From: a virus
Direction: 5' to 3' (one strand)
Virus record (IMG/VR): IMGVR_UViG_3300036846_000457
Span: 1 to 41,551 of that record
DNA length: 41,551 nucleotides
Part shown: positions 1 to 41,551 of the stretch, piece by piece
Layout: the number at the start of each line of letters is the position of its first letter
Numbering within the stretch: position 1 is the stretch's first letter
Made by a program: the position numbers and the translations under genes
The notes under the pieces: generated by a model
What the model was told of the DNA's origin: nothing
Database searches by the model: none
What the model saw: the letters and a program-made list of their open reading frames with translations, nothing else

Positions 1-186
1 GTGCTTCACCAGGACTCAATCTTTTAAGTGGAACTCCAAACGCTGCACATTCCTCAGCAATCCATTTTGCGCAATTATCAAGCATGTTTGGATGTTGATC
101 CCATTCAGCTGTTGACCAAGCAGCGAATGCACACAACTCCATTTGAACCGCAACAGGATTGTAGTTTGCAGCAGTCCAAGCTTTGT
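1..186. repeat. Terminal direct repeat, left copy
   Basis: Bases 1-186 match 41366-41551 with a single difference, A at 59 against G at 41424. The difference is the third base of an Ile codon in the endolysin (ATT against ATC) and is silent. Removing one copy gives a 41365 bp circle in which the endolysin frame is continuous. The repeat is therefore either assembly overlap of a circular or permuted genome or a genuine short terminal redundancy; because it lies inside a coding region, assembly overlap is the simpler reading. Confidence 0.95.
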
Positions 187-394
187 TAGGACGTTCTACA
201 TAAATACCGACTGTATTAACTTTATCATCAGCACCAGCATGACTAGAAACTTCATTTGCTGAATTAGCGAAAAAGTTGCCAAGTGATTCAATTGTTCTTG
301 CACCTTCAGCAGTATGGATAACTACCAATCTAACGCCAGATCCTCCACGACTTGAGTAACAAGGTGAAGGCATAGGCACTCGAGTAAGAGTCAC
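1..394 (-). CDS. Endolysin, N-acetylmuramoyl-L-alanine amidase (N-terminal part, cut by the window edge)
   Basis: This is the 5' part of the lysin that cleaves host peptidoglycan at the end of infection. It starts with GTG at 394-392, overlapping by one base the stop of the gene before it (TAGTG). The rest is at 40917-41365; together they give 280 codons with no frame break. Residues 1-165 resemble the Amidase_2 fold: VVIHTAEG carries the likely zinc ligand His27, and the region around QHIDLG and GHVDCG (His151 with Asp153 or Cys154) supplies the others. The family removes the stem peptide from muramic acid. The start is shorter than any ATG alternative would allow, since the first ATG lies inside the fold. 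Confidence 0.9.
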   Translation of the reverse strand, partial: MTLTRVPMPSPCYSSRGGSGVRLVVIHTAEGARTIESLGNFFANSANEVSSHAGADDKVNTVGIYVERPNKAWTAANYNPVAVQMELCAFAAWSTAEWDQHPNMLDNCAKWIAEECAAFGVPLKRLSPGEA

Positions 395-600
395 TAGCGT
401 TCTCCCTCATATCCAATTTCTTCATCAATTACTTTTTCTTTTATCCAATCCTTGAATGGACCATCTATAAGATCTGGAGTTGTATCAGGATGAACTGGTT
501 CTTCTTTTGGTTCTTTACGAGGTTTTGGCCATTTGATATCACGATCAAATGCTTCTCGTGGAATGTCCAATTGTTCATCAGGCTGGCCAGAGCTGGTCAT
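394..600 (-). CDS. Small charged proline-rich protein upstream of the endolysin
   Basis: This is a 68-residue hydrophilic protein of unknown function. ATG at 600-598 follows a good ribosome binding site (GAGAGGAG), which decides this start over an upstream ATG lying in the end of the fibre gene. It has a middle stretch rich in Lys, Pro and Glu and an acidic C-terminus; no membrane segment or cysteine motif is visible. Its stop overlaps the GTG of the endolysin by one base, so the two are translationally coupled, and it may belong with the fibre or lysis genes. No family was recognised. Confidence 0.7.
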   Translation of the reverse strand: MTSSGQPDEQLDIPREAFDRDIKWPKPRKEPKEEPVHPDTTPDLIDGPFKDWIKEKVIDEEIGYEGER

Positions 601-634
601 ATTATTGTCTCCTCTCGATAGACGTATATCATGG

Positions 635-1915
635 TCAGAAGCCACCTACGTCATCAGCTGACATGAAGCCCGAATTGCCCAGGATCTTGGTGTTGCTCCC
701 ACCGACCGCCTGGATGGTGACCTGTATCCCGCTCGGGTAGTCGCCAGGGCAGTCCCAGGTGCTGGCTCCGAACCCACTGATGGCCTCACCAACAACCCTG
801 TTCGCTTCCACGATCATGAAGTACGGTGCCTCCGCGTTGCTAGGCAAGTTCAGACGCAGCGAGTTCGCTCCCCCGCCACCGCTCTGCGCTCGTAGCATTA
901 CACTGATTCGGTAGCGGCGATTGGCCTGAAAGTGACCTGGGATGCTACCATTCCAGACAGGGTTGCTACCAACTATGTCGCTGGCTGGCCCCTTCACCCG
1001 GCCGACAAAACCTAGCGGCATCGACCAGGGAATTGTAGCTGGAGGACCTATTTCTCCTTGAGGTCCTTGCGGACCTGTTTCTCCTTGAGGCCCAGTGGCA
1101 CCTACTGGTCCTTGAGGTCCTGGAACAGTTGAAGCAGGTCCTGTAGGTCCTGTATCACCAGTTGCTCCAGTGGCACCTACTGGTCCTTGAATACCTTGCG
1201 GTCCTTGTGGACCAGGTACAGTTGAATCAGCACCTGGAGGACCGGTAGCTCCTGTGTTACCAATTGCTCCAGTGGCACCTACTGGTCCTTGAGCACCTTC
1301 TGGACCTTGAATTCCTTGAGGACCTTGTGGACCAGGAACAGTTGAATCAGCACCTGGAGGACCTTCTGGACCAGGAACAGTTGAATCAGCACCTGGAGGA
1401 CCTTCTGGACCAGGAACAGTTGAATCAGCACCTGGAGGACCGGTAGCTCCTGTAGGTCCTATATCGCCTGTTTCTCCTGTTTCTCCTTGTGGGCCAACAG
1501 GTCCTGGAACAGTTGAATCAGCACCTGGAGGACCGGTAGCTCCTGTAGGTCCTTGCGGACCAGGCACAGTTGAATCAGCACCTGGAGGACCTTGTGGGCC
1601 AGTATCACCAGTTAAACCTGGAGGACCTGGAATAATTGACTCCGGTCCTATAGGTCCTTCTGGTCCTGGTGGCCCTGTTTCTCCTGGAGGTCCTTGTGGT
1701 CCTTGAGGTCCTTCTGGACCCGGCGGCCCTCCTGGATCTCCAGGTGGTCCTTGAGGCCCTGTTGGCCCAGGAGCTCCCGCTGGTCCTGGTGTACCAGCCG
1801 GTCCTGTCGCACCTGGTGGTCCTTGAGGACCTGTATCAACAATGGCTATAGTACCAGCAGCTTGATCAACTTTAATAGTTTGTGTTCTGTTGAGTACAGC
1901 GATGTCACTACTCAT
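635..1915 (-). CDS. Collagen-like tail fibre with C-terminal adhesin head
   Basis: This 426-residue protein has three parts: an N-terminal segment of about 28 residues, a Gly-X-Y collagen-like stalk at about residues 29-292, and a C-terminal globular domain of about 134 residues. Collagen-like stalks in phages form trimeric fibres; the globular tip is the likely receptor binder. The tip is homologous to the tip of the protein at 30066-30914. The ATG at 1915-1913 overlaps the previous stop (ATGA). The DNA of the tip, about 638-1040, is clearly GC-richer than its surroundings, suggesting recombination at the stalk and tip boundary. Receptor binding is inferred from architecture only. Confidence 0.88.
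1200..1610 (-). repeat. Tandem and interspersed repeats in the collagen stalk
   Basis: The stalk DNA contains near-identical units coding for [11 protein letters not shown]. Six copies of GADSTVPGP and one variant are present; three lie in direct tandem of 39 bp at about 1327-1440. Such arrays change length readily by slippage or recombination, so fibre length could vary between phage individuals. Confidence 0.85.
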
Positions 1916-2106
1916 GGTGTTACCCAACCAACATCATAATCATTATCAGAAAGTTTAGCTAATACTTGTCCAGTTGTTCCACCTGGAGGAATTGTTGGAG
2001 GCCCTGGAGGACCTGGAGGGCCAGCATTAGTTATAGCTACAGCACCACCAGCTGGCTCAACTATGATGTGATCTGTTTTAGATAATACAATAGTCTGACT
2101 ACTCAT
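1912..2106 (-). CDS. Short collagen-like fibre or baseplate protein
   Basis: This 64-residue protein begins with a segment ([16 protein letters not shown]) resembling the start of the next fibre protein ([16 protein letters not shown]). It has one short GPPGPPGPP stretch and then a segment ending DVGWVTP, of a kind often found before fibre repeats. It overlaps both neighbours by ATGA junctions, so all three genes are translated as a coupled set. It looks like a miniature version of the long fibre, perhaps a stub left by domain shuffling or an adaptor sharing the same docking surface. Confidence 0.75.
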
Positions 2107-2423
2107 TCAGTCACCGACCCTCTAAAACTAACTTCAAGTGCTTGATCGAAAACGGCGTATGGTTCGTTACCACTTAAACGTTTAAGATCCATGTATCCAC
2201 TGTTAGCTTTGATCTGACTAGTCTCAAGATCATCCAATCTCAAAACAAGTTCGCCATCTGTACCATCTGTCTTGAATGAAACTTGCCAACTTGCAAGGAG
2301 TGGCGAGGCAATGTCTGGCTCAGAACGAATTTCGCTGGTAATAGTATCAGCAGAAACGTCAAATCCAAGACTTACAGTTAGAATATTCGTTCTATTCTTA
2401 TGAACAATGACCTTGCTGCTCAT
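2103..2423 (-). CDS. Putative baseplate or minor tail protein
   Basis: This 106-residue protein is predicted to be all-beta, with the segments VSADTITSEIRS, VSFKTDGTDGELVLRLDD and GYMDLKRLSG. Similar short proteins accompany fibre genes in many siphoviruses and are thought to be structural; the function here is inferred from position. It is the first gene of the late fibre and lysis set, 185 bp after the early genes, with a clear ribosome binding site (AGGAG) before ATG at 2423. Its first residues (MSSKVIV) match the MSS start pattern of the two following genes. Confidence 0.7.
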   Translation of the reverse strand: MSSKVIVHKNRTNILTVSLGFDVSADTITSEIRSEPDIASPLLASWQVSFKTDGTDGELVLRLDDLETSQIKANSGYMDLKRLSGNEPYAVFDQALEVSFRGSVTE

Positions 2424-2608
2424 ACTTTCTCCTATTCCCGCTGACTCACTCCGGAAACATTCCTACAATAGTCCCCCCGGGGAATTTTTTGAGGGTCCGG
2501 CGATGCAGAGGGGGGGTATATATTGCGAGCCCTCCCCCCCTGGGGGTGGTAACTCCAAGTTTCAAAATTTTTTTTCTTAAATTCAAATCCTTTACTACAA
2601 ATTTTTTT
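2424..2608 (-). promoter_or_regulatory. Intergenic region at the start of the late module, GC-rich core
   Basis: This is a non-coding gap between the early genes and the first fibre gene. It holds runs of C and G on both strands at 2473-2546, including a near-palindromic CCCCCAGGGGGGG on the minus strand, and the element TCCCCCCGGGGAATTTTTT at 2472-2490. The same element, one base shorter, occurs at 21833-21850 at the other end of the late module. Position suggests a late promoter, a packaging (cos or pac) site or a regulatory site. No TTCGCA-N14-TATAAT promoter is present here. Confidence 0.5.
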
Positions 2609-2857
2609 TCATTCATTAATTTCTTTTGTAACTTTTTTAAAAATTCCTGAAACGTTCTCCTTTACTATATCATCTATTGCCTGCTCCACCGCTAGATCCT
2701 CATCAGCTTCACTCAATTGATCTGAAAGCTTAACAATTCGTGCAAGGTATGAACAACTATGGTGACCGCTTGATACATCATATGCATACCATGCTGCAAA
2801 GTTATCGAAAGGAGAATGTGGATTGTCTATTGTGGTAAGCATTGACTTAGTAACCAT
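2609..2857 (-). CDS. Conserved phage protein of unknown function
   Basis: This 82-residue soluble protein carries the string DNPHSPFDNFAAWYAYD and SCSYLARI followed by an acidic helical half. I recognise this layout from small proteins of many siphoviruses but know no assigned function. The ATG at 2857 follows a GAGAGAG stretch; a TTG one codon upstream is less likely. It lies 13 bases after the RNA polymerase-like gene, so the two are probably co-transcribed and it could act with that protein, though nothing in the sequence proves this. Confidence 0.75.
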   Translation of the reverse strand: MVTKSMLTTIDNPHSPFDNFAAWYAYDVSSGHHSCSYLARIVKLSDQLSEADEDLAVEQAIDDIVKENVSGIFKKVTKEINE

Positions 2858-2870
2858 CAATCATTCTCTC

Positions 2871-5564
2871 TCATTGAACTGTTGATCTATCCAATGTACT
2901 AAGTGATACACCAAGTGCAGCTGCTACATCAGCTCTACTATAACCAGACGCAAGCATAGCTTGAGCTCTTAGAGTCTTAGCATTAGTCATAAGTATCTTG
3001 TCTTTAGGCGCAGCATGGTCACGTACTACATCCATGTTAGCATGTGTTAGTATCTCACTTAGTTTAGAATTACTTATAGCACCGGCTTGAATAGCTTCCC
3101 ATTCCTTATCTGTTATTACTATCTTCTTCTTATTAGCACCGGTACGACGGCGGGCTTCTTCTAAAGCCTGGTACTTAATCTTAGTCTCGGTCTTAGCATC
3201 CATTCCTGGGTTGTAGTTCCTCTTAGTTTTCACTGTGCTATTGGCAATTAACTGGGCCTGCCGTTCAAGAGGGGCGTTTGATTTGGATAGGGCCAATTTA
3301 GAATCGAGGGAGGCTACTTCAGAATGGTATGCCCTTTTAGCAGATGGGTTGTATTTAGAAGGGGGAGTTTTAATTGCAGTAAGACGAGCCTCATTAGCCA
3401 TAGCCTTAAGCTTATTAGAATGCTGGGCATAATACAATTCCATTGTGGTACCGGATGAAAGAGTACGAGCATCTGGGGTAATGGCTAATCTCTCAACCTT
3501 TGATTGGATTGGTTTACCAGTTCTCCAATGTACTCTGCCTGTTGGCTCGTATACCTTCTCACCAGTAGTTTTGCTAATAGGACCCCCACTTTTCTGAGAC
3601 CGGGGTCTAAATTCTGGTACACGTACCTCGGCTCCTGCTCTAGAGATTAGAGTAGCCGCGCCACCCTTACCATCTGGTTGACGCTGGTATTCTTCCTTAA
3701 GTGCTTTGATATTATTCTCGTTATAAGATAGTCTGTAATTTAAATCATGTTTCTCAGCATCAATAACAACCATAGAATGTTTAATAGCTCTAGCTATCTT
3801 ATCATGACTAGCACCTTGAATAGTCATATCAGTAATAAGATTAGAAATAATACCCATCTCTGTTTGAGTATTACGCATTGGCTTCATACCAGGATGAGCA
3901 GGATAAGCTGTATGCGGGTCAAAGTTCTTAAGTTCTGCAAGAGCAGGAGTTGTTATAATCTTTCTTGATCTATTTGGAATAACCAAAACAGTATCACCAT
4001 CAAAGTCTGCACCAGACAAATGCTTGGCTACTTCATGATTAATACCAATAGCATCTCTTGCATTACCTAAAAGTTTTCTTGCATCAGAATGATTATTATT
4101 AACAACTAATTCAGGTATCTCAAACGTTCCACCATGTGGATGTCTAATCAAAACAACTACATCACCATTTTTAAAACTAGGGGCATAAACTTGAGTGGAT
4201 GGGAGGGATTGAACTGGAAGAAGAACTTTAACAGCTTGACCTGGCATAGCAGCAGCTTTTAAATCTACAGCTGCTGAATCAGTGGCATCAGCAAAATCAT
4301 TCAACAATCTTTTACGAACAGTAGGATTTGTAAGAGAGTTTATGTTTTCATAAATGTTTTGTCTCTGTTCATAAGTCATATCAAGTTGTGACTTAGCAAG
4401 CATCGGGCTTTGTTTAGACAACATCTGTGATGATAAACTTCTAGTCCACGTATCCCAATTACCTTCAACAGCTCCAGATTCTGGTTCACCTTCTTTGCCA
4501 CCAACAATATTCATTACTGATATTGGTTTAGCATCTCTATGCCCAGGGCGATCTACAATTTGACGAGTAATAGATCCAAATGGAAGATCTGGGTCAGTAG
4601 ATAAAGGTTTCATAGCATCCAATTTATTACCAGTATCATGCTTAGATGTATTAAATTGAAGATCTACGCCAGTTGGTAGACCATCTTTATACATAGCCAT
4701 ACCTTTTAAATAATGCCCATCACCAACTTGAACACGAACCTGAGCATATGGTGTTCCTCCAAGAGAAACATCTGAAACTCCTGGGCGAACATAAATCACA
4801 CCATCTGCTTTAGCTCCACCATCTGGGCCATAAACAACATCAACTCTCTTTTTATCAATTGCAAGAGGACCAGAAGGCTTTGTGTAAGACTTTCCACCAT
4901 CTTCAGAAAAATTACTAATCTGCTGAATCTTTTCTGGGTTTTGCCAAACTTCTTTTTGCGTTGACCCAGGAAGACCAAGAATTTTCATTCTTGTATCTTT
5001 CCCAGTAGCAATCTGTCTTACATTAACTGCGTGAACTTCATACCCTTGTTGCTTAAGCATTTCTACTGCAGTGTCTAATCTTGTTGAGCTAACACCAAGA
5101 TAATTTTCTACACCTTTTCCAACATCAATAAAGCCTTTTTCATCAACTTGTGATTTAAGCATATTAGAAGTTGATATAAGAATATCATTATTGGCGTTTT
5201 CGCCTTGCTTCAAATAATTTCTTACAGTTGATTCTGGTTGCCCCATTCTTTTAGCTATGGCATTAGTTGAATATCCTTTTTCTTTTAATCTTTGAGCCTG
5301 AGCAATATCAGATTGTCTTTGTTGATTTTTCTCAATTGAAATTGTTGCACGAAGCTGAGTTGTTGACATTCCCATGCCTTTAGCGATATCAGCTTCGCTC
5401 ATACCTTTTGCTTTTAATTCTCTTACTCGTTGACTAAATACTTGATTTCTAGTGTTAGTATCTTCTTTATTAGAATCACCCCAACCACCAGAACCCCAAG
5501 GATAACGACCAGAATGCCGTGGTGTTCCATAATGAGCTAGGTATTCTTCTTCAGTAATTATCAT
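2871..5564 (-). CDS. YonO-like single-chain RNA polymerase with helix-turn-helix domains
   Basis: This 897-residue protein shows the double-psi beta-barrel RNA polymerase signature ADFDGD at residues 519-524, whose Asp residues hold the catalytic magnesium in the beta-prime family. A preceding barrel-like part (about 285-310) contains HYLKGMAMYKDGLP with lysines expected in the second barrel. Helix-turn-helix-like segments lie at about 41-75, 90-118 and 866-893. The N-terminus carries HYGTPRHSGRYPWGSG, a tag seen on many phage proteins. The family is known from SPbeta YonO, which transcribes late genes. The ATG follows GAGGAGGTGTTTC. It is placed last but one before the late module. The polymerase call rests on motif and layout; the specific targets are inferred. 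Confidence 0.75.
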   Translation of the reverse strand: MIITEEEYLAHYGTPRHSGRYPWGSGGWGDSNKEDTNTRNQVFSQRVRELKAKGMSEADIAKGMGMSTTQLRATISIEKNQQRQSDIAQAQRLKEKGYSTNAIAKRMGQPESTVRNYLKQGENANNDILISTSNMLKSQVDEKGFIDVGKGVENYLGVSSTRLDTAVEMLKQQGYEVHAVNVRQIATGKDTRMKILGLPGSTQKEVWQNPEKIQQISNFSEDGGKSYTKPSGPLAIDKKRVDVVYGPDGGAKADGVIYVRPGVSDVSLGGTPYAQVRVQVGDGHYLKGMAMYKDGLPTGVDLQFNTSKHDTGNKLDAMKPLSTDPDLPFGSITRQIVDRPGHRDAKPISVMNIVGGKEGEPESGAVEGNWDTWTRSLSSQMLSKQSPMLAKSQLDMTYEQRQNIYENINSLTNPTVRKRLLNDFADATDSAAVDLKAAAMPGQAVKVLLPVQSLPSTQVYAPSFKNGDVVVLIRHPHGGTFEIPELVVNNNHSDARKLLGNARDAIGINHEVAKHLSGADFDGDTVLVIPNRSRKIITTPALAELKNFDPHTAYPAHPGMKPMRNTQTEMGIISNLITDMTIQGASHDKIARAIKHSMVVIDAEKHDLNYRLSYNENNIKALKEEYQRQPDGKGGAATLISRAGAEVRVPEFRPRSQKSGGPISKTTGEKVYEPTGRVHWRTGKPIQSKVERLAITPDARTLSSGTTMELYYAQHSNKLKAMANEARLTAIKTPPSKYNPSAKRAYHSEVASLDSKLALSKSNAPLERQAQLIANSTVKTKRNYNPGMDAKTETKIKYQALEEARRRTGANKKKIVITDKEWEAIQAGAISNSKLSEILTHANMDVVRDHAAPKDKILMTNAKTLRAQAMLASGYSRADVAAALGVSLSTLDRSTVQ

Positions 5565-5576
5565 GAAACACCTCCT

Positions 5577-6137
5577 CTAGAATCTATCAGATACTTTTAT
5601 CGCTTCGATCTGTTTGTCGAAATCTATAATTGTATTCATAATTTCCATTATTGTTTCTGAATATGGTTCGAACACTCTAACTTCATCTCTCTGATAAATA
5701 CGAAGTTCAACCTCAATTGAAAATGGATCAACGCTATATTCTAAACAAAATAATGCAGCATAAATTTCAAGTTGATGCTCTGAAGTTGGTGTCACGCCAG
5801 TTTTCAAATCATGAATTCTTAATTTATTTCTCCGAAAACTAATTGTATCAGCCATGCCAAAACAATTATCTGAGTAAAATAATATTTGCTCGCATTCCAT
5901 TTTATATCCAATGGCATCATTAACATAAGTTGCTAATGATTTATTTACTCTTGATAATCTGACACCAAGTCTTATTGCTTCATGAGCAAGCGCATGTAAA
6001 TCACTTCCTCTTCTTGCTGCCATAGAAGCGGCAAATCTTAGTTCTAGTTTTTCATCATTATAATTAAGCCAATGATAATTGCTAGGACTAAGAAACGCGT
6101 GGCGGCCGTATAACTCCGAATGCGCATTGAAGATCAT
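5577..6137 (-). CDS. PD-(D/E)XK nuclease, RecB/Cas4-like
   Basis: This 186-residue protein fits the RecB-family exonuclease fold: RRGSDLHALAHEAI near the start, a Glu in the KMECEQILFYSD segment, an Asp in CFGMADTISF, and the core IHDLKTG followed by HQLEIYAALF. The DLKTG and Q-x-x-x-Y motifs are diagnostic of PD-(D/E)XK enzymes. The likely role is DNA end processing in replication or recombination. I chose ATG at 6137 because AGGAGG lies nine bases upstream; an ATG at 6155 lacks this. It overlaps the VRR-NUC gene upstream by 50 bases and is followed 12 bases later by the RNA polymerase-like gene. Confidence 0.85.
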   Translation of the reverse strand: MIFNAHSELYGRHAFLSPSNYHWLNYNDEKLELRFAASMAARRGSDLHALAHEAIRLGVRLSRVNKSLATYVNDAIGYKMECEQILFYSDNCFGMADTISFRRNKLRIHDLKTGVTPTSEHQLEIYAALFCLEYSVDPFSIEVELRIYQRDEVRVFEPYSETIMEIMNTIIDFDKQIEAIKVSDRF

Positions 6138-6399
6138 ACAGCACATCCTCCTCATTATCCGGACTTATAAAAGATGCAAAAGACATGCTGTCCAACAAAC
6201 GAATGTAATGATTCTGATTTGGTCGAAGATATGATACCCCAGAAAGCTTAACTTCAAGCATAGCCCACATATTAGAAAACAAAATTATAAGGTCTGGAAT
6301 ACCAGGTTTATAGCTAGAATCATTCTTTAAAACAATACAACCAGGAAACAAAGATTCAAGTTTTCTTATAAGTTTTGTTTGATATTGAGCTTCTCTCAT
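6088..6399 (-). CDS. VRR-NUC domain endonuclease
   Basis: This 103-residue protein matches the short VRR-NUC nuclease type found in phages. GIPDLIILF contains Asp36, MLEVKLSG contains Glu49 and Lys51, and the Q in RPNQNHYI completes the PD-(D/E)XK core. Family members act on branched or flap DNA. The ATG at 6399 follows ACGGGG. The 3' end overlaps the next nuclease gene by 50 bases in another frame. A degenerate member of the phage promoter family lies upstream at 6442-6467, and this is the first gene behind it. Confidence 0.85.
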   Translation of the reverse strand: MREAQYQTKLIRKLESLFPGCIVLKNDSSYKPGIPDLIILFSNMWAMLEVKLSGVSYLRPNQNHYIRLLDSMSFASFISPDNEEDVLYDLQCAFGVIRPPRVS

Positions 6400-6441
6400 G
6401 GGCTACCCCGTAGAAAATATAGAAACTCTACCTACCTCTCC

Positions 6442-6467
6442 AATATATGCGTTGTTTTTTTGGACAC
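6442..6467 (-). promoter_or_regulatory. Degenerate promoter of the phage family (P10)
   Basis: On the minus strand the order is GTGTCC, 14 bases, TATATT, then GGAGAG. Part of the spacer (AAAAAAACAACGC) is the same as in the promoters at 20457 and 20584. The upstream box departs from TTCGCA, so activity may be weaker. It would drive the VRR-NUC, exonuclease and RNA polymerase-like genes. Confidence 0.5.
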
Positions 6468-6477
6468 TTTGTATATT

Positions 6478-6993
6478 TTAGACAACATAAGCAAATTTTT
6501 GATGAGTGGGGAAAGTTAAGAGACCATTATAAATAGATTCCATAATGTTTTGACAAAGAAGTCCATGGGTCATAGCAACTTCAATATAATTTCTATATTC
6601 TCTTAAAGTAGCTCGATCAACAATAGGACCATAAAAATACCAATTTGGAACATTAAAGAATTGTCTTGTGTAATGCCATGCAAACCACCTAGGCCTCCAT
6701 ACTATGTTATCTACATGTAAATTTAGTTTATCTCCATCTAACAATATTGGTGTATTGAATAATTCGTTTTCTCCTTCAACAAAAGTTCTAGCAACGATTC
6801 CTTTTGCTGAAAACCTAAACTGATGACCATCTTTCATAAGACCAACAGTTAAATCTCCATTCATTGTGGGGGACAACTTCATTTCTCTTCCGGTTCTAAC
6901 ATTGAAGAATCTTCCATAATTACTAACTTCATAATTCGGAAAATCATCAATTGTTTTTCTAATTTCTGCAACAATTTCGGGGTGTGCTAACAT
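6478..6993 (-). CDS. NUMOD4-like protein, HNH endonuclease relative
   Basis: In this 171-residue protein, FPNYEVSNYGRFFNVRTG is a typical NUMOD4 DNA-binding motif, followed by a segment ending KGIVARTFVEG that in homing endonucleases leads into the HNH core. Here the expected core is only weakly kept (NLHVDNIVWRPRW) and no clear pair of catalytic His residues is seen. It may be a degenerate homing nuclease or a DNA-binding derivative. It stands alone between two non-coding gaps, consistent with insertion as a mobile nuclease gene. The ATG at 6993 has only a weak ribosome binding site. Confidence 0.65.
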   Translation of the reverse strand: MLAHPEIVAEIRKTIDDFPNYEVSNYGRFFNVRTGREMKLSPTMNGDLTVGLMKDGHQFRFSAKGIVARTFVEGENELFNTPILLDGDKLNLHVDNIVWRPRWFAWHYTRQFFNVPNWYFYGPIVDRATLREYRNYIEVAMTHGLLCQNIMESIYNGLLTFPTHQKFAYVV

Positions 6994-7170
6994 TGAATTA
7001 CCTATTTCAATAGATTTTTAATCATAAGGGACTTTCAGTTAATTTTTTCCGGCATTTCGGCGTATATTTATTTCAAAAAACTTTTTTATTATTTTGAATT
7101 TTGTATATTATTTATCCATTTATATACAATAGTATTATTATAACTTAAGATAAAGATAATAAATGCCAGG
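6994..7170 (-). promoter_or_regulatory. AT-rich intergenic region with TTGTATAT inverted repeat
   Basis: This stretch is very AT-rich and codes for nothing convincing. It holds an 8 bp inverted repeat, TTGTATAT at 7101-7108 and ATATACAA at 7122-7129, around a 13-base centre. Similar words occur at about 6470-6478 and 8682-8692. It could be an operator or part of the promoter for the NUMOD4 gene. Confidence 0.4.
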
Positions 7171-7233
7171 GTGCCGTAAATGGATGTTTCTCCTGGTCAG
7201 GAGCCGGCGTTTACCCGTCAAACCATACGGCAC
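7171..7233 (-). ncRNA. Possible structured RNA element, three-way junction
   Basis: The segment begins directly after the helicase stop codon. Outer arms GTGCCGTA and TACGGCAC (7171-7178 and 7226-7233) pair perfectly and enclose two hairpins: CTCCT-GGTC-AGGAG at 7190-7203 and GTTT-ACCCGTC-AAAC at 7209-7223. There is no T-run right after it on the minus strand, so it is not a standard terminator. It may stabilise the 3' end or be processed. The strand is inferred from the surrounding genes. Confidence 0.5.
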
Positions 7234-8421
7234 TCAAAAATTATTTGCCGGAAAATGCCACTTTTTTGCCTCTTCTCGCTCATTAAACGACTTTTTTTCA
7301 GACAATGCCTTTCTCACTGCTCTATCAATAGGTGCGTCACTTATCAAGATGTAGTAGTATAATTTGGTAAAAGGGCTGTCGATTCTATCAATTCGCCCTT
7401 GAGATTGGACAAAATTCTTGTAAGAGTACGTCAATGAATACAACATCATTGAATCTGTTTCTGTGCAATTCCATCCCTCAGAACCAGATGTATATTGGAC
7501 AAGATATACCCATCTATCAGTATTTGGAACAGGTTCTTTTTTATGTCCATTCCATTCGGCAATTGTGATTTCGTTCGAGAGAGTTCTTAGGATATCCAAT
7601 TCATAATTGAACGTATAAAACACGATTAATTTAGGATGACATTTCAAAAACATCTTAAGAGTCTCTATACGACTAGGATCTGTGTAAGCAATTCTCCTCA
7701 TTACACGAAATAACTCTCCGACATCGCTTATAGGACGGCCCTCATAGGGGTGCCAGCGCCTCCGTACGGCCATATCCCATAGTTCATGGTCATATCCTAC
7801 ATCAATATAGTTCAGGATCCTCTGAGTGTGGCTCTCGTAAGTCATCTCCACAAGAATCTCATTACGTAAACGCTCTAGTTTAGCCTCTCCAACATATCTC
7901 TGAATCATTGGGAATTTTACGTATGGAACATAAATGACATGTTCTCGCTTGAATTCGGTTATGTTTTTGTACCACCCGTTTGCTATGAAGACGGGGGCAT
8001 AATCTATCCAAGTATCCCCAGGCGTAGCTGTTAATAGTATCCAGTGGTTTCGTCGCACAATGTGCAGGAAGGATTTGACCCAACTACCACTTCCCACGAG
8101 ACGCTGTTCATCGAATATGAAGAACGCTCCAGTTTCATTTTTATACTTAGCAATATTGTTCCAGGAGTCGATAGTAATTCTACCAGCCACTGTCCCAGAA
8201 TATTCAGCCCCAATTCCAAATCTGGCTCCCTCAGCCAACCAGTCGAGAGAGTCACGCTTCTTTGCTGTGGTGATGACATAAATATCTCGGTCCTTTTCTT
8301 CTTTCATGTAATAAGCCAGGGCTGTAGCTGATTTACCTGTGCCAACAGCTCCATATAAAATTTTTCCATTTCCCAATAAATCTACTGCAGAAGATTGATG
8401 CTCCATCAAGTCGATATCCAT
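7234..8421 (-). CDS. SF2 DNA helicase
   Basis: This 395-residue SF2 helicase has Walker A GAVGTGKS at residues 24-31, a motif II variant DEQR at 104-107 (in place of DEAH), motif III TAT at about 131-133, motif V-like SGSEGWN and motif VI QGRIDRID near residue 345. Such helicases act as DNA unwinding or remodelling enzymes in phage replication. It starts at ATG 8421 after GAGGGTGGC and follows the small gene at 8434 by 12 bases. The 3' end abuts a strong inverted repeat at 7171-7233. Confidence 0.9.
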   Translation of the reverse strand: MDIDLMEHQSSAVDLLGNGKILYGAVGTGKSATALAYYMKEEKDRDIYVITTAKKRDSLDWLAEGARFGIGAEYSGTVAGRITIDSWNNIAKYKNETGAFFIFDEQRLVGSGSWVKSFLHIVRRNHWILLTATPGDTWIDYAPVFIANGWYKNITEFKREHVIYVPYVKFPMIQRYVGEAKLERLRNEILVEMTYESHTQRILNYIDVGYDHELWDMAVRRRWHPYEGRPISDVGELFRVMRRIAYTDPSRIETLKMFLKCHPKLIVFYTFNYELDILRTLSNEITIAEWNGHKKEPVPNTDRWVYLVQYTSGSEGWNCTETDSMMLYSLTYSYKNFVQSQGRIDRIDSPFTKLYYYILISDAPIDRAVRKALSEKKSFNEREEAKKWHFPANNF

Positions 8422-8433
8422 GCCACCCTCATA

Positions 8434-8655
8434 TTATCGTCCAGGATCTAAATCGTATGTTCCTAAATGTTCTCTTACTACTGCCAATTCTTGAGTGATA
8501 TCCTCTTCTTCATTCCATGTAGATAAGATATACTCGTGAAGTCGAAATGTTATTGGGCTAAATTTAACAGGTGCGCAATGTACTTTTGCATTAGCAGCGT
8601 CCATATGATAGAAGTATTCAAAAGCCCAGAGCACTGCTTCAGAATCTAGAGGCAT
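8434..8655 (-). CDS. Small conserved phage protein
   Basis: This 73-residue soluble protein starts MPLDSEAVLWAFEYF. The ATG at 8655 follows AAAGGACTTAGCTAAA, better than an upstream ATG at 8703 that lies within a terminator hairpin. No motif of known function is seen. It is co-transcribed with the SF2 helicase 12 bases downstream and may serve it as a cofactor, but that is only a guess from position. Confidence 0.65.
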   Translation of the reverse strand: MPLDSEAVLWAFEYFYHMDAANAKVHCAPVKFSPITFRLHEYILSTWNEEEDITQELAVVREHLGTYDLDPGR

Positions 8656-8685
8656 TTTAGCTAAGTCCTTTCTTTTATATACAAT

Positions 8686-8718
8686 GTAAAAAAGGAGAAT
8701 CAATGTATGACTCTCCTT
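8686..8718 (-). terminator. Rho-independent terminator
   Basis: The minus-strand stem AAGGAGAGTCA and TGATTCTCCTT (8708-8718 with 8692-8702) is followed by a run of T. It lies seven bases after the stop of the gene at 8725. Confidence 0.85.
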
Positions 8719-8724
8719 AAGTTA

Positions 8725-9009
8725 TTATGGAGTGGGGAGTTTCCAGCCTTCTTCTCCAGCTAGTACCCCTTGATTATGGAAATAGTCAGCGATAATCTGT
8801 AGTTCTGCTTTTACTTTTTCATCAGAATGGTGTTGTGCAACCATAGTTATCATTGTGGCATAAGTAAGAAGACAAGGACTAGCGAATAGGTCTTGACGAC
8901 GGATAACAACAGCGTCTTCTAATGCATGAAAATCAGAATTATTTGCTAAAGATTCTACAAATTCTTTACGATTGAATACAATATATTTATCATGATTAAG
9001 CTCGGCCAC
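8725..9009 (-). CDS. Conserved phage protein of unknown function
   Basis: This 94-residue soluble, mostly helical protein contains the segment SPCLLTYATMITMVAQHH. It starts with GTG at 9009 behind AAAGGGATAGCG; that ribosome binding site overlaps the stop of the small gene before it, indicating coupling. It is followed directly by a hairpin terminator, so it ends a transcription unit that begins further up, towards 9842. The function is not recognised. Confidence 0.75.
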   Translation of the reverse strand: MAELNHDKYIVFNRKEFVESLANNSDFHALEDAVVIRRQDLFASPCLLTYATMITMVAQHHSDEKVKAELQIIADYFHNQGVLAGEEGWKLPTP

Positions 9010-9011
9010 CG

Positions 9012-9161
9012 CTATCCCTTTCTTCTTTTACGTTTATTTCCTATAAGACCTTCTTTGATAAATGGTAAACGAAAACTCAAACAATGTTCGCCACAAATTT
9101 TTCGGTAATACCATAAGTGAACTAAGTCTTTACGATAGTCAACTGATATGCGTAATCTCAC
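9012..9161 (-). CDS. Small basic protein
   Basis: This 49-residue protein starts with GTG at 9161, sharing one base with the stop of the tiny membrane peptide before it (TAGTG), the same junction type as at the endolysin. It has two cysteines (ICGEHC) and a very basic end (GNKRKRRKG), suggesting contact with nucleic acid. Its stop lies in the ribosome binding site of the next gene. Coupling on both sides and the clean frame support a real gene. Confidence 0.6.
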   Translation of the reverse strand: MRLRISVDYRKDLVHLWYYRKICGEHCLSFRLPFIKEGLIGNKRKRRKG

Positions 9162-9238
9162 TAGTAAATTTTAATAGTGATCAATACCGCACAAATAGCA
9201 ATTGTAAGAAGCATAAGATCGGCAAAAGTAAATCTCAT
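9161..9238 (-). CDS. Tiny single-pass membrane peptide
   Basis: This 25-residue peptide starts MRFTFADLMLLTIAICAVLI, almost all of it a hydrophobic helix. It has a strong ribosome binding site (AAAGGAGG) and an ATGA overlap with the gene upstream, which together make translation likely. It probably sits in the host inner membrane. The role is unknown. Confidence 0.65.
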   Translation of the reverse strand: MRFTFADLMLLTIAICAVLITIKIY

Positions 9239-9549
9239 TTCCCTCCTTTAGGGTGTCGTCGTTGTTGACGATTAGGTTTAAGGAGTTGATTAAACACTTC
9301 TTGACCCTCGGGGCTTTTTGCCCATTCATCAGATTCTTCTTTAGTGCTATCCCACTTACCATCTATAACACCTTGAGCAATGGATTCCAATCCGGCGGCT
9401 CTAGCATCGGAAAGTAATTGCATCTCAGGGAAAGTTAATGACGATTTATAATCATCGTAATAACCAGCTCTAGCTCTAATAATCATAACGGCCGGAGCAT
9501 TGACTTCTTCCAAGGCACGGGCTAATTTTTCAGTAGTTGGTTCAGTCAT
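9235..9549 (-). CDS. Conserved phage protein of unknown function
   Basis: This 104-residue protein has a helical body and a basic tail (NRQQRRHPKGGK) that may bind nucleic acid. The start MTEPTTEK at 9549 overlaps the stop of the upstream gene (ATGA), so it is preferred over the ATG nine bases earlier. No catalytic motif is visible. It belongs to the coupled string 9842 to 8725. Confidence 0.75.
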   Translation of the reverse strand: MTEPTTEKLARALEEVNAPAVMIIRARAGYYDDYKSSLTFPEMQLLSDARAAGLESIAQGVIDGKWDSTKEESDEWAKSPEGQEVFNQLLKPNRQQRRHPKGGK

Positions 9550-9842
9550 GGCGTCCAATCTTCCGGTGGATACGGAATCAAAAATTTATGCCCCTGTAAT
9601 GCTTCTAGAGTTAAACTAAATTGATTACCGCCTTCATGATTAAGCGAATAATTATTACTTCTTGCGACTCCTAGAATCCAACCAATGTAAACTTGATGCC
9701 TGATAAATTGGTCCATATCAATGTCTTGCGCAGAATTACTTCCAAGAGCTTCCATGTCTCTCGAATCAATAACTTCGCTAGCGTGGTTTATGTAATCAAC
9801 GTCGTTATTAGGCGCTGTTCCTGGGTCTGTTGGTATAGTCAT
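9546..9842 (-). CDS. Small acidic phage protein
   Basis: This 98-residue protein starts MTIPTDPGTAPNNDVD. The ATG at 9842 follows AAAAGGGG, which decides the start over a longer reading frame to 9938. It has an acidic N-terminal half and a mixed C-terminal half ending PPEDWTP. No function is recognised. It is the first gene after a 559-base non-coding region, with a GTCCG-CGGAC hairpin about 35 bases upstream. Confidence 0.7.
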   Translation of the reverse strand: MTIPTDPGTAPNNDVDYINHASEVIDSRDMEALGSNSAQDIDMDQFIRHQVYIGWILGVARSNNYSLNHEGGNQFSLTLEALQGHKFLIPYPPEDWTP

Positions 9843-10072
9843 ATTACCCCTTTTAATAGTTGCCAATGGTCCGACCCGACCGGACAGCACTACCGCCACA
9901 GAATCCCTTTCCCAGTATCTGTGTAGTGGCATTAGCATGAAAATGTGCGTGGTTCACAGTTCCTGTCTGCTGGTATGCGCACCCCACCAATCTAGCACCT
10001 CTTCAGGACGCCCATCTAAAAGGACGCTCTATGTTACTCCGCAAGTTACAGATAACACTCCTTTCTACTAGG

Positions 10073-10104
10073 AAAAAAAAGAGGGGCAGTTTTAGCACTT
10101 ACCC
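10073..10104 (-). terminator. Rho-independent terminator
   Basis: The minus-strand hairpin GGGTAAGTGC..ACTGCCC (10104 down to 10084) is followed by CTC and eight T. It ends the unit containing the genes at 10710 and 10402 and the structured RNA at 10105-10204. The stem is imperfect. Confidence 0.65.
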
Positions 10105-10204
10105 AGGTGCGTCCATTCGCTTTACACTCTTGCTGTGTAATACTTCGCCAGTGATTCGCAAGCATAATCACCATAAGCTCCGGCACCTACTTTTTTTGGG
10201 TGCC
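10105..10204 (-). ncRNA. Structured RNA with competing helices ahead of a terminator
   Basis: On the minus strand AGGTGC (10188-10183) can pair with GCACCT (10110-10105), closing a three-way junction with hairpins GTGATT/AATCAC (10171-10166 and 10156-10151) and TTACAC/GTGTAA (10140-10135 and 10127-10122). The same strand can instead pair with GGCACC at 10204-10199 just upstream. The two folds exclude each other and a terminator follows at once, as in attenuators or riboswitches. No known riboswitch class was recognised. Confidence 0.5.
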
Positions 10205-10390
10205 ACGAATGCGGTTTTTTGTTTACCTAAACTATAGCTGATCAAGATATAGCGCTCTGTGTACCTTCACAGTCTATTAGGGCGGTCTGACCAGCATGGT
10301 GGAAAGGGGCGGGCTCTACACACATGCTCACAGACGGTAAGGCTCAACTTCCCGAAGTCCTTAGCGCCCTACGCACTGAGCCTAAAGCTG

Positions 10391-10410
10391 TTTAACGTCG
10401 CTCAGTCGAC
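10391..10410 (-). repeat. 20 bp direct repeat, copy 1
   Basis: TTTAACGTCGCTCAGTCGAC on the plus strand matches 10709-10728 at 19 of 20 bases. Both copies lie across the 3' ends of neighbouring genes but are read in different frames, so selection is at the DNA or RNA level or this marks a duplication or recombination point. Confidence 0.8.
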
Positions 10411-10680
10411 TTCCGGAAGATCGTTAGGAATGATTATTGCAGTTCCCATGTTTTCGGCCATTTTTTCACTCATAACTACATTTTCTAACATTTCCCCAAG
10501 CATCTCACGAAGATCTGCTTGAAACACAGTTGTTATTTCCTGTGTTTTTTCATTTCTTCCAACAACAAGACGCATAGTACATGTTCCATCACAGTTGTCA
10601 ATGAAATGAACTTCCTTAAAAGAAGCAACAAGTGCTTCAACAATTTCTTCTGATGATTCCGGAATTTCTGGATTACTCAT
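10402..10680 (-). CDS. Small acidic phage protein
   Basis: This 92-residue acidic protein has two helical parts and a central beta-like stretch (FIDNCDGTCTMRLVVG) with two cysteines. The ATG at 10680 follows AAAGGAATAATATT. It is downstream of the zinc-ribbon gene and probably on the same transcript from the promoter at 10971. The last codons lie in a 20 bp direct repeat. The function is unknown. Confidence 0.7.
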   Translation of the reverse strand: MSNPEIPESSEEIVEALVASFKEVHFIDNCDGTCTMRLVVGRNEKTQEITTVFQADLREMLGEMLENVVMSEKMAENMGTAIIIPNDLPEVD

Positions 10681-10708
10681 AATATTATTCCTTTACTAGA
10701 AAAACTTA

Positions 10709-10728
10709 TTTAGCGTCGCTCAGTCGAC
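10709..10728 (-). repeat. 20 bp direct repeat, copy 2
   Basis: TTTAGCGTCGCTCAGTCGAC differs from the copy at 10391-10410 at one base. Here it codes for the last residues STERR of the zinc-ribbon protein, whereas copy 1 codes for VD and the stop region in another frame. Confidence 0.8.
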
Positions 10729-10874
10729 ACAAGCTGTCCTCTTTTATTCCATTTGTTAACATACAAATAAATATCAGGTGGGCCCAAACCACAATTAGGG
10801 CAATAGTTCATTGGTGTATCTTGCTCGGACTCTTCTTTACAAAAATCACACCAACAATGATAAACAATTTTCAT
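10710..10874 (-). CDS. Small zinc-ribbon protein
   Basis: This 54-residue protein starts MKIVYHCWCDFC. Two Cys-X2-Cys pairs, CDFC and CPNC, spaced by about 16 residues form a rubredoxin-like zinc ribbon. Such small proteins often bind nucleic acid or a polymerase. The ATG at 10874 has AGGAG six bases upstream; the longer open frame runs back through a structured RNA element and is not used. It stands directly behind the RNA at 10886-10970 and the promoter at 10971. Confidence 0.75.
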   Translation of the reverse strand: MKIVYHCWCDFCKEESEQDTPMNYCPNCGLGPPDIYLYVNKWNKRGQLVSTERR

Positions 10875-10885
10875 GACTACTCCTA

Positions 10886-10970
10886 AAAATGAAAAGAAGA
10901 GAACTCGCAGCATCATCTGCGCGGTATTATCGACGCTCCGTTGTGACGGACTCTGCCATACATTCTCTTC
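10886..10970 (-). ncRNA. Structured RNA element A behind a phage promoter
   Basis: Directly after the -10 box the minus strand reads GAAGAGAA (10970-10963), which pairs perfectly with TTCTCTTC (10903-10896). Inside are hairpins TCCGT-CACA-ACGGA (10950-10937) and CGCAG-ATGATG-CTGCG (10921-10906). The closing stem is followed by TTTTCATTTTT, like a terminator. It could be a free small RNA or a leader controlling the zinc-ribbon gene. A 16-codon frame inside has no ribosome binding site. Confidence 0.6.
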
Positions 10971-10996
10971 ATTATAATACATGTTTTTATTGCGAA
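10971..10996 (-). promoter_or_regulatory. Phage-type promoter P1
   Basis: The minus strand reads TTCGCA (10996-10991), 14 bases, TATAAT (10976-10971), then GAAGAG. It overlaps the last codons of the gene at 10987-11304 and precedes RNA element A. Confidence 0.8.
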
Positions 10997-11304
10997 CTAC
11001 CCGGGGGGCCATTTCCCGCCATGAAATCTACCCAAGGTTTGATCTCATCGGTTTGAACGATGAATTGATCTTTAAAAATCTTTCTGGAATAACATCTAAC
11101 GTTCTTACCCATCTTCGTCATAAAGAAGCCTGGGAACACACGTGCAACATTAGGAACAAGTCGGCGATCTACAAGAATATAAACGGTACCATCTTCGTCT
11201 TCTCTCAAATCGCCTACATATTTAGCCACGTCAGCTATGTTATCTGCCGTAACCTCTATAGCGTCGACAACAAATGGTTTGCGAACGAATGTTTGAAATT
11301 GCAT
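10987..11304 (-). CDS. Conserved phage protein of unknown function
   Basis: This 105-residue protein starts MQFQTFVRKPFVVDAIEVT and contains FPGFFMTKMGKNVRCYSRKIFKDQF. The layout resembles small phage proteins with a pattern of a Pro-Gly turn followed by Tyr and Phe positions near the C-terminus, for which I know no proven role. The ATG at 11304 is favoured because GGGG lies six bases before it; a GTG two codons upstream sits against that site. The end of the gene carries promoter P1. Confidence 0.7.
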   Translation of the reverse strand: MQFQTFVRKPFVVDAIEVTADNIADVAKYVGDLREDEDGTVYILVDRRLVPNVARVFPGFFMTKMGKNVRCYSRKIFKDQFIVQTDEIKPWVDFMAGNGPPGSSQ

Positions 11305-11327
11305 TGGCACCCCGTATGGTAGCTAAT

Positions 11328-11786
11328 TTAATTTTCATGAATAGCATATTTCCTATCCAAAGCGTTCTCTTCAATAGTTACAAATAAAGACTGTAAATAG
11401 GCTTTGGTTCCAGTTTTACCATTTACAACCCATTCATAACCTCTGGCAATTAAATCAGCTGTTTTTATATCCGCCCAGTCAATAACTTCGCAAGAATTTT
11501 CATCCAATTGCGTTCTAGTATCTTCAGTCAAAAGAACTATTCTGGGGGGCCTAATATCAAATCTTACGCCAATAGGCAAAAATGGCACGGGTTCGTCACC
11601 CTCTTCTCGAGGGTCTAGGTACTTAACGTTCCACCCATCTCTATCTAATTCTGCTGCAACGGGTTCTGTTAAAAGAACTCCGAAACTTCTAATTCCTGCT
11701 TTGTTGTACGGACCTTCTCTTCCGGAGAAATTTCGTAGGATAATATGAGCATCCTCAATCATAACGCTCTTTGGTTCCTCAGGCAT
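11328..11786 (-). CDS. Putative single-stranded DNA-binding protein
   Basis: This 152-residue protein has a beta-rich body: IEDAHIILRNFSG, GIRSFGVLLTEPVAAEL, GWNVKYLDPRE, PFLPIGVRFDIRPPRIVLLT and KAYLQSLFVTIEENALDRKY. It closely resembles a phage protein type annotated as a single-stranded DNA-binding protein, and an OB fold fits. Its place in the replication module, two genes after the helicase-primase-polymerase, agrees. It lacks the acidic tail common to host SSB. The ATG at 11786 follows GGAGGAATAA and sits directly after the stop of the previous gene. The function is inferred from remembered similarity. Confidence 0.6.
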   Translation of the reverse strand: MPEEPKSVMIEDAHIILRNFSGREGPYNKAGIRSFGVLLTEPVAAELDRDGWNVKYLDPREEGDEPVPFLPIGVRFDIRPPRIVLLTEDTRTQLDENSCEVIDWADIKTADLIARGYEWVVNGKTGTKAYLQSLFVTIEENALDRKYAIHEN

Positions 11787-12065
11787 TTATTCCTCCCTAG
11801 ATTTCTTGAAGGCTTTAATAAAATCAGCAATAACATCGTCATCTAAATCCAGCATATCTCGAAGCAAACTATAAAGAATGTCCAGTGAATATGCTGTTTC
11901 TGCTTCTTGTAAAATAACTCCGCTAAGTTCACGTGCTTTATTTGGAGTTAATGAACCTGTAATTACACTCCCAAATTTTGAATGAGCTGATATACTAACG
12001 ACGCCAACTCCAGCGTAATTTACACCAGCGTTTACATCTAATCTGGCAAGTTCATAATCACTCAC
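11787..12065 (-). CDS. Small protein coupled to the replication polymerase
   Basis: This 92-residue protein starts with GTG at 12065, overlapping the stop of the polymerase gene (GTGA). It has a beta-like N-terminal half (VSISAHSKFGSVITGSLTPNKARELS) and an acidic helical C-terminal half ending AFKKSREE. No known domain was recognised. Tight coupling on both sides, polymerase upstream and SSB-like protein downstream, suggests a replisome accessory. Confidence 0.7.
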   Translation of the reverse strand: MSDYELARLDVNAGVNYAGVGVVSISAHSKFGSVITGSLTPNKARELSGVILQEAETAYSLDILYSLLRDMLDLDDDVIADFIKAFKKSREE

Positions 12066-15000
12066 GACACAAGTTCCTCAAAGGGAACAAATCGTTCAAT
12101 TGATCTTATAGCATCTTTCTTCAATTTATCGAAATATTCCATATCGGTATGAAGCTCATCTATTGATTCACGATATTTTGCTAAATCACGTTCAATCCAC
12201 TGGTAACCCTTTGTTCCAGAAACGTGATATCGCTTCCCATCTTTAACTCTCCACAAAGAATGTCCATCATATTTGACTGGCATGAAACTTCCAGTACGAC
12301 CTACATGTCGTAGACCAGTCAATTCGTTTTGATCTTCGTCTTCAGGACCTAGATACATGGATCCTTGAGTAACTGATTTGACTTCGCAGAGATCGTCGAA
12401 TTCCAACGGTTCGTGCGAAAAGAGTTCTTTGAATACGTAAGGCTCTTGGAATTGAGCCCCGACAGCACTCCAGCCACCATTAACACTCGCGACATATACC
12501 GCATCGTTGATAAGAAGGAATCTGTCATAGGTTGTTTCATGTTCAAAAGTATAGCCGTAATCTCGTCCGAATTGGATGACGAAATCAATAATATCTTGGG
12601 TTGCATTTGGTATTTTAATAGAGTCCGTTTTGATATGCGCAACTTGATAACCTCTGTCTTGAACGGCATGCCGTAAATCTATCATGAATAAAGCGCCACG
12701 TTTAGCTACAATATTATCCTTGTTTCGTAAATCTCTGAATTGATTTTCAAAGCGAGCGCTCGTAAGGCCGTATACGATATTGATGACGATTTTGAGAGCG
12801 TACGCAAGTTGATCAGCACTTTTAGGGTTGTCTTCAGCACGCTCAAGAAACCTAGCGAGTCTACCGTCAAATAAACTTCTGGCTTTGTCGTAATCTTTAT
12901 GCTTGATCGCCATGCGAGCTTCCGTAAGGGCAGTGAAGTTTTTGGTATAAGGGCCAAAGAGATTGAGGCGCTCGATACTGGTCGGATGCATACTCGCAAC
13001 ATCCAGAAGCGCAACGTTGGTATAAAAACCAGGCTCGGAATAAACGTAACCACCTTCACCTGTGACTTCATCACAGTAAGTGCTTTCCTTTCCATCAAAT
13101 TGGTAACCTGGAAACTCTATACTTAGATCCGTGTAGACAAACTGTCTCTGTGGATTCTTGTCGTCTCCAAATATAATTTTAGCAGTATGTTGCTGCGTAG
13201 TGTGATTAACTGATAGTCCAGATAGTTCAGACAAGATTTGACGGGCTACAAAATCTTGTTTTTTATATTCGAATACTGCTTCTGTTGCTATGACATCATT
13301 AACACAGTATTCTTCTACTTTCTCCCACACACCTTCTGGAACTGGTTCATCCCATGCTAAATCCAATTCAAGATGGTGAATTCCAAGCTCTATTTGAAAC
13401 TTCTTCAAACCTTTCTTAGGCGTAGCTATAAAATCATAAATATCAGCATAGGAAATATTGTATGCTTCACCGAACATACCGTCTTGATTTCTATTATCCC
13501 CAAATATAATTCTCTGGCTTAGGTTAAACAATTCCTCGAGACTGTACCCCATGTATCGTCCATATAAAATATGGTTATCATATCGACGATTGTTAAACCC
13601 AACAAGTTTCTGATTAAATAACGGCGCTATATCATCGGCTGTTGGATTAATCATTCTAACAACTGTCGGCGATCCTTGATATTTCCAACACAGTATAAAC
13701 AAATTTGGGTATACTTCAACATCAAAGAAGATAATAGGTTTATCATCAGTATCAATTTCTGGCATGTTATCTTTTCCAACAAATTTCATCGTTTGGACAA
13801 GCTTTATACATGCCAGAGCTTGGTTTGTACTTTTTGCTGCAAATGCTAATACGATTGGCCGCATATCCTCAACATTATAACTTAGCCCATCATTATAAGC
13901 TTCTTCTAAAATATGATGAATGAAATCAATCGATGGTTTCGTTCCTGGATGAATCTCCTTTCGAAGATTTCTTTCAATTAACTCACGAAGCCCACGTTCG
14001 CTTTGAATACTTTTGGTTTCAATCATCTTTTTAGTTTCCTTTTTCGGAAGTCCGCCCGTCAAAGTAGCTACTTCAAGATTGTTACATTTTGTCAATTTTC
14101 TTCGTAGCGAACTATCACCCAAAAGAGTTTTAATCTCAATACCAACATCATAAATTGGATTCAAATCATGAACATTACCCGAGTAAATATAGTGAAGGTG
14201 TATTCCTTTACCACTCTTACTAAGTTCTGTGTAAGTGGGGGGAAATTTAGAAGCCTCCTCTATATTCCTCTCAAGATCTTTTTCCCCATCTTCATCTACT
14301 AAGTCGAAATCAATAACTATATGTTGTTCTGGAACCTTTACAAAATGAAGCTCAGTTGTGTCAATATCTTTTAAGACGGTTTGTACTTTCTCCCATTTAT
14401 ATCTAGGATATCCACTATCTTTTGCTAATTGTGCAGGTTGATCAGGATATAAAGTATTAAATGCAGAATCATAATAAATCGGATCATAATCTGATAATTC
14501 AATTACATACGAAGTATCTGGTATAAATGGGGTTGGGCCTTGTTCTGGCAATCCTTTAAACCCAATATAAACACTTCTGTATTCTTTTTCCCCCATAACA
14601 TGCCGATCCTTAAGTTCTGCGAAATAACTACATAATTCATCCCTTACTTCATGATACTGAAGACGTTTAACAATGTTTGCTTCTTCACAATACTGCTTGT
14701 ATAAATCCCATGCGTGTTTAAGTTGAATTCCATCTTGCGATTTGAATACATCGAAATATGCTTCCACAAAGTTGTAAAATGTATCAGTCAACATCATCAT
14801 TTTTGTAGGAAGATAATTTTCGTAATAGAATTTACCCATTTCACGATATCTTTGCAAACATTTGAATGCTATAGCGCCTAGCTCATATTTTATATTTTCT
14901 ATGAGAATATGATATCTATTTGGTTCAATCTTTACGCCAGTAGGATGAACATCAATAAGTCGTCTTGTATTTCCAGATTTTGCGTCGGAGATTTTTACTG

Positions 15001-15832
15001 GTTTGTTTGTTCCAACCACTACGAAAGCATTGGGTCTTATCGTGAAAGCTGATCTATATTTTACATTAATATTCATCGAATCGTGACCAACAATAGAATT
15101 GAGCTTTGTGTTGTCCTCAACTTTTGATAAATCACCATCGTGCTGAATTGCTACTAGCGGGTTGCTTTCAAATGACTCCATTGCAAACGTACCGTTGCTG
15201 CTTGTCAATGCTTTGGCTTCAAACGTTGCCACATAGCCAGCAAACAATTTTTCTATTATACTAATTACAGTAGATTTACCTGTTGCCGGTGGGCCATAGA
15301 ATACAAGAAACTTTTGAATCCAGCGTGAATCTCCTGATACAATTGCTCCTATAGCCCACTCTATTTTGTCTCGTTCTTCAGGAGAATATAGAACTCCTAG
15401 AAGCTCATCCCAACAATCGGTTTTACCAGGTTCTAGAGAATATGGAAGTTTTTTACTTACGTAATCTTTTTTTCTAGTTTCTGTGTTGGCAAAGGTTATA
15501 TGTTCATCTAATTGCTGATAACTACTATTATGTGGTAAATTTCGTACAAACTTGTTAAATCTTTCCCAACTACCACTACTAAAATTTCTAGTATAAAGCG
15601 GTTCTAGGACAGCACCTTTAATTCTAGAATCTTCCACAAAGTCATGTATATCGTTATCTACAAGTCTTCTGACATCAAATTCATTAGTGGACCACATACC
15701 AAGATTCTCATCCCAGACAGCGTAGAAAGATCCTCCTCTAATCATTAGATCATCAACGTTATCTACAATCCAATCTGGGTATGCTTGTGGGATGCCTTTA
15801 GTCTCCTTTACTTTAATTCGGTAGAAGTCCAC
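12062..15832 (-). CDS. SF3 helicase, AEP primase and family B DNA polymerase in one protein
   Basis: This is one unbroken frame of 1256 residues. Residues about 90-300 are a D5-type SF3 helicase: Walker A GPPATGKST (180-188), a Walker B-like segment ending QHDGD, sensor GTNKP (274-278) and NTRR (288-291). Residues about 440-600 match an archaeo-eukaryotic primase: IDFDL (507-511), SGKGIHLHY (540-548) and GIEIK (564-568). Residues about 700-860 are a 3'-5' exonuclease: FFDVEVY (702-708), GFNNRRYDN (745-753) and YCVND (842-846). Polymerase motifs follow: A DVASMHPTSI (944-953), B KIVINIVYG (1014-1022), C KTDS (1068-1071). Start GTG at 15832 follows AGGGGGTGAT. It probably unwinds, primes and copies the phage DNA. 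Primase after helicase reverses the usual order. Confidence 0.9.
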   Translation of the reverse strand: MDFYRIKVKETKGIPQAYPDWIVDNVDDLMIRGGSFYAVWDENLGMWSTNEFDVRRLVDNDIHDFVEDSRIKGAVLEPLYTRNFSSGSWERFNKFVRNLPHNSSYQQLDEHITFANTETRKKDYVSKKLPYSLEPGKTDCWDELLGVLYSPEERDKIEWAIGAIVSGDSRWIQKFLVFYGPPATGKSTVISIIEKLFAGYVATFEAKALTSSNGTFAMESFESNPLVAIQHDGDLSKVEDNTKLNSIVGHDSMNINVKYRSAFTIRPNAFVVVGTNKPVKISDAKSGNTRRLIDVHPTGVKIEPNRYHILIENIKYELGAIAFKCLQRYREMGKFYYENYLPTKMMMLTDTFYNFVEAYFDVFKSQDGIQLKHAWDLYKQYCEEANIVKRLQYHEVRDELCSYFAELKDRHVMGEKEYRSVYIGFKGLPEQGPTPFIPDTSYVIELSDYDPIYYDSAFNTLYPDQPAQLAKDSGYPRYKWEKVQTVLKDIDTTELHFVKVPEQHIVIDFDLVDEDGEKDLERNIEEASKFPPTYTELSKSGKGIHLHYIYSGNVHDLNPIYDVGIEIKTLLGDSSLRRKLTKCNNLEVATLTGGLPKKETKKMIETKSIQSERGLRELIERNLRKEIHPGTKPSIDFIHHILEEAYNDGLSYNVEDMRPIVLAFAAKSTNQALACIKLVQTMKFVGKDNMPEIDTDDKPIIFFDVEVYPNLFILCWKYQGSPTVVRMINPTADDIAPLFNQKLVGFNNRRYDNHILYGRYMGYSLEELFNLSQRIIFGDNRNQDGMFGEAYNISYADIYDFIATPKKGLKKFQIELGIHHLELDLAWDEPVPEGVWEKVEEYCVNDVIATEAVFEYKKQDFVARQILSELSGLSVNHTTQQHTAKIIFGDDKNPQRQFVYTDLSIEFPGYQFDGKESTYCDEVTGEGGYVYSEPGFYTNVALLDVASMHPTSIERLNLFGPYTKNFTALTEARMAIKHKDYDKARSLFDGRLARFLERAEDNPKSADQLAYALKIVINIVYGLTSARFENQFRDLRNKDNIVAKRGALFMIDLRHAVQDRGYQVAHIKTDSIKIPNATQDIIDFVIQFGRDYGYTFEHETTYDRFLLINDAVYVASVNGGWSAVGAQFQEPYVFKELFSHEPLEFDDLCEVKSVTQGSMYLGPEDEDQNELTGLRHVGRTGSFMPVKYDGHSLWRVKDGKRYHVSGTKGYQWIERDLAKYRESIDELHTDMEYFDKLKKDAIRSIERFVPFEELVS

Positions 15833-15848
15833 ATCACCCCCTATCGTT

Positions 15849-16385
15849 TCAAGCGATTTTGTTTCTATCTACAAGATATTCGGAGAATTGATACCAGATT
15901 TCGACACGTCTTTGATCTTTAGGGGGGTTATTAAGTGGGAGTATACCACCCTCACCGTTCGTATTATAAGTTCTCCAAACAAACCCATCTAGAATATCTT
16001 CAACATCTTCTTCATTGAATTCTGCGCCATCATTTAGAAAACTAAGATGCAAGTTATCTATGAATTCCCAAAACCATTCTCTTGCTGGAGTGCCAGTTGT
16101 AAATTCAGCTCTTCTAGAAAAAGCTATGAGCATTTCCAAAAGAGAACATCCAATAGCTCTCCAATCAGGAGGGGCTTTGAGTTTTGACTCAAATATAAAT
16201 TCGCCTCTTAGTTCTACACCATCTTCGGCTCTATTATCATCACCACGCAAAATCCATACAAATTCTGTACTATGAAGAATATGCAATAATTTCCAATAAG
16301 TTAGCGACGGAGTACTGGGTTGTTGTGGCTGTATAACCTTTGCGCAGAGCCACTTAAAATATGCGTTTTCAAGAGGCTCGTTCAT
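15849..16385 (-). CDS. Conserved phage replication-module protein
   Basis: This 178-residue soluble protein contains the strings FVWILRGDDNRAEDGVELRGEF, GCSLLEMLIAFSRR, WFWEFIDNL and RRVEIWYQFSEYL. I recognise this as a widespread siphovirus protein without assigned function, often near replication genes. It lies just upstream of the helicase-primase-polymerase, 16 bases from its GTG. The ATG at 16385 has only a weak ribosome binding site (GAGAATAAAC), so it is probably translated by coupling with the gene before it. Confidence 0.8.
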   Translation of the reverse strand: MNEPLENAYFKWLCAKVIQPQQPSTPSLTYWKLLHILHSTEFVWILRGDDNRAEDGVELRGEFIFESKLKAPPDWRAIGCSLLEMLIAFSRRAEFTTGTPAREWFWEFIDNLHLSFLNDGAEFNEEDVEDILDGFVWRTYNTNGEGGILPLNNPPKDQRRVEIWYQFSEYLVDRNKIA

Positions 16386-16387
16386 GT

Positions 16388-17095
16388 TTATTCTCGTTTA
16401 AACTTTGGGATACGAATAGAATGTCTTATATCAATATCTTTACCAACTTCAGCACCTAAGACTTCTTCTTGATAATATCCATGATCAATTAAAACTTCAT
16501 ATTCGGCTTCTAGACGTTCATTTCGAACATAACAAATACTAACGTCTTGAGAACCATGACCAAATCTAAGTACACCAACAATTTTCTCTGGATTATAAAT
16601 TGGAGCATCTTGTTCGTCGCACAAGATTTGATCGCCTTCATAAAATGTAATGGTCGTTTGTCGATAATCCATTTCGTTAGAGAAATACTCATCTCTATGA
16701 ATTATGTAAGGATGATCAGGACCTCTATTTTTTACTTCTTCATCATAATCCCAATCATCATCTTCGTCTGGGAAAATATGTATCACGATTTGCTCATTAT
16801 CTTCATCTATTCTTATTGGAATTAGGTCGATATTTTGTGGTCCATTGGATGGATGGTTGCTTACTGATTCATCTATTTCAGGAAATATAACAGATGGAAT
16901 ATCTTCATTTCCTATATCCATTTCAACTCGTTCGAAATCGAGTTTAAGTTGCGCACTTACTGGTTCTCTGTTTATTCTTTCAATTTTTTTTCTTAGTACA
17001 TACTTGTGTAAGAAATATCCAGCTCCAACACCGGCGCAAAACGATGCAACGCCTACGCCGGTTGGAAGCACCCAACTTTTTAATTGAACCCGCAT
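16388..17095 (-). CDS. Membrane-anchored acidic protein
   Basis: This 235-residue protein has one N-terminal membrane helix at about residues 13-33 (GVGVASFCAGVGAGYFLHKY), followed by a basic patch and a long acidic soluble domain (FPDEDDDWDYDEE). The soluble part is mostly beta-like with ITFYEGDQILCDEQDAPI and ends in a basic tail. The helix sits near the start like a signal anchor, with the bulk most likely in the cytoplasm given the basic flank after the helix. The ATG follows AAAGGAGG. Similar anchored proteins sit beside DUF6353 genes in other phages. The function is unknown. Confidence 0.75.
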   Translation of the reverse strand: MRVQLKSWVLPTGVGVASFCAGVGAGYFLHKYVLRKKIERINREPVSAQLKLDFERVEMDIGNEDIPSVIFPEIDESVSNHPSNGPQNIDLIPIRIDEDNEQIVIHIFPDEDDDWDYDEEVKNRGPDHPYIIHRDEYFSNEMDYRQTTITFYEGDQILCDEQDAPIYNPEKIVGVLRFGHGSQDVSICYVRNERLEAEYEVLIDHGYYQEEVLGAEVGKDIDIRHSIRIPKFKRE

Positions 17096-17104
17096 GAGCC
17101 TCCT

Positions 17105-18007
17105 TTAAATCTTATCGTAAATGACTCCATCAACATTAAAATCGAGCAATATACTTTGCTCAGTTCCATTCACAAATCTAGAATTAAAGGCCTCAAATAT
17201 ACCAAAGTCGATATAACCATCCCCATCACTGTCTTTTAACCATCCAACGACGGCTCCGGCACTAGATCTTGGTACACCAAGAGCATCATATGCTTCATTT
17301 AAAAACACATGCCCATATGCTAGAAGACGATTATTCAAAAAGTTTTGCTGACATTGAATAAACATGCGATTCAATTCAGAATCTCTTTTCCAATTATCAG
17401 AATACTCGTCAAAGAATTTTGCATAGGGGGAATATTTGTTCGGATCTACAACTTTAACAAGTTGCGTATTACCATCAGCGTCGGTAACAACTTCAGTCTT
17501 TGCCGCATGATAAATATCGAGTTCTCTTTCAGCTCCAAGTTCTTCACGAACTCTATCTCGATAATCATCATACGCCTTTTGAACAGCCGCATATGCTGCG
17601 ATTAAAGCGCTATTTCGTCGAGTCAATTGAACATGAGACCCAGTAAGAAGTCCAATTGAAGCAACACCTATAAGAACTGATGGCCCATAAAGCTTTACAA
17701 TTTTAAAACTAGCATGGCCATAAGCATAAATTGTTTTTGTATGTTGAACTACTGCATCTTCACCAGTAACAACTTCGGAAGTATGGTTATTAGGAAGTAG
17801 TATAGTTTCTTTAGGCTTTAAAATTTCAATATCTTTTTGAATTTCGTCAAGAGTAGCTGAAAGTTTCAATGTTGCACGACAAGCCAAAACGGTACTTGTA
17901 AGTGTTCCGGCAACACCAGCAGCAAAGAAAATATGAGGAGAATTCTTCTTAACGATTAACAACTGCCTACTTAATTTAGTAATTACCGATGTCGGTACTA
18001 GTTTCAT
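17105..18007 (-). CDS. DUF6353-like membrane protein 1
   Basis: This 300-residue protein has two membrane segments at about residues 26-46 (FFAAGVAGTLTSTVLACRAT) and 112-128 (VLIGVASIGLLTG). The phrase SPHIFFAAGVAGT and the segment ending LTRRNSALIAAYAAV match DUF6353 as I know it from phages. The C-terminus has LNEAYDALGVP and VVGWLKD, a module shared with two neighbours. It is tail-to-head coupled with the gene upstream (overlap at 18004-18007) and followed nine bases on by the anchored acidic protein. The family role is unknown; a membrane-bound replication or host-takeover complex is conceivable. Confidence 0.8.
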   Translation of the reverse strand: MKLVPTSVITKLSRQLLIVKKNSPHIFFAAGVAGTLTSTVLACRATLKLSATLDEIQKDIEILKPKETILLPNNHTSEVVTGEDAVVQHTKTIYAYGHASFKIVKLYGPSVLIGVASIGLLTGSHVQLTRRNSALIAAYAAVQKAYDDYRDRVREELGAERELDIYHAAKTEVVTDADGNTQLVKVVDPNKYSPYAKFFDEYSDNWKRDSELNRMFIQCQQNFLNNRLLAYGHVFLNEAYDALGVPRSSAGAVVGWLKDSDGDGYIDFGIFEAFNSRFVNGTEQSILLDFNVDGVIYDKI

Positions 18008-18660
18008 ACTGCCTCCAATTGTGGAAGATCGATCAAATATCCATCACGAACTTGCCGGATTTCGATGTTACGCAAATATGTCCAACCCCATTTATTATCT
18101 ACCGGTGATGTTGGTAATCCAATAAGATCGTACAAATCAGCTAACGAGGCAACTTCATATTTTTCGATAATATCAATAAGCCCTTCGACTACATTTTCAG
18201 CATCTGATTTATTTGCTAAGATAATTTCATTAACGTTATTAGGTCTTTCTGGTCTCCAACGATTAGGTTGATCTGGAAGATTAGCTCTATCTCTAGGATC
18301 TCTAGGATCTCTAGGATATGAATACGAGCTATATGATCTTGTTTGAATTGGGTTATTATAAGATACTCGAGGACGATATTCGAATGGTCTATGATAAGGA
18401 GCTCTTCCCTCACCAAATATAACTCGTTTGGATCCTTCACTTATCATATCCCAAACTAGGTTTCTAAGAGCTGGATAAAAAATATCTGCTATTACAAATT
18501 TACTAGCAGTTGTTAGGTTACCACCAAAGAAAATATCTTTAAATTTTCTACCAACTGGTTTTGGTTTGTTTATGACTTCTCCGGTAACAACCTTTTCAAT
18601 TTTCTTTTCTGGTATTTTTTCTTTATCTCTATCTTTATTGGTGTTACCTGTATAGTCCAT
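18004..18660 (-). CDS. Conserved phage protein with Arg/Tyr/Pro-rich linker
   Basis: In this 218-residue protein the order is: a charged N-terminus, a conserved-looking block GRKFKDIFFGGNLTTASKF through MISEGSKRVIFGEG (about residues 37-88), a flexible linker with PRDPRDPRDR repeats, and a C-terminal module with LADLYDLIGLP and KWGWTYL. I know the first block from proteins of gut and actinobacterial phages without a proven function. The C-terminal module recurs in the two DUF6353-like proteins nearby. The ATG follows AGGATAAT, with a two-base gap to the previous gene's stop. Confidence 0.75.
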   Translation of the reverse strand: MDYTGNTNKDRDKEKIPEKKIEKVVTGEVINKPKPVGRKFKDIFFGGNLTTASKFVIADIFYPALRNLVWDMISEGSKRVIFGEGRAPYHRPFEYRPRVSYNNPIQTRSYSSYSYPRDPRDPRDRANLPDQPNRWRPERPNNVNEIILANKSDAENVVEGLIDIIEKYEVASLADLYDLIGLPTSPVDNKWGWTYLRNIEIRQVRDGYLIDLPQLEAV

Positions 18661-18661
18661 A

Positions 18662-19096
18662 TTATCCTGTTGGCGCTTTTGGCATGATTGCAGGAGGTGA
18701 ACCGTTACCAGCAGCTGCCTTCTCTATCTCCTTTGCGAAGTCTTTAGGGACTATTCCATTTATAAATGCCGCTGCTGAATCAGAATCCATGGCTAATTCC
18801 ATAAATAATGCATCATAAGCCGCTGTTTGAGAAAACTCTTCTCTTAGAGCATTGCTCTTAACAAATCTCTTACCATCATCAGACTTGATACCATAAGCTA
18901 AAAGAACGATTCGTTTGAATTCAGCAACCAACATTTTATTGTCTTGTGCCTTAATGATTCGTTCAAGCGCTTCTTTCAAACCGCCTTTATATTCTACTTC
19001 AAGTTCTATAAGCTCGGTTTTGGTAAGATTGAAATAAAATGTTTCAGTTACTTTATCCCCATCAAAATCTTCATAGGTGACGTCTCGCTTGAACAT
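18662..19096 (-). CDS. Conserved phage protein of unknown function
   Basis: This 144-residue soluble protein starts MFKRDVTYEDFDGDKVTE and has a helical body with AEFKRIVLLAYG and REEFSQTAAYDALFMELA. It is a familiar type in siphoviruses of Gram-positive hosts, sometimes compared with tail assembly chaperones, but its early location here argues against a tail role. The ATG follows GAGAGGTAAA. A strong terminator lies 15 bases upstream and no promoter is visible between the two, so expression should depend on read-through. Confidence 0.75.
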   Translation of the reverse strand: MFKRDVTYEDFDGDKVTETFYFNLTKTELIELEVEYKGGLKEALERIIKAQDNKMLVAEFKRIVLLAYGIKSDDGKRFVKSNALREEFSQTAAYDALFMELAMDSDSAAAFINGIVPKDFAKEIEKAAAGNGSPPAIMPKAPTG

Positions 19097-19110
19097 TTTA
19101 CCTCTCTAGT

Positions 19111-19147
19111 AAAAGAAAAAGGAAATACCTTGCTAGGTACCTCCTTT
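19111..19147 (-). terminator. Rho-independent terminator
   Basis: The minus strand AAAGGAGGTACCT (19147-19135) pairs with AGGTATTTCCTTT (19130-19118), with two wobble pairs, followed by TTTTTCTTTT. It is closely similar to the terminator at 20624-20657. It stands between the gene at 19153 and the long early operon starting at 19096. Confidence 0.85.
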
Positions 19148-19152
19148 ATGAT

Positions 19153-19317
19153 TCACTTGGTGATGAATTTCTTGTTTTTGATGCACTCATACGCCGCATC
19201 ATACCCCTTTTCCACCAACCCGCTAACTGCGAACCCGGCAACAGTGCCGAGAACGAGCTTTGCAAGCTTGTGCTTCATGGGCATTGACGACGCAGTCTTT
19301 GCGATCACTTCAACCAT
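19153..19317 (-). CDS. Small basic amphipathic protein
   Basis: This 54-residue protein starts MVEVIAKTASSMPMKHK. It has a glycine-containing hydrophobic stretch (LAKLVLGTVAGFAVSGLV) that could lie in the membrane and a basic end (CIKNKKFITK). The ATG at 19317 follows AAAGGAGTGATTGTA. It is transcribed from promoter P2 and ends 5 bases before a terminator, so it is a single-gene unit. Its base composition is GC-richer than its neighbours. The function is unknown. Confidence 0.75.
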   Translation of the reverse strand: MVEVIAKTASSMPMKHKLAKLVLGTVAGFAVSGLVEKGYDAAYECIKNKKFITK

Positions 19318-19344
19318 TACAATCACTCCTTTAAGTGTTCTCTC

Positions 19345-19370
19345 ATTATAATGATTGTAATTTTTGCGAA
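19345..19370 (-). promoter_or_regulatory. Phage-type promoter P2
   Basis: The minus strand reads TTCGCA (19370-19365), 14 bases, TATAAT (19350-19345), then GAGAGA. It lies directly behind the stop of the tiny peptide gene at 19371 and serves the gene at 19153. Confidence 0.85.
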
Positions 19371-19457
19371 TTACTCGTGGTTCTTGATTACAGCTGTGAT
19401 AATGCTGGCCAGAATGAGGAGGATAATAACGATAAGAGCCTTGATTTTGTTGTCCAT
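19371..19457 (-). CDS. Tiny membrane peptide
   Basis: This 28-residue peptide starts MDNKIKALIVIILLILASII and ends KNHE. It is a single hydrophobic helix with charged ends. AAAGGAATTAAA before ATG at 19457 is a good ribosome binding site. It follows the DUF6353-like gene by 10 bases and its stop touches the upstream box of promoter P2. It is probably inserted in the host membrane; its role is unknown. Confidence 0.65.
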   Translation of the reverse strand: MDNKIKALIVIILLILASIITAVIKNHE

Positions 19458-19467
19458 TTTAATTCCT

Positions 19468-20223
19468 TTATAGTGTTTTGGTATAATTATATTCAAATGT
19501 GATACAAGGACGACCATCTTCAGTTAATGCTGTTGAAAATGTTAATTCCATTAGTTTATCTGAAGTCCAACCAATATTATTTGATGCCGTAGTTTGTCGA
19601 AGACCTATCATATAATAGAAATCATCAAGCGTAGCGTAATCATGTTTCAATAATTTAGAATTAAGTTCGTTTACGGATCTCCTTAATTTCTCCATATCAC
19701 AAGCAAAATATCTCATTGTAAACATTTCACAGCATAAAACGTTACCTGGGCCTATTACTAGTACATCTTGAGAAGGAGGGGGCTTAATTTCTACCTGTTC
19801 GGCGACCACTTTATCTCGAATGGATCGATCTTTATTTGGACCGAACTCTTCAACCACCTTGCTTCGATAATCAGAATATGCTCGTTCTGTGAAAGCGAGT
19901 AGAGCGTTAGCGGCAATTGTTTTTTTGGTTTCCATTCGTTTAGCACCAACGATGCACACAATCGTAGAAACTGTGGAAATTGCCGGTGGAATATAGACTT
20001 TCCAGACAAGTTGCGTTCGTTCCTTTAGGCGTTCTCTTGGATTAACCGCCGGGGCATTTTTCTCTTCTTGCTCCCGGATCATATTAGCTGCATCGAACGA
20101 AGCTTTTGCTACCAAAAACGCAGTAGTTAACGTCCCAACTCCAGCAGCAACAGAGAAAATAAGAGGAGAATTAGCCTTTATGTTCTTTAAAACACTTCCG
20201 CTGAATTGAGACAGTTTACTCAT
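19468..20223 (-). CDS. DUF6353-like membrane protein 2
   Basis: This 251-residue protein has two membrane segments at about residues 19-39 (PLIFSVAAGVGTLTTAFLVA) and 73-91 (YIPPAISTVSTIVCIVGA), the second followed by a KTIAANALLAFTERAYSDYR helix like that of the protein at 17105. This supports distant paralogy within DUF6353. The C-terminus has LDDFYYMIGL and NIGWTSD, the shared module. I place the start at ATG 20223, overlapping the previous stop (ATGA), not at the longer frame's first ATG. The role is unknown. Confidence 0.8.
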   Translation of the reverse strand: MSKLSQFSGSVLKNIKANSPLIFSVAAGVGTLTTAFLVAKASFDAANMIREQEEKNAPAVNPRERLKERTQLVWKVYIPPAISTVSTIVCIVGAKRMETKKTIAANALLAFTERAYSDYRSKVVEEFGPNKDRSIRDKVVAEQVEIKPPPSQDVLVIGPGNVLCCEMFTMRYFACDMEKLRRSVNELNSKLLKHDYATLDDFYYMIGLRQTTASNNIGWTSDKLMELTFSTALTEDGRPCITFEYNYTKTL

Positions 20224-20369
20224 CGTGCTTTCCGCATCTCCCTTACAAAAATCCAGATCAGCCAGAATCCACCAGTAATGCATGTTAAAAGAACATCAAC
20301 GATAAATTTTAAAAAGCCGTAACGCTTCCTCTTAGGCATTTGATAAACATAATAATTAGTATCGACCAT
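20220..20369 (-). CDS. Small membrane protein
   Basis: This 49-residue protein starts MVDTNYYVYQMPKRKRYG and continues with a hydrophobic stretch LKFIVDVLLTCITGGFWLIW, then a basic end (VREMRKAR). The T-x-G-G-F-W-L-I-W pattern resembles small two-helix membrane proteins such as phage superinfection-immunity-like peptides, though at this length that is tentative. The ATG at 20369 follows AAAGGAG. It is behind promoter P3 and the folded leader at 20395-20456, and coupled to the DUF6353-like gene. Confidence 0.7.
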   Translation of the reverse strand: MVDTNYYVYQMPKRKRYGFLKFIVDVLLTCITGGFWLIWIFVREMRKAR

Positions 20370-20394
20370 AAATAAACTCCTTTCAAAAAATATT

Positions 20395-20456
20395 ATGAGA
20401 AGCTCAGATTTCTCTGAGTTTGGCTGAATGCCAAAAAGCTGGCTTCGCTTCCTCTC
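20395..20456 (-). ncRNA. Structured leader RNA element C
   Basis: After promoter P3 the minus strand folds into several hairpins: CTCAGA-GAAA-TCTGAG (20418-20403), GCCA..TGGC (20443-20430), and an outer arm with ATGAGAGGAAGC (20458-20447) opposite GCTTCTCAT (20403-20395), with a bulge. A run TATTTTTTG follows. It lies 25 bases before the ribosome binding site of the gene at 20220 and may be a regulatory leader. Confidence 0.5.
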
Positions 20457-20482
20457 ATTATAAGCGTTGTTTTTTTTGCGAA
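20457..20482 (-). promoter_or_regulatory. Phage-type promoter P3
   Basis: The minus strand reads TTCGCA (20482-20477), 14 bases, TATAAT (20462-20457), then GAGAGG. The spacer AAAAAAACAACGCT is identical to that of P4. It drives element C and the genes at 20220 and 19468. Confidence 0.85.
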
Positions 20483-20490
20483 CTGAAAAA

Positions 20491-20583
20491 AATGAAGAGA
20501 TGGATCGCAGGCTACCCCGCCTTTCGTTGGGCCGCATCGGTTCTTACGAACCTAGCTCGATCCTCCTGCGAGATGCTCTCTTC
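20491..20583 (-). ncRNA. Structured small RNA B with own promoter and terminator-like end
   Basis: Between P4 and P3 there are 93 bases with no gene of their own. GAAGAGA (20583-20577), just after the -10 box, pairs with TCTCTTC (20500-20494), and TCGCAGG with CCTGCGA inside it. Within is a GGTTC-GTAA-GAACC hairpin with a GNRA loop. The closing stem is followed by ATTTTTTT. Promoter, compact fold and T-run make a discrete small RNA likely. An AGGAGG in the 5' part has no start codon at a useful distance. Confidence 0.7.
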
Positions 20584-20609
20584 ATTATAAGCGTTGTTTT
20601 TTTTGCGAA
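20584..20609 (-). promoter_or_regulatory. Phage-type promoter P4
   Basis: The minus strand reads TTCGCA (20609-20604), 14 bases, TATAAT (20589-20584), then GAAGAG. It drives RNA element B. Confidence 0.85.
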
Positions 20610-20623
20610 CATGAAAGATCATG

Positions 20624-20657
20624 AAAAAAAAGGAAATACCTTGGTAGGTACTTCCTT
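20624..20657 (-). terminator. Rho-independent terminator
   Basis: The minus strand AAGGAAGTACCT (20657-20646) pairs with AGGTATTTCCTT (20641-20630), then eight T. It is nearly the same sequence as the terminator at 19111-19147. It ends the gene at 20663. Confidence 0.9.
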
Positions 20658-20662
20658 ATCAT

Positions 20663-20896
20663 TTAAGCACTTACGGGCTTAATAACTTCGGCTTTGTTGT
20701 TCTTCTTATTCTCACGCCGCGTCTGGTATTTGTCATACAATGTGACTGCACCATAAGTAACAGCTCCAATCGCTACCGGTACGACAATGCCAATTACGCC
20801 TGTCATACCAACAACTTTGAGCTGATCACCAACGGTGAGATCGCCTTGCTTCTTCTTCCAGATGCTTGTGGTCTTCTCAACGACAACATCTTCCAT
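20663..20896 (-). CDS. Small membrane protein
   Basis: This 77-residue protein has a charged N-terminus, a membrane helix at about residues 27-51 (VVGMTGVIGIVVPVAIGAVT), then a basic tail (YQTRRENKKNNKAEVIK) likely in the cytoplasm. The ATG at 20896 follows TTAAGGAG. It is a single-gene unit between promoter P5 and a hairpin terminator and is somewhat GC-richer than its surroundings. The function is unknown. Confidence 0.8.
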   Translation of the reverse strand: MEDVVVEKTTSIWKKKQGDLTVGDQLKVVGMTGVIGIVVPVAIGAVTYGAVTLYDKYQTRRENKKNNKAEVIKPVSA

Positions 20897-20921
20897 TATT
20901 ACTCCTTAATAGTAATCTCTC

Positions 20922-20947
20922 ATTATATGCGTTGTAAATCTTGCGAA
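20922..20947 (-). promoter_or_regulatory. Phage-type promoter P5
   Basis: The minus strand reads TTCGCA (20947-20942), 14 bases, TATAAT (20927-20922), then GAGAGA. It serves the gene at 20663. Confidence 0.85.
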
Positions 20948-20979
20948 GAAAAACTAAAGCCCTTGTAGGGGCCTTAGCT
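20948..20979 (-). terminator. Rho-independent terminator
   Basis: The minus strand CTAAGGCCC (20977-20969) pairs with GGGCTTTAG (20962-20954), followed by TTTTTC. It is packed between the stop of the gene at 20980 and promoter P5. Confidence 0.85.
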
Positions 20980-21183
20980 TTATGACCTTACGGGCATCCT
21001 GTTCCAAACTTTATCAATTGCGGCTTCAACAAGTTCGAGTTCATCCCAAACACACATCGGTGAGACGATAAGGTTATCCCGATAAGCGCAAAGCGCCTTC
21101 AAGGTAACTTCATCATCTGAAACGATTACGTTCTCAATATTACTCTCTTTGTTAAAGACTTTTGAAATTAGGTTCTTAAACAT
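20980..21183 (-). CDS. Small phage protein of unknown function
   Basis: This 67-residue soluble protein starts MFKNLISKVFNKESNIENV. It has a short basic amphipathic start and an acidic helical end (WDELELVEAAIDKVWNRMP). The ATG at 21183 follows AAAGGAGAATTA; the longer frame to 21429 runs back over a promoter and terminator and is rejected. It is a single-gene unit with P6 in front and a hairpin terminator behind. Confidence 0.75.
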   Translation of the reverse strand: MFKNLISKVFNKESNIENVIVSDDEVTLKALCAYRDNLIVSPMCVWDELELVEAAIDKVWNRMPVRS

Positions 21184-21204
21184 TAATTCTCCTTTATAGT
21201 CTCC

Positions 21205-21230
21205 ATTATATGCGTTGTAAATTTTGCGAA
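21205..21230 (-). promoter_or_regulatory. Phage-type promoter P6
   Basis: The minus strand reads TTCGCA (21230-21225), 14 bases, TATAAT (21210-21205), then GGAGAC. It serves the gene at 20980. Confidence 0.85.
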
Positions 21231-21236
21231 TAAAAT

Positions 21237-21267
21237 GGAAAAAGAGAACCGTTGTGGCTCTCCTTTT
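21237..21267 (-). terminator. Rho-independent terminator
   Basis: The minus strand GGAGAGCC pairs with GGTTCTCTTT (21267-21256 with 21250-21241), followed by TTCC. It ends the gene at 21272. Confidence 0.8.
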
Positions 21268-21271
21268 TAGA

Positions 21272-21460
21272 TTAGGCTCTAAATGTCTTCTCAAGTTGAT
21301 AATGAGCTTCCAACTTCTGTACAAATACTTCACGCTCTTGCTTGAAAGTCTGATAAGTCTCTTCAGTTCCATCGAACTCGAAGTTGTTATCAAACTCTTC
21401 AAACTCTTTTTGAAGTTTTTGTAGTTCAATTCTCCACTCTTTATAATTGTTATAATCCAT
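21272..21460 (-). CDS. Small acidic coiled-coil-like protein
   Basis: This 62-residue protein starts MDYNNYKEWRIELQKLQKE. It is highly charged and helical with few turns, suggesting a coiled coil. The ATG at 21460 follows AAAGGAATAATA; an ATG at 21526 lies upstream of the promoter and cannot be used from it. It is a single-gene unit (promoter P7, terminator at 21237). The function is not recognised. Confidence 0.75.
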   Translation of the reverse strand: MDYNNYKEWRIELQKLQKEFEEFDNNFEFDGTEETYQTFKQEREVFVQKLEAHYQLEKTFRA

Positions 21461-21478
21461 TATTATTCCTTTCTCTCC

Positions 21479-21504
21479 ATTATAATCGTTGTAAATTATA
21501 CGAA
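21479..21504 (-). promoter_or_regulatory. Phage-type promoter P7
   Basis: The minus strand reads TTCGTA (21504-21499), 14 bases, TATAAT (21484-21479), then GGAGAG. The upstream box has one difference from TTCGCA. It serves the gene at 21272. Confidence 0.8.
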
Positions 21505-21510
21505 TAAAAT

Positions 21511-21540
21511 GGAAAAAGAGAATCATTGCTGACTCTCCTT
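21511..21540 (-). terminator. Rho-independent terminator
   Basis: The minus strand AAGGAGAGTCA (21540-21530) pairs with TGATTCTCTTT (21525-21515), followed by TTCC. It ends the gene at 21549. The stem is nearly the same as at 8686-8718. Confidence 0.85.
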
Positions 21541-21548
21541 TGAAGCTA

Positions 21549-21761
21549 TTATTGTGTTAGTGATGCCACCGCAACTTTGCGTACTGTGTCTAAAAGCACA
21601 TAGGCGCATACAACCAGACCAACCTTCTTCACACTGGTCTCAATGACTCCGCTAATTACCTTAGCCTTATCCTCGAATCCAATTTGTGGTTGCTCCGTTT
21701 CATCATCCTTTGTGTTACCTTTTTTCACTAAGTCCACTTGAATGCTGCGATTCTTAAGCAT
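21549..21761 (-). CDS. Small protein with C-terminal membrane helix
   Basis: This 70-residue protein starts MLKNRSIQVDLVKKGNTKDD. The N-terminal half is charged and the C-terminal half has a hydrophobic stretch (VGLVVCAYVLLDTVRKVAV). The open frame begins at ATG 21791, but that ATG is part of the -10 region of promoter P8. The in-frame ATG at 21761, with GAAAGG upstream, is therefore preferred, unless the mRNA is leaderless. It ends 8 bases before a terminator. Confidence 0.7.
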   Translation of the reverse strand: MLKNRSIQVDLVKKGNTKDDETEQPQIGFEDKAKVISGVIETSVKKVGLVVCAYVLLDTVRKVAVASLTQ

Positions 21762-21789
21762 TTCATTAATCCTTTCAAATATAGTCTCC

Positions 21790-21815
21790 ATTATAATGCT
21801 TGTTTAAATTGCGAA
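21790..21815 (-). promoter_or_regulatory. Phage-type promoter P8
   Basis: The minus strand reads TTCGCA (21815-21810), 14 bases, TATAAT (21795-21790), then GGAGAC. It serves the gene at 21549. The GC-rich element at 21833-21850 lies 17 bases upstream. Confidence 0.85.
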
Positions 21816-21832
21816 CTAATTTTTCAGAAATC

Positions 21833-21850
21833 TCCCCCCGGGAATTTTTT
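21833..21850 (-). promoter_or_regulatory. GC-rich element, second copy
   Basis: TCCCCCCGGGAATTTTTT on the plus strand is the same as the element at 2472-2490 apart from one G fewer. The two copies, in the same orientation, stand at the beginning and just beyond the end of the late module. The function is unknown. Confidence 0.55.
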
Positions 21851-21935
21851 TGCTTATTTTTCCAGGTACTATTACCCATTTTTAAATTTTCAGAGTCTTA
21901 GAAGGCAACGTAGAGGACGGTTTTCGAAGAAAAAA

Positions 21936-21986
21936 GATAAAAAATGCGAAAAACACAGGAGCTGTGTAATTTTCACAACTCCCGTG
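21936..21986 (-). terminator. Strong terminator at the end of the late module
   Basis: The minus strand CACGGGAGTTGTG (21986-21974) pairs with CACAGCTCCTGTG (21966-21954) over 13 positions with two wobble pairs, followed by GTTTTTCGCATTTTTT. This is the longest stem seen in the window and fits the end of the late transcripts. Confidence 0.9.
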
Positions 21987-22005
21987 CTGTTCGCTACGTC
22001 TGGGC

Positions 22006-22305
22006 TCAAATATGAGGGTCTCTCGGTTTGATGACAAACCCCAATCCCTTCGATACCATGACATGCTTCTGCTCATATGCCACGATGATCAGAATTCCTA
22101 AAAGATTTCCAGCAACAATCGCCCATGTGTCCGAATTGACTTGTGGCCGAGCTTCTTCAGCCCTAGCTTTAGTCAATCTTTCCAACTGGTCGACCATCAC
22201 CGTATATTCCTTAGAACCCGGTTCAATCTTGTTCATTTGAGTCAAAATATTGCCAATTGGCTCATCCAGAATCGAAGTCTTCTTCTTACGAAATCTCTCA
22301 AACAT
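22006..22305 (-). CDS. Small membrane protein of a common phage type
   Basis: In this 99-residue protein, MFERFRKKKTSILDEPI begins a charged helical part with a repeated E-Y-x-x-x-V-D-Q-L-E-R-L-T-K-A pattern. A membrane segment IVAGNLLGILIIVAYEQ at about residues 66-82 follows, then HVMVSKGLGFV. This type is frequent near the end of siphovirus tail operons; its function is not known to me. The ATG at 22305 with AAAGGAATAATA is chosen because the earlier in-frame ATG at 22329 lies in the -10 box of P9. Confidence 0.8.
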   Translation of the reverse strand: MFERFRKKKTSILDEPIGNILTQMNKIEPGSKEYTVMVDQLERLTKARAEEARPQVNSDTWAIVAGNLLGILIIVAYEQKHVMVSKGLGFVIKPRDPHI

Positions 22306-22327
22306 TATTATTCCTTTCATAGTCTCC

Positions 22328-22353
22328 ATTATAATAATTGTTTATTCTGCGAA
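22328..22353 (-). promoter_or_regulatory. Phage-type promoter P9
   Basis: The minus strand reads TTCGCA (22353-22348), 14 bases, TATAAT (22333-22328), then GGAGAC. It overlaps the stop codon of the gene at 22342 and serves the gene at 22006. Confidence 0.85.
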
Positions 22354-22566
22354 AGGATCTGTTGTCTCATTTACAACTTCGAAGATAATTGTTTTCATAT
22401 TTGCGATTTCGTCTGGATTTCTAGCTAATTCTAAAGAAAAGAGTTTTTTTCCGTTATTTTCTGTAATTATAATTTGTCCAACAGGCTTAAATTTACGTTT
22501 TATCAAATATATCTGTGTTATAGGCGTAATTATGATTATTATTATGATTAAAATTATATAGATCAT
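22342..22566 (-). CDS. Small membrane-anchored protein, last of the tail operon
   Basis: In this 74-residue protein, an N-terminal membrane helix of almost pure isoleucine (MIYIILIIIIIIITPITQIYL) precedes a soluble part with FKPVGQIIITENNGKKLFSLEL, a pattern seen in small proteins at the end of tail operons in other siphoviruses. It starts with ATGA overlap at 22563-22566. The last codons contain the upstream box of promoter P9. The role is unknown. Confidence 0.75.
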   Translation of the reverse strand: MIYIILIIIIIIITPITQIYLIKRKFKPVGQIIITENNGKKLFSLELARNPDEIANMKTIIFEVVNETTDPFAE

Positions 22567-23705
22567 GCTGTTTCATACAATATAGCAGTTGAAGGCAGCC
22601 CAGGAAGTGAAAACGTTGGATGATGGCTTTCTCCATTTTCATCCTGAATCTCTACATATTCAATAACTCTCATGGTTGCAATTTGACCAAAATTTCCATC
22701 TAAAGAAACTAAATCACCAATATTATAGTCTGTTCGATATTGATATTTGGACAAATTTGAAATATCTGACCTTGTAATAGTAAGACGGTTCTGATTTTGT
22801 AACGCCTGTCTTCCTCTAGTTTGCATTTGTGCAATAATACTGTTCAAAGTAGCCCCAGACGGAGCAGCACTTAAGTATCCATCAATATCATCTGCAGAAA
22901 CAGTCATAATTTTACGATTCCATTTAGTTATTCCAGCAGTATCTACAAAAGTATTCACATATCGCCCAATAATCATAGCTGAATTTTTTAATGGTTTATC
23001 TGTCCATAAATAATCAGCTGTATCGAGATCTCCTCCTTGCCAAGCTAATATAACACTATTAGATCTATTTGTACCATTATGCACACAAAACACAGTTTGA
23101 GTAGCGCTTCCACCAGGAACATTAAATGGATTCCTACGAATAACTTTGATTCCTATGTCATCAATAGCAAGAATTTCTAAAACAGCTTTATCAAGTGGGC
23201 CATATTTAAGAAGTCGTGCTTCACTAACTCCAGTAGCACCGCTCACAGCTGAACTTGCTACCATATTACCGAAATTATCGTCAATGTGAATGTTACTGTT
23301 AATATGATCATTAATTAACAGTACAGCTTGATTCCAAGTATTAGAAGCAGCTAAGTTATACCCAGCTCCAATAACGGGGTTATTACGAATAAGATGTGTT
23401 CCAACTATACGATTCTCCAAATATGCTTCTAGAGATCTTCCAGTAATTTTTATAGTTGGATCTGCATCTTTAGTATCTTCAATTTCATGATTCTCGACAA
23501 ACATTACTTCAAGAGTACCGTAATGTGAAATTAAGGTTCCAATTGGTAATATGTCTTTAAGTCCTGAACTAAGAGTATCAACTAATTCAAATTCACCGGG
23601 GTCTCTATAACGTTCAGCCCACATAATGCTCTTAGGATTTTTAAACATTTGCCCTTGGTCAAGAATTGTTGGATCAGTTGTAGTTAAATATTTAAATAAA
23701 TTCAA
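22563..23705 (-). CDS. Minor tail protein, ReqiPepy6 Gp37-like
   Basis: In this 380-residue protein, segments such as FKNPKSIMWAERYRDPGEFEL near the start and YNIGDLVSLDGNFG near the end fit the Gp37-like tail proteins that form the hub below the distal tail protein. TTG is the start at 23705, after GGGGGGTGTAATT; no ATG fits. It directly follows the distal tail gene. Some relatives carry an endopeptidase domain, but none is visible here. Confidence 0.8.
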   Translation of the reverse strand: MNLFKYLTTTDPTILDQGQMFKNPKSIMWAERYRDPGEFELVDTLSSGLKDILPIGTLISHYGTLEVMFVENHEIEDTKDADPTIKITGRSLEAYLENRIVGTHLIRNNPVIGAGYNLAASNTWNQAVLLINDHINSNIHIDDNFGNMVASSAVSGATGVSEARLLKYGPLDKAVLEILAIDDIGIKVIRRNPFNVPGGSATQTVFCVHNGTNRSNSVILAWQGGDLDTADYLWTDKPLKNSAMIIGRYVNTFVDTAGITKWNRKIMTVSADDIDGYLSAAPSGATLNSIIAQMQTRGRQALQNQNRLTITRSDISNLSKYQYRTDYNIGDLVSLDGNFGQIATMRVIEYVEIQDENGESHHPTFSLPGLPSTAILYETA

Positions 23706-23706
23706 A

Positions 23707-24552
23707 TTACACCCCCCAAAACGTTGGGTAATACTCTATTTTATTCCAATCGAAATTAGAAATTTCTAAGAAGTAAAGCGTAGTTACTCCTGGGAATATA
23801 GTTGGCCAAATTGAATCTGGGGTAATCTTATCGACCAAATATGTAATTACTCCACCACGAGTGAGATACAGTTGTTTGTTAACATAATCACTTGAGAAAT
23901 TAAGAATATCCCCAACAAGAAACCCGCCAGAAGGAATGACTTTAAACAACCACTCTGGATTAGTTTCTTTATCTTGAATTGTAAGTTGCGGTGTAGCTGC
24001 TTTAAACGTTAATTGAAATGAGAATCCGTGAGGAGCTGTAGATATGCTATCTGGAACGATAATTGGATTATTTGTTTTAAGACTAGGAGCTAAGTAAGAT
24101 ACTGGGTTAATTCCTCTAAACACAGGATCATCACATCTTACTGAAATTTGTACTTCAGGTAATGGAGTAAAATATGGAACTTCAAATTTAGTAATAAACC
24201 CTGAGATCCTTGCTACGGTAGACCCCCCGGAGTTAAAATGCAGATAAACTAGTCCACTTCTTACGGAAGATATCGATCTATACAAGGAGTCACGTATATC
24301 AGAATATGATTCGTCAAGATTGAAGCGGGGGTTTAAAACGAATCGAATAACAATATTTCTTGGTTTCATCACAAAATCATAGAATTTGGTTTTTGTTTGT
24401 GCGCCAAATCCATAAAACCTTGGGATTAATTCTTCACTATCTAATCCAGCCATATCTCGAACCATAAACTGAGATTTTGGATCTGATTGACTCAAACTAA
24501 AAGAAACGGTTTCTATGTCGTTGGAATATATGCTTATATCCGAGACTTTCAT
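23707..24552 (-). CDS. Distal tail protein
   Basis: In this 281-residue protein, position after the tape measure and the beta-rich layout match distal tail proteins (Siphovirus tail component family). Examples are DIETVSFSLSQSDPKSQF near the start and VPYFTPLPEVQISVRCDDP in the middle. It forms the adaptor ring between tail tube and tip. The ATG overlaps the tape measure stop (ATGA). No enzymatic motif is seen. Confidence 0.8.
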   Translation of the reverse strand: MKVSDISIYSNDIETVSFSLSQSDPKSQFMVRDMAGLDSEELIPRFYGFGAQTKTKFYDFVMKPRNIVIRFVLNPRFNLDESYSDIRDSLYRSISSVRSGLVYLHFNSGGSTVARISGFITKFEVPYFTPLPEVQISVRCDDPVFRGINPVSYLAPSLKTNNPIIVPDSISTAPHGFSFQLTFKAATPQLTIQDKETNPEWLFKVIPSGGFLVGDILNFSSDYVNKQLYLTRGGVITYLVDKITPDSIWPTIFPGVTTLYFLEISNFDWNKIEYYPTFWGV

Positions 24553-27500
24553 GGGATACTCAACTCCTGTTTAGCCATCGTAATTTGATTACGAGTATTC
24601 CTATAGATGTCACTCGTAGATAGCTGTGTTGGAGCATAAATATTTTGTTCAAACTTAATAGCACTAGTTGCAGCGTCTGTTACTGCCGTTGAATCTGCTT
24701 GAGTAGAAGTACTAGTTGCGATTGTTCGTGCCTGTGCATATGAAGCTTTTGGAGTAACCGTTTGATTTGCCGAAATATAATCAGAAATTTGTTGAGCACC
24801 TTTAGCAACGTCAGTTAAATCAAGAACGGGGGTTATTGTCGGGCTCATCTCTGGCATTGTCTCAAGTTGACTAACCATATCAGTAATCGCTGAATTTAGA
24901 ACATTAGACATACGATCGCCAATGTTTTTGTCAAGCTCAGCGGCTGGGTCAATGGAACTCAGCCAATTAGCAACGTTATCCCATTCGTCTTCTATGCCTT
25001 GTTGAAGACCTTGCATTATAAGCATTCCGTTTTCAACAAGAATCTTGGCATCTTTCTTAGGAGGCCCCTTAAGACTCTTAATCTTGTCAGCTAGACCACT
25101 AAGAGTCCCTGCAACTTTATTCCAGGCGTCTGTTATGCCACTCAACAAACCGTCCATAATACTTCTACCAGCACCAGTAAGAATACCACCTAAATTACCA
25201 ACAGCGCCTGCTGCACGACTACCAATTCCACTAAGCCAACCTGTTATCATTCCCCAAGCGCCGGTCAATCCATTATACATACCTTGTATGATGTCACGAC
25301 CCTTACCAGCAAGCCAACCAATAGCATTACCAACCCAAGAAATAACATTTCCACCCAAACGAGAAAGCCAACCAGATACTCCACCAATAGCGCCAACCAT
25401 GCCATTATATAAACCGGATATAACATCTCTACCCTTACCAACCAGTGTTCCAAGAAGATTACCAACCCAACTTAGAACATTTCCAGCAAGACGGCGGAAC
25501 CAGTTTATAACATTTGTTGATCCAGCAGAAATGCCGTTAAGAAGTCCAGACAGAAGATCTCTACCTTTACCTATAAGCGTACCAGCTATATTCCCAATCC
25601 ATTTAAGAACGTTTCCGGCCAAACTGGTAAACCATTTAGTTACACCTGGTTGTGCTCCAAGAATTCCTTGCATAAATCCATTAATAAAGGCTATGCCAAT
25701 ACCAAACATCAAAGTACCAGCAACTTTACCAACAGCGTTTGCTACATTGGTAAAGAGGGTAATAATAAGATTAGCTACTGATTGAACAATATTAGCAAGT
25801 TGAGTAGAAAGCGCATTCAAGAAATTCGTTACTATTTCGCCAACTACAGTTACAATTTGACCGATATTATCTCGAATACCTTGAAGAAGCCCAAGAAGCA
25901 TTTCAAGACCAGCACGAGCATATTCTGGAATCTTTGTCTTTATCAAATCAAGGATGCTGGTAATAAGTTGACCTATAACCGCTGCGGCTTTAGGAATCAA
26001 TGTTTTGAGTCCATCAAGTAAACTTGAAAGGAGAGATAACAAAACTTTTACTATACCTGGGACCATTTTAAGAAGCATCGTGACTATCTCGGTCCATCCA
26101 GCAAGAAATCCTTTAAGAAAAGCGGGGATTGCTTTACCCATATTCTCAAGAGTTTTCACAAAGGCTTTTGATCCTCGTACTCCTGATTGAGCAAGCATAT
26201 CCATGCCTTTAGCAACCAGGAATACACCTGCACCAAATAGAGCAAACGCTCCACCAAGAACTCCCAAAGCTATGCCTAAAGCGAGAATATAAGGAACTGC
26301 AGGAGAAAGAGCCATAGAAGCAAGAGCAATTGCTGCTAATGCTATAGCAAGCGCAAGAAGCCCATGAAGCAAATCTCCCCAACCAATCCCAGCAAATACT
26401 TTGAGAACTCCTGCAAGAATAAGCAACGCCGCTGAAGCAACAGTCAAAGCAGCTGCGCCAAGAAGAGTTCCTGACATAGCATATAGAGCTACTGCAAGAA
26501 TTGCCAAAGATCCAGCAATACCAACAAGACCTTTAGCAATCTCTCCCCAAGATAGTCCTCCAACCGCTGCTAAAGCTTTAGTTATACCTTGCAATGCAAT
26601 AGCTACAAGAAGCAATCCAGCAGCCGTAAGTATCATATTTGAAGGCATTATGTTCATTGCCAACCCAATTGCCAGCAATGCGCCTGCAATACCAGCCAAA
26701 CCTTTACCAATCTCTCCCCAAGACATTTTGGCTATAGATTTCATTGCTTTAGCTAGAATACCCAAGCTAATAGCAACCATTAACAATCCAGCACCAATAA
26801 GTGGCATTGTTAGAGGCATGAGTTTCATTGCAGCAGCAATAATAAGAAGTCCGCCCGCCACTCCTGCTATGCCTTTACCCATTGACGTCCAAGACATGTC
26901 TCCAAATAGTTTTACAGCTCCAGCCAGAATAGCTATTCCCGTTGCCATTCCAGTAATACCAAGCCCCGCTGCAATTAAAGTAGCCGTCTTTCCTTCAAGA
27001 AGAAGCGCCGTGGCAACCATTATTCCTAGCAGAGCAAGAACTCCTCCAAGGCCTCTTCCTAATGATTCCCAGTCCATGTCACCAAGAATTTTAACTGATC
27101 CAGCAAGTATAAGAACTGCTGTAGACATACCTATCATACCAGCAGCAATCATATCAAACGAAGCAGCAGCTTTAGGACCACTTGATATCTTATTAAGAAG
27201 TGCAAATGCACCCATAAGTTCACCAAAACCAACTGCCATAGCTGCCAATGATTTAGTTAATGCGGCAGAATCAATTAAAGATAGTACAACAACAGATGCG
27301 GTCAATACCCCTATTGCAAGAGCAATTTTCATCAACGCATCGGCTTTAATCTTAGTCTGCATTGCCTGAAGAACGCCAGTAAGTTGGTCGAATGAACCAC
27401 TAATGCTTCCCATAAGGCCTTCTGCTACATTAATGTTAATTCCACCTTTAAGGAACCTAGCAATAAGCAACGCAATTCCGCCAAGAAGACCGGTATTAAT

Positions 27501-29357
27501 CGCATCAAATACTGCGTTCCAATCTCCTCCTTTTAGTGCGTCGGCAATATTCTTTCCAAGATCGGAAAAGAATCCAGCAATGGCTTTCCAAGCAGTTCCA
27601 AGAGCACTTCCAACTTTTTCCATAGCTCTTAAAAATGGGTCCCAAAGACCACCTAGTTTAGACAGTATGTTCTTAAGATTTTCAAATCTTGAAGCAACTC
27701 TATCAATGCCTGGGGTTGTTTTATCAACTGGGCTCTTTGAAAAGAAACCAACAATCTTATCTTTAAGATCTGTAATAAGCCCAGCAACAGTTTTAATAGC
27801 TTCACCTATGCCACTAAAGAATTTCTTAATATTATCACTAGAAAGAACATTCTTTTGCAATTTAGTAAAGAAATCAGCAATGTTTGCTACTCCAGCAAGA
27901 ATTGGACCACTACCAAGACCAGTAAGTGCACCAACTAGCGTTGCTACAAGTTTAACTCCACCTTTAATTAGATCCCAACCAATTCTCAATACTGAAAAGA
28001 ATCCCTCAAATATACGTTTTATATTGCCTATTGTTTGTTGGCTAGGCTTCAACTTATCAACAAAAGCCGCAAAACTTTTAGTCAAATCCATAAGACCTTT
28101 TGCAGTCATTGGTGGAAATAATTCTCGGAAAGCTTGACCAATAGGCTTTAAAATAGCGCCAATGTTTTGAAGCATTTTACCAAGTGATTGGAGTAAGAGC
28201 GTTCTTCCACCAAGATCACTCCACCCTTGAAGCAATTTATTACGAGCAGCAGACATTTTATCAACGAATTTATTAATGGCATTACTGAGTCCGGTAAATA
28301 AATTAGTAGCTTGGTCAAAGTTACCAAGTATTATTCTAAACGACTCAGACCATCCAGAACCAATAGCTTCTTTGGTCGTATCAACAAGCTGAGTAAGTGT
28401 TCTAACTTTCGTAGCTGCATCTACACCAGTTTTACCTAAATTCTGCAGATTCTTAATAGCATCTTTTGAGAAACCCTTAGCTGCAAGCTGAGCATCGGTC
28501 AATTCTCCAGAAACACCGCCAAGAGTTGTTGTTAAGACTTCAGCATTAACCCAACCATCTTTAAGTGATTCTCTAAAATTATGACCGGATTTAGTCCATT
28601 GATCAAATGTCTGCCCCATAGGAACATTCTTAAGCGTCTTCATAGCTTTGCCTGATTCAAACAAAGCATTCTGAAATACTTTCCCACCCATTCCAGCATT
28701 AACGACTGAGTTCCAGTCCTGAAGTTTTAATGATCCAGATGCAATAGCTTGAGATAGCTGATACATAGCAGTTGATGCTTGATCTGCACTAGAACCAGAT
28801 ATAGCAGCAAGGTTTGCTATACCTTTAATTGATGAAACAGAAGTCTGCAAATCAACACCAGCAGCAGTGAAAGTACCAATATTCTTGGTCATTTGACCGA
28901 AATTATAAATGGTCTTATCTGCATATGTATTCAGTTGGTCCAGAGCTTTATTGACATCACCAAGAGTAGATTTACCCCCAGTGTTAGCCAAAATAGTCTG
29001 AATTGAATTCATACTCATTTCATATTCTTTAAAACCAGCATTAATTTGGTCAAATGCAAGAGATTTAACAAGTTTAATTCCAGCATCAACCGCTTTATTC
29101 GTTATATTAGAAAGAGCAGTAACACCAATTGTGGCCATACCTAAGAAACCAGCACCAACGTGCTTAACGCCCTCTGCTATGCCGCCAAGACTAAATTTAC
29201 TAGCAGTATCACTAACGCTTTGAAGACCTTTTTGAGCACCCTCCATTTTCATAGCCTTGTCAAGTTGGCCAAGACTAGAAAGAGTTTGGTCTACTTTTCT
29301 TTGAAAGGAAGCGTTATCAAATTCCATCCTGACAACACGTTCATCAACACTAGCCAT
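24549..29357 (-). CDS. Tape measure protein
   Basis: This 1602-residue protein is the longest in the genome. The helical N-terminal part (MASVDERVVRMEFDNASFQR, a typical opening) leads to long hydrophobic helices. Two repeat arrays are present: five units of about 57 residues headed by a W-x-x-x-x-x-G pattern at 26300-27085, and units of 44 residues headed by GKGRD at 25130-25700. Length sets tail length; at 0.15 nm per residue this would be about 240 nm. I use ATG 29357 with AAGGAGG upstream, not the ATG eight codons earlier. It overlaps the gp10-like gene by eight bases. Confidence 0.92.
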   Translation of the reverse strand: MASVDERVVRMEFDNASFQRKVDQTLSSLGQLDKAMKMEGAQKGLQSVSDTASKFSLGGIAEGVKHVGAGFLGMATIGVTALSNITNKAVDAGIKLVKSLAFDQINAGFKEYEMSMNSIQTILANTGGKSTLGDVNKALDQLNTYADKTIYNFGQMTKNIGTFTAAGVDLQTSVSSIKGIANLAAISGSSADQASTAMYQLSQAIASGSLKLQDWNSVVNAGMGGKVFQNALFESGKAMKTLKNVPMGQTFDQWTKSGHNFRESLKDGWVNAEVLTTTLGGVSGELTDAQLAAKGFSKDAIKNLQNLGKTGVDAATKVRTLTQLVDTTKEAIGSGWSESFRIILGNFDQATNLFTGLSNAINKFVDKMSAARNKLLQGWSDLGGRTLLLQSLGKMLQNIGAILKPIGQAFRELFPPMTAKGLMDLTKSFAAFVDKLKPSQQTIGNIKRIFEGFFSVLRIGWDLIKGGVKLVATLVGALTGLGSGPILAGVANIADFFTKLQKNVLSSDNIKKFFSGIGEAIKTVAGLITDLKDKIVGFFSKSPVDKTTPGIDRVASRFENLKNILSKLGGLWDPFLRAMEKVGSALGTAWKAIAGFFSDLGKNIADALKGGDWNAVFDAINTGLLGGIALLIARFLKGGININVAEGLMGSISGSFDQLTGVLQAMQTKIKADALMKIALAIGVLTASVVVLSLIDSAALTKSLAAMAVGFGELMGAFALLNKISSGPKAAASFDMIAAGMIGMSTAVLILAGSVKILGDMDWESLGRGLGGVLALLGIMVATALLLEGKTATLIAAGLGITGMATGIAILAGAVKLFGDMSWTSMGKGIAGVAGGLLIIAAAMKLMPLTMPLIGAGLLMVAISLGILAKAMKSIAKMSWGEIGKGLAGIAGALLAIGLAMNIMPSNMILTAAGLLLVAIALQGITKALAAVGGLSWGEIAKGLVGIAGSLAILAVALYAMSGTLLGAAALTVASAALLILAGVLKVFAGIGWGDLLHGLLALAIALAAIALASMALSPAVPYILALGIALGVLGGAFALFGAGVFLVAKGMDMLAQSGVRGSKAFVKTLENMGKAIPAFLKGFLAGWTEIVTMLLKMVPGIVKVLLSLLSSLLDGLKTLIPKAAAVIGQLITSILDLIKTKIPEYARAGLEMLLGLLQGIRDNIGQIVTVVGEIVTNFLNALSTQLANIVQSVANLIITLFTNVANAVGKVAGTLMFGIGIAFINGFMQGILGAQPGVTKWFTSLAGNVLKWIGNIAGTLIGKGRDLLSGLLNGISAGSTNVINWFRRLAGNVLSWVGNLLGTLVGKGRDVISGLYNGMVGAIGGVSGWLSRLGGNVISWVGNAIGWLAGKGRDIIQGMYNGLTGAWGMITGWLSGIGSRAAGAVGNLGGILTGAGRSIMDGLLSGITDAWNKVAGTLSGLADKIKSLKGPPKKDAKILVENGMLIMQGLQQGIEDEWDNVANWLSSIDPAAELDKNIGDRMSNVLNSAITDMVSQLETMPEMSPTITPVLDLTDVAKGAQQISDYISANQTVTPKASYAQARTIATSTSTQADSTAVTDAATSAIKFEQNIYAPTQLSTSDIYRNTRNQITMAKQELSIP
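25130..25700 (-). repeat. 44-residue repeats in the tape measure gene
   Basis: At least three units of 132 bp each begin GKGRD and hold a G-x-x-x-G-x-x-x-x-x-x-x-x-W-x pattern; flanking partial units extend the array. They probably arose by internal duplication and alter tail length in steps. Confidence 0.75.
26300..27085 (-). repeat. 57-residue hydrophobic repeats in the tape measure gene
   Basis: Five diverged units of roughly 170-178 bp begin DMDWESLGRG, DMSWTSMGKG, KMSWGEIGKG, GLSWGEIAKG and GIGWGDLLHG. Each is a pair of hydrophobic helices, which may insert in the host membrane during DNA delivery. Confidence 0.75.
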
Positions 29358-29724
29358 TTTGCACCTCCTTCCAAACGACATCGGCTAATTCATCAAATAT
29401 AGGTCTCATTGCTGGATTTATATAATCTCTTCCTGGAACATACCCGCCGGTTCCAGTACCATGCCCATACTGAATAAGGACAGCGACATTTACGCCACCT
29501 TCTATATCAGTGTTAAGCCAATATATTGTATGATTACCTCTTTTATGAACAATATCATAACTCCATGAATTTGCTGCTCTACCAGTATCTACAGGAGTAG
29601 CTCTTGAAAGAGCATCTACACCTCGACGTGCATAAGCTGGTAAACTACCAAACATCCTGTCCGTCTTTAAAAATTCTAAAAACTTTTCAGTTTTCTTATC
29701 TGACGATGAACTGGTAGAGAACAT
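29350..29724 (-). CDS. HK97 gp10-like neck or tail completion protein
   Basis: In this 124-residue protein, the core ATPVDTGRAANSWSY followed by YGHGTGTGGYVPGRDYINPAM is typical of the HK97 gp10 family, which takes part in head-tail joining or tail completion. The ATG at 29724 follows GGGGGATAATC. Its place next to the tape measure, rather than between head and tail tube genes, is unusual but seen in some phages. It overlaps the tape measure start by eight bases. Confidence 0.8.
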   Translation of the reverse strand: MFSTSSSSDKKTEKFLEFLKTDRMFGSLPAYARRGVDALSRATPVDTGRAANSWSYDIVHKRGNHTIYWLNTDIEGGVNVAVLIQYGHGTGTGGYVPGRDYINPAMRPIFDELADVVWKEVQNG

Positions 29725-29726
29725 GA

Positions 29727-30065
29727 TTATCCCCCAATAGGAGTACCATCTTCGCTGAAATAAAGACCGGCTACTACTGGCCAACCTGCTTGAGTCAAAC
29801 TAAGAAGATCAGCATCAGTTACTAATGATTGATCTATACTACCATTTGGTTGCTCTACTTTATCAGCAATGCCTGGCCCAGCAGCATTAAGACGTATAAA
29901 AGCAGTTAGTATTTCATCTTCGCCACGCAATACAGCTTTTGCTGTAGCAACATAATTGGGGCGTTGATCGTTTTGAAAAGTACCTGCTTGTTGAGTAGCG
30001 CATGACCTAGACCGTCCTTGAAAAGCAGGATCGTAAAATAGTAGATCTTGACTTTGATAACTCAT
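29727..30065 (-). CDS. Small structural-region protein
   Basis: This 112-residue protein starts MSYQSQDLLFYDPAFQGRSR and ends TQAGWPVVAGLYFSEDGTP. No family was recognised. It begins directly after the stop of the fibre gene and three bases before the gp10-like ribosome binding region, so it belongs to the tail operon. The repeated G-x-P-x-G turns suggest a small beta-rich virion component, which is a guess. Confidence 0.65.
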   Translation of the reverse strand: MSYQSQDLLFYDPAFQGRSRSCATQQAGTFQNDQRPNYVATAKAVLRGEDEILTAFIRLNAAGPGIADKVEQPNGSIDQSLVTDADLLSLTQAGWPVVAGLYFSEDGTPIGG

Positions 30066-30914
30066 TTAAATTCCTCCAATATCTTCACATACTACAATCC
30101 CGCTATTAGCGAGAATCTTTCCTGTAGCTCCGCTTATGTATTGAAACACAAGATCCGGGGAATTACCAGTTGTTGTTGCTTTTAAAAATGCATTTCCCCA
30201 TCCGCTCATTCCTTCTCCGGCTGCATTATTGCGCTCATCGACCATATTATAAGGAACTTCTCCCCATCCGAGAAAACGAAGAGAGTTAGCTCCACCTGCA
30301 GGATTACCTGTTCGCACTGTACCGGTTGCACGATAACGTCGATTAGCTATAACTTGAAAACGCCCAACTGTCCACAATGGATTAGCACCAGATATATCAC
30401 TTGGCGGTCCTTTTATCTCTGCAATATATCCACGAGGATTTTTCCAATTAATATCAACCCAAACGCCAGCATTACGTACAAATTCAGTACCAACAGGAGC
30501 TTGGCAATAAGATCCATTTGGAGGATTTAACCAACGTGCATCACGTTCTGCAATATCAGCAAATATACGTGGAGTATTTACTATAAACCAACCATTAACA
30601 TCTTTTTCCCACATAATAGCATTATCAACAGCAAGAGCTATCGATCCATTTGGAGCCGTAGTCCATCCGTCTATTGCTGCTTTATTTGGGAAAACACGAG
30701 GGGAATAAACCGCCGAAGCAGAAACATCATTAACTGAACCAATAGGCCCAACTGGGCCTACAGGACCTACCGGACCACGAACATTTCCTGCATCGATAGT
30801 TATTCCATCTCGTCGTGAAAGAATAAGATTATCGCCTTGAACTTCACCGTCAACGACAGTTTCATTTTCGATTACAAGCATACGCTCAGCAGTAAATCCA
30901 GTTACAGTTGCCAT
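30066..30914 (-). CDS. Tail fibre with short collagen stretch and adhesin head
   Basis: In this 282-residue protein, the N-terminal part MATVTGFTAERMLVIENETV through ITIDAGNVRGP resembles fibre attachment domains. A short GPVGPVGPVGPIG stretch follows, then a middle region with two PPNGSY/APNGSI turns. The C-terminus from about residue 165 (IKGPPSDISGANPLW) is homologous to the tip of the fibre at 635-1915. Two fibres with the same type of tip may bind related receptors or form a mixed trimer. The gene overlaps the second tail tube gene by 13 bases. Confidence 0.8.
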   Translation of the reverse strand: MATVTGFTAERMLVIENETVVDGEVQGDNLILSRRDGITIDAGNVRGPVGPVGPVGPIGSVNDVSASAVYSPRVFPNKAAIDGWTTAPNGSIALAVDNAIMWEKDVNGWFIVNTPRIFADIAERDARWLNPPNGSYCQAPVGTEFVRNAGVWVDINWKNPRGYIAEIKGPPSDISGANPLWTVGRFQVIANRRYRATGTVRTGNPAGGANSLRFLGWGEVPYNMVDERNNAAGEGMSGWGNAFLKATTTGNSPDLVFQYISGATGKILANSGIVVCEDIGGI

Positions 30915-31732
30915 GGCGGTATCACATCCTCATTGTTCTTGTCACTACTACTTATTTCGTAAGTAAATTCGTCCAAATATATCGCCGTTTCGGATGTAAT
31001 TTGGAAAGTTGTCTCATCAAGCATGATAATATCTTCTTCACGTGGAGATTCCGCTGTCCACGTTCCATCACCATGGTCAATAATGATAATACGATCCCAT
31101 TTCCTAACCCAAGTAGCAAGACCTTTCAATGGAGGAAGATAAGCATCACTATCTTCATCTCCATAAAGAATTCCTTCTAAATCTTCAAGCAACCATGGAT
31201 CTAATCTTGTGCTATCAAATATAACATGCACAGTTGGTCTATAATTCTCAATGGCTTCCGGAATACCAGTAATAGTCCACTCAAATTCTAATGGAACAGA
31301 TGTATCTGATAATGTTTGATAAGTCTTTTGAGATGGAAGAGCAGTTAGGTTGTACAATAAATGAATTTTATAGCCAAAATCTAAACCTTCAATCTCATTT
31401 CCAATTTTAGTTTGATATGATAAACCAAATTTACCTTGTGGTTGAGCAGAAACAAAGAATCCACGTTGTTCTTCTATAATTCCTTCGTATGGAAGAAATT
31501 CAAGCGGATAAGTCCAAGCTTTTAAAACTCCTGTAAAATCGCCATTAGTTACAATATCATTAAATTTTAATCCATCATAATGAATTGGTTGAATCGAATT
31601 CGTTACTGTTTCTTCTATTGATGTAAGGCCATTCCAAGAGGTTCCAAGACCTGATGAATCATAAAAAACACCCTTGTTGATGGCTGTTTCATAAAAATGT
31701 TTTCCTGTTTCATCCCAAACAAGTGTGGTCAT
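30902..31732 (-). CDS. Major tail tube paralogue 2
   Basis: This 276-residue protein aligns along its first 210 residues with the protein at 32301: both start T/A-LVWDxxGxxFYETxxxxGVxY, and both have SWNGLT, FTYPPEF/WTYPLEF, FGLSYxT and GYKxHLxY. It is thus a second tail tube-type protein. The C-terminus differs, with an immunoglobulin-like or beta-strand pattern (IMLDETTFQITSETAIYLDEF). The ATG at 31732 follows AAGGGG. It may form a minor tube ring, a tail terminator ring or a decoration. Confidence 0.75.
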   Translation of the reverse strand: MTTLVWDETGKHFYETAINKGVFYDSSGLGTSWNGLTSIEETVTNSIQPIHYDGLKFNDIVTNGDFTGVLKAWTYPLEFLPYEGIIEEQRGFFVSAQPQGKFGLSYQTKIGNEIEGLDFGYKIHLLYNLTALPSQKTYQTLSDTSVPLEFEWTITGIPEAIENYRPTVHVIFDSTRLDPWLLEDLEGILYGDEDSDAYLPPLKGLATWVRKWDRIIIIDHGDGTWTAESPREEDIIMLDETTFQITSETAIYLDEFTYEISSSDKNNEDVIPPWQL

Positions 31733-31734
31733 AA

Positions 31735-32277
31735 TCAACCCCTTGTATTGTATTGTGCTCGACGTTGTTCGTTTAATTCTCTATTTCTTTGAGCGATTTC
31801 TGTACGACTCATTTTTCTAGGTTTTTCATTCTTTATGTTGCAAATACGTATTAAAGCAAACAATCTATTAAGATGCCACTTTTCACATTCGAATGGAATG
31901 TTAAATGCAACCATCCAATAATAAATTAGTTCTGCCGTTATTATTTCGCCTCTTCCTTTTCGTTCTGGCATAGACCCAAAACTTGTTGCTGATTCTTTAG
32001 ATTCAATATACCTATTAATTTCTTCTATGTTTTTTCTGCTAAGCCTATTAAACAAATTTTCTGGGTAATTTCTGTTAATAATCATACATTCAATGTAAGA
32101 GAAAATTTCTCTAGTAGTTTTAGCTTGATTTGTTAAAAACGGAACTTGATGAATTGACTCCCATTTTGACAAGGAGATCAGAGAATGCTCTAACTTTAAT
32201 TCGAAATCGCCGACGGTTTCAAAAGTTTCGGTTTCTTCATTAAAGTATTCTTCTCCAAGAACAGTTATTATGAGCAT
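31735..32277 (-). CDS. Tail assembly chaperone-like protein
   Basis: This 180-residue protein has the conserved strings LEHSLISLSKWES, IIINRNYP-type and IITAELIYYWMVAFNIPFECEKWHLNRLFALIRICNIKN. I recognise this as a frequent siphovirus protein between tail tube and tape measure, taken as the tail assembly chaperone. No frameshift partner is visible: the next gene is in another frame but is a tail tube paralogue with its own ribosome binding site. The ATG at 32277 follows AGGGG. Confidence 0.7.
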   Translation of the reverse strand: MLIITVLGEEYFNEETETFETVGDFELKLEHSLISLSKWESIHQVPFLTNQAKTTREIFSYIECMIINRNYPENLFNRLSRKNIEEINRYIESKESATSFGSMPERKGRGEIITAELIYYWMVAFNIPFECEKWHLNRLFALIRICNIKNEKPRKMSRTEIAQRNRELNEQRRAQYNTRG

Positions 32278-32300
32278 TCTCCAATCCCCTATCAATCAAA

Positions 32301-33173
32301 TCAAGGAGCCTTTCCAGCAACCCAAGCAGTTCCATCCCAATAAGCTTGACCAGCAACTCCAGATGTTCCAGTTTGAACATAATCACCAGTTGCCCAAACA
32401 GTAGGCGGAGTGGCAGCAACCCCTCCAGATTGCAAAGCTGTTACAGACGCCGGAGGAGAAGACCCAGCTGGTGTCCATGTGCCAGGAGCGCCGGAAGTTG
32501 CACCAGTTGCGCTGGGTCCTCCTGTGCCAAACAATGCAAGAACTTCATCAGGAAGAGGAAGAGTAGCTTCTCCTGCCGCTCCTCCATAAAGAAGGTCTTC
32601 GAGTGAACCAAGAGCTGTTGAATCGACTTCGGCGGAGTCCACTACAATCAATGCAGTTGGCTTGTACCCAGTCACAGGAACAGGAGTTGTAGAGATAGTC
32701 CAGCTGAAAGCAATAGCTTCAGGCGAATCATTAATTGTGTTATAAGCCTTCTCTGATGGAGTGGCAATACATCCATATACAAGATGAAGTTTATAACCAT
32801 AAGCATCACCTACAGAATCATTGCCAACTCTAGTGCGATAAGACAACCCAAATGTCTTGCGAGGTTGCTGGCCTACAACAACACCAGGAGCAGGAACTCC
32901 AAGACCATCAAATTGCTGAAATTCTGGAGGATATGTAAACGCTTCAACTGTAGCACCAAATTCTTCAACTGAAATCAGGTTCAGATACTTGATGTTATCA
33001 GCGTACTGAGCATTTGGTTCGGCTCCAGAAGGAGACTCGGTAACAGTAGTGAGACCATTCCATGAAACACCAGATGCGTAAACACCAGATTCATCTGGAA
33101 TGTAAAGAACGCCATGATCTACGCCGGTTTCGTAGAAACGCTCACCGACAAGATCCCAAACAAGTGCAGCCAT
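32301..33173 (-). CDS. Major tail tube protein
   Basis: This 290-residue protein has a tube domain (about residues 1-215) shared with the paralogue at 30902. After it comes a glycine- and alanine-rich linker, then a short C-terminal domain with VWATGDYVQTGTSGVAGQAYW that resembles small surface-exposed carbohydrate-binding-like modules of tail tubes. The good ribosome binding site (AGGAGAAACAAC) and position right after the tail terminator gene mark it as the main tube protein. The ATG is at 33173. Confidence 0.82.
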   Translation of the reverse strand: MAALVWDLVGERFYETGVDHGVLYIPDESGVYASGVSWNGLTTVTESPSGAEPNAQYADNIKYLNLISVEEFGATVEAFTYPPEFQQFDGLGVPAPGVVVGQQPRKTFGLSYRTRVGNDSVGDAYGYKLHLVYGCIATPSEKAYNTINDSPEAIAFSWTISTTPVPVTGYKPTALIVVDSAEVDSTALGSLEDLLYGGAAGEATLPLPDEVLALFGTGGPSATGATSGAPGTWTPAGSSPPASVTALQSGGVAATPPTVWATGDYVQTGTSGVAGQAYWDGTAWVAGKAP

Positions 33174-33184
33174 GTTGTTTCTCC

Positions 33185-33490
33185 TTAGAAGAAAAGTTTG
33201 TAAACATCGTGATTTAGATTATCTGTTGTGTAAAATCGATCGTATTCACATAATGGCAATTCAGAAATTCTATCAAGAATAACACTGTCAGGATCTTTGT
33301 CGATAACCGTCACCATATAACGTTTTCTGCGCATATAAGGAACATCATCAGCATGATTAATCTGTTCATATTCACGATGATAAACAATGCATGGATATTT
33401 CATTTGCACAGTAGGAGGAGGTTGAAAATATACGTTATCAATGCCTGAAACTTCAATTAAAAGTGCTTGGAGGTCAAGGCGTTGGCCCAT
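33185..33490 (-). CDS. Tail terminator-like protein
   Basis: In this 101-residue protein, PCIVYHREYEQINHADDVPY and LPLCEYDRFYTTDNLNHDVYKLFF fit the small tail-to-head joining or tail terminator family found between head closure and tube genes. I chose ATG 33490 because AGGGAG stands nine bases before it; a GTG three codons upstream is too close to that site. It overlaps the previous gene by 17 bases. Confidence 0.7.
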   Translation of the reverse strand: MGQRLDLQALLIEVSGIDNVYFQPPPTVQMKYPCIVYHREYEQINHADDVPYMRRKRYMVTVIDKDPDSVILDRISELPLCEYDRFYTTDNLNHDVYKLFF

Positions 33491-33803
33491 TGTAAACACT
33501 CCCTAAACTCAGGATGAGCCGGGGACTCCTCACTTCGACATTTGAAACTGTCCAAAGAGTCCCAGCCCATCTTATGTACTTGATTTTAAAGAAATGTTCA
33601 ATGGCATAATCATCGGCGACAATACTGATAGAATTACCAACAGTAATGTTGTCGTTTAGATTTTCTCCGGGTTCCAACTTTCTTGTGTTTCTGATAACAT
33701 CACCATAATATGAAGTTTCAGTGATAACATCTTGATAAACACCAGAATCAGTTGGAGTTTCTACAGTATCACCGTAGCCAACTTCTCCAAAGAATCTTGC
33801 CAT
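33474..33803 (-). CDS. Head closure protein
   Basis: This 109-residue beta-rich protein contains TETSYYGDVIRNTRKLEPGENLNDNIT and YIRWAGTLWTVSNVEV. Location directly after the capsid gene and size fit the head-tail stopper or closure proteins. The ATG at 33803 follows TAGGAGTTATA. The assignment rests on gene order and fold type rather than a diagnostic motif. Confidence 0.65.
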   Translation of the reverse strand: MARFFGEVGYGDTVETPTDSGVYQDVITETSYYGDVIRNTRKLEPGENLNDNITVGNSISIVADDYAIEHFFKIKYIRWAGTLWTVSNVEVRSPRLILSLGSVYNGPTP

Positions 33804-33821
33804 TATAACTCCTAGAAGGAA

Positions 33822-35705
33822 CTAGGCCGTTTGCCCACTGCTAGCGGGCTTTGATTGAGTAAGAGGAGCCGTAGCATCTGGAAGGGAACCGTGAACCGGC
33901 GGGTTACTCTGACGTGCATTAGGAGGTTCAGGAACAATGATATGATCAGTTCCAGAAGGAGGAGGAACAAAGGTACCTTGCCTAACTACCATTGCTGACT
34001 TCAGCTTAACAAGTGCACCAGATACACGAGTCTCAATCAAATACTTGTATTGGTTATAATCAATATCAAAGTCATCAAACAGATTGACTTGCCCACCCTT
34101 ATCTGCACCAATATTATAATCAGTCATGTTCACAAGAATAGCCAGTGGATTTTGAGCACCTGGATCAAAGATGTCTACAGGAACAATCGAAGAAACACGA
34201 ATTTCAGAAGCAACCTGATCCAAAGAAGTATAAATACGACGACCCAAAGTGTCTTTGAGCAACATAAACTGAGCGATCAATGACTCACTCGTAAACATTG
34301 TCGGAAGTCCAGTACCACGCAATTGCGGTCTATACTGAATAACTGCATCAACAAAGTTGGCAATATCGGCAGCGGCATCAGCAAGAACTGGAATTGTAAA
34401 AATTGGGTCATCGGTAGCAATTGGACGAAGACGATCTTCTTTGATCTTCTCGTCTGAATCAACAGCACGACCATCGCCAACCAAAATTGCACGAGCAAGC
34501 TCTTCATCGAGCATAAGCCGCATTTCGCCCTTCATCCAAGCAACAACATCGAAATCCGTGATGTCAACAATGTCGTCACGATCAAGTTGTTGTTTCTTGT
34601 AAATTGTTTGAGGCATGGTTTCACGCCGAGCAGTTCCAAAAAACTGTTCTTTCTTGACGTCACCAGTGATATAGCCCTTCGCCCTGGCATCATCATAAGT
34701 AAGATCCGCCCAATGAGTCTTCACTCGGCTAAATGGAGACTTGCTAGCCCCGTTCAGAACAGAATTAACCCACTCAGTTCGACGAGTATAGAACTCTGGT
34801 GCGGTTGTAAGAGCAGTGGCCTCAGGGAACAGAGTATCAATCTGATTAATTCCATGAGCAAGGGCATAGTTCTCAACAGCTTGCTTCAGAGATCCAATTT
34901 TTGTGGCATCGGCGACAATGCCCTGGATATCTGCATGAGAGAGAACTGGCGAATCGGCTTTATCACCCTTCTCAAAGACGTTGCGGGTCATTGGGCTACC
35001 TTCCTGATCGGTATTGTTGGAATCGTCGTTAACATTATCCTGCTGCATCGTATTAGCGTTATCGGTATTATCGGTATTATCGGTATTATCTGTATTAGCC
35101 GTATTATCGCCTTCACCAAGCGCCTGAGCAAGCATATAATGCAAAACTTCTTTTTGTTTATCACTCATTGACTCATAAATGTCTTGAATCGTCTCTCCAT
35201 CACCAGAATTATCACCAGAAGTATCAGTAGAACTAGACGCCGCATCAGCATGTTCAATTTCGAGACCTGTATAAATAATTGCTTCATCTTCGACAACAAC
35301 ATCTTCATCTGAGTGACGAATAGTAACGTTTTCAATTAGTGCACCCGGATTAGCACCAGATAGAACAAGACTTACTTCTCTAATTGCCCCATGAAGGACT
35401 TTTCCTGATCTCTCAACAAGCTCATTGGCCCAAATAGAGAGCATTGTAATATCGCCATGGTCAAGAAGACTTTTTGTATGAATCGCTTTTGTTGATTTAT
35501 TGAAAAATCCATAGGTGTAAACGCCATCGTCTCGATTTTCGAGAACGGCATGACCAAGAACATTCTCCGGGTCCGAATGACCATGTTGCCAAACGAGAGG
35601 AACGCGCATTTTATCCTGATGTTTGAAAGCACCAGGCATAATGGTCCTGCCGTCAGAACATTGGAGTCCAGCCTTAGTAGCATAACCACTGAAATCAGCT
35701 TCCAT
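33822..35705 (-). CDS. Fused prohead protease and major capsid protein
   Basis: In this 627-residue protein, residues about 1-135 match an HK97-type prohead serine protease: VWQHGHSD with His41 and EVSLVLSGANPGA with Ser112 as likely catalytic residues. An acidic scaffold-like linker follows, with NTD repeats at about 200-220. From residue 239 (MTRNVFEKGDK) the HK97-fold capsid protein runs to the end (TRRTEWVNSVLNG, FTSESLIAQFML, YNIGADKGGQVNLFDD). An internal ATG at 34991 has GGAAGG seven bases before it and would yield a separate 389-residue capsid protein. Protease, scaffold and capsid are normally two or three genes. The start overlaps the portal gene by 11 bases. Confidence 0.88.
   Translation of the reverse strand: MEADFSGYATKAGLQCSDGRTIMPGAFKHQDKMRVPLVWQHGHSDPENVLGHAVLENRDDGVYTYGFFNKSTKAIHTKSLLDHGDITMLSIWANELVERSGKVLHGAIREVSLVLSGANPGALIENVTIRHSDEDVVVEDEAIIYTGLEIEHADAASSSTDTSGDNSGDGETIQDIYESMSDKQKEVLHYMLAQALGEGDNTANTDNTDNTDNTDNANTMQQDNVNDDSNNTDQEGSPMTRNVFEKGDKADSPVLSHADIQGIVADATKIGSLKQAVENYALAHGINQIDTLFPEATALTTAPEFYTRRTEWVNSVLNGASKSPFSRVKTHWADLTYDDARAKGYITGDVKKEQFFGTARRETMPQTIYKKQQLDRDDIVDITDFDVVAWMKGEMRLMLDEELARAILVGDGRAVDSDEKIKEDRLRPIATDDPIFTIPVLADAAADIANFVDAVIQYRPQLRGTGLPTMFTSESLIAQFMLLKDTLGRRIYTSLDQVASEIRVSSIVPVDIFDPGAQNPLAILVNMTDYNIGADKGGQVNLFDDFDIDYNQYKYLIETRVSGALVKLKSAMVVRQGTFVPPPSGTDHIIVPEPPNARQSNPPVHGSLPDATAPLTQSKPASSGQTA
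34989..35002 (-). promoter_or_regulatory. Internal ribosome binding site and start for a separate capsid protein
   Basis: GGAAGG stands seven bases before an in-frame ATG at 34991-34989 within the protease-capsid gene. Use of it would give extra capsid subunits, as needed for a shell with several hundred copies. Confidence 0.5.
35050..35107 (-). repeat. 9 bp tandem repeat in the scaffold linker
   Basis: Repeats of GATAATACC on the minus strand, four perfect and several altered, code for D-N-T units in the linker between protease and capsid domains. Slippage here would only change linker length, since the unit is in frame. Confidence 0.85.
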
Positions 35706-36954
35706 TTTGACTGATCCTTTCCAAAGGGTTTGGCCCTGAAGTTGGAGTTGGCTGAGTTGGCTGAGTTTGTTGCGGCATATTGCTGTTAACTAATTTATCT
35801 GCTTTTGGATCACCAGAAGGTTTGATACCAAGGAAAGTTCTAATTTCATTTGCAGAAAGAATTTCGTTTCTAGTAAACTTATCAGCAATTTCAGCAACTT
35901 GAGTTACTGGAACCAACTTAAATGGGTCTCTAAAGTATTGAATTCGTTGATCACCTCTAGACCCACTAGGGCCAAGAAACGCTCTTTGCATAGATTCTAT
36001 GATGGCGTCAACTATGGGCTCAATTGTACGATTAAAATAGTTCAACATGGTCTCTTCGTTAGCAGTACCGTTCATTACTTCTTCGGTAAGACCTAGTTGA
36101 TTGTAAAGCATGTTTTGAAGATACTCGACTTGTTTGAGAAGATTGTTCTCTGCTGGTCGGTTAAGCTGAGTAATCTTCTCAGTACCATCGGTATAGGCGA
36201 TTCCGTATTGGCTTCCTTTAAGTTGGAATTCAATATCTTCCCGCCGCTTTTCAGCTTGCTGCCTTCTAGCCTCAGATTTAATAACATAAGGAAGTTGAAT
36301 GATTAAATCTAATTTTCCAGAACCAGATTGTTCATCGATGGAATCAAGAAGAGTAAGTTTTCTAATCAATCTTTGAAGAGTTGAGTTTGGTTCATTCATA
36401 ACCGAGTACAACGGATTTTCAATAATAGCTACAAAGCGTTTTTCCAAAGTAATATCTTCGCGTCTTCCTTGATTCTCATTATAAACGCTCAAACGAATAT
36501 GCTTTGGATACCAACCAACAACTTCGCCAACTCTCAAGCTATAAATGTCAAATAGAACGCTATTTTTAGGATCTCTAGTAGTATCTACTGGAACTATTGC
36601 TGCAACACCTTTATCAAAAAGTGTCATAGCAACGTCCTGTCTAAATGATCTTGGAGATTGATCAATATTTGATTCCCATATAAGGCATTCATTTAAAGCA
36701 CTAGGTATATCTTCCAAATATCGGCCATCTTTGTCAATTTTAATATGTTTTATAACTAAACCAGCTACGTCAATGCTAATTCTTGTGTATATAGAAGAAA
36801 CAATTGAACGTTCGTTATAAATTGTAAGTCTTGATCTAGATGGAGATCCAGGACCATAATATGGACTGGTAGAATAATATTCGTAATCATCAATTTCTTG
36901 ATTATTACTACGGAAGGCGTTCCAACCTTTTTTGATTCTATCAATAATTGGCAA
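35695..36954 (-). CDS. Portal protein
   Basis: This 419-residue protein has a layout matching phage portal proteins: YNERSIVSSIYTRISIDVAG at the start, PLYSVMNEPNSTLQRLIRKL in the middle, MLYNQLGLTEEVMNGTANEE and FLGIKPSGDPKADKL near the end. It forms the DNA gate ring at one capsid vertex. TTG at 36954 is the start, with AGGAGGTGAATC before it. It is flanked by terminase and protease-capsid genes. Confidence 0.88.
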   Translation of the reverse strand: MPIIDRIKKGWNAFRSNNQEIDDYEYYSTSPYYGPGSPSRSRLTIYNERSIVSSIYTRISIDVAGLVIKHIKIDKDGRYLEDIPSALNECLIWESNIDQSPRSFRQDVAMTLFDKGVAAIVPVDTTRDPKNSVLFDIYSLRVGEVVGWYPKHIRLSVYNENQGRREDITLEKRFVAIIENPLYSVMNEPNSTLQRLIRKLTLLDSIDEQSGSGKLDLIIQLPYVIKSEARRQQAEKRREDIEFQLKGSQYGIAYTDGTEKITQLNRPAENNLLKQVEYLQNMLYNQLGLTEEVMNGTANEETMLNYFNRTIEPIVDAIIESMQRAFLGPSGSRGDQRIQYFRDPFKLVPVTQVAEIADKFTRNEILSANEIRTFLGIKPSGDPKADKLVNSNMPQQTQPTQPTPTSGPNPLERISQNGS

Positions 36955-36983
36955 GATTCACCTCCTCGTGATAATCTTAGACG

Positions 36984-38729
36984 TCATTCGAAAGCCTCCT
37001 TATTCGCCTTGTAGGCCACATAAGCGTCCATCATGGCGGAGACATTATCAATCTTCTCTTCTGCCCGCTTCTTTAAAAGTTTTCTATTTCCATTTGTATC
37101 TTCTAGAGTAACTGCATTACCCATAGCAAACGACATGAGTTCTTGATCAAAAATTAATTTTCTTTCTTCAGCCAAAATCTTTAATTCACCCAAAGGAACC
37201 GATTCTGTCCTTGCTCCTTGGATAACTTTCTCAATTCCGAACGCTCCGTTTTCTAATTCCCATCTAGTTACGAATTCTTTCGCATTGTATGGGTCAAACC
37301 CAAAACATCGAACATCGTATTCGTTTGCACGAAGAAATTGGTCAAGATCTTCATATACTTCCATCATATCAAGAACAGTTCCGTTAAGAACTTGCAAACT
37401 TCCTTCATTAATAAACTCACTATACTTCTGACGCATAGCTGCAGGAAGTTTCATTAGTGTTAATTCTGTAATGTAGCTTCTTGTTTTAACACCAAATGAA
37501 TAATTTTGAAACGGAAACAATAAAGTAAAAGCACAGAAGTCATCGCCTTGTGAAAGATCGGCGCCAAGAGCACAAGGCAAACCCCAAAATTCTCTAGGTC
37601 TATGAGGAAGTGTCTCATCATAGGTAAAGAAATACGTGTAACCTTCCATAGGTATTCCAAACCGCTTTGCTAGAATGTCGTTCCTAGAAGCTGGGGCCTT
37701 TTCGGCTCTCTCAACGTCTAAATGATACACATCATAGGTAACAGTTTTTCCAAGATTAGGATTCGCCTTAAGCCACGTCGCCGGATCAGCAATTTCTTCT
37801 ACTTCGTCAAGTTTATAATGCCAGATAGAAATGTGAGGTGCTTGATACTCGCCTCTAAGTATGCTAGAAAGTTCCATTTTGATAGTGTCACCAGAACCAT
37901 TTCGAACCGTTCCTTCAGAACTAATTGCAACAATCAAATAGTCGTCCATCTTTGAAGCACCTTGTTCAATTGCTCCAACAACATCTTCTCTGATGTCTCC
38001 AGACAACCATTCATCTATTGTTGAAACTTTAGGACGAAGTCCTTGGAGTTTATTAATAGTCATTGGACGAACTTCTAGCAATGAACCAGTTAGGAAATTC
38101 TCTATTCCCTTTTTAGTTGAAGCAAGTTTTACTCTTTGAGCTCTTGACCCAGTTGTGTTTTGCAAAGAGCCTTCTGTTAGAAACTTAAACAAAGGACCTC
38201 TTGCTCTTGTAATAGCAGTGCGGAAGGGAGTCATGACCTCCTCAGCCTGCTTCATGGTTGGGGCAGTGGTGATTTGATGAGTTGTGGCAGTGTCGACGTT
38301 GAGGAAGTAGGCTTGGATGCATTCAGCATACATCGACTTGGCGGATCCTCTTGCCACGATCAAGTATTGCTTAGTAGTAAGTCGTTTCTTTATAGACTTA
38401 GTTACGTAGTGCCCACCACGTCCGCCTGGATCTGGCTGATAGACACTTCGTTCTACGAAAAAATACCAACCAAAAATTTGTTCAGCCCAAAGTTTAAATG
38501 TATCAAGTAAAAACAAATCACTTCCATCAGTAAGTGTAAGTTCAAACTCGCAATACTTTATAAATCCATGAACAGCCATATCATCGTAATAAATATTTGG
38601 ATTTGCGATAAGCTCATCGATACGATTCATCTCCATGGAAACTTCTCTATTTACAGGAATTTCTCCATGAATAACTGAATCACGAAATTCGCCATAATAC
38701 TTAGGAGTTGCAGTATTAGATAGTGTCAC
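36984..38729 (-). CDS. Terminase large subunit
   Basis: This 581-residue protein has Walker A-like ARGSAKS at about 126-132, Walker B TIDEW at about 237-241, and the nuclease domain beginning GADLSQGDDF with Asp about 391; VSAMMDAYVAY closes the protein. This is a Terminase_1-type packaging motor and nuclease. The first GTG at 38738 lies inside the AGGAGGTGGG ribosome binding site, so I place the start at the second GTG, 38729, eight bases after AGGAGG. Confidence 0.9.
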   Translation of the reverse strand: MTLSNTATPKYYGEFRDSVIHGEIPVNREVSMEMNRIDELIANPNIYYDDMAVHGFIKYCEFELTLTDGSDLFLLDTFKLWAEQIFGWYFFVERSVYQPDPGGRGGHYVTKSIKKRLTTKQYLIVARGSAKSMYAECIQAYFLNVDTATTHQITTAPTMKQAEEVMTPFRTAITRARGPLFKFLTEGSLQNTTGSRAQRVKLASTKKGIENFLTGSLLEVRPMTINKLQGLRPKVSTIDEWLSGDIREDVVGAIEQGASKMDDYLIVAISSEGTVRNGSGDTIKMELSSILRGEYQAPHISIWHYKLDEVEEIADPATWLKANPNLGKTVTYDVYHLDVERAEKAPASRNDILAKRFGIPMEGYTYFFTYDETLPHRPREFWGLPCALGADLSQGDDFCAFTLLFPFQNYSFGVKTRSYITELTLMKLPAAMRQKYSEFINEGSLQVLNGTVLDMMEVYEDLDQFLRANEYDVRCFGFDPYNAKEFVTRWELENGAFGIEKVIQGARTESVPLGELKILAEERKLIFDQELMSFAMGNAVTLEDTNGNRKLLKKRAEEKIDNVSAMMDAYVAYKANKEAFE

Positions 38730-38752
38730 AACTCCCACCTCCTACGACTAAT

Positions 38753-39454
38753 TTAACGCTTAATGATTTGCCCAGCTACTTTCTGCCCAAATTTTTTAGC
38801 TAAACCTGATTTTATTCCATACAATGCTGCTCCAGTAATAGCTGTTGCTGCAACAGTTGAACCAACTTGAGTAAGAATTTGAGTAGCTACTCTTTCGCCA
38901 TGTGAAACATCACGAGAATTAAGCTGATTATATCGTTTTTCAATTTCCATACGTCTAATTCGTTGTTCAAGGTCATGAGTACTTAAATTTTTTGGATGCT
39001 TAGCATAAGTAGTTCTATTAGTTCCTCGTCTACTTCTTTGATCGCTTTTTCCTCGTTGAGTTCTAACCCCCCAGTGCATTCCCTTTTTACCATAATGATC
39101 AATAAACTCTTGAACTGAAGAATGCCTAGCTAAAGACGGTGGAGGTTGCAAACTCAATTTTGAATAAAGTCCTCGCAACTTACTAGCTGCAGACGCTTGT
39201 TGCTGAGGAGAAGCATGGACACCACCCCTTGCACCAGCTAATGCAGCAGCCGCAGCTTGTACTCCATTTTTATTAAGCGCACCATTGGGCGTTTTTACTG
39301 GAAGCTTACATTGCGCTTTAGTAGTTGGAGCTCCAGTATGCAAATGAATAAGACAAGCATTGTGCCATTGCTCTATGGTATAATCAGAAGCTGTATAGTT
39401 GCTCCAAGGTACAGTACTGACATGCTCAATAAACTCTTTCACGCTTTGATTCAT
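38753..39454 (-). CDS. Head-region protein with HYG-WGVR tag
   Basis: In this 233-residue protein, the first 110 residues hold YTIEQWHNACLIH and CKLPVKTPNGALNKNGVQAA, a pattern also found near phage protease and scaffold proteins. At about residues 118-130 is HYGKKGMHWGVR, a short tag present on many phage head-associated proteins. The C-terminus has a basic helical part and a hydrophobic stretch (GSTVAATAITGAALYGI). It is coupled to the connector gene by ATGA. It may be packaged in the capsid, an inference from tag and position. Confidence 0.7.
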   Translation of the reverse strand: MNQSVKEFIEHVSTVPWSNYTASDYTIEQWHNACLIHLHTGAPTTKAQCKLPVKTPNGALNKNGVQAAAAALAGARGGVHASPQQQASAASKLRGLYSKLSLQPPPSLARHSSVQEFIDHYGKKGMHWGVRTQRGKSDQRSRRGTNRTTYAKHPKNLSTHDLEQRIRRMEIEKRYNQLNSRDVSHGERVATQILTQVGSTVAATAITGAALYGIKSGLAKKFGQKVAGQIIKR

Positions 39455-39852
39455 GAAGCTAATTCCTTTGAATATGGAGTTACAGTAGGTGGTACTGCTG
39501 GATCATTAGGATCAAGCTCCCACTCTCTAAAGATATTGAGTCTCCATTCGTATTCCTTAACCTGATTATTAACTGCTTCAATGAGATAAGAAGTTGAAGG
39601 AGGATCAAATATACTTCTAGTTTTCAAATATACGTATGTTCTTACCAAACGAAGTTGATTTTCAGGAACTACAAAATCACTCCATACAGCCGTTTCGTCT
39701 TCAATAAAAAATCCATCGACTGGACCAACACCCAATTGATTAAGAATGGAGAAAGCTGCATTAATATGAGTAATAACATCCAAATCAAATACAAGATAGT
39801 TTTCATCAAGACCGAGAATCTTTTTGGTACTTTTTAGAATACTTTCTTCCAT
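39451..39852 (-). CDS. Head-tail connector, gp6-like
   Basis: In this 133-residue protein, SILKSTKKILGLDENYLVFD and DVITHINAAFSILNQLGVGP, then RLVRTYVYLKTRSIFDPPSTSYLIEA, match the helical connector proteins of siphoviruses (gp6-like). They sit below the portal. The ATG at 39852 follows AAAAAGGAGTAAC. Unusually, it lies upstream of the terminase gene rather than after the capsid gene. Confidence 0.75.
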   Translation of the reverse strand: MEESILKSTKKILGLDENYLVFDLDVITHINAAFSILNQLGVGPVDGFFIEDETAVWSDFVVPENQLRLVRTYVYLKTRSIFDPPSTSYLIEAVNNQVKEYEWRLNIFREWELDPNDPAVPPTVTPYSKELAS

Positions 39853-39853
39853 G

Positions 39854-40282
39854 TTACTCCTTTTTATGCTGCCAAAGCCTTGTATCACCAGGAATACGAT
39901 CTAAAACTACTTTAGGATAACCTTTTTTACTACCAAAATGTATTTCATTATGAGTATATTGAGTAGTTGTAATCAAAAATTCAGGATCAAATAACCACTC
40001 TTCTCCATGAATTATATCATCTACAACTACTGGATTAATATGATGAATAAGAATCGCTTCGTGTATTTCATACCCAAATATACCTAAATCACAGCCATTA
40101 TCCCTGATAATAACGTTTTGACGAGCCTGTTTCCACTCATATGAAGTATAAAATTTCTGGTTAAGATATCGATCAAACCCAAATGTTGATCGCCCAACTG
40201 ACCCATGTAATTTTAAATATTCTAATCGTTCTTGAAAGGTATCAAACCTTAGAAGCTCAGAATATCGCTTAATATCTGTCAT
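39854..40282 (-). CDS. HNH endonuclease near terminase
   Basis: This 142-residue protein has an HNH core with VIIRDNGCDLGI, then ILIHHINP (His80, His81 and Asn83) and TQYTHNEIHFG (His111 and His115). HNH proteins next to terminase genes assist DNA cutting during packaging in HK97-type phages. The start is uncertain: three ATG codons lie in a row at 40288-40280 in the end of the gene before it; I use 40282. Confidence 0.75.
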   Translation of the reverse strand: MTDIKRYSELLRFDTFQERLEYLKLHGSVGRSTFGFDRYLNQKFYTSYEWKQARQNVIIRDNGCDLGIFGYEIHEAILIHHINPVVVDDIIHGEEWLFDPEFLITTTQYTHNEIHFGSKKGYPKVVLDRIPGDTRLWQHKKE

Positions 40283-40622
40283 CATCATATGAATCATCAT
40301 ATTGTTCGCTGTATGAATCTACTTCTCGGCCAGCATAAGAACGCATAGCATCTAATGCGGCAGCGTATAGTTCCTCGACCTTCTTAGCCGAAGCCAAAGT
40401 ATCTACTCTAGCGCCAAGAAGCTCATTTTCTCGATAAAGACGTTCTTGTTCTAGTCTTTCTCTTGTCGATCCAAGCTTCAAATAGTGAGTAATTACTTGA
40501 GCTGAAGCAGTTCCTTCTCCAAGTTGCTTTTCAGCCAAATCAATTGCAAGAGAGACCAGTTGATTTTCACGATTTTCATCAGTTGTGGCTGGTCGGCGAC
40601 CTTGTCGACGTCTACCAGGCAT
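40269..40622 (-). CDS. Putative terminase small subunit or packaging accessory
   Basis: This 117-residue protein starts MPGRRRQGRRPATTDENREN. A basic start, a helical part (LVSLAIDLAEKQLGEGTASAQVI) with THYLKLGSTRERLEQERL, and a coiled-coil stretch to VEELYAAALDAMRSY make up a type common just before terminase genes. The ATG at 40622 follows AGAGGAGAATAT. It ends in an acidic tail. The small terminase role is inferred from position. Confidence 0.6.
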   Translation of the reverse strand: MPGRRRQGRRPATTDENRENQLVSLAIDLAEKQLGEGTASAQVITHYLKLGSTRERLEQERLYRENELLGARVDTLASAKKVEELYAAALDAMRSYAGREVDSYSEQYDDSYDDDRY

Positions 40623-40633
40623 ATATTCTCCTC

Positions 40634-40735
40634 TCATAATAAGCTGAAAAGAATACCAAGAAGAAAGGCTAATAAGATAACACTCGCCGTAATAAGTAAA
40701 TACAAAAGAAGAATGGATTTTCTATGAGCGTTCAG
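40634..40735 (-). CDS. Very short membrane protein, possible second holin or antiholin
   Basis: Coding for a single hydrophobic helix (ILLLYLLITASVILLAFLLG), the frame ends in an ATGA overlap with the next frame, which supports translation. It has no ATG, GTG or TTG at a useful position after the stop of the holin; CTG at 40735 is the best candidate, giving 33 residues. Translation could also arise by a shift from the holin frame. Low certainty. Confidence 0.45.
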   Translation of the reverse strand: MNAHRKSILLLYLLITASVILLAFLLGILFSLL

Positions 40736-40917
40736 TGTTCTTCTTCGCCATTGGATGGTAGAGCATTGATGATGATAGCTACTCCGCCAACTACCCCCAA
40801 CACAGCAAGAAGATCGGAAGAAGTATCTCGGTTCAATACGAGAACAACGACGCCTATGGTAAGGGCAAGTACGCCGAGAATAAGCTCTACCCATATTCGC
40901 TTTATTCGCCAAGGCAT
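40732..40917 (-). CDS. Holin
   Basis: This 61-residue protein starts MPWRIKRIWVELILGVLALT. Two membrane helices (about 11-28 and 36-53), a basic N-terminus and an acidic C-terminus (NGEEEH) fit a class II holin. It starts at ATG 40917 sharing one base with the endolysin stop (TAATG). Holin and lysin together make the lysis cassette. Confidence 0.75.
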   Translation of the reverse strand: MPWRIKRIWVELILGVLALTIGVVVLVLNRDTSSDLLAVLGVVGGVAIIINALPSNGEEEH

Positions 40918-41551
40918 TATGTGACAGAGGCGGTCCAAGAGGTTGACCAAGTTTGTGGCCCAACTAGACCATCAACACTCAGACCCTTCTCCGCCTGGAA
41001 CTGACGAGCTACGCCAGATGATTGAGGACCATACACACCATCCACCCCTATGTTCCACCCCCTATTCGCCATCTGCTGTTGCCACGTGCGAACGTTTTGT
41101 GTATCCACTCCACCGTAAGCTCCGGAATGACAATGTGGGTCGGCTGATGGTTCCCCAAGATAATCGGAGGCTGGGTAGGGAAAGGGAGGTGCGGCTCCTC
41201 CTGGTTTTGGTGGACTTGGAGTTGGTTGTGGAGGAGTTGGAGAAGGAGTTACTCCGCCGGCCATTTGGATAACGCGATCCATTGGGAAGCCGTTGCCGCA
41301 ATCTACGTGTCCTCCACCACCAGACCCCAAATCAATGTGTTGACAGATTCCTCTTCCATTACCTTGTGCTTCACCAGGACTCAATCTTTTAAGTGGAACT
41401 CCAAACGCTGCACATTCCTCAGCGATCCATTTTGCGCAATTATCAAGCATGTTTGGATGTTGATCCCATTCAGCTGTTGACCAAGCAGCGAATGCACACA
41501 ACTCCATTTGAACCGCAACAGGATTGTAGTTTGCAGCAGTCCAAGCTTTGT
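40917..41551 (-). CDS. Endolysin, C-terminal part (continues in bases 1-394)
   Basis: This is the 3' part of the amidase, including the terminal repeat. After the amidase domain comes a proline-rich linker (TPSPTPPQPTPSPPKPGG), then a C-terminal peptidoglycan-binding domain of about 60 residues with QNVRTWQQQMANRG and VDGVYGPQSSGVARQFQ, ending VDGLVGPQTW. This is the PG_binding_1 pattern with D-G-x-x-G-P repeats. This domain arrangement is common in lysins of phages from Gram-positive hosts. The stop shares a base with the holin start. Confidence 0.9.
   Translation of the reverse strand, partial: KAWTAANYNPVAVQMELCAFAAWSTAEWDQHPNMLDNCAKWIAEECAAFGVPLKRLSPGEAQGNGRGICQHIDLGSGGGGHVDCGNGFPMDRVIQMAGGVTPSPTPPQPTPSPPKPGGAAPPFPYPASDYLGEPSADPHCHSGAYGGVDTQNVRTWQQQMANRGWNIGVDGVYGPQSSGVARQFQAEKGLSVDGLVGPQTWSTSWTASVT
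41366..41551. repeat. Terminal direct repeat, right copy
   Basis: This copy matches bases 1-186 except G for A at 41424. See the left copy for meaning. The repeat lies entirely in the endolysin coding region. Confidence 0.95.

Follow-up and report, generated by a model that had tools for sequence, protein, structure and literature searches.

Genome organization and the polymerase locus

The window, the whole 41,551-nucleotide stretch of viral DNA that we analysed (IMG/VR record IMGVR_UViG_3300036846_000457), codes on its minus strand for a single-chain RNA polymerase, with two nuclease genes upstream and a small ORF directly downstream (Table 1). Its two ends repeat each other over 186 bp (1-186 = 41366-41551, 99%), so the genome closes on itself and the window represents a circularised, probably complete genome. 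Read along the coding (minus) strand, the order of genes is terminase, portal, capsid, tail, small early ORFs, DNA polymerase, helicase, nucleases, RNA polymerase and small ORF, which is also the gene order of Streptomyces phage RosaAsantewaa. Beyond the small ORF that follows the polymerase there are collagen-like fibre ORFs and then, across the join, a lysin, an HNH gene and the terminase. The original prediction, made from the sequence alone, had placed the polymerase just ahead of the late module; this is true only of the circular map, and in linear relatives the polymerase is the last or next-to-last gene.

The polymerase gene is a full-length ORF with an ATG start coding for 897 amino acids, and its position, strand and length are those originally predicted. 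The nearest annotated family is phrog_4291, whose profile matches the protein with an E value of 0 from residue 3 to residue 894, i.e., over nearly its full length. This family is annotated in PHROG as "RNA-dependent RNA polymerase", and the SEA-PHAGES label "helix-turn-helix DNA-binding domain protein" refers to the same family. Since the family is already catalogued, the polymerase itself is not new, and a search of the literature retrieved no functional study of phrog_4291. Relatives were found by tblastn in 250 phage records, every one of them with less than 60% identity, from phages of Arthrobacter, Gordonia, Streptomyces, Lactococcus, Curtobacterium, Rhodococcus, Microbacterium, and Faecalibacterium. 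The use of the polymerase of phage P078 as the query added just one viral contig. The small ORF downstream (phrog_4303, 80 to 90 codons) occupies this position in 75 of 81 loci, including those of P078, Oengus, Rickmore, and Mudcat, and it is present in 246 phage records versus 250 for the polymerase. Judging from this distribution, it is a conserved partner of the polymerase.

Table 1. Position of the polymerase, its segments, neighbouring genes, and promoter-like motifs in the window
Feature	Position	Strand	Basis or remark
Single-chain two-barrel RNA polymerase (phrog_4291 family), 897 aa	2871..5564	(-)	ORF, profile match, alignment, predicted fold
N-terminal tag, residues 11-27, HYGTPRHSGRYPWGSGG	5484..5534	(-)	Near-invariant in the family; predicted disordered, pLDDT <50
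N-terminal helix-turn-helix segments, residues 43-120	5205..5438	(-)	Pfam HTH_23/HTH_38, model helices
First barrel region with LKG motif, residues 233-355, K287	4500..4868	(-)	Limits estimated from secondary structure
Second barrel region, residues 437-540	3945..4256	(-)	Structural matches: designed DPBB (7di0), RNA polymerase large subunits
Catalytic DFDGD, residues 520-524	3993..4007	(-)	Sequence and alignment
C-terminal helix-turn-helix, residues 861-896	2877..2984	(-)	Pfam, model helices
Small partner ORF (phrog_4303), directly downstream of the polymerase	2609..2860	(-)	Likely start ATG at 2848
RecB/Cas4-like exonuclease, upstream, same apparent operon as the polymerase	5577..6155	(-)	phrog_3953
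VRR-NUC-like endonuclease, first gene of the apparent operon	6088..6399	(-)	phrog_93; Pfam match below cut-off
Variant promoter motif GTGTCCAAAAAAACAACGCATATATTGGAGAGGT, ahead of the nuclease-polymerase operon	6434..6467	(-)	Matrix scan
Promoter motif	10963..10996	(-)	Repeat analysis, matrix scan
Promoter motif	19337..19370	(-)	Repeat analysis, matrix scan
Promoter motif	20449..20482	(-)	Repeat analysis, matrix scan
Promoter motif	20576..20609	(-)	Repeat analysis, matrix scan
Promoter motif	20914..20947	(-)	RBS and ATG of small ORF 25 nt past TATAAT
Promoter motif	21197..21230	(-)	ORF start 21 nt past TATAAT
Promoter motif	21471..21504	(-)	ORF start 18 nt past TATAAT
Promoter motif	21782..21815	(-)	ORF start 28 nt past TATAAT
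Promoter motif	22320..22353	(-)	Matrix scan
DUF7211 tag protein HYGKKGMHWGVR, adjoins the terminase, carries a related tag	38753..39454	(-)	Pfam/sequence

Active site, fold, and affiliation of the polymerase

We aligned 66 members of the family, the most distant of them 38% identical. The residues kept without exception are D520, D522, D524, K287, G288, R474, P476, and H477. The three aspartates, invariant in all 66 sequences, are the DxDxD triad of two-barrel RNA polymerases, here located in the second barrel; hence, the string ADFDGD at residues 519 to 524, which the original prediction had singled out, is not a chance occurrence. The segment KGMAMYKDGLP, also pointed out there, begins at K287, opens with two of the invariant residues, and is no chance occurrence either. 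Of the basic residues of the first barrel, read from the alignment alone, K287 is invariant and K308 is present in at least 90% of the sequences.

The AlphaFold model built from the 66-row alignment had a mean pLDDT of 80 and a pTM of 0.68. Its best PDB matches by Foldseek were QDE-1 (E 7.9e-9), followed by P74-26 gp62 (2.1e-6) and the plant RDR2. Residues 233 to 730 reached Z scores of 15 to 18 against QDE-1 and RDR2 with VIA-align; the superposition on QDE-1 had a Z score of about 17 and an rmsd of about 4.4 Å over about 370 residues, and that on P74-26 gp62 a Z score of 12.9 over 356 residues. This region, which spans both barrels within one chain, was superposed as one unit on both structures. 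Residues 437 to 540 (to 541 in some comparisons) had Z scores of about 11 against the large subunits of cellular RNA polymerases and the designed double-psi barrel 7di0. Single-sequence phmmer and the A1 profile found nothing relevant among the PDB sequences, only helix-turn-helix-like or chance matches; therefore, the relationship is visible by fold only. The match to Pfam PF05183 (eukaryotic-type RdRP) stayed below the cut-off (17.4 bits versus 23.8, E 0.002).

The predicted structure thus agrees, at the level of the fold, with what had been proposed from the sequence, that one chain forms a reduced two-barrel RNA polymerase of the cellular type, and considering both the fold and the invariant active site, the protein almost certainly belongs to the single-chain two-barrel clade of QDE-1, YonO, and phage polymerases. 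The description "YonO-like" is supported as far as membership of this clade goes but not in the narrow sense. Profile-profile comparison with 24 YonO homologs (hhalign) aligned the catalytic region in register (R-PH ... DxDGD ... SN-IT), but the match was marginal and confined to this region (E 0.061, probability 0.9%).

The three helix-turn-helix segments of the original prediction were recovered both as Pfam matches and as helices of the AlphaFold model, and they lie at residues 43 to 63, 86 to 120, and 861 to 896. The best-matching stretches were 86 to 120 (HTH_23/HTH_38) and 865 to 891, with weaker matches over 42 to 85.

A promoter-like motif ahead of early and replication genes

Repeat analysis of the window detected a repeat of 30 to 40 nt between the small genes. 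In coding orientation it reads TTCGCA-N5-7-ACAA-N4-TATAATGRAGA, and as a promoter-like motif (CGCA-N4-7-ACA-N5-TATAATGRRR) it is present ahead of the small early genes in nine clear copies and one variant, all on the coding strand. With a matrix made from the nine copies, these score 37 to 44 bits and the variant 18.4, and shuffled or simulated sequences reach at most about 14; since the matrix was trained on the same nine copies, the independent tests described below count more. The variant has counterparts in L002, L003, L004, and Oengus. Both in the window and in its relatives, the ATG of the next ORF is usually 18 to 30 nt past TATAAT, with a ribosome-binding site in between, so the leaders of the transcripts would be short. 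By inspection, the aligned sites of the window contain no TTGACA-like -35 box 16 to 18 nt upstream of TATAAT. The role in late transcription implied by the position of the polymerase found no support, as the motif precedes early and replication genes and none of its copies in the window is ahead of late or structural genes, whose expression may rely on read-through or the host.

When intergenic stretches were searched blindly for motifs, one genome at a time and without the window motif as a seed, the same motif came out on top, well above shuffles, in G001, G003, G007, G012, RosaAsantewaa, P078, Rickmore, and Mudcat. It was not the top result in the window, G005, G009, G020, or the first stretch of Oengus. 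Nevertheless, a scan with a common matrix found 9 sites in the window, 12 in G005, 5 in G009, and 7 in G020, those of each genome being on one strand. With this matrix there were 5 to 12 sites per genome, nearly all of them (with one exception) on the coding strand and usually followed by a ribosome-binding site and an ATG. The stretch of SPbeta scanned with the promoter matrix had no sites. Matches to a loose pattern in the loci of YonO phages were discarded as promoters, because they all fall in a single conserved coding stretch of the opposite strand.

A scan of the viral collection for TTACA-N4-CTATAATGAGA returned at least 120 matches, often several per contig, and a control pattern with three more spacer bases returned 25 single matches in total. 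Among contigs of at least 30 kb, the polymerase is encoded by 28 of the 39 that carry the motif and by none of the 17 found with the altered spacing. Nine of the 11 motif-positive long contigs lacking the polymerase carry the same terminase as the polymerase lineage, and the three of these polymerase-less contigs that we examined all end before the polymerase locus. We therefore did not regard the 11 as counterexamples, nine of them being of the same lineage by their terminase and the other two being unrelated contigs with single, probably chance, sites.

Phages that infect Streptomyces, Gordonia, Arthrobacter, and Lactococcus keep the layout of the motif. In FP_oengus, a phage of Faecalibacterium with about 41% identity in the polymerase, the motif is diverged (CGCGAAAAATACAGCCTCCTTTATGGA) and has 12 sites, all on the coding strand, ten in the early region and two in the replication region. 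Its promoter type is CTTTATGG, versus the TATAATG type in Mudcat: the frame CGC...CA...ATGG is kept, and the sigma-70-like -10 box TATAAT is lost, being replaced by CTTTATG. As far as this comparison goes, motif and polymerase diverge together. Two prophage loci of Firmicutes have the same motif layout (CACGCAGTTTATACAATGCATATTATGG and ATACGCGAAAATAACACCTCCTATTATG). In 18 other prophage loci no such motif was found in the 10 kb upstream, a stretch that usually excludes the early region.

These observations make it quite probable that the polymerase of the window reads the motif. The original proposal of promoter recognition without a sigma factor is supported in outline, since the distribution of the polymerase is followed by that of a dedicated promoter motif of non-sigma-70 type; the helix-turn-helix segments credited with this recognition are candidates only. 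In the papers that we searched, we found neither this promoter class nor its link to the enzyme, its position ahead of early genes, or the conserved tag described below.

Phage lineage is a confounder of the association between motif and polymerase, and the core in most members is TATAAT, a sequence that host sigma factors favor as well. As the carriers share a lineage, another shared protein could be the reader of the motif.

A conserved N-terminal tag shared in part with proteins encoded beside the terminase and portal

Residues 11 to 27 of the polymerase (consensus HYG..R.SGRYPWGSG) are among its most conserved in the 66-sequence alignment, and in the AlphaFold model residues 11 to 40 have a pLDDT below 50. 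Being predicted disordered, the tag was set aside as a piece of the folded core. It was found in 79 of the 80 loci of the first search, in all 20 polymerases found via the promoter and, applying a strict pattern, in 67 of 79 prophage polymerases, most of the others having variants.

Nearly all relatives with long flanks also code for proteins with the tag HYGVKGMKWG (Pfam DUF7211). In a sample of 234 nonredundant tag proteins, the tag was within the first 30 residues in 176, and 146 of the 150 scanned had a DUF7211 match, some of them together with 2H phosphoesterase, GNAT, or papain-fold glutamine deamidase domains. Within 70 of the 71 tag loci that span 6 kb or more, a terminase, portal, or capsid relative lies on the same strand, at a median gap of 13.5 nt. 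PHROG labels the DUF7211 proteins "virion structural protein", which is an annotation only.

The two types of tag share only part of their letters, and DUF7211 (PF23847) was absent among the best 25 of the 30 Pfam families listed for the polymerase. The polymerase-type tag, SGRYPWGSG, was also found on nonpolymerase proteins whose genes occupy the same place beside terminase and portal, three neighbors in L218 and one in L250. Two of the three in L218 have, by inspection, GNAT-like C-termini. The occurrence of the tag on products of genes adjoining terminase and portal suggests that it serves as a virion cargo signal, also in the polymerase. On the indirect evidence of the tag and of the early-gene promoters, we give an even chance to the polymerase of the window being a virion polymerase.

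Role of the polymerase and alternative explanations

In the explanation that we favor, and hold to be fairly probable, the polymerase, for which DNA is most likely the template, reads its own family-specific promoter of about 30 bp ahead of early and replication genes and is possibly carried in the virion. CGCA and ACA would be bound by DNA-binding segments of the polymerase itself, the helix-turn-helix segments being the obvious candidates, with no host sigma factor involved. The DNA would be opened around TATAATG and transcription would start a few bases downstream, giving transcripts with short leaders, from the early genes first and the replication genes next. The variant promoter ahead of its own operon (in the window, L002 to L004, and Oengus) would then amplify the polymerase. 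The first polymerase molecules could come from the virion or from a promoter read by the host. Less firmly, some polymerase may be placed in the virion through the disordered N-terminal tag, and the injected enzyme would start early transcription.

The main alternative concerns the virion. The polymerase could read the motif without being packaged, its first molecules being made from a host-read promoter or by read-through, as is the case for T7 gene 1, and the tag could serve otherwise, e.g., in binding to a phage or host partner. We consider this a serious possibility, only somewhat short of even. It fits with the position of the gene at the extreme right end of nearly all linear relatives, an end that could enter the cell first, and with YonO and P23-45 gp64 being nonvirion enzymes (PMC5467207; PMC10770324). 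However, a simple scan of the coding strand immediately ahead of the polymerase operon revealed nothing like a sigma-70 site (other forms of host promoter would escape it), and what precedes the operon is a variant of the polymerase's own motif, which leaves the first round unexplained. Besides, the tag is conserved like the active site and yet disordered, and it resembles the tags of proteins encoded beside portal and terminase. A different reading would assign the motif to host RNA polymerase, a DNA-binding protein of the phage occupying CGCA/ACA in place of the -35 box, and leave other, perhaps late, promoters to the two-barrel enzyme. The TATAAT core does resemble the sigma-70 -10 box, these phages code for small helix-turn-helix proteins, and YonO transcribes late genes (PMC5467207), but the sites of the window have no TTGACA-like -35 box at the right distance, and the layout is kept across phages of Streptomyces, Gordonia, Arthrobacter, and Lactococcus. 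In FP_oengus, it is the -10-like box that changes to CTTTATG and the CGC...CA...ATGG frame that stays, all of which makes this reading improbable.

The label of PHROG and RefSeq would make the enzyme an RNA-dependent RNA polymerase producing double-stranded RNA instead of transcripts. The nearest solved folds are indeed QDE-1 and the plant RDR2, and the Pfam RdRP match, weak and below the cut-off, points the same way as the phrog_4291 label, which in its reference to an RNA template was probably inherited from the fold match. However, QDE-1 also uses DNA (titles of 7y7s and 7y7t), the phage relatives tested, YonO and the P23-45 RNA polymerases, are DNA dependent (PMC5467207; PMC10770324), and the DNA-binding helix-turn-helix segments together with the linked DNA promoter motif argue for a DNA template, so we regard this explanation as very unlikely. 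Even less credible is a protein that has degenerated or become structural, with the fold retained and catalysis lost, given that the active-site aspartates and lysine are invariant in 66 sequences, down to 38% identity.

Extending the favored explanation to the whole group is more tentative, and we would put it slightly below an even chance. In this extension, a widespread group of actinobacterial and Firmicutes phages would package a free, single-chain two-barrel polymerase by means of a DUF7211-like cargo-tag peptide that also loads enzyme effectors, and the polymerase alone would start infection from a sigma-independent early promoter. In phage T4, the capsid targeting sequence is a short N-terminal signal on unrelated internal proteins that are packaged and injected; it would be an analog of the proposed tag, although the sequences are unrelated. 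If the tag is a virion-loading signal, it would account for a large set of short-tagged phage proteins encoded beside portal genes and provide siphophages with a simple way to deliver enzymes with their DNA.

Comparison with known single-chain polymerases

The polymerase of the window resembles YonO of Bacillus phage SPbeta in being a single chain of similar size, with two barrels and the aspartate triad, in a temperate-phage-like genome. However, the consensus of the YonO alignment has conserved pairs of cysteines near the C-terminus (C799, C802, C816, and C819) that are missing in the family of the window, which ends in a helix-turn-helix, and it lacks both the HYG tag and the three helix-turn-helix segments. 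YonO transcribes late genes, from promoters whose sequence was reported as undetermined (PMC5467207), whereas the candidate promoters of the window polymerase precede early genes. The nonvirion and virion enzymes of P23-45/P74-26 (gp64/gp62 and gp96, respectively) are likewise single-chain two-barrel phage polymerases. The virion form in P23-45 (gp96) serves pre-early genes and is delivered within the tape measure protein (PMC10770324), of which it is a part, whereas the polymerase of the window is encoded as a protein of its own and has a short tag at the N-terminus. QDE-1 and the eukaryotic RNA interference polymerases give the best fold match over both barrels, but QDE-1 is eukaryotic, uses RNA and DNA templates, has no helix-turn-helix, and is only about 12% identical to the window polymerase.

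The single-chain enzymes with two barrels are regarded as similar to the ancestor from which all cellular RNA polymerases derive. How such enzymes find start sites without sigma is a question made testable by a predicted promoter that tracks the enzyme, and the cultured carriers (phages of Streptomyces, Gordonia, Arthrobacter, Lactococcus, and Faecalibacterium) provide natural enzyme-promoter pairs, diverged ones included. NCgl1702-like polymerases have also been mentioned as relatives of YonO (PMC7824862).

Genome ends and gene content

The terminal 186 nt of the window form a direct repeat (1-186 and 41366-41551, 99% identity); the record is therefore a circularised genome of ~41.37 kb, which is probably complete. 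The phrog_4303 ORF lies immediately behind the predicted single-chain RNA polymerase in nearly all carriers, and its product may be an accessory factor. One of the two collagen-like ORFs directly follows the polymerase region, and their translations are alike in the C-terminal regions. Relatives of the replication protein are annotated as primase/polymerase or helicase/polymerase.

Other features of the window
Position	Feature	Remarks
635-1927	Collagen-like ORF	Tail-fibre-like by PHROG
2609-2860	Small conserved ORF, phrog_4303	MLTTxDNPxxPF...; directly 3' of polymerase
12062-15832	Replication protein, 1256 aa	DUF5906 helicase-like domain
30066-30914	Collagen-like ORF	
38753-39454	DUF7211 tag protein	HYGVKGMKWG

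Relatives and tag proteins

Polymerase relatives from Firmicutes prophages (L657-L736; Lachnospiraceae, Ruminococcus, Faecalibacterium, and others) are found at 39-49% identity, and most carry the N-terminal tag. Proteins with the DUF7211 tag, encoded beside terminase and portal, are found in the window and likewise in L218, L323, L351, L406, and other loci, with as many as eight tags within 5.5 kb in L323. The fused domains include 2H phosphoesterase, GNAT, and glutamine-deamidase, among others, and DUF7211 is possibly a general virion cargo tag.

In the motif-carrying phage genome G005 (L472-L474), intergenic DNA contains four copies of a perfect 30-nt repeat, ACATAGGAGTGACGAAAGGGTATGAACTAG, unrelated to the promoter motif.

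Follow-up and report, generated by a model that had tools for sequence, protein, structure and literature searches.

The fusion of an SF3 helicase, a PrimPol, and a family B DNA polymerase (PolB) in one protein is named HelPrimPolB in a 2020 NAR paper (PMC7544198). That paper credits a 2016 analysis with first describing the fusion, and its text reports profound differences in motif C and in KxY. The design is already known: relatives number in the hundreds, and one of them has been proven in the laboratory. That example is GP55 of Lactococcus phage 1706 (ABV91262.1), which was purified as one protein (NAR 2025, PMC12205980). GP55 is mainly a dimer. Its helicase activity depends on UTP or dTTP, it synthesizes RNA primers at 5'-CCAAC-3' with GTP preferred, and it has both DNA polymerase and 3'-5' exonuclease activity. 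A helical domain that follows the AEP (aHD) is required for priming. GP55 copies ssM13 DNA de novo, and 7.2-kb M13 ssDNA is fully replicated in 0.2 min.

Here we describe a protein of this design from a virus record that is circularly complete at 41,551 bases and is the whole stretch of DNA that we analysed (the window). Bases 1-186 recur at 41366-41551 with 99% identity (a 186-bp repeat), and the G+C content is 39.6%. We compared bases 1-25000 to annotated phages and found no close DNA relative, one 104-bp piece aside. The protein almost certainly serves a tailed phage as its replicative DNA polymerase and is a HelPrimPolB member that works like GP55.

The replicase gene and its neighbours

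The interval 12062-15832 holds a single open frame of 1256 amino acids, as the preliminary description had proposed, and it lies on the minus strand. (The plus strand is riddled with stops there, so a plus-strand reading was discarded.) The frame opens with GTG, and its N-terminal MDFY is the start point in relatives too. The gene and its neighbours are:

12062..15832, minus strand: HelPrimPolB / GP55-type replicase gene, GTG start (full-length PHROG 4210 match and GP55 homology)
15837..15842, minus strand: Shine-Dalgarno-like AGGGGG, 4 nt upstream of the replicase GTG, read from the sequence
11328..11786, minus strand: phage ssDNA-binding protein, likely partner of the replicase (PF24083 Phage_ssDNA_bind, 3.4e-53; phrog_4787)
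7234..8421, minus strand: accessory SF2-type helicase (phrog_62 DNA helicase, 3.6e-54), kept in loci L008 and L011 and in RosaAsantewaa
6088-6399: VRR-Nuc
5577..6155, minus strand: RecB-like exonuclease (phrog_3953, 1.7e-73; PF10926)
2871-5564: protein of 897 aa containing a DFDGD motif of the RNA-polymerase type

These surroundings are a replication and recombination module. Streptomyces phage RosaAsantewaa has counterparts of all of these module genes, in the same order. Neither a second polymerase nor a second primase turned up in scans of window proteins that included part of the small frames of unknown function, and we found no DnaA-type initiator in the window, so no candidate replicase other than the product of 12062-15832 came to light.

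In this phage and in ten relatives, the DNA downstream of the replicase gene includes a pistol self-cleaving ribozyme.

Domains of the replicase and their counterparts in GP55

The replicase aligns to GP55 over nearly its full length and without rearrangement (over 1300 columns, 39% of positions are identical and 56% similar). With 61 residues more, GP55 is the longer protein, and it has a large insertion near its C-terminus. The two proteins share their four-domain order, the KTDS form of motif C, and a histidine in motif A. (The host of phage 1706 is Lactococcus.) Along the chain, the replicase has an SF3 helicase, an AEP, a small helical domain, a 3'-5' exonuclease, and a family B polymerase, with all of the catalytic motifs in place. 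The preliminary description had put the helicase at the N-terminus, followed by the primase and then the polymerase; these assignments and their order were correct, and each of its motifs was found at the residues it gave. We assessed conservation across 154 non-identical full-length members, among them GP55 and four more phage proteins as well as 148 locus proteins (metagenome and genome copies). The domains and main motifs are:

14543..15832, minus strand: residues 1-430, N-terminal extension, SF3 (D5/DUF5906-type) helicase, and its C-terminal region
15269..15295, minus strand: Walker A GPPATGKST, residues 180-188 (G180, G185, K186, and T188 invariant, n = 154)
14033..14392, minus strand: residues 481-600, AEP (PriS-like) catalytic domain (weak profiles, hhalign, 56% identity to GP55)
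14303..14311, minus strand: AEP motif I, D508-F-D510 (D508 and D510 invariant, n = 154)
13763..14032, minus strand: residues 601-690, counterpart of the GP55 helical domain 'aHD' (41% identity to GP55; helices in the model)
13148..13735, minus strand: residues 700-895, 3'-5' exonuclease domain (D752 and D846 invariant, Y842 invariant or nearly so)
12065..13147, minus strand: residues 896-1256, family B polymerase palm, fingers, and thumb (PDB HMM, AlphaFold, Foldseek)
12977..13003, minus strand: polymerase motif A, D944-VAS-M-H949-PTS (D944 and H949 invariant, n = 154; His versus the Tyr of most PolBs)
12620..12631, minus strand: polymerase motif C, KTDS, residues 1068-1071 (K, T, D, and S invariant in 154 of 154, including the active GP55)

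All of the residues that are known to be essential in GP55 (K189, D509, Y655, F667, D712, E714, and D949; PMC12205980) are kept in the replicase. In the helicase, K186 corresponds to K189, and the K189A mutation abolishes unwinding. In the primase, D510 corresponds to D509, and D509A abolishes primer synthesis. In the helical domain, Y652 and F664 correspond to Y655 and F667, each of which is essential for priming. In the exonuclease, D704/E706 correspond to D712/E714, whose mutation leaves GP55 exo-dead. Finally, D944 of the polymerase corresponds to the essential D949. More broadly, the residues that do not vary in the 154 members are K186, N276, R290, R291, D508, D510, H545, E566, F664, D704, E706, D752, D846, D944, H949, N1018, Y1021, G1022, and K1068-T-D-S. 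In this alignment, the catalytic motif residues are constant or almost constant, to a degree far beyond chance.

The SF3 helicase spans residues 131-310 and matches PF19263 (DUF5906, a D5-like SF3 helicase in Pfam) at residues 178-291 (E 8.6e-13). Besides Walker A, it has motif C (N276) and the R-finger (R290/R291). A search of PDB with the single sequence gave nothing significant; only a family profile built from nine members reached the NrS-1 helicase (E 0.0022) and, for the polymerase, E. coli Pol II. The AlphaFold model of residues 1-435 (pLDDT 90.3, pTM 0.87) has a predicted helicase fold, for which the best Foldseek matches were ASFV PrimPol, SaPI5 primase-helicase, and mpox E5, with NrS-1 among the matches.

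How far does the similarity to GP55 extend? The SF3 core is 34% identical, as compared to 56% for the AEP, 41% for the aHD, 50% for the exonuclease, and 52% for the polymerase palm and fingers. Also, the Walker B stretch is AIQHDGD in the replicase versus LIDADSD in GP55, and about 145 of the 154 aligned members have the AIQHDGD form rather than that of GP55. Because of these differences, the details of the helicase may differ, and its nucleotide preference is the least transferable property, as the SF3 core is the most diverged of the catalytic parts. GP55 could be a good model for the primase and the polymerase but not for the motor, which in this clade might run on ATP or on any NTP instead of UTP or dTTP. 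This idea is a variant of our main reading and is compatible with it, and we consider it a real possibility that falls somewhat short of probable: the canonical SF3 catalytic residues are all shared with GP55, and a nucleotide preference is unreadable from sequence.

In the primase, the DxD, sxH, and third acidic motifs of the AEP superfamily are all present: motif I is followed by S538...H545-L-H547 and by the third acidic residue, E566, which are invariant or nearly so (n = 154). By curated profile, the primase is the weakest part of the protein. When 35 family members were scanned singly, 26 matched PF09250 Prim-Pol and 17 matched AEP-TOTE, weakly and with E up to 1. Residues 502-554 match phrog_13901 (primase/helicase), and hhalign to the AEP parts of the Eggerthella and Listeria phage proteins put the DxD, sGkGxH, and third motifs in register at E 2.7e-4. 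The window protein itself reached E 0.014 against AEP profiles, a score that fails the curated cut-off. A profile of the AEP alone gave only chance matches in PDB (HMMER), so the AEP assignment rests on the motifs, the weak Pfam matches in multiple members, hhalign, and the biochemistry of GP55. (The PDB fold search with the model of residues 431-1256 was dominated by the polymerase part and gave no independent AEP fold match.)

The exonuclease has ExoI (D704/E706), ExoII (N748/D752), and ExoIII (Y842/D846). For the polymerase that follows it, the PolB assignment was borne out by both profile and predicted structure. The nine-member profile matched E. coli Pol II in PDB (E 9.4e-8, profile positions 923-1067), and the AlphaFold model of residues 431-1256 (pLDDT 89.1, pTM 0.70), with its predicted polymerase fold, matched 9N polymerase in Foldseek (E 4e-17), as well as KOD, Pol II, and Pol alpha. 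Motif B comprises K1014...Y1021-G1022.

The polymerase centre is not canonical: instead of a DTDS motif C and a motif A tyrosine, the protein has KTDS and H949. By the motif A alignment, we take H949 to be at the steric-gate position of PolBs, which is Y416 in RB69. In the text on GP55, the steric gate goes unmentioned (PMC12205980). The preliminary description had pointed out KTDS in place of DTDS; the motif is indeed there, but it is not peculiar to this protein, as all 154 members have it. We considered KTDS as the mark of an inactive or unusual polymerase and discarded this, because GP55 has KTDS and is active. Rather, KTDS is a signature of the family and no defect. In four unfused phage PolBs (from Eggerthella, Enterococcus, Seuratvirus, and Listeria phages), motif C is NTDG or NTDA and motif A has Tyr, so the lysine and the histidine go with the fusion in this four-protein comparison. 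We can imagine that these two residues are an adaptation to always starting on very short RNA primers from the protein's own AEP, with altered sugar discrimination, and that the helicase of the AIQHDGD clade also uses a different nucleotide than GP55 does, but this joint proposal is doubtful.

The same two residues could instead mean that the polymerase is weak or specialised, for example for lesion bypass, and that a host polymerase does the bulk of the synthesis. A lysine for the usual first aspartate of motif C and a histidine for the usual steric-gate tyrosine are found in every aligned member, and archaeal B2 polymerases with one motif C aspartate have weak polymerase activity and perform lesion bypass (PMC7544198). 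This seems very unlikely because GP55, with the same KTDS and the same histidine, replicates the whole of M13 ssDNA within the 0.2 min noted above (PMC12205980). Also, the unfused phage relatives have Asn at the first position of motif C.

The fused protein in its relatives

The replicase matches PHROG 4210 ('DNA polymerase') across residues 1-1255 (E = 0, 1802 bits). The preliminary description implied that such a fusion is rare. This did not hold up: the fusion has a group name of its own (HelPrimPolB), at least 80% of the replicase's length is covered at one place in each of 252 phage records (usually annotated as 'DNA primase/polymerase'), and there are further matching stretches in IMG/VR (456) and in bacterial or archaeal genomes (108). 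In GenBank, the entry for one relative, from Rhodococcus phage ReqiPoco6, describes a primase part (COG3378) and a PolB part (COG0417), with similarity to a Lactococcus phage.

We also fetched 175 loci with a match, which came from phage records and from contigs of IMG/VR and of bacterial and archaeal genomes. The fused protein is a single frame in 163 of these, so the replicase is not an assembly join. Among the other 12 loci, seven run off the end of their contig and five are interrupted by a stop, a frameshift, or an insertion. (In two loci, L159 and L176, the interruption is near residue 905; we thought of introns of a known family, and there was no Rfam match.)

Unfused, adjacent genes for PolB and AEP-SF3 do exist in two phages. 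Eggerthella phage EL753P1 has an AEP-HBD-SF3 gene (785 aa) with a PolB gene (665 aa) directly after it, and Listeria phage LM 4-14-1 has a PolB gene (562 aa) and then an AEP-SF3 gene (605 aa). Despite these arrangements, the notion that the window protein is an artefact, with neighbour genes joined by an assembly or read-through error, can be dismissed, as it is already refuted by the single-frame relatives and the phage records with near-full coverage, its domain order is unlike that of the unfused genes (where AEP comes before SF3), and GP55 was purified as a single protein. In these two genomes, such neighbours differ from the fused protein, which has SF3 before AEP and no detectable HBD (PF22763; the unfused relative P0007 has one), so the fused replicase is not a plain end-to-end joining of genes like these.

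Proposed mechanism and comparison with known systems

We propose that the N-terminal SF3 motor opens the duplex and that the central AEP, together with the helical domain, primes the single strand thus exposed with short pieces of RNA. These primers would then be extended by the C-terminal family B polymerase, with its own 3'-5' proofreading. The neighbouring ssDNA-binding protein probably assists the replicase, and perhaps one chain of a replicase dimer primes for the other. The preliminary description had suggested a near self-sufficient replisome. Homology to GP55, with its four activities, supports this well; for the window replicase itself, we infer the four activities, the dimer form, the preferred nucleotides, and the priming site.

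A single protein that opens, primes, copies, and proofreads DNA is useful for understanding minimal replisomes and for DNA amplification without added primers, a case that has already been made for GP55. The window replicase adds a fairly divergent member (34-56% identity to GP55, depending on the catalytic domain) from a circularly complete genome. Also, aligning it with the 148 copies from metagenomes and genomes reveals the residues that are fixed, among them two unusual ones at the centre of the polymerase.

Among other known systems, the primase-helicases of the NrS-1 and SaPI5 type have both AEP and SF3 domains in common with the replicase, and Foldseek matched the helicase part of the replicase to them. 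However, their AEP is N-terminal and they have no fused PolB, whereas the replicase has SF3 first (131-310, before the AEP at 481-600) and a fused PolB, and so it does not have the AEP-HBD-SF3 order of an NrS-1-type PrimPol. The unfused PHROG 1252 PolBs of Enterococcus, Seuratvirus, Listeria, and Eggerthella phages are encoded by separate genes and show distant homology to the polymerase part, at 21-29% identity. In PHROG 4210, the proteins from Gordonia, Rhodococcus, Arthrobacter, and Streptomyces phages are about 48-55% identical to the replicase along 100% of the length. Finally, like the HelPrimPolB group as described in PMC7544198, the replicase has SF3 and PrimPol N-terminal to PolB and a divergent motif C and KxY; in that text, published motif logos aside, we found no feature that separates the two. 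With SF3, AEP, and PolB in one chain, full-length homology, the essential residues, and a divergent motif C, the window replicase has the hallmarks of HelPrimPolB and of GP55.

Structured RNA downstream of the replicase gene

A self-cleaving ribozyme lies about 1.65 kb downstream of the gene for the replicase (the fused helicase-primase-polymerase protein), where it overlaps the stop codon of a small frame (10402-10680).

10346-10411, (-) strand: pistol ribozyme, matching Rfam RF02679 at 35.9 bits (gathering score 34.5)

Ten distinct relatives also have a pistol ribozyme downstream of the replicase (loci L008, L010, L011, L013, L014, L016, L018, L024, L025, and L030), with scores among relatives reaching 68 bits and a distance from the replicase of 1.2 to 4.4 kb in the seven of the ten that were measured. 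No such ribozyme was found in Streptomyces phage RosaAsantewaa (L003), nor in Lactococcus phage 1706 (L002) within the portion of its sequence that was fetched. The roughly 400 bases that lie 3' of the ribozyme (9940-10345, (-) strand) contain stem-like segments, with no convincing gene found on that strand and no Rfam match at the gathering score, and may hold additional structured RNAs.

Interrupted replicase genes in relatives

Two copies of the replicase gene from bacterial genomes are split at about residue 905, one by about 1.26 kb (L159, 7194-8459) and the other by about 0.61 kb (L176, 2252-2862). In a third relative (L067), the frame is broken by a stop codon at about residue 912. No Rfam intron match was found for the interruptions.

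Other genes, including a putative RNA polymerase

635-1927, (-) strand: collagen-like protein of 430 amino acids with a GPP/GxY repeat, probably a tail or fibre protein
2871-5564, (-) strand: 897-amino-acid protein, full-length match to PHROG 4291 "RNA-dependent RNA polymerase" (E = 0)
6478-6993, (-) strand: HNH-type endonuclease gene that, like homing nucleases, carries a NUMOD4 motif
17105-18007 and 19468-20283, (-) strand: two DUF6353 paralogues, near the replicase
39854-40300, (-) strand: HNH-type endonuclease gene

The 897-amino-acid protein has helix-turn-helix (HTH) motifs at both ends and, at about residue 520, GADFDGDTV, as in two-barrel RNA polymerases. Its counterpart in RosaAsantewaa (55% identical) is annotated only as an HTH protein.

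It is possible that the DUF6353 proteins are a membrane anchor of replication. A protein of Rhodococcus phage ReqiPoco6, which also has a replicase relative, is annotated as a membrane protein and was noted as similar to the DUF6353 relative in phage 1706. That relative is distant (29% identity) and lies upstream of the characterised replicase relative, GP55.
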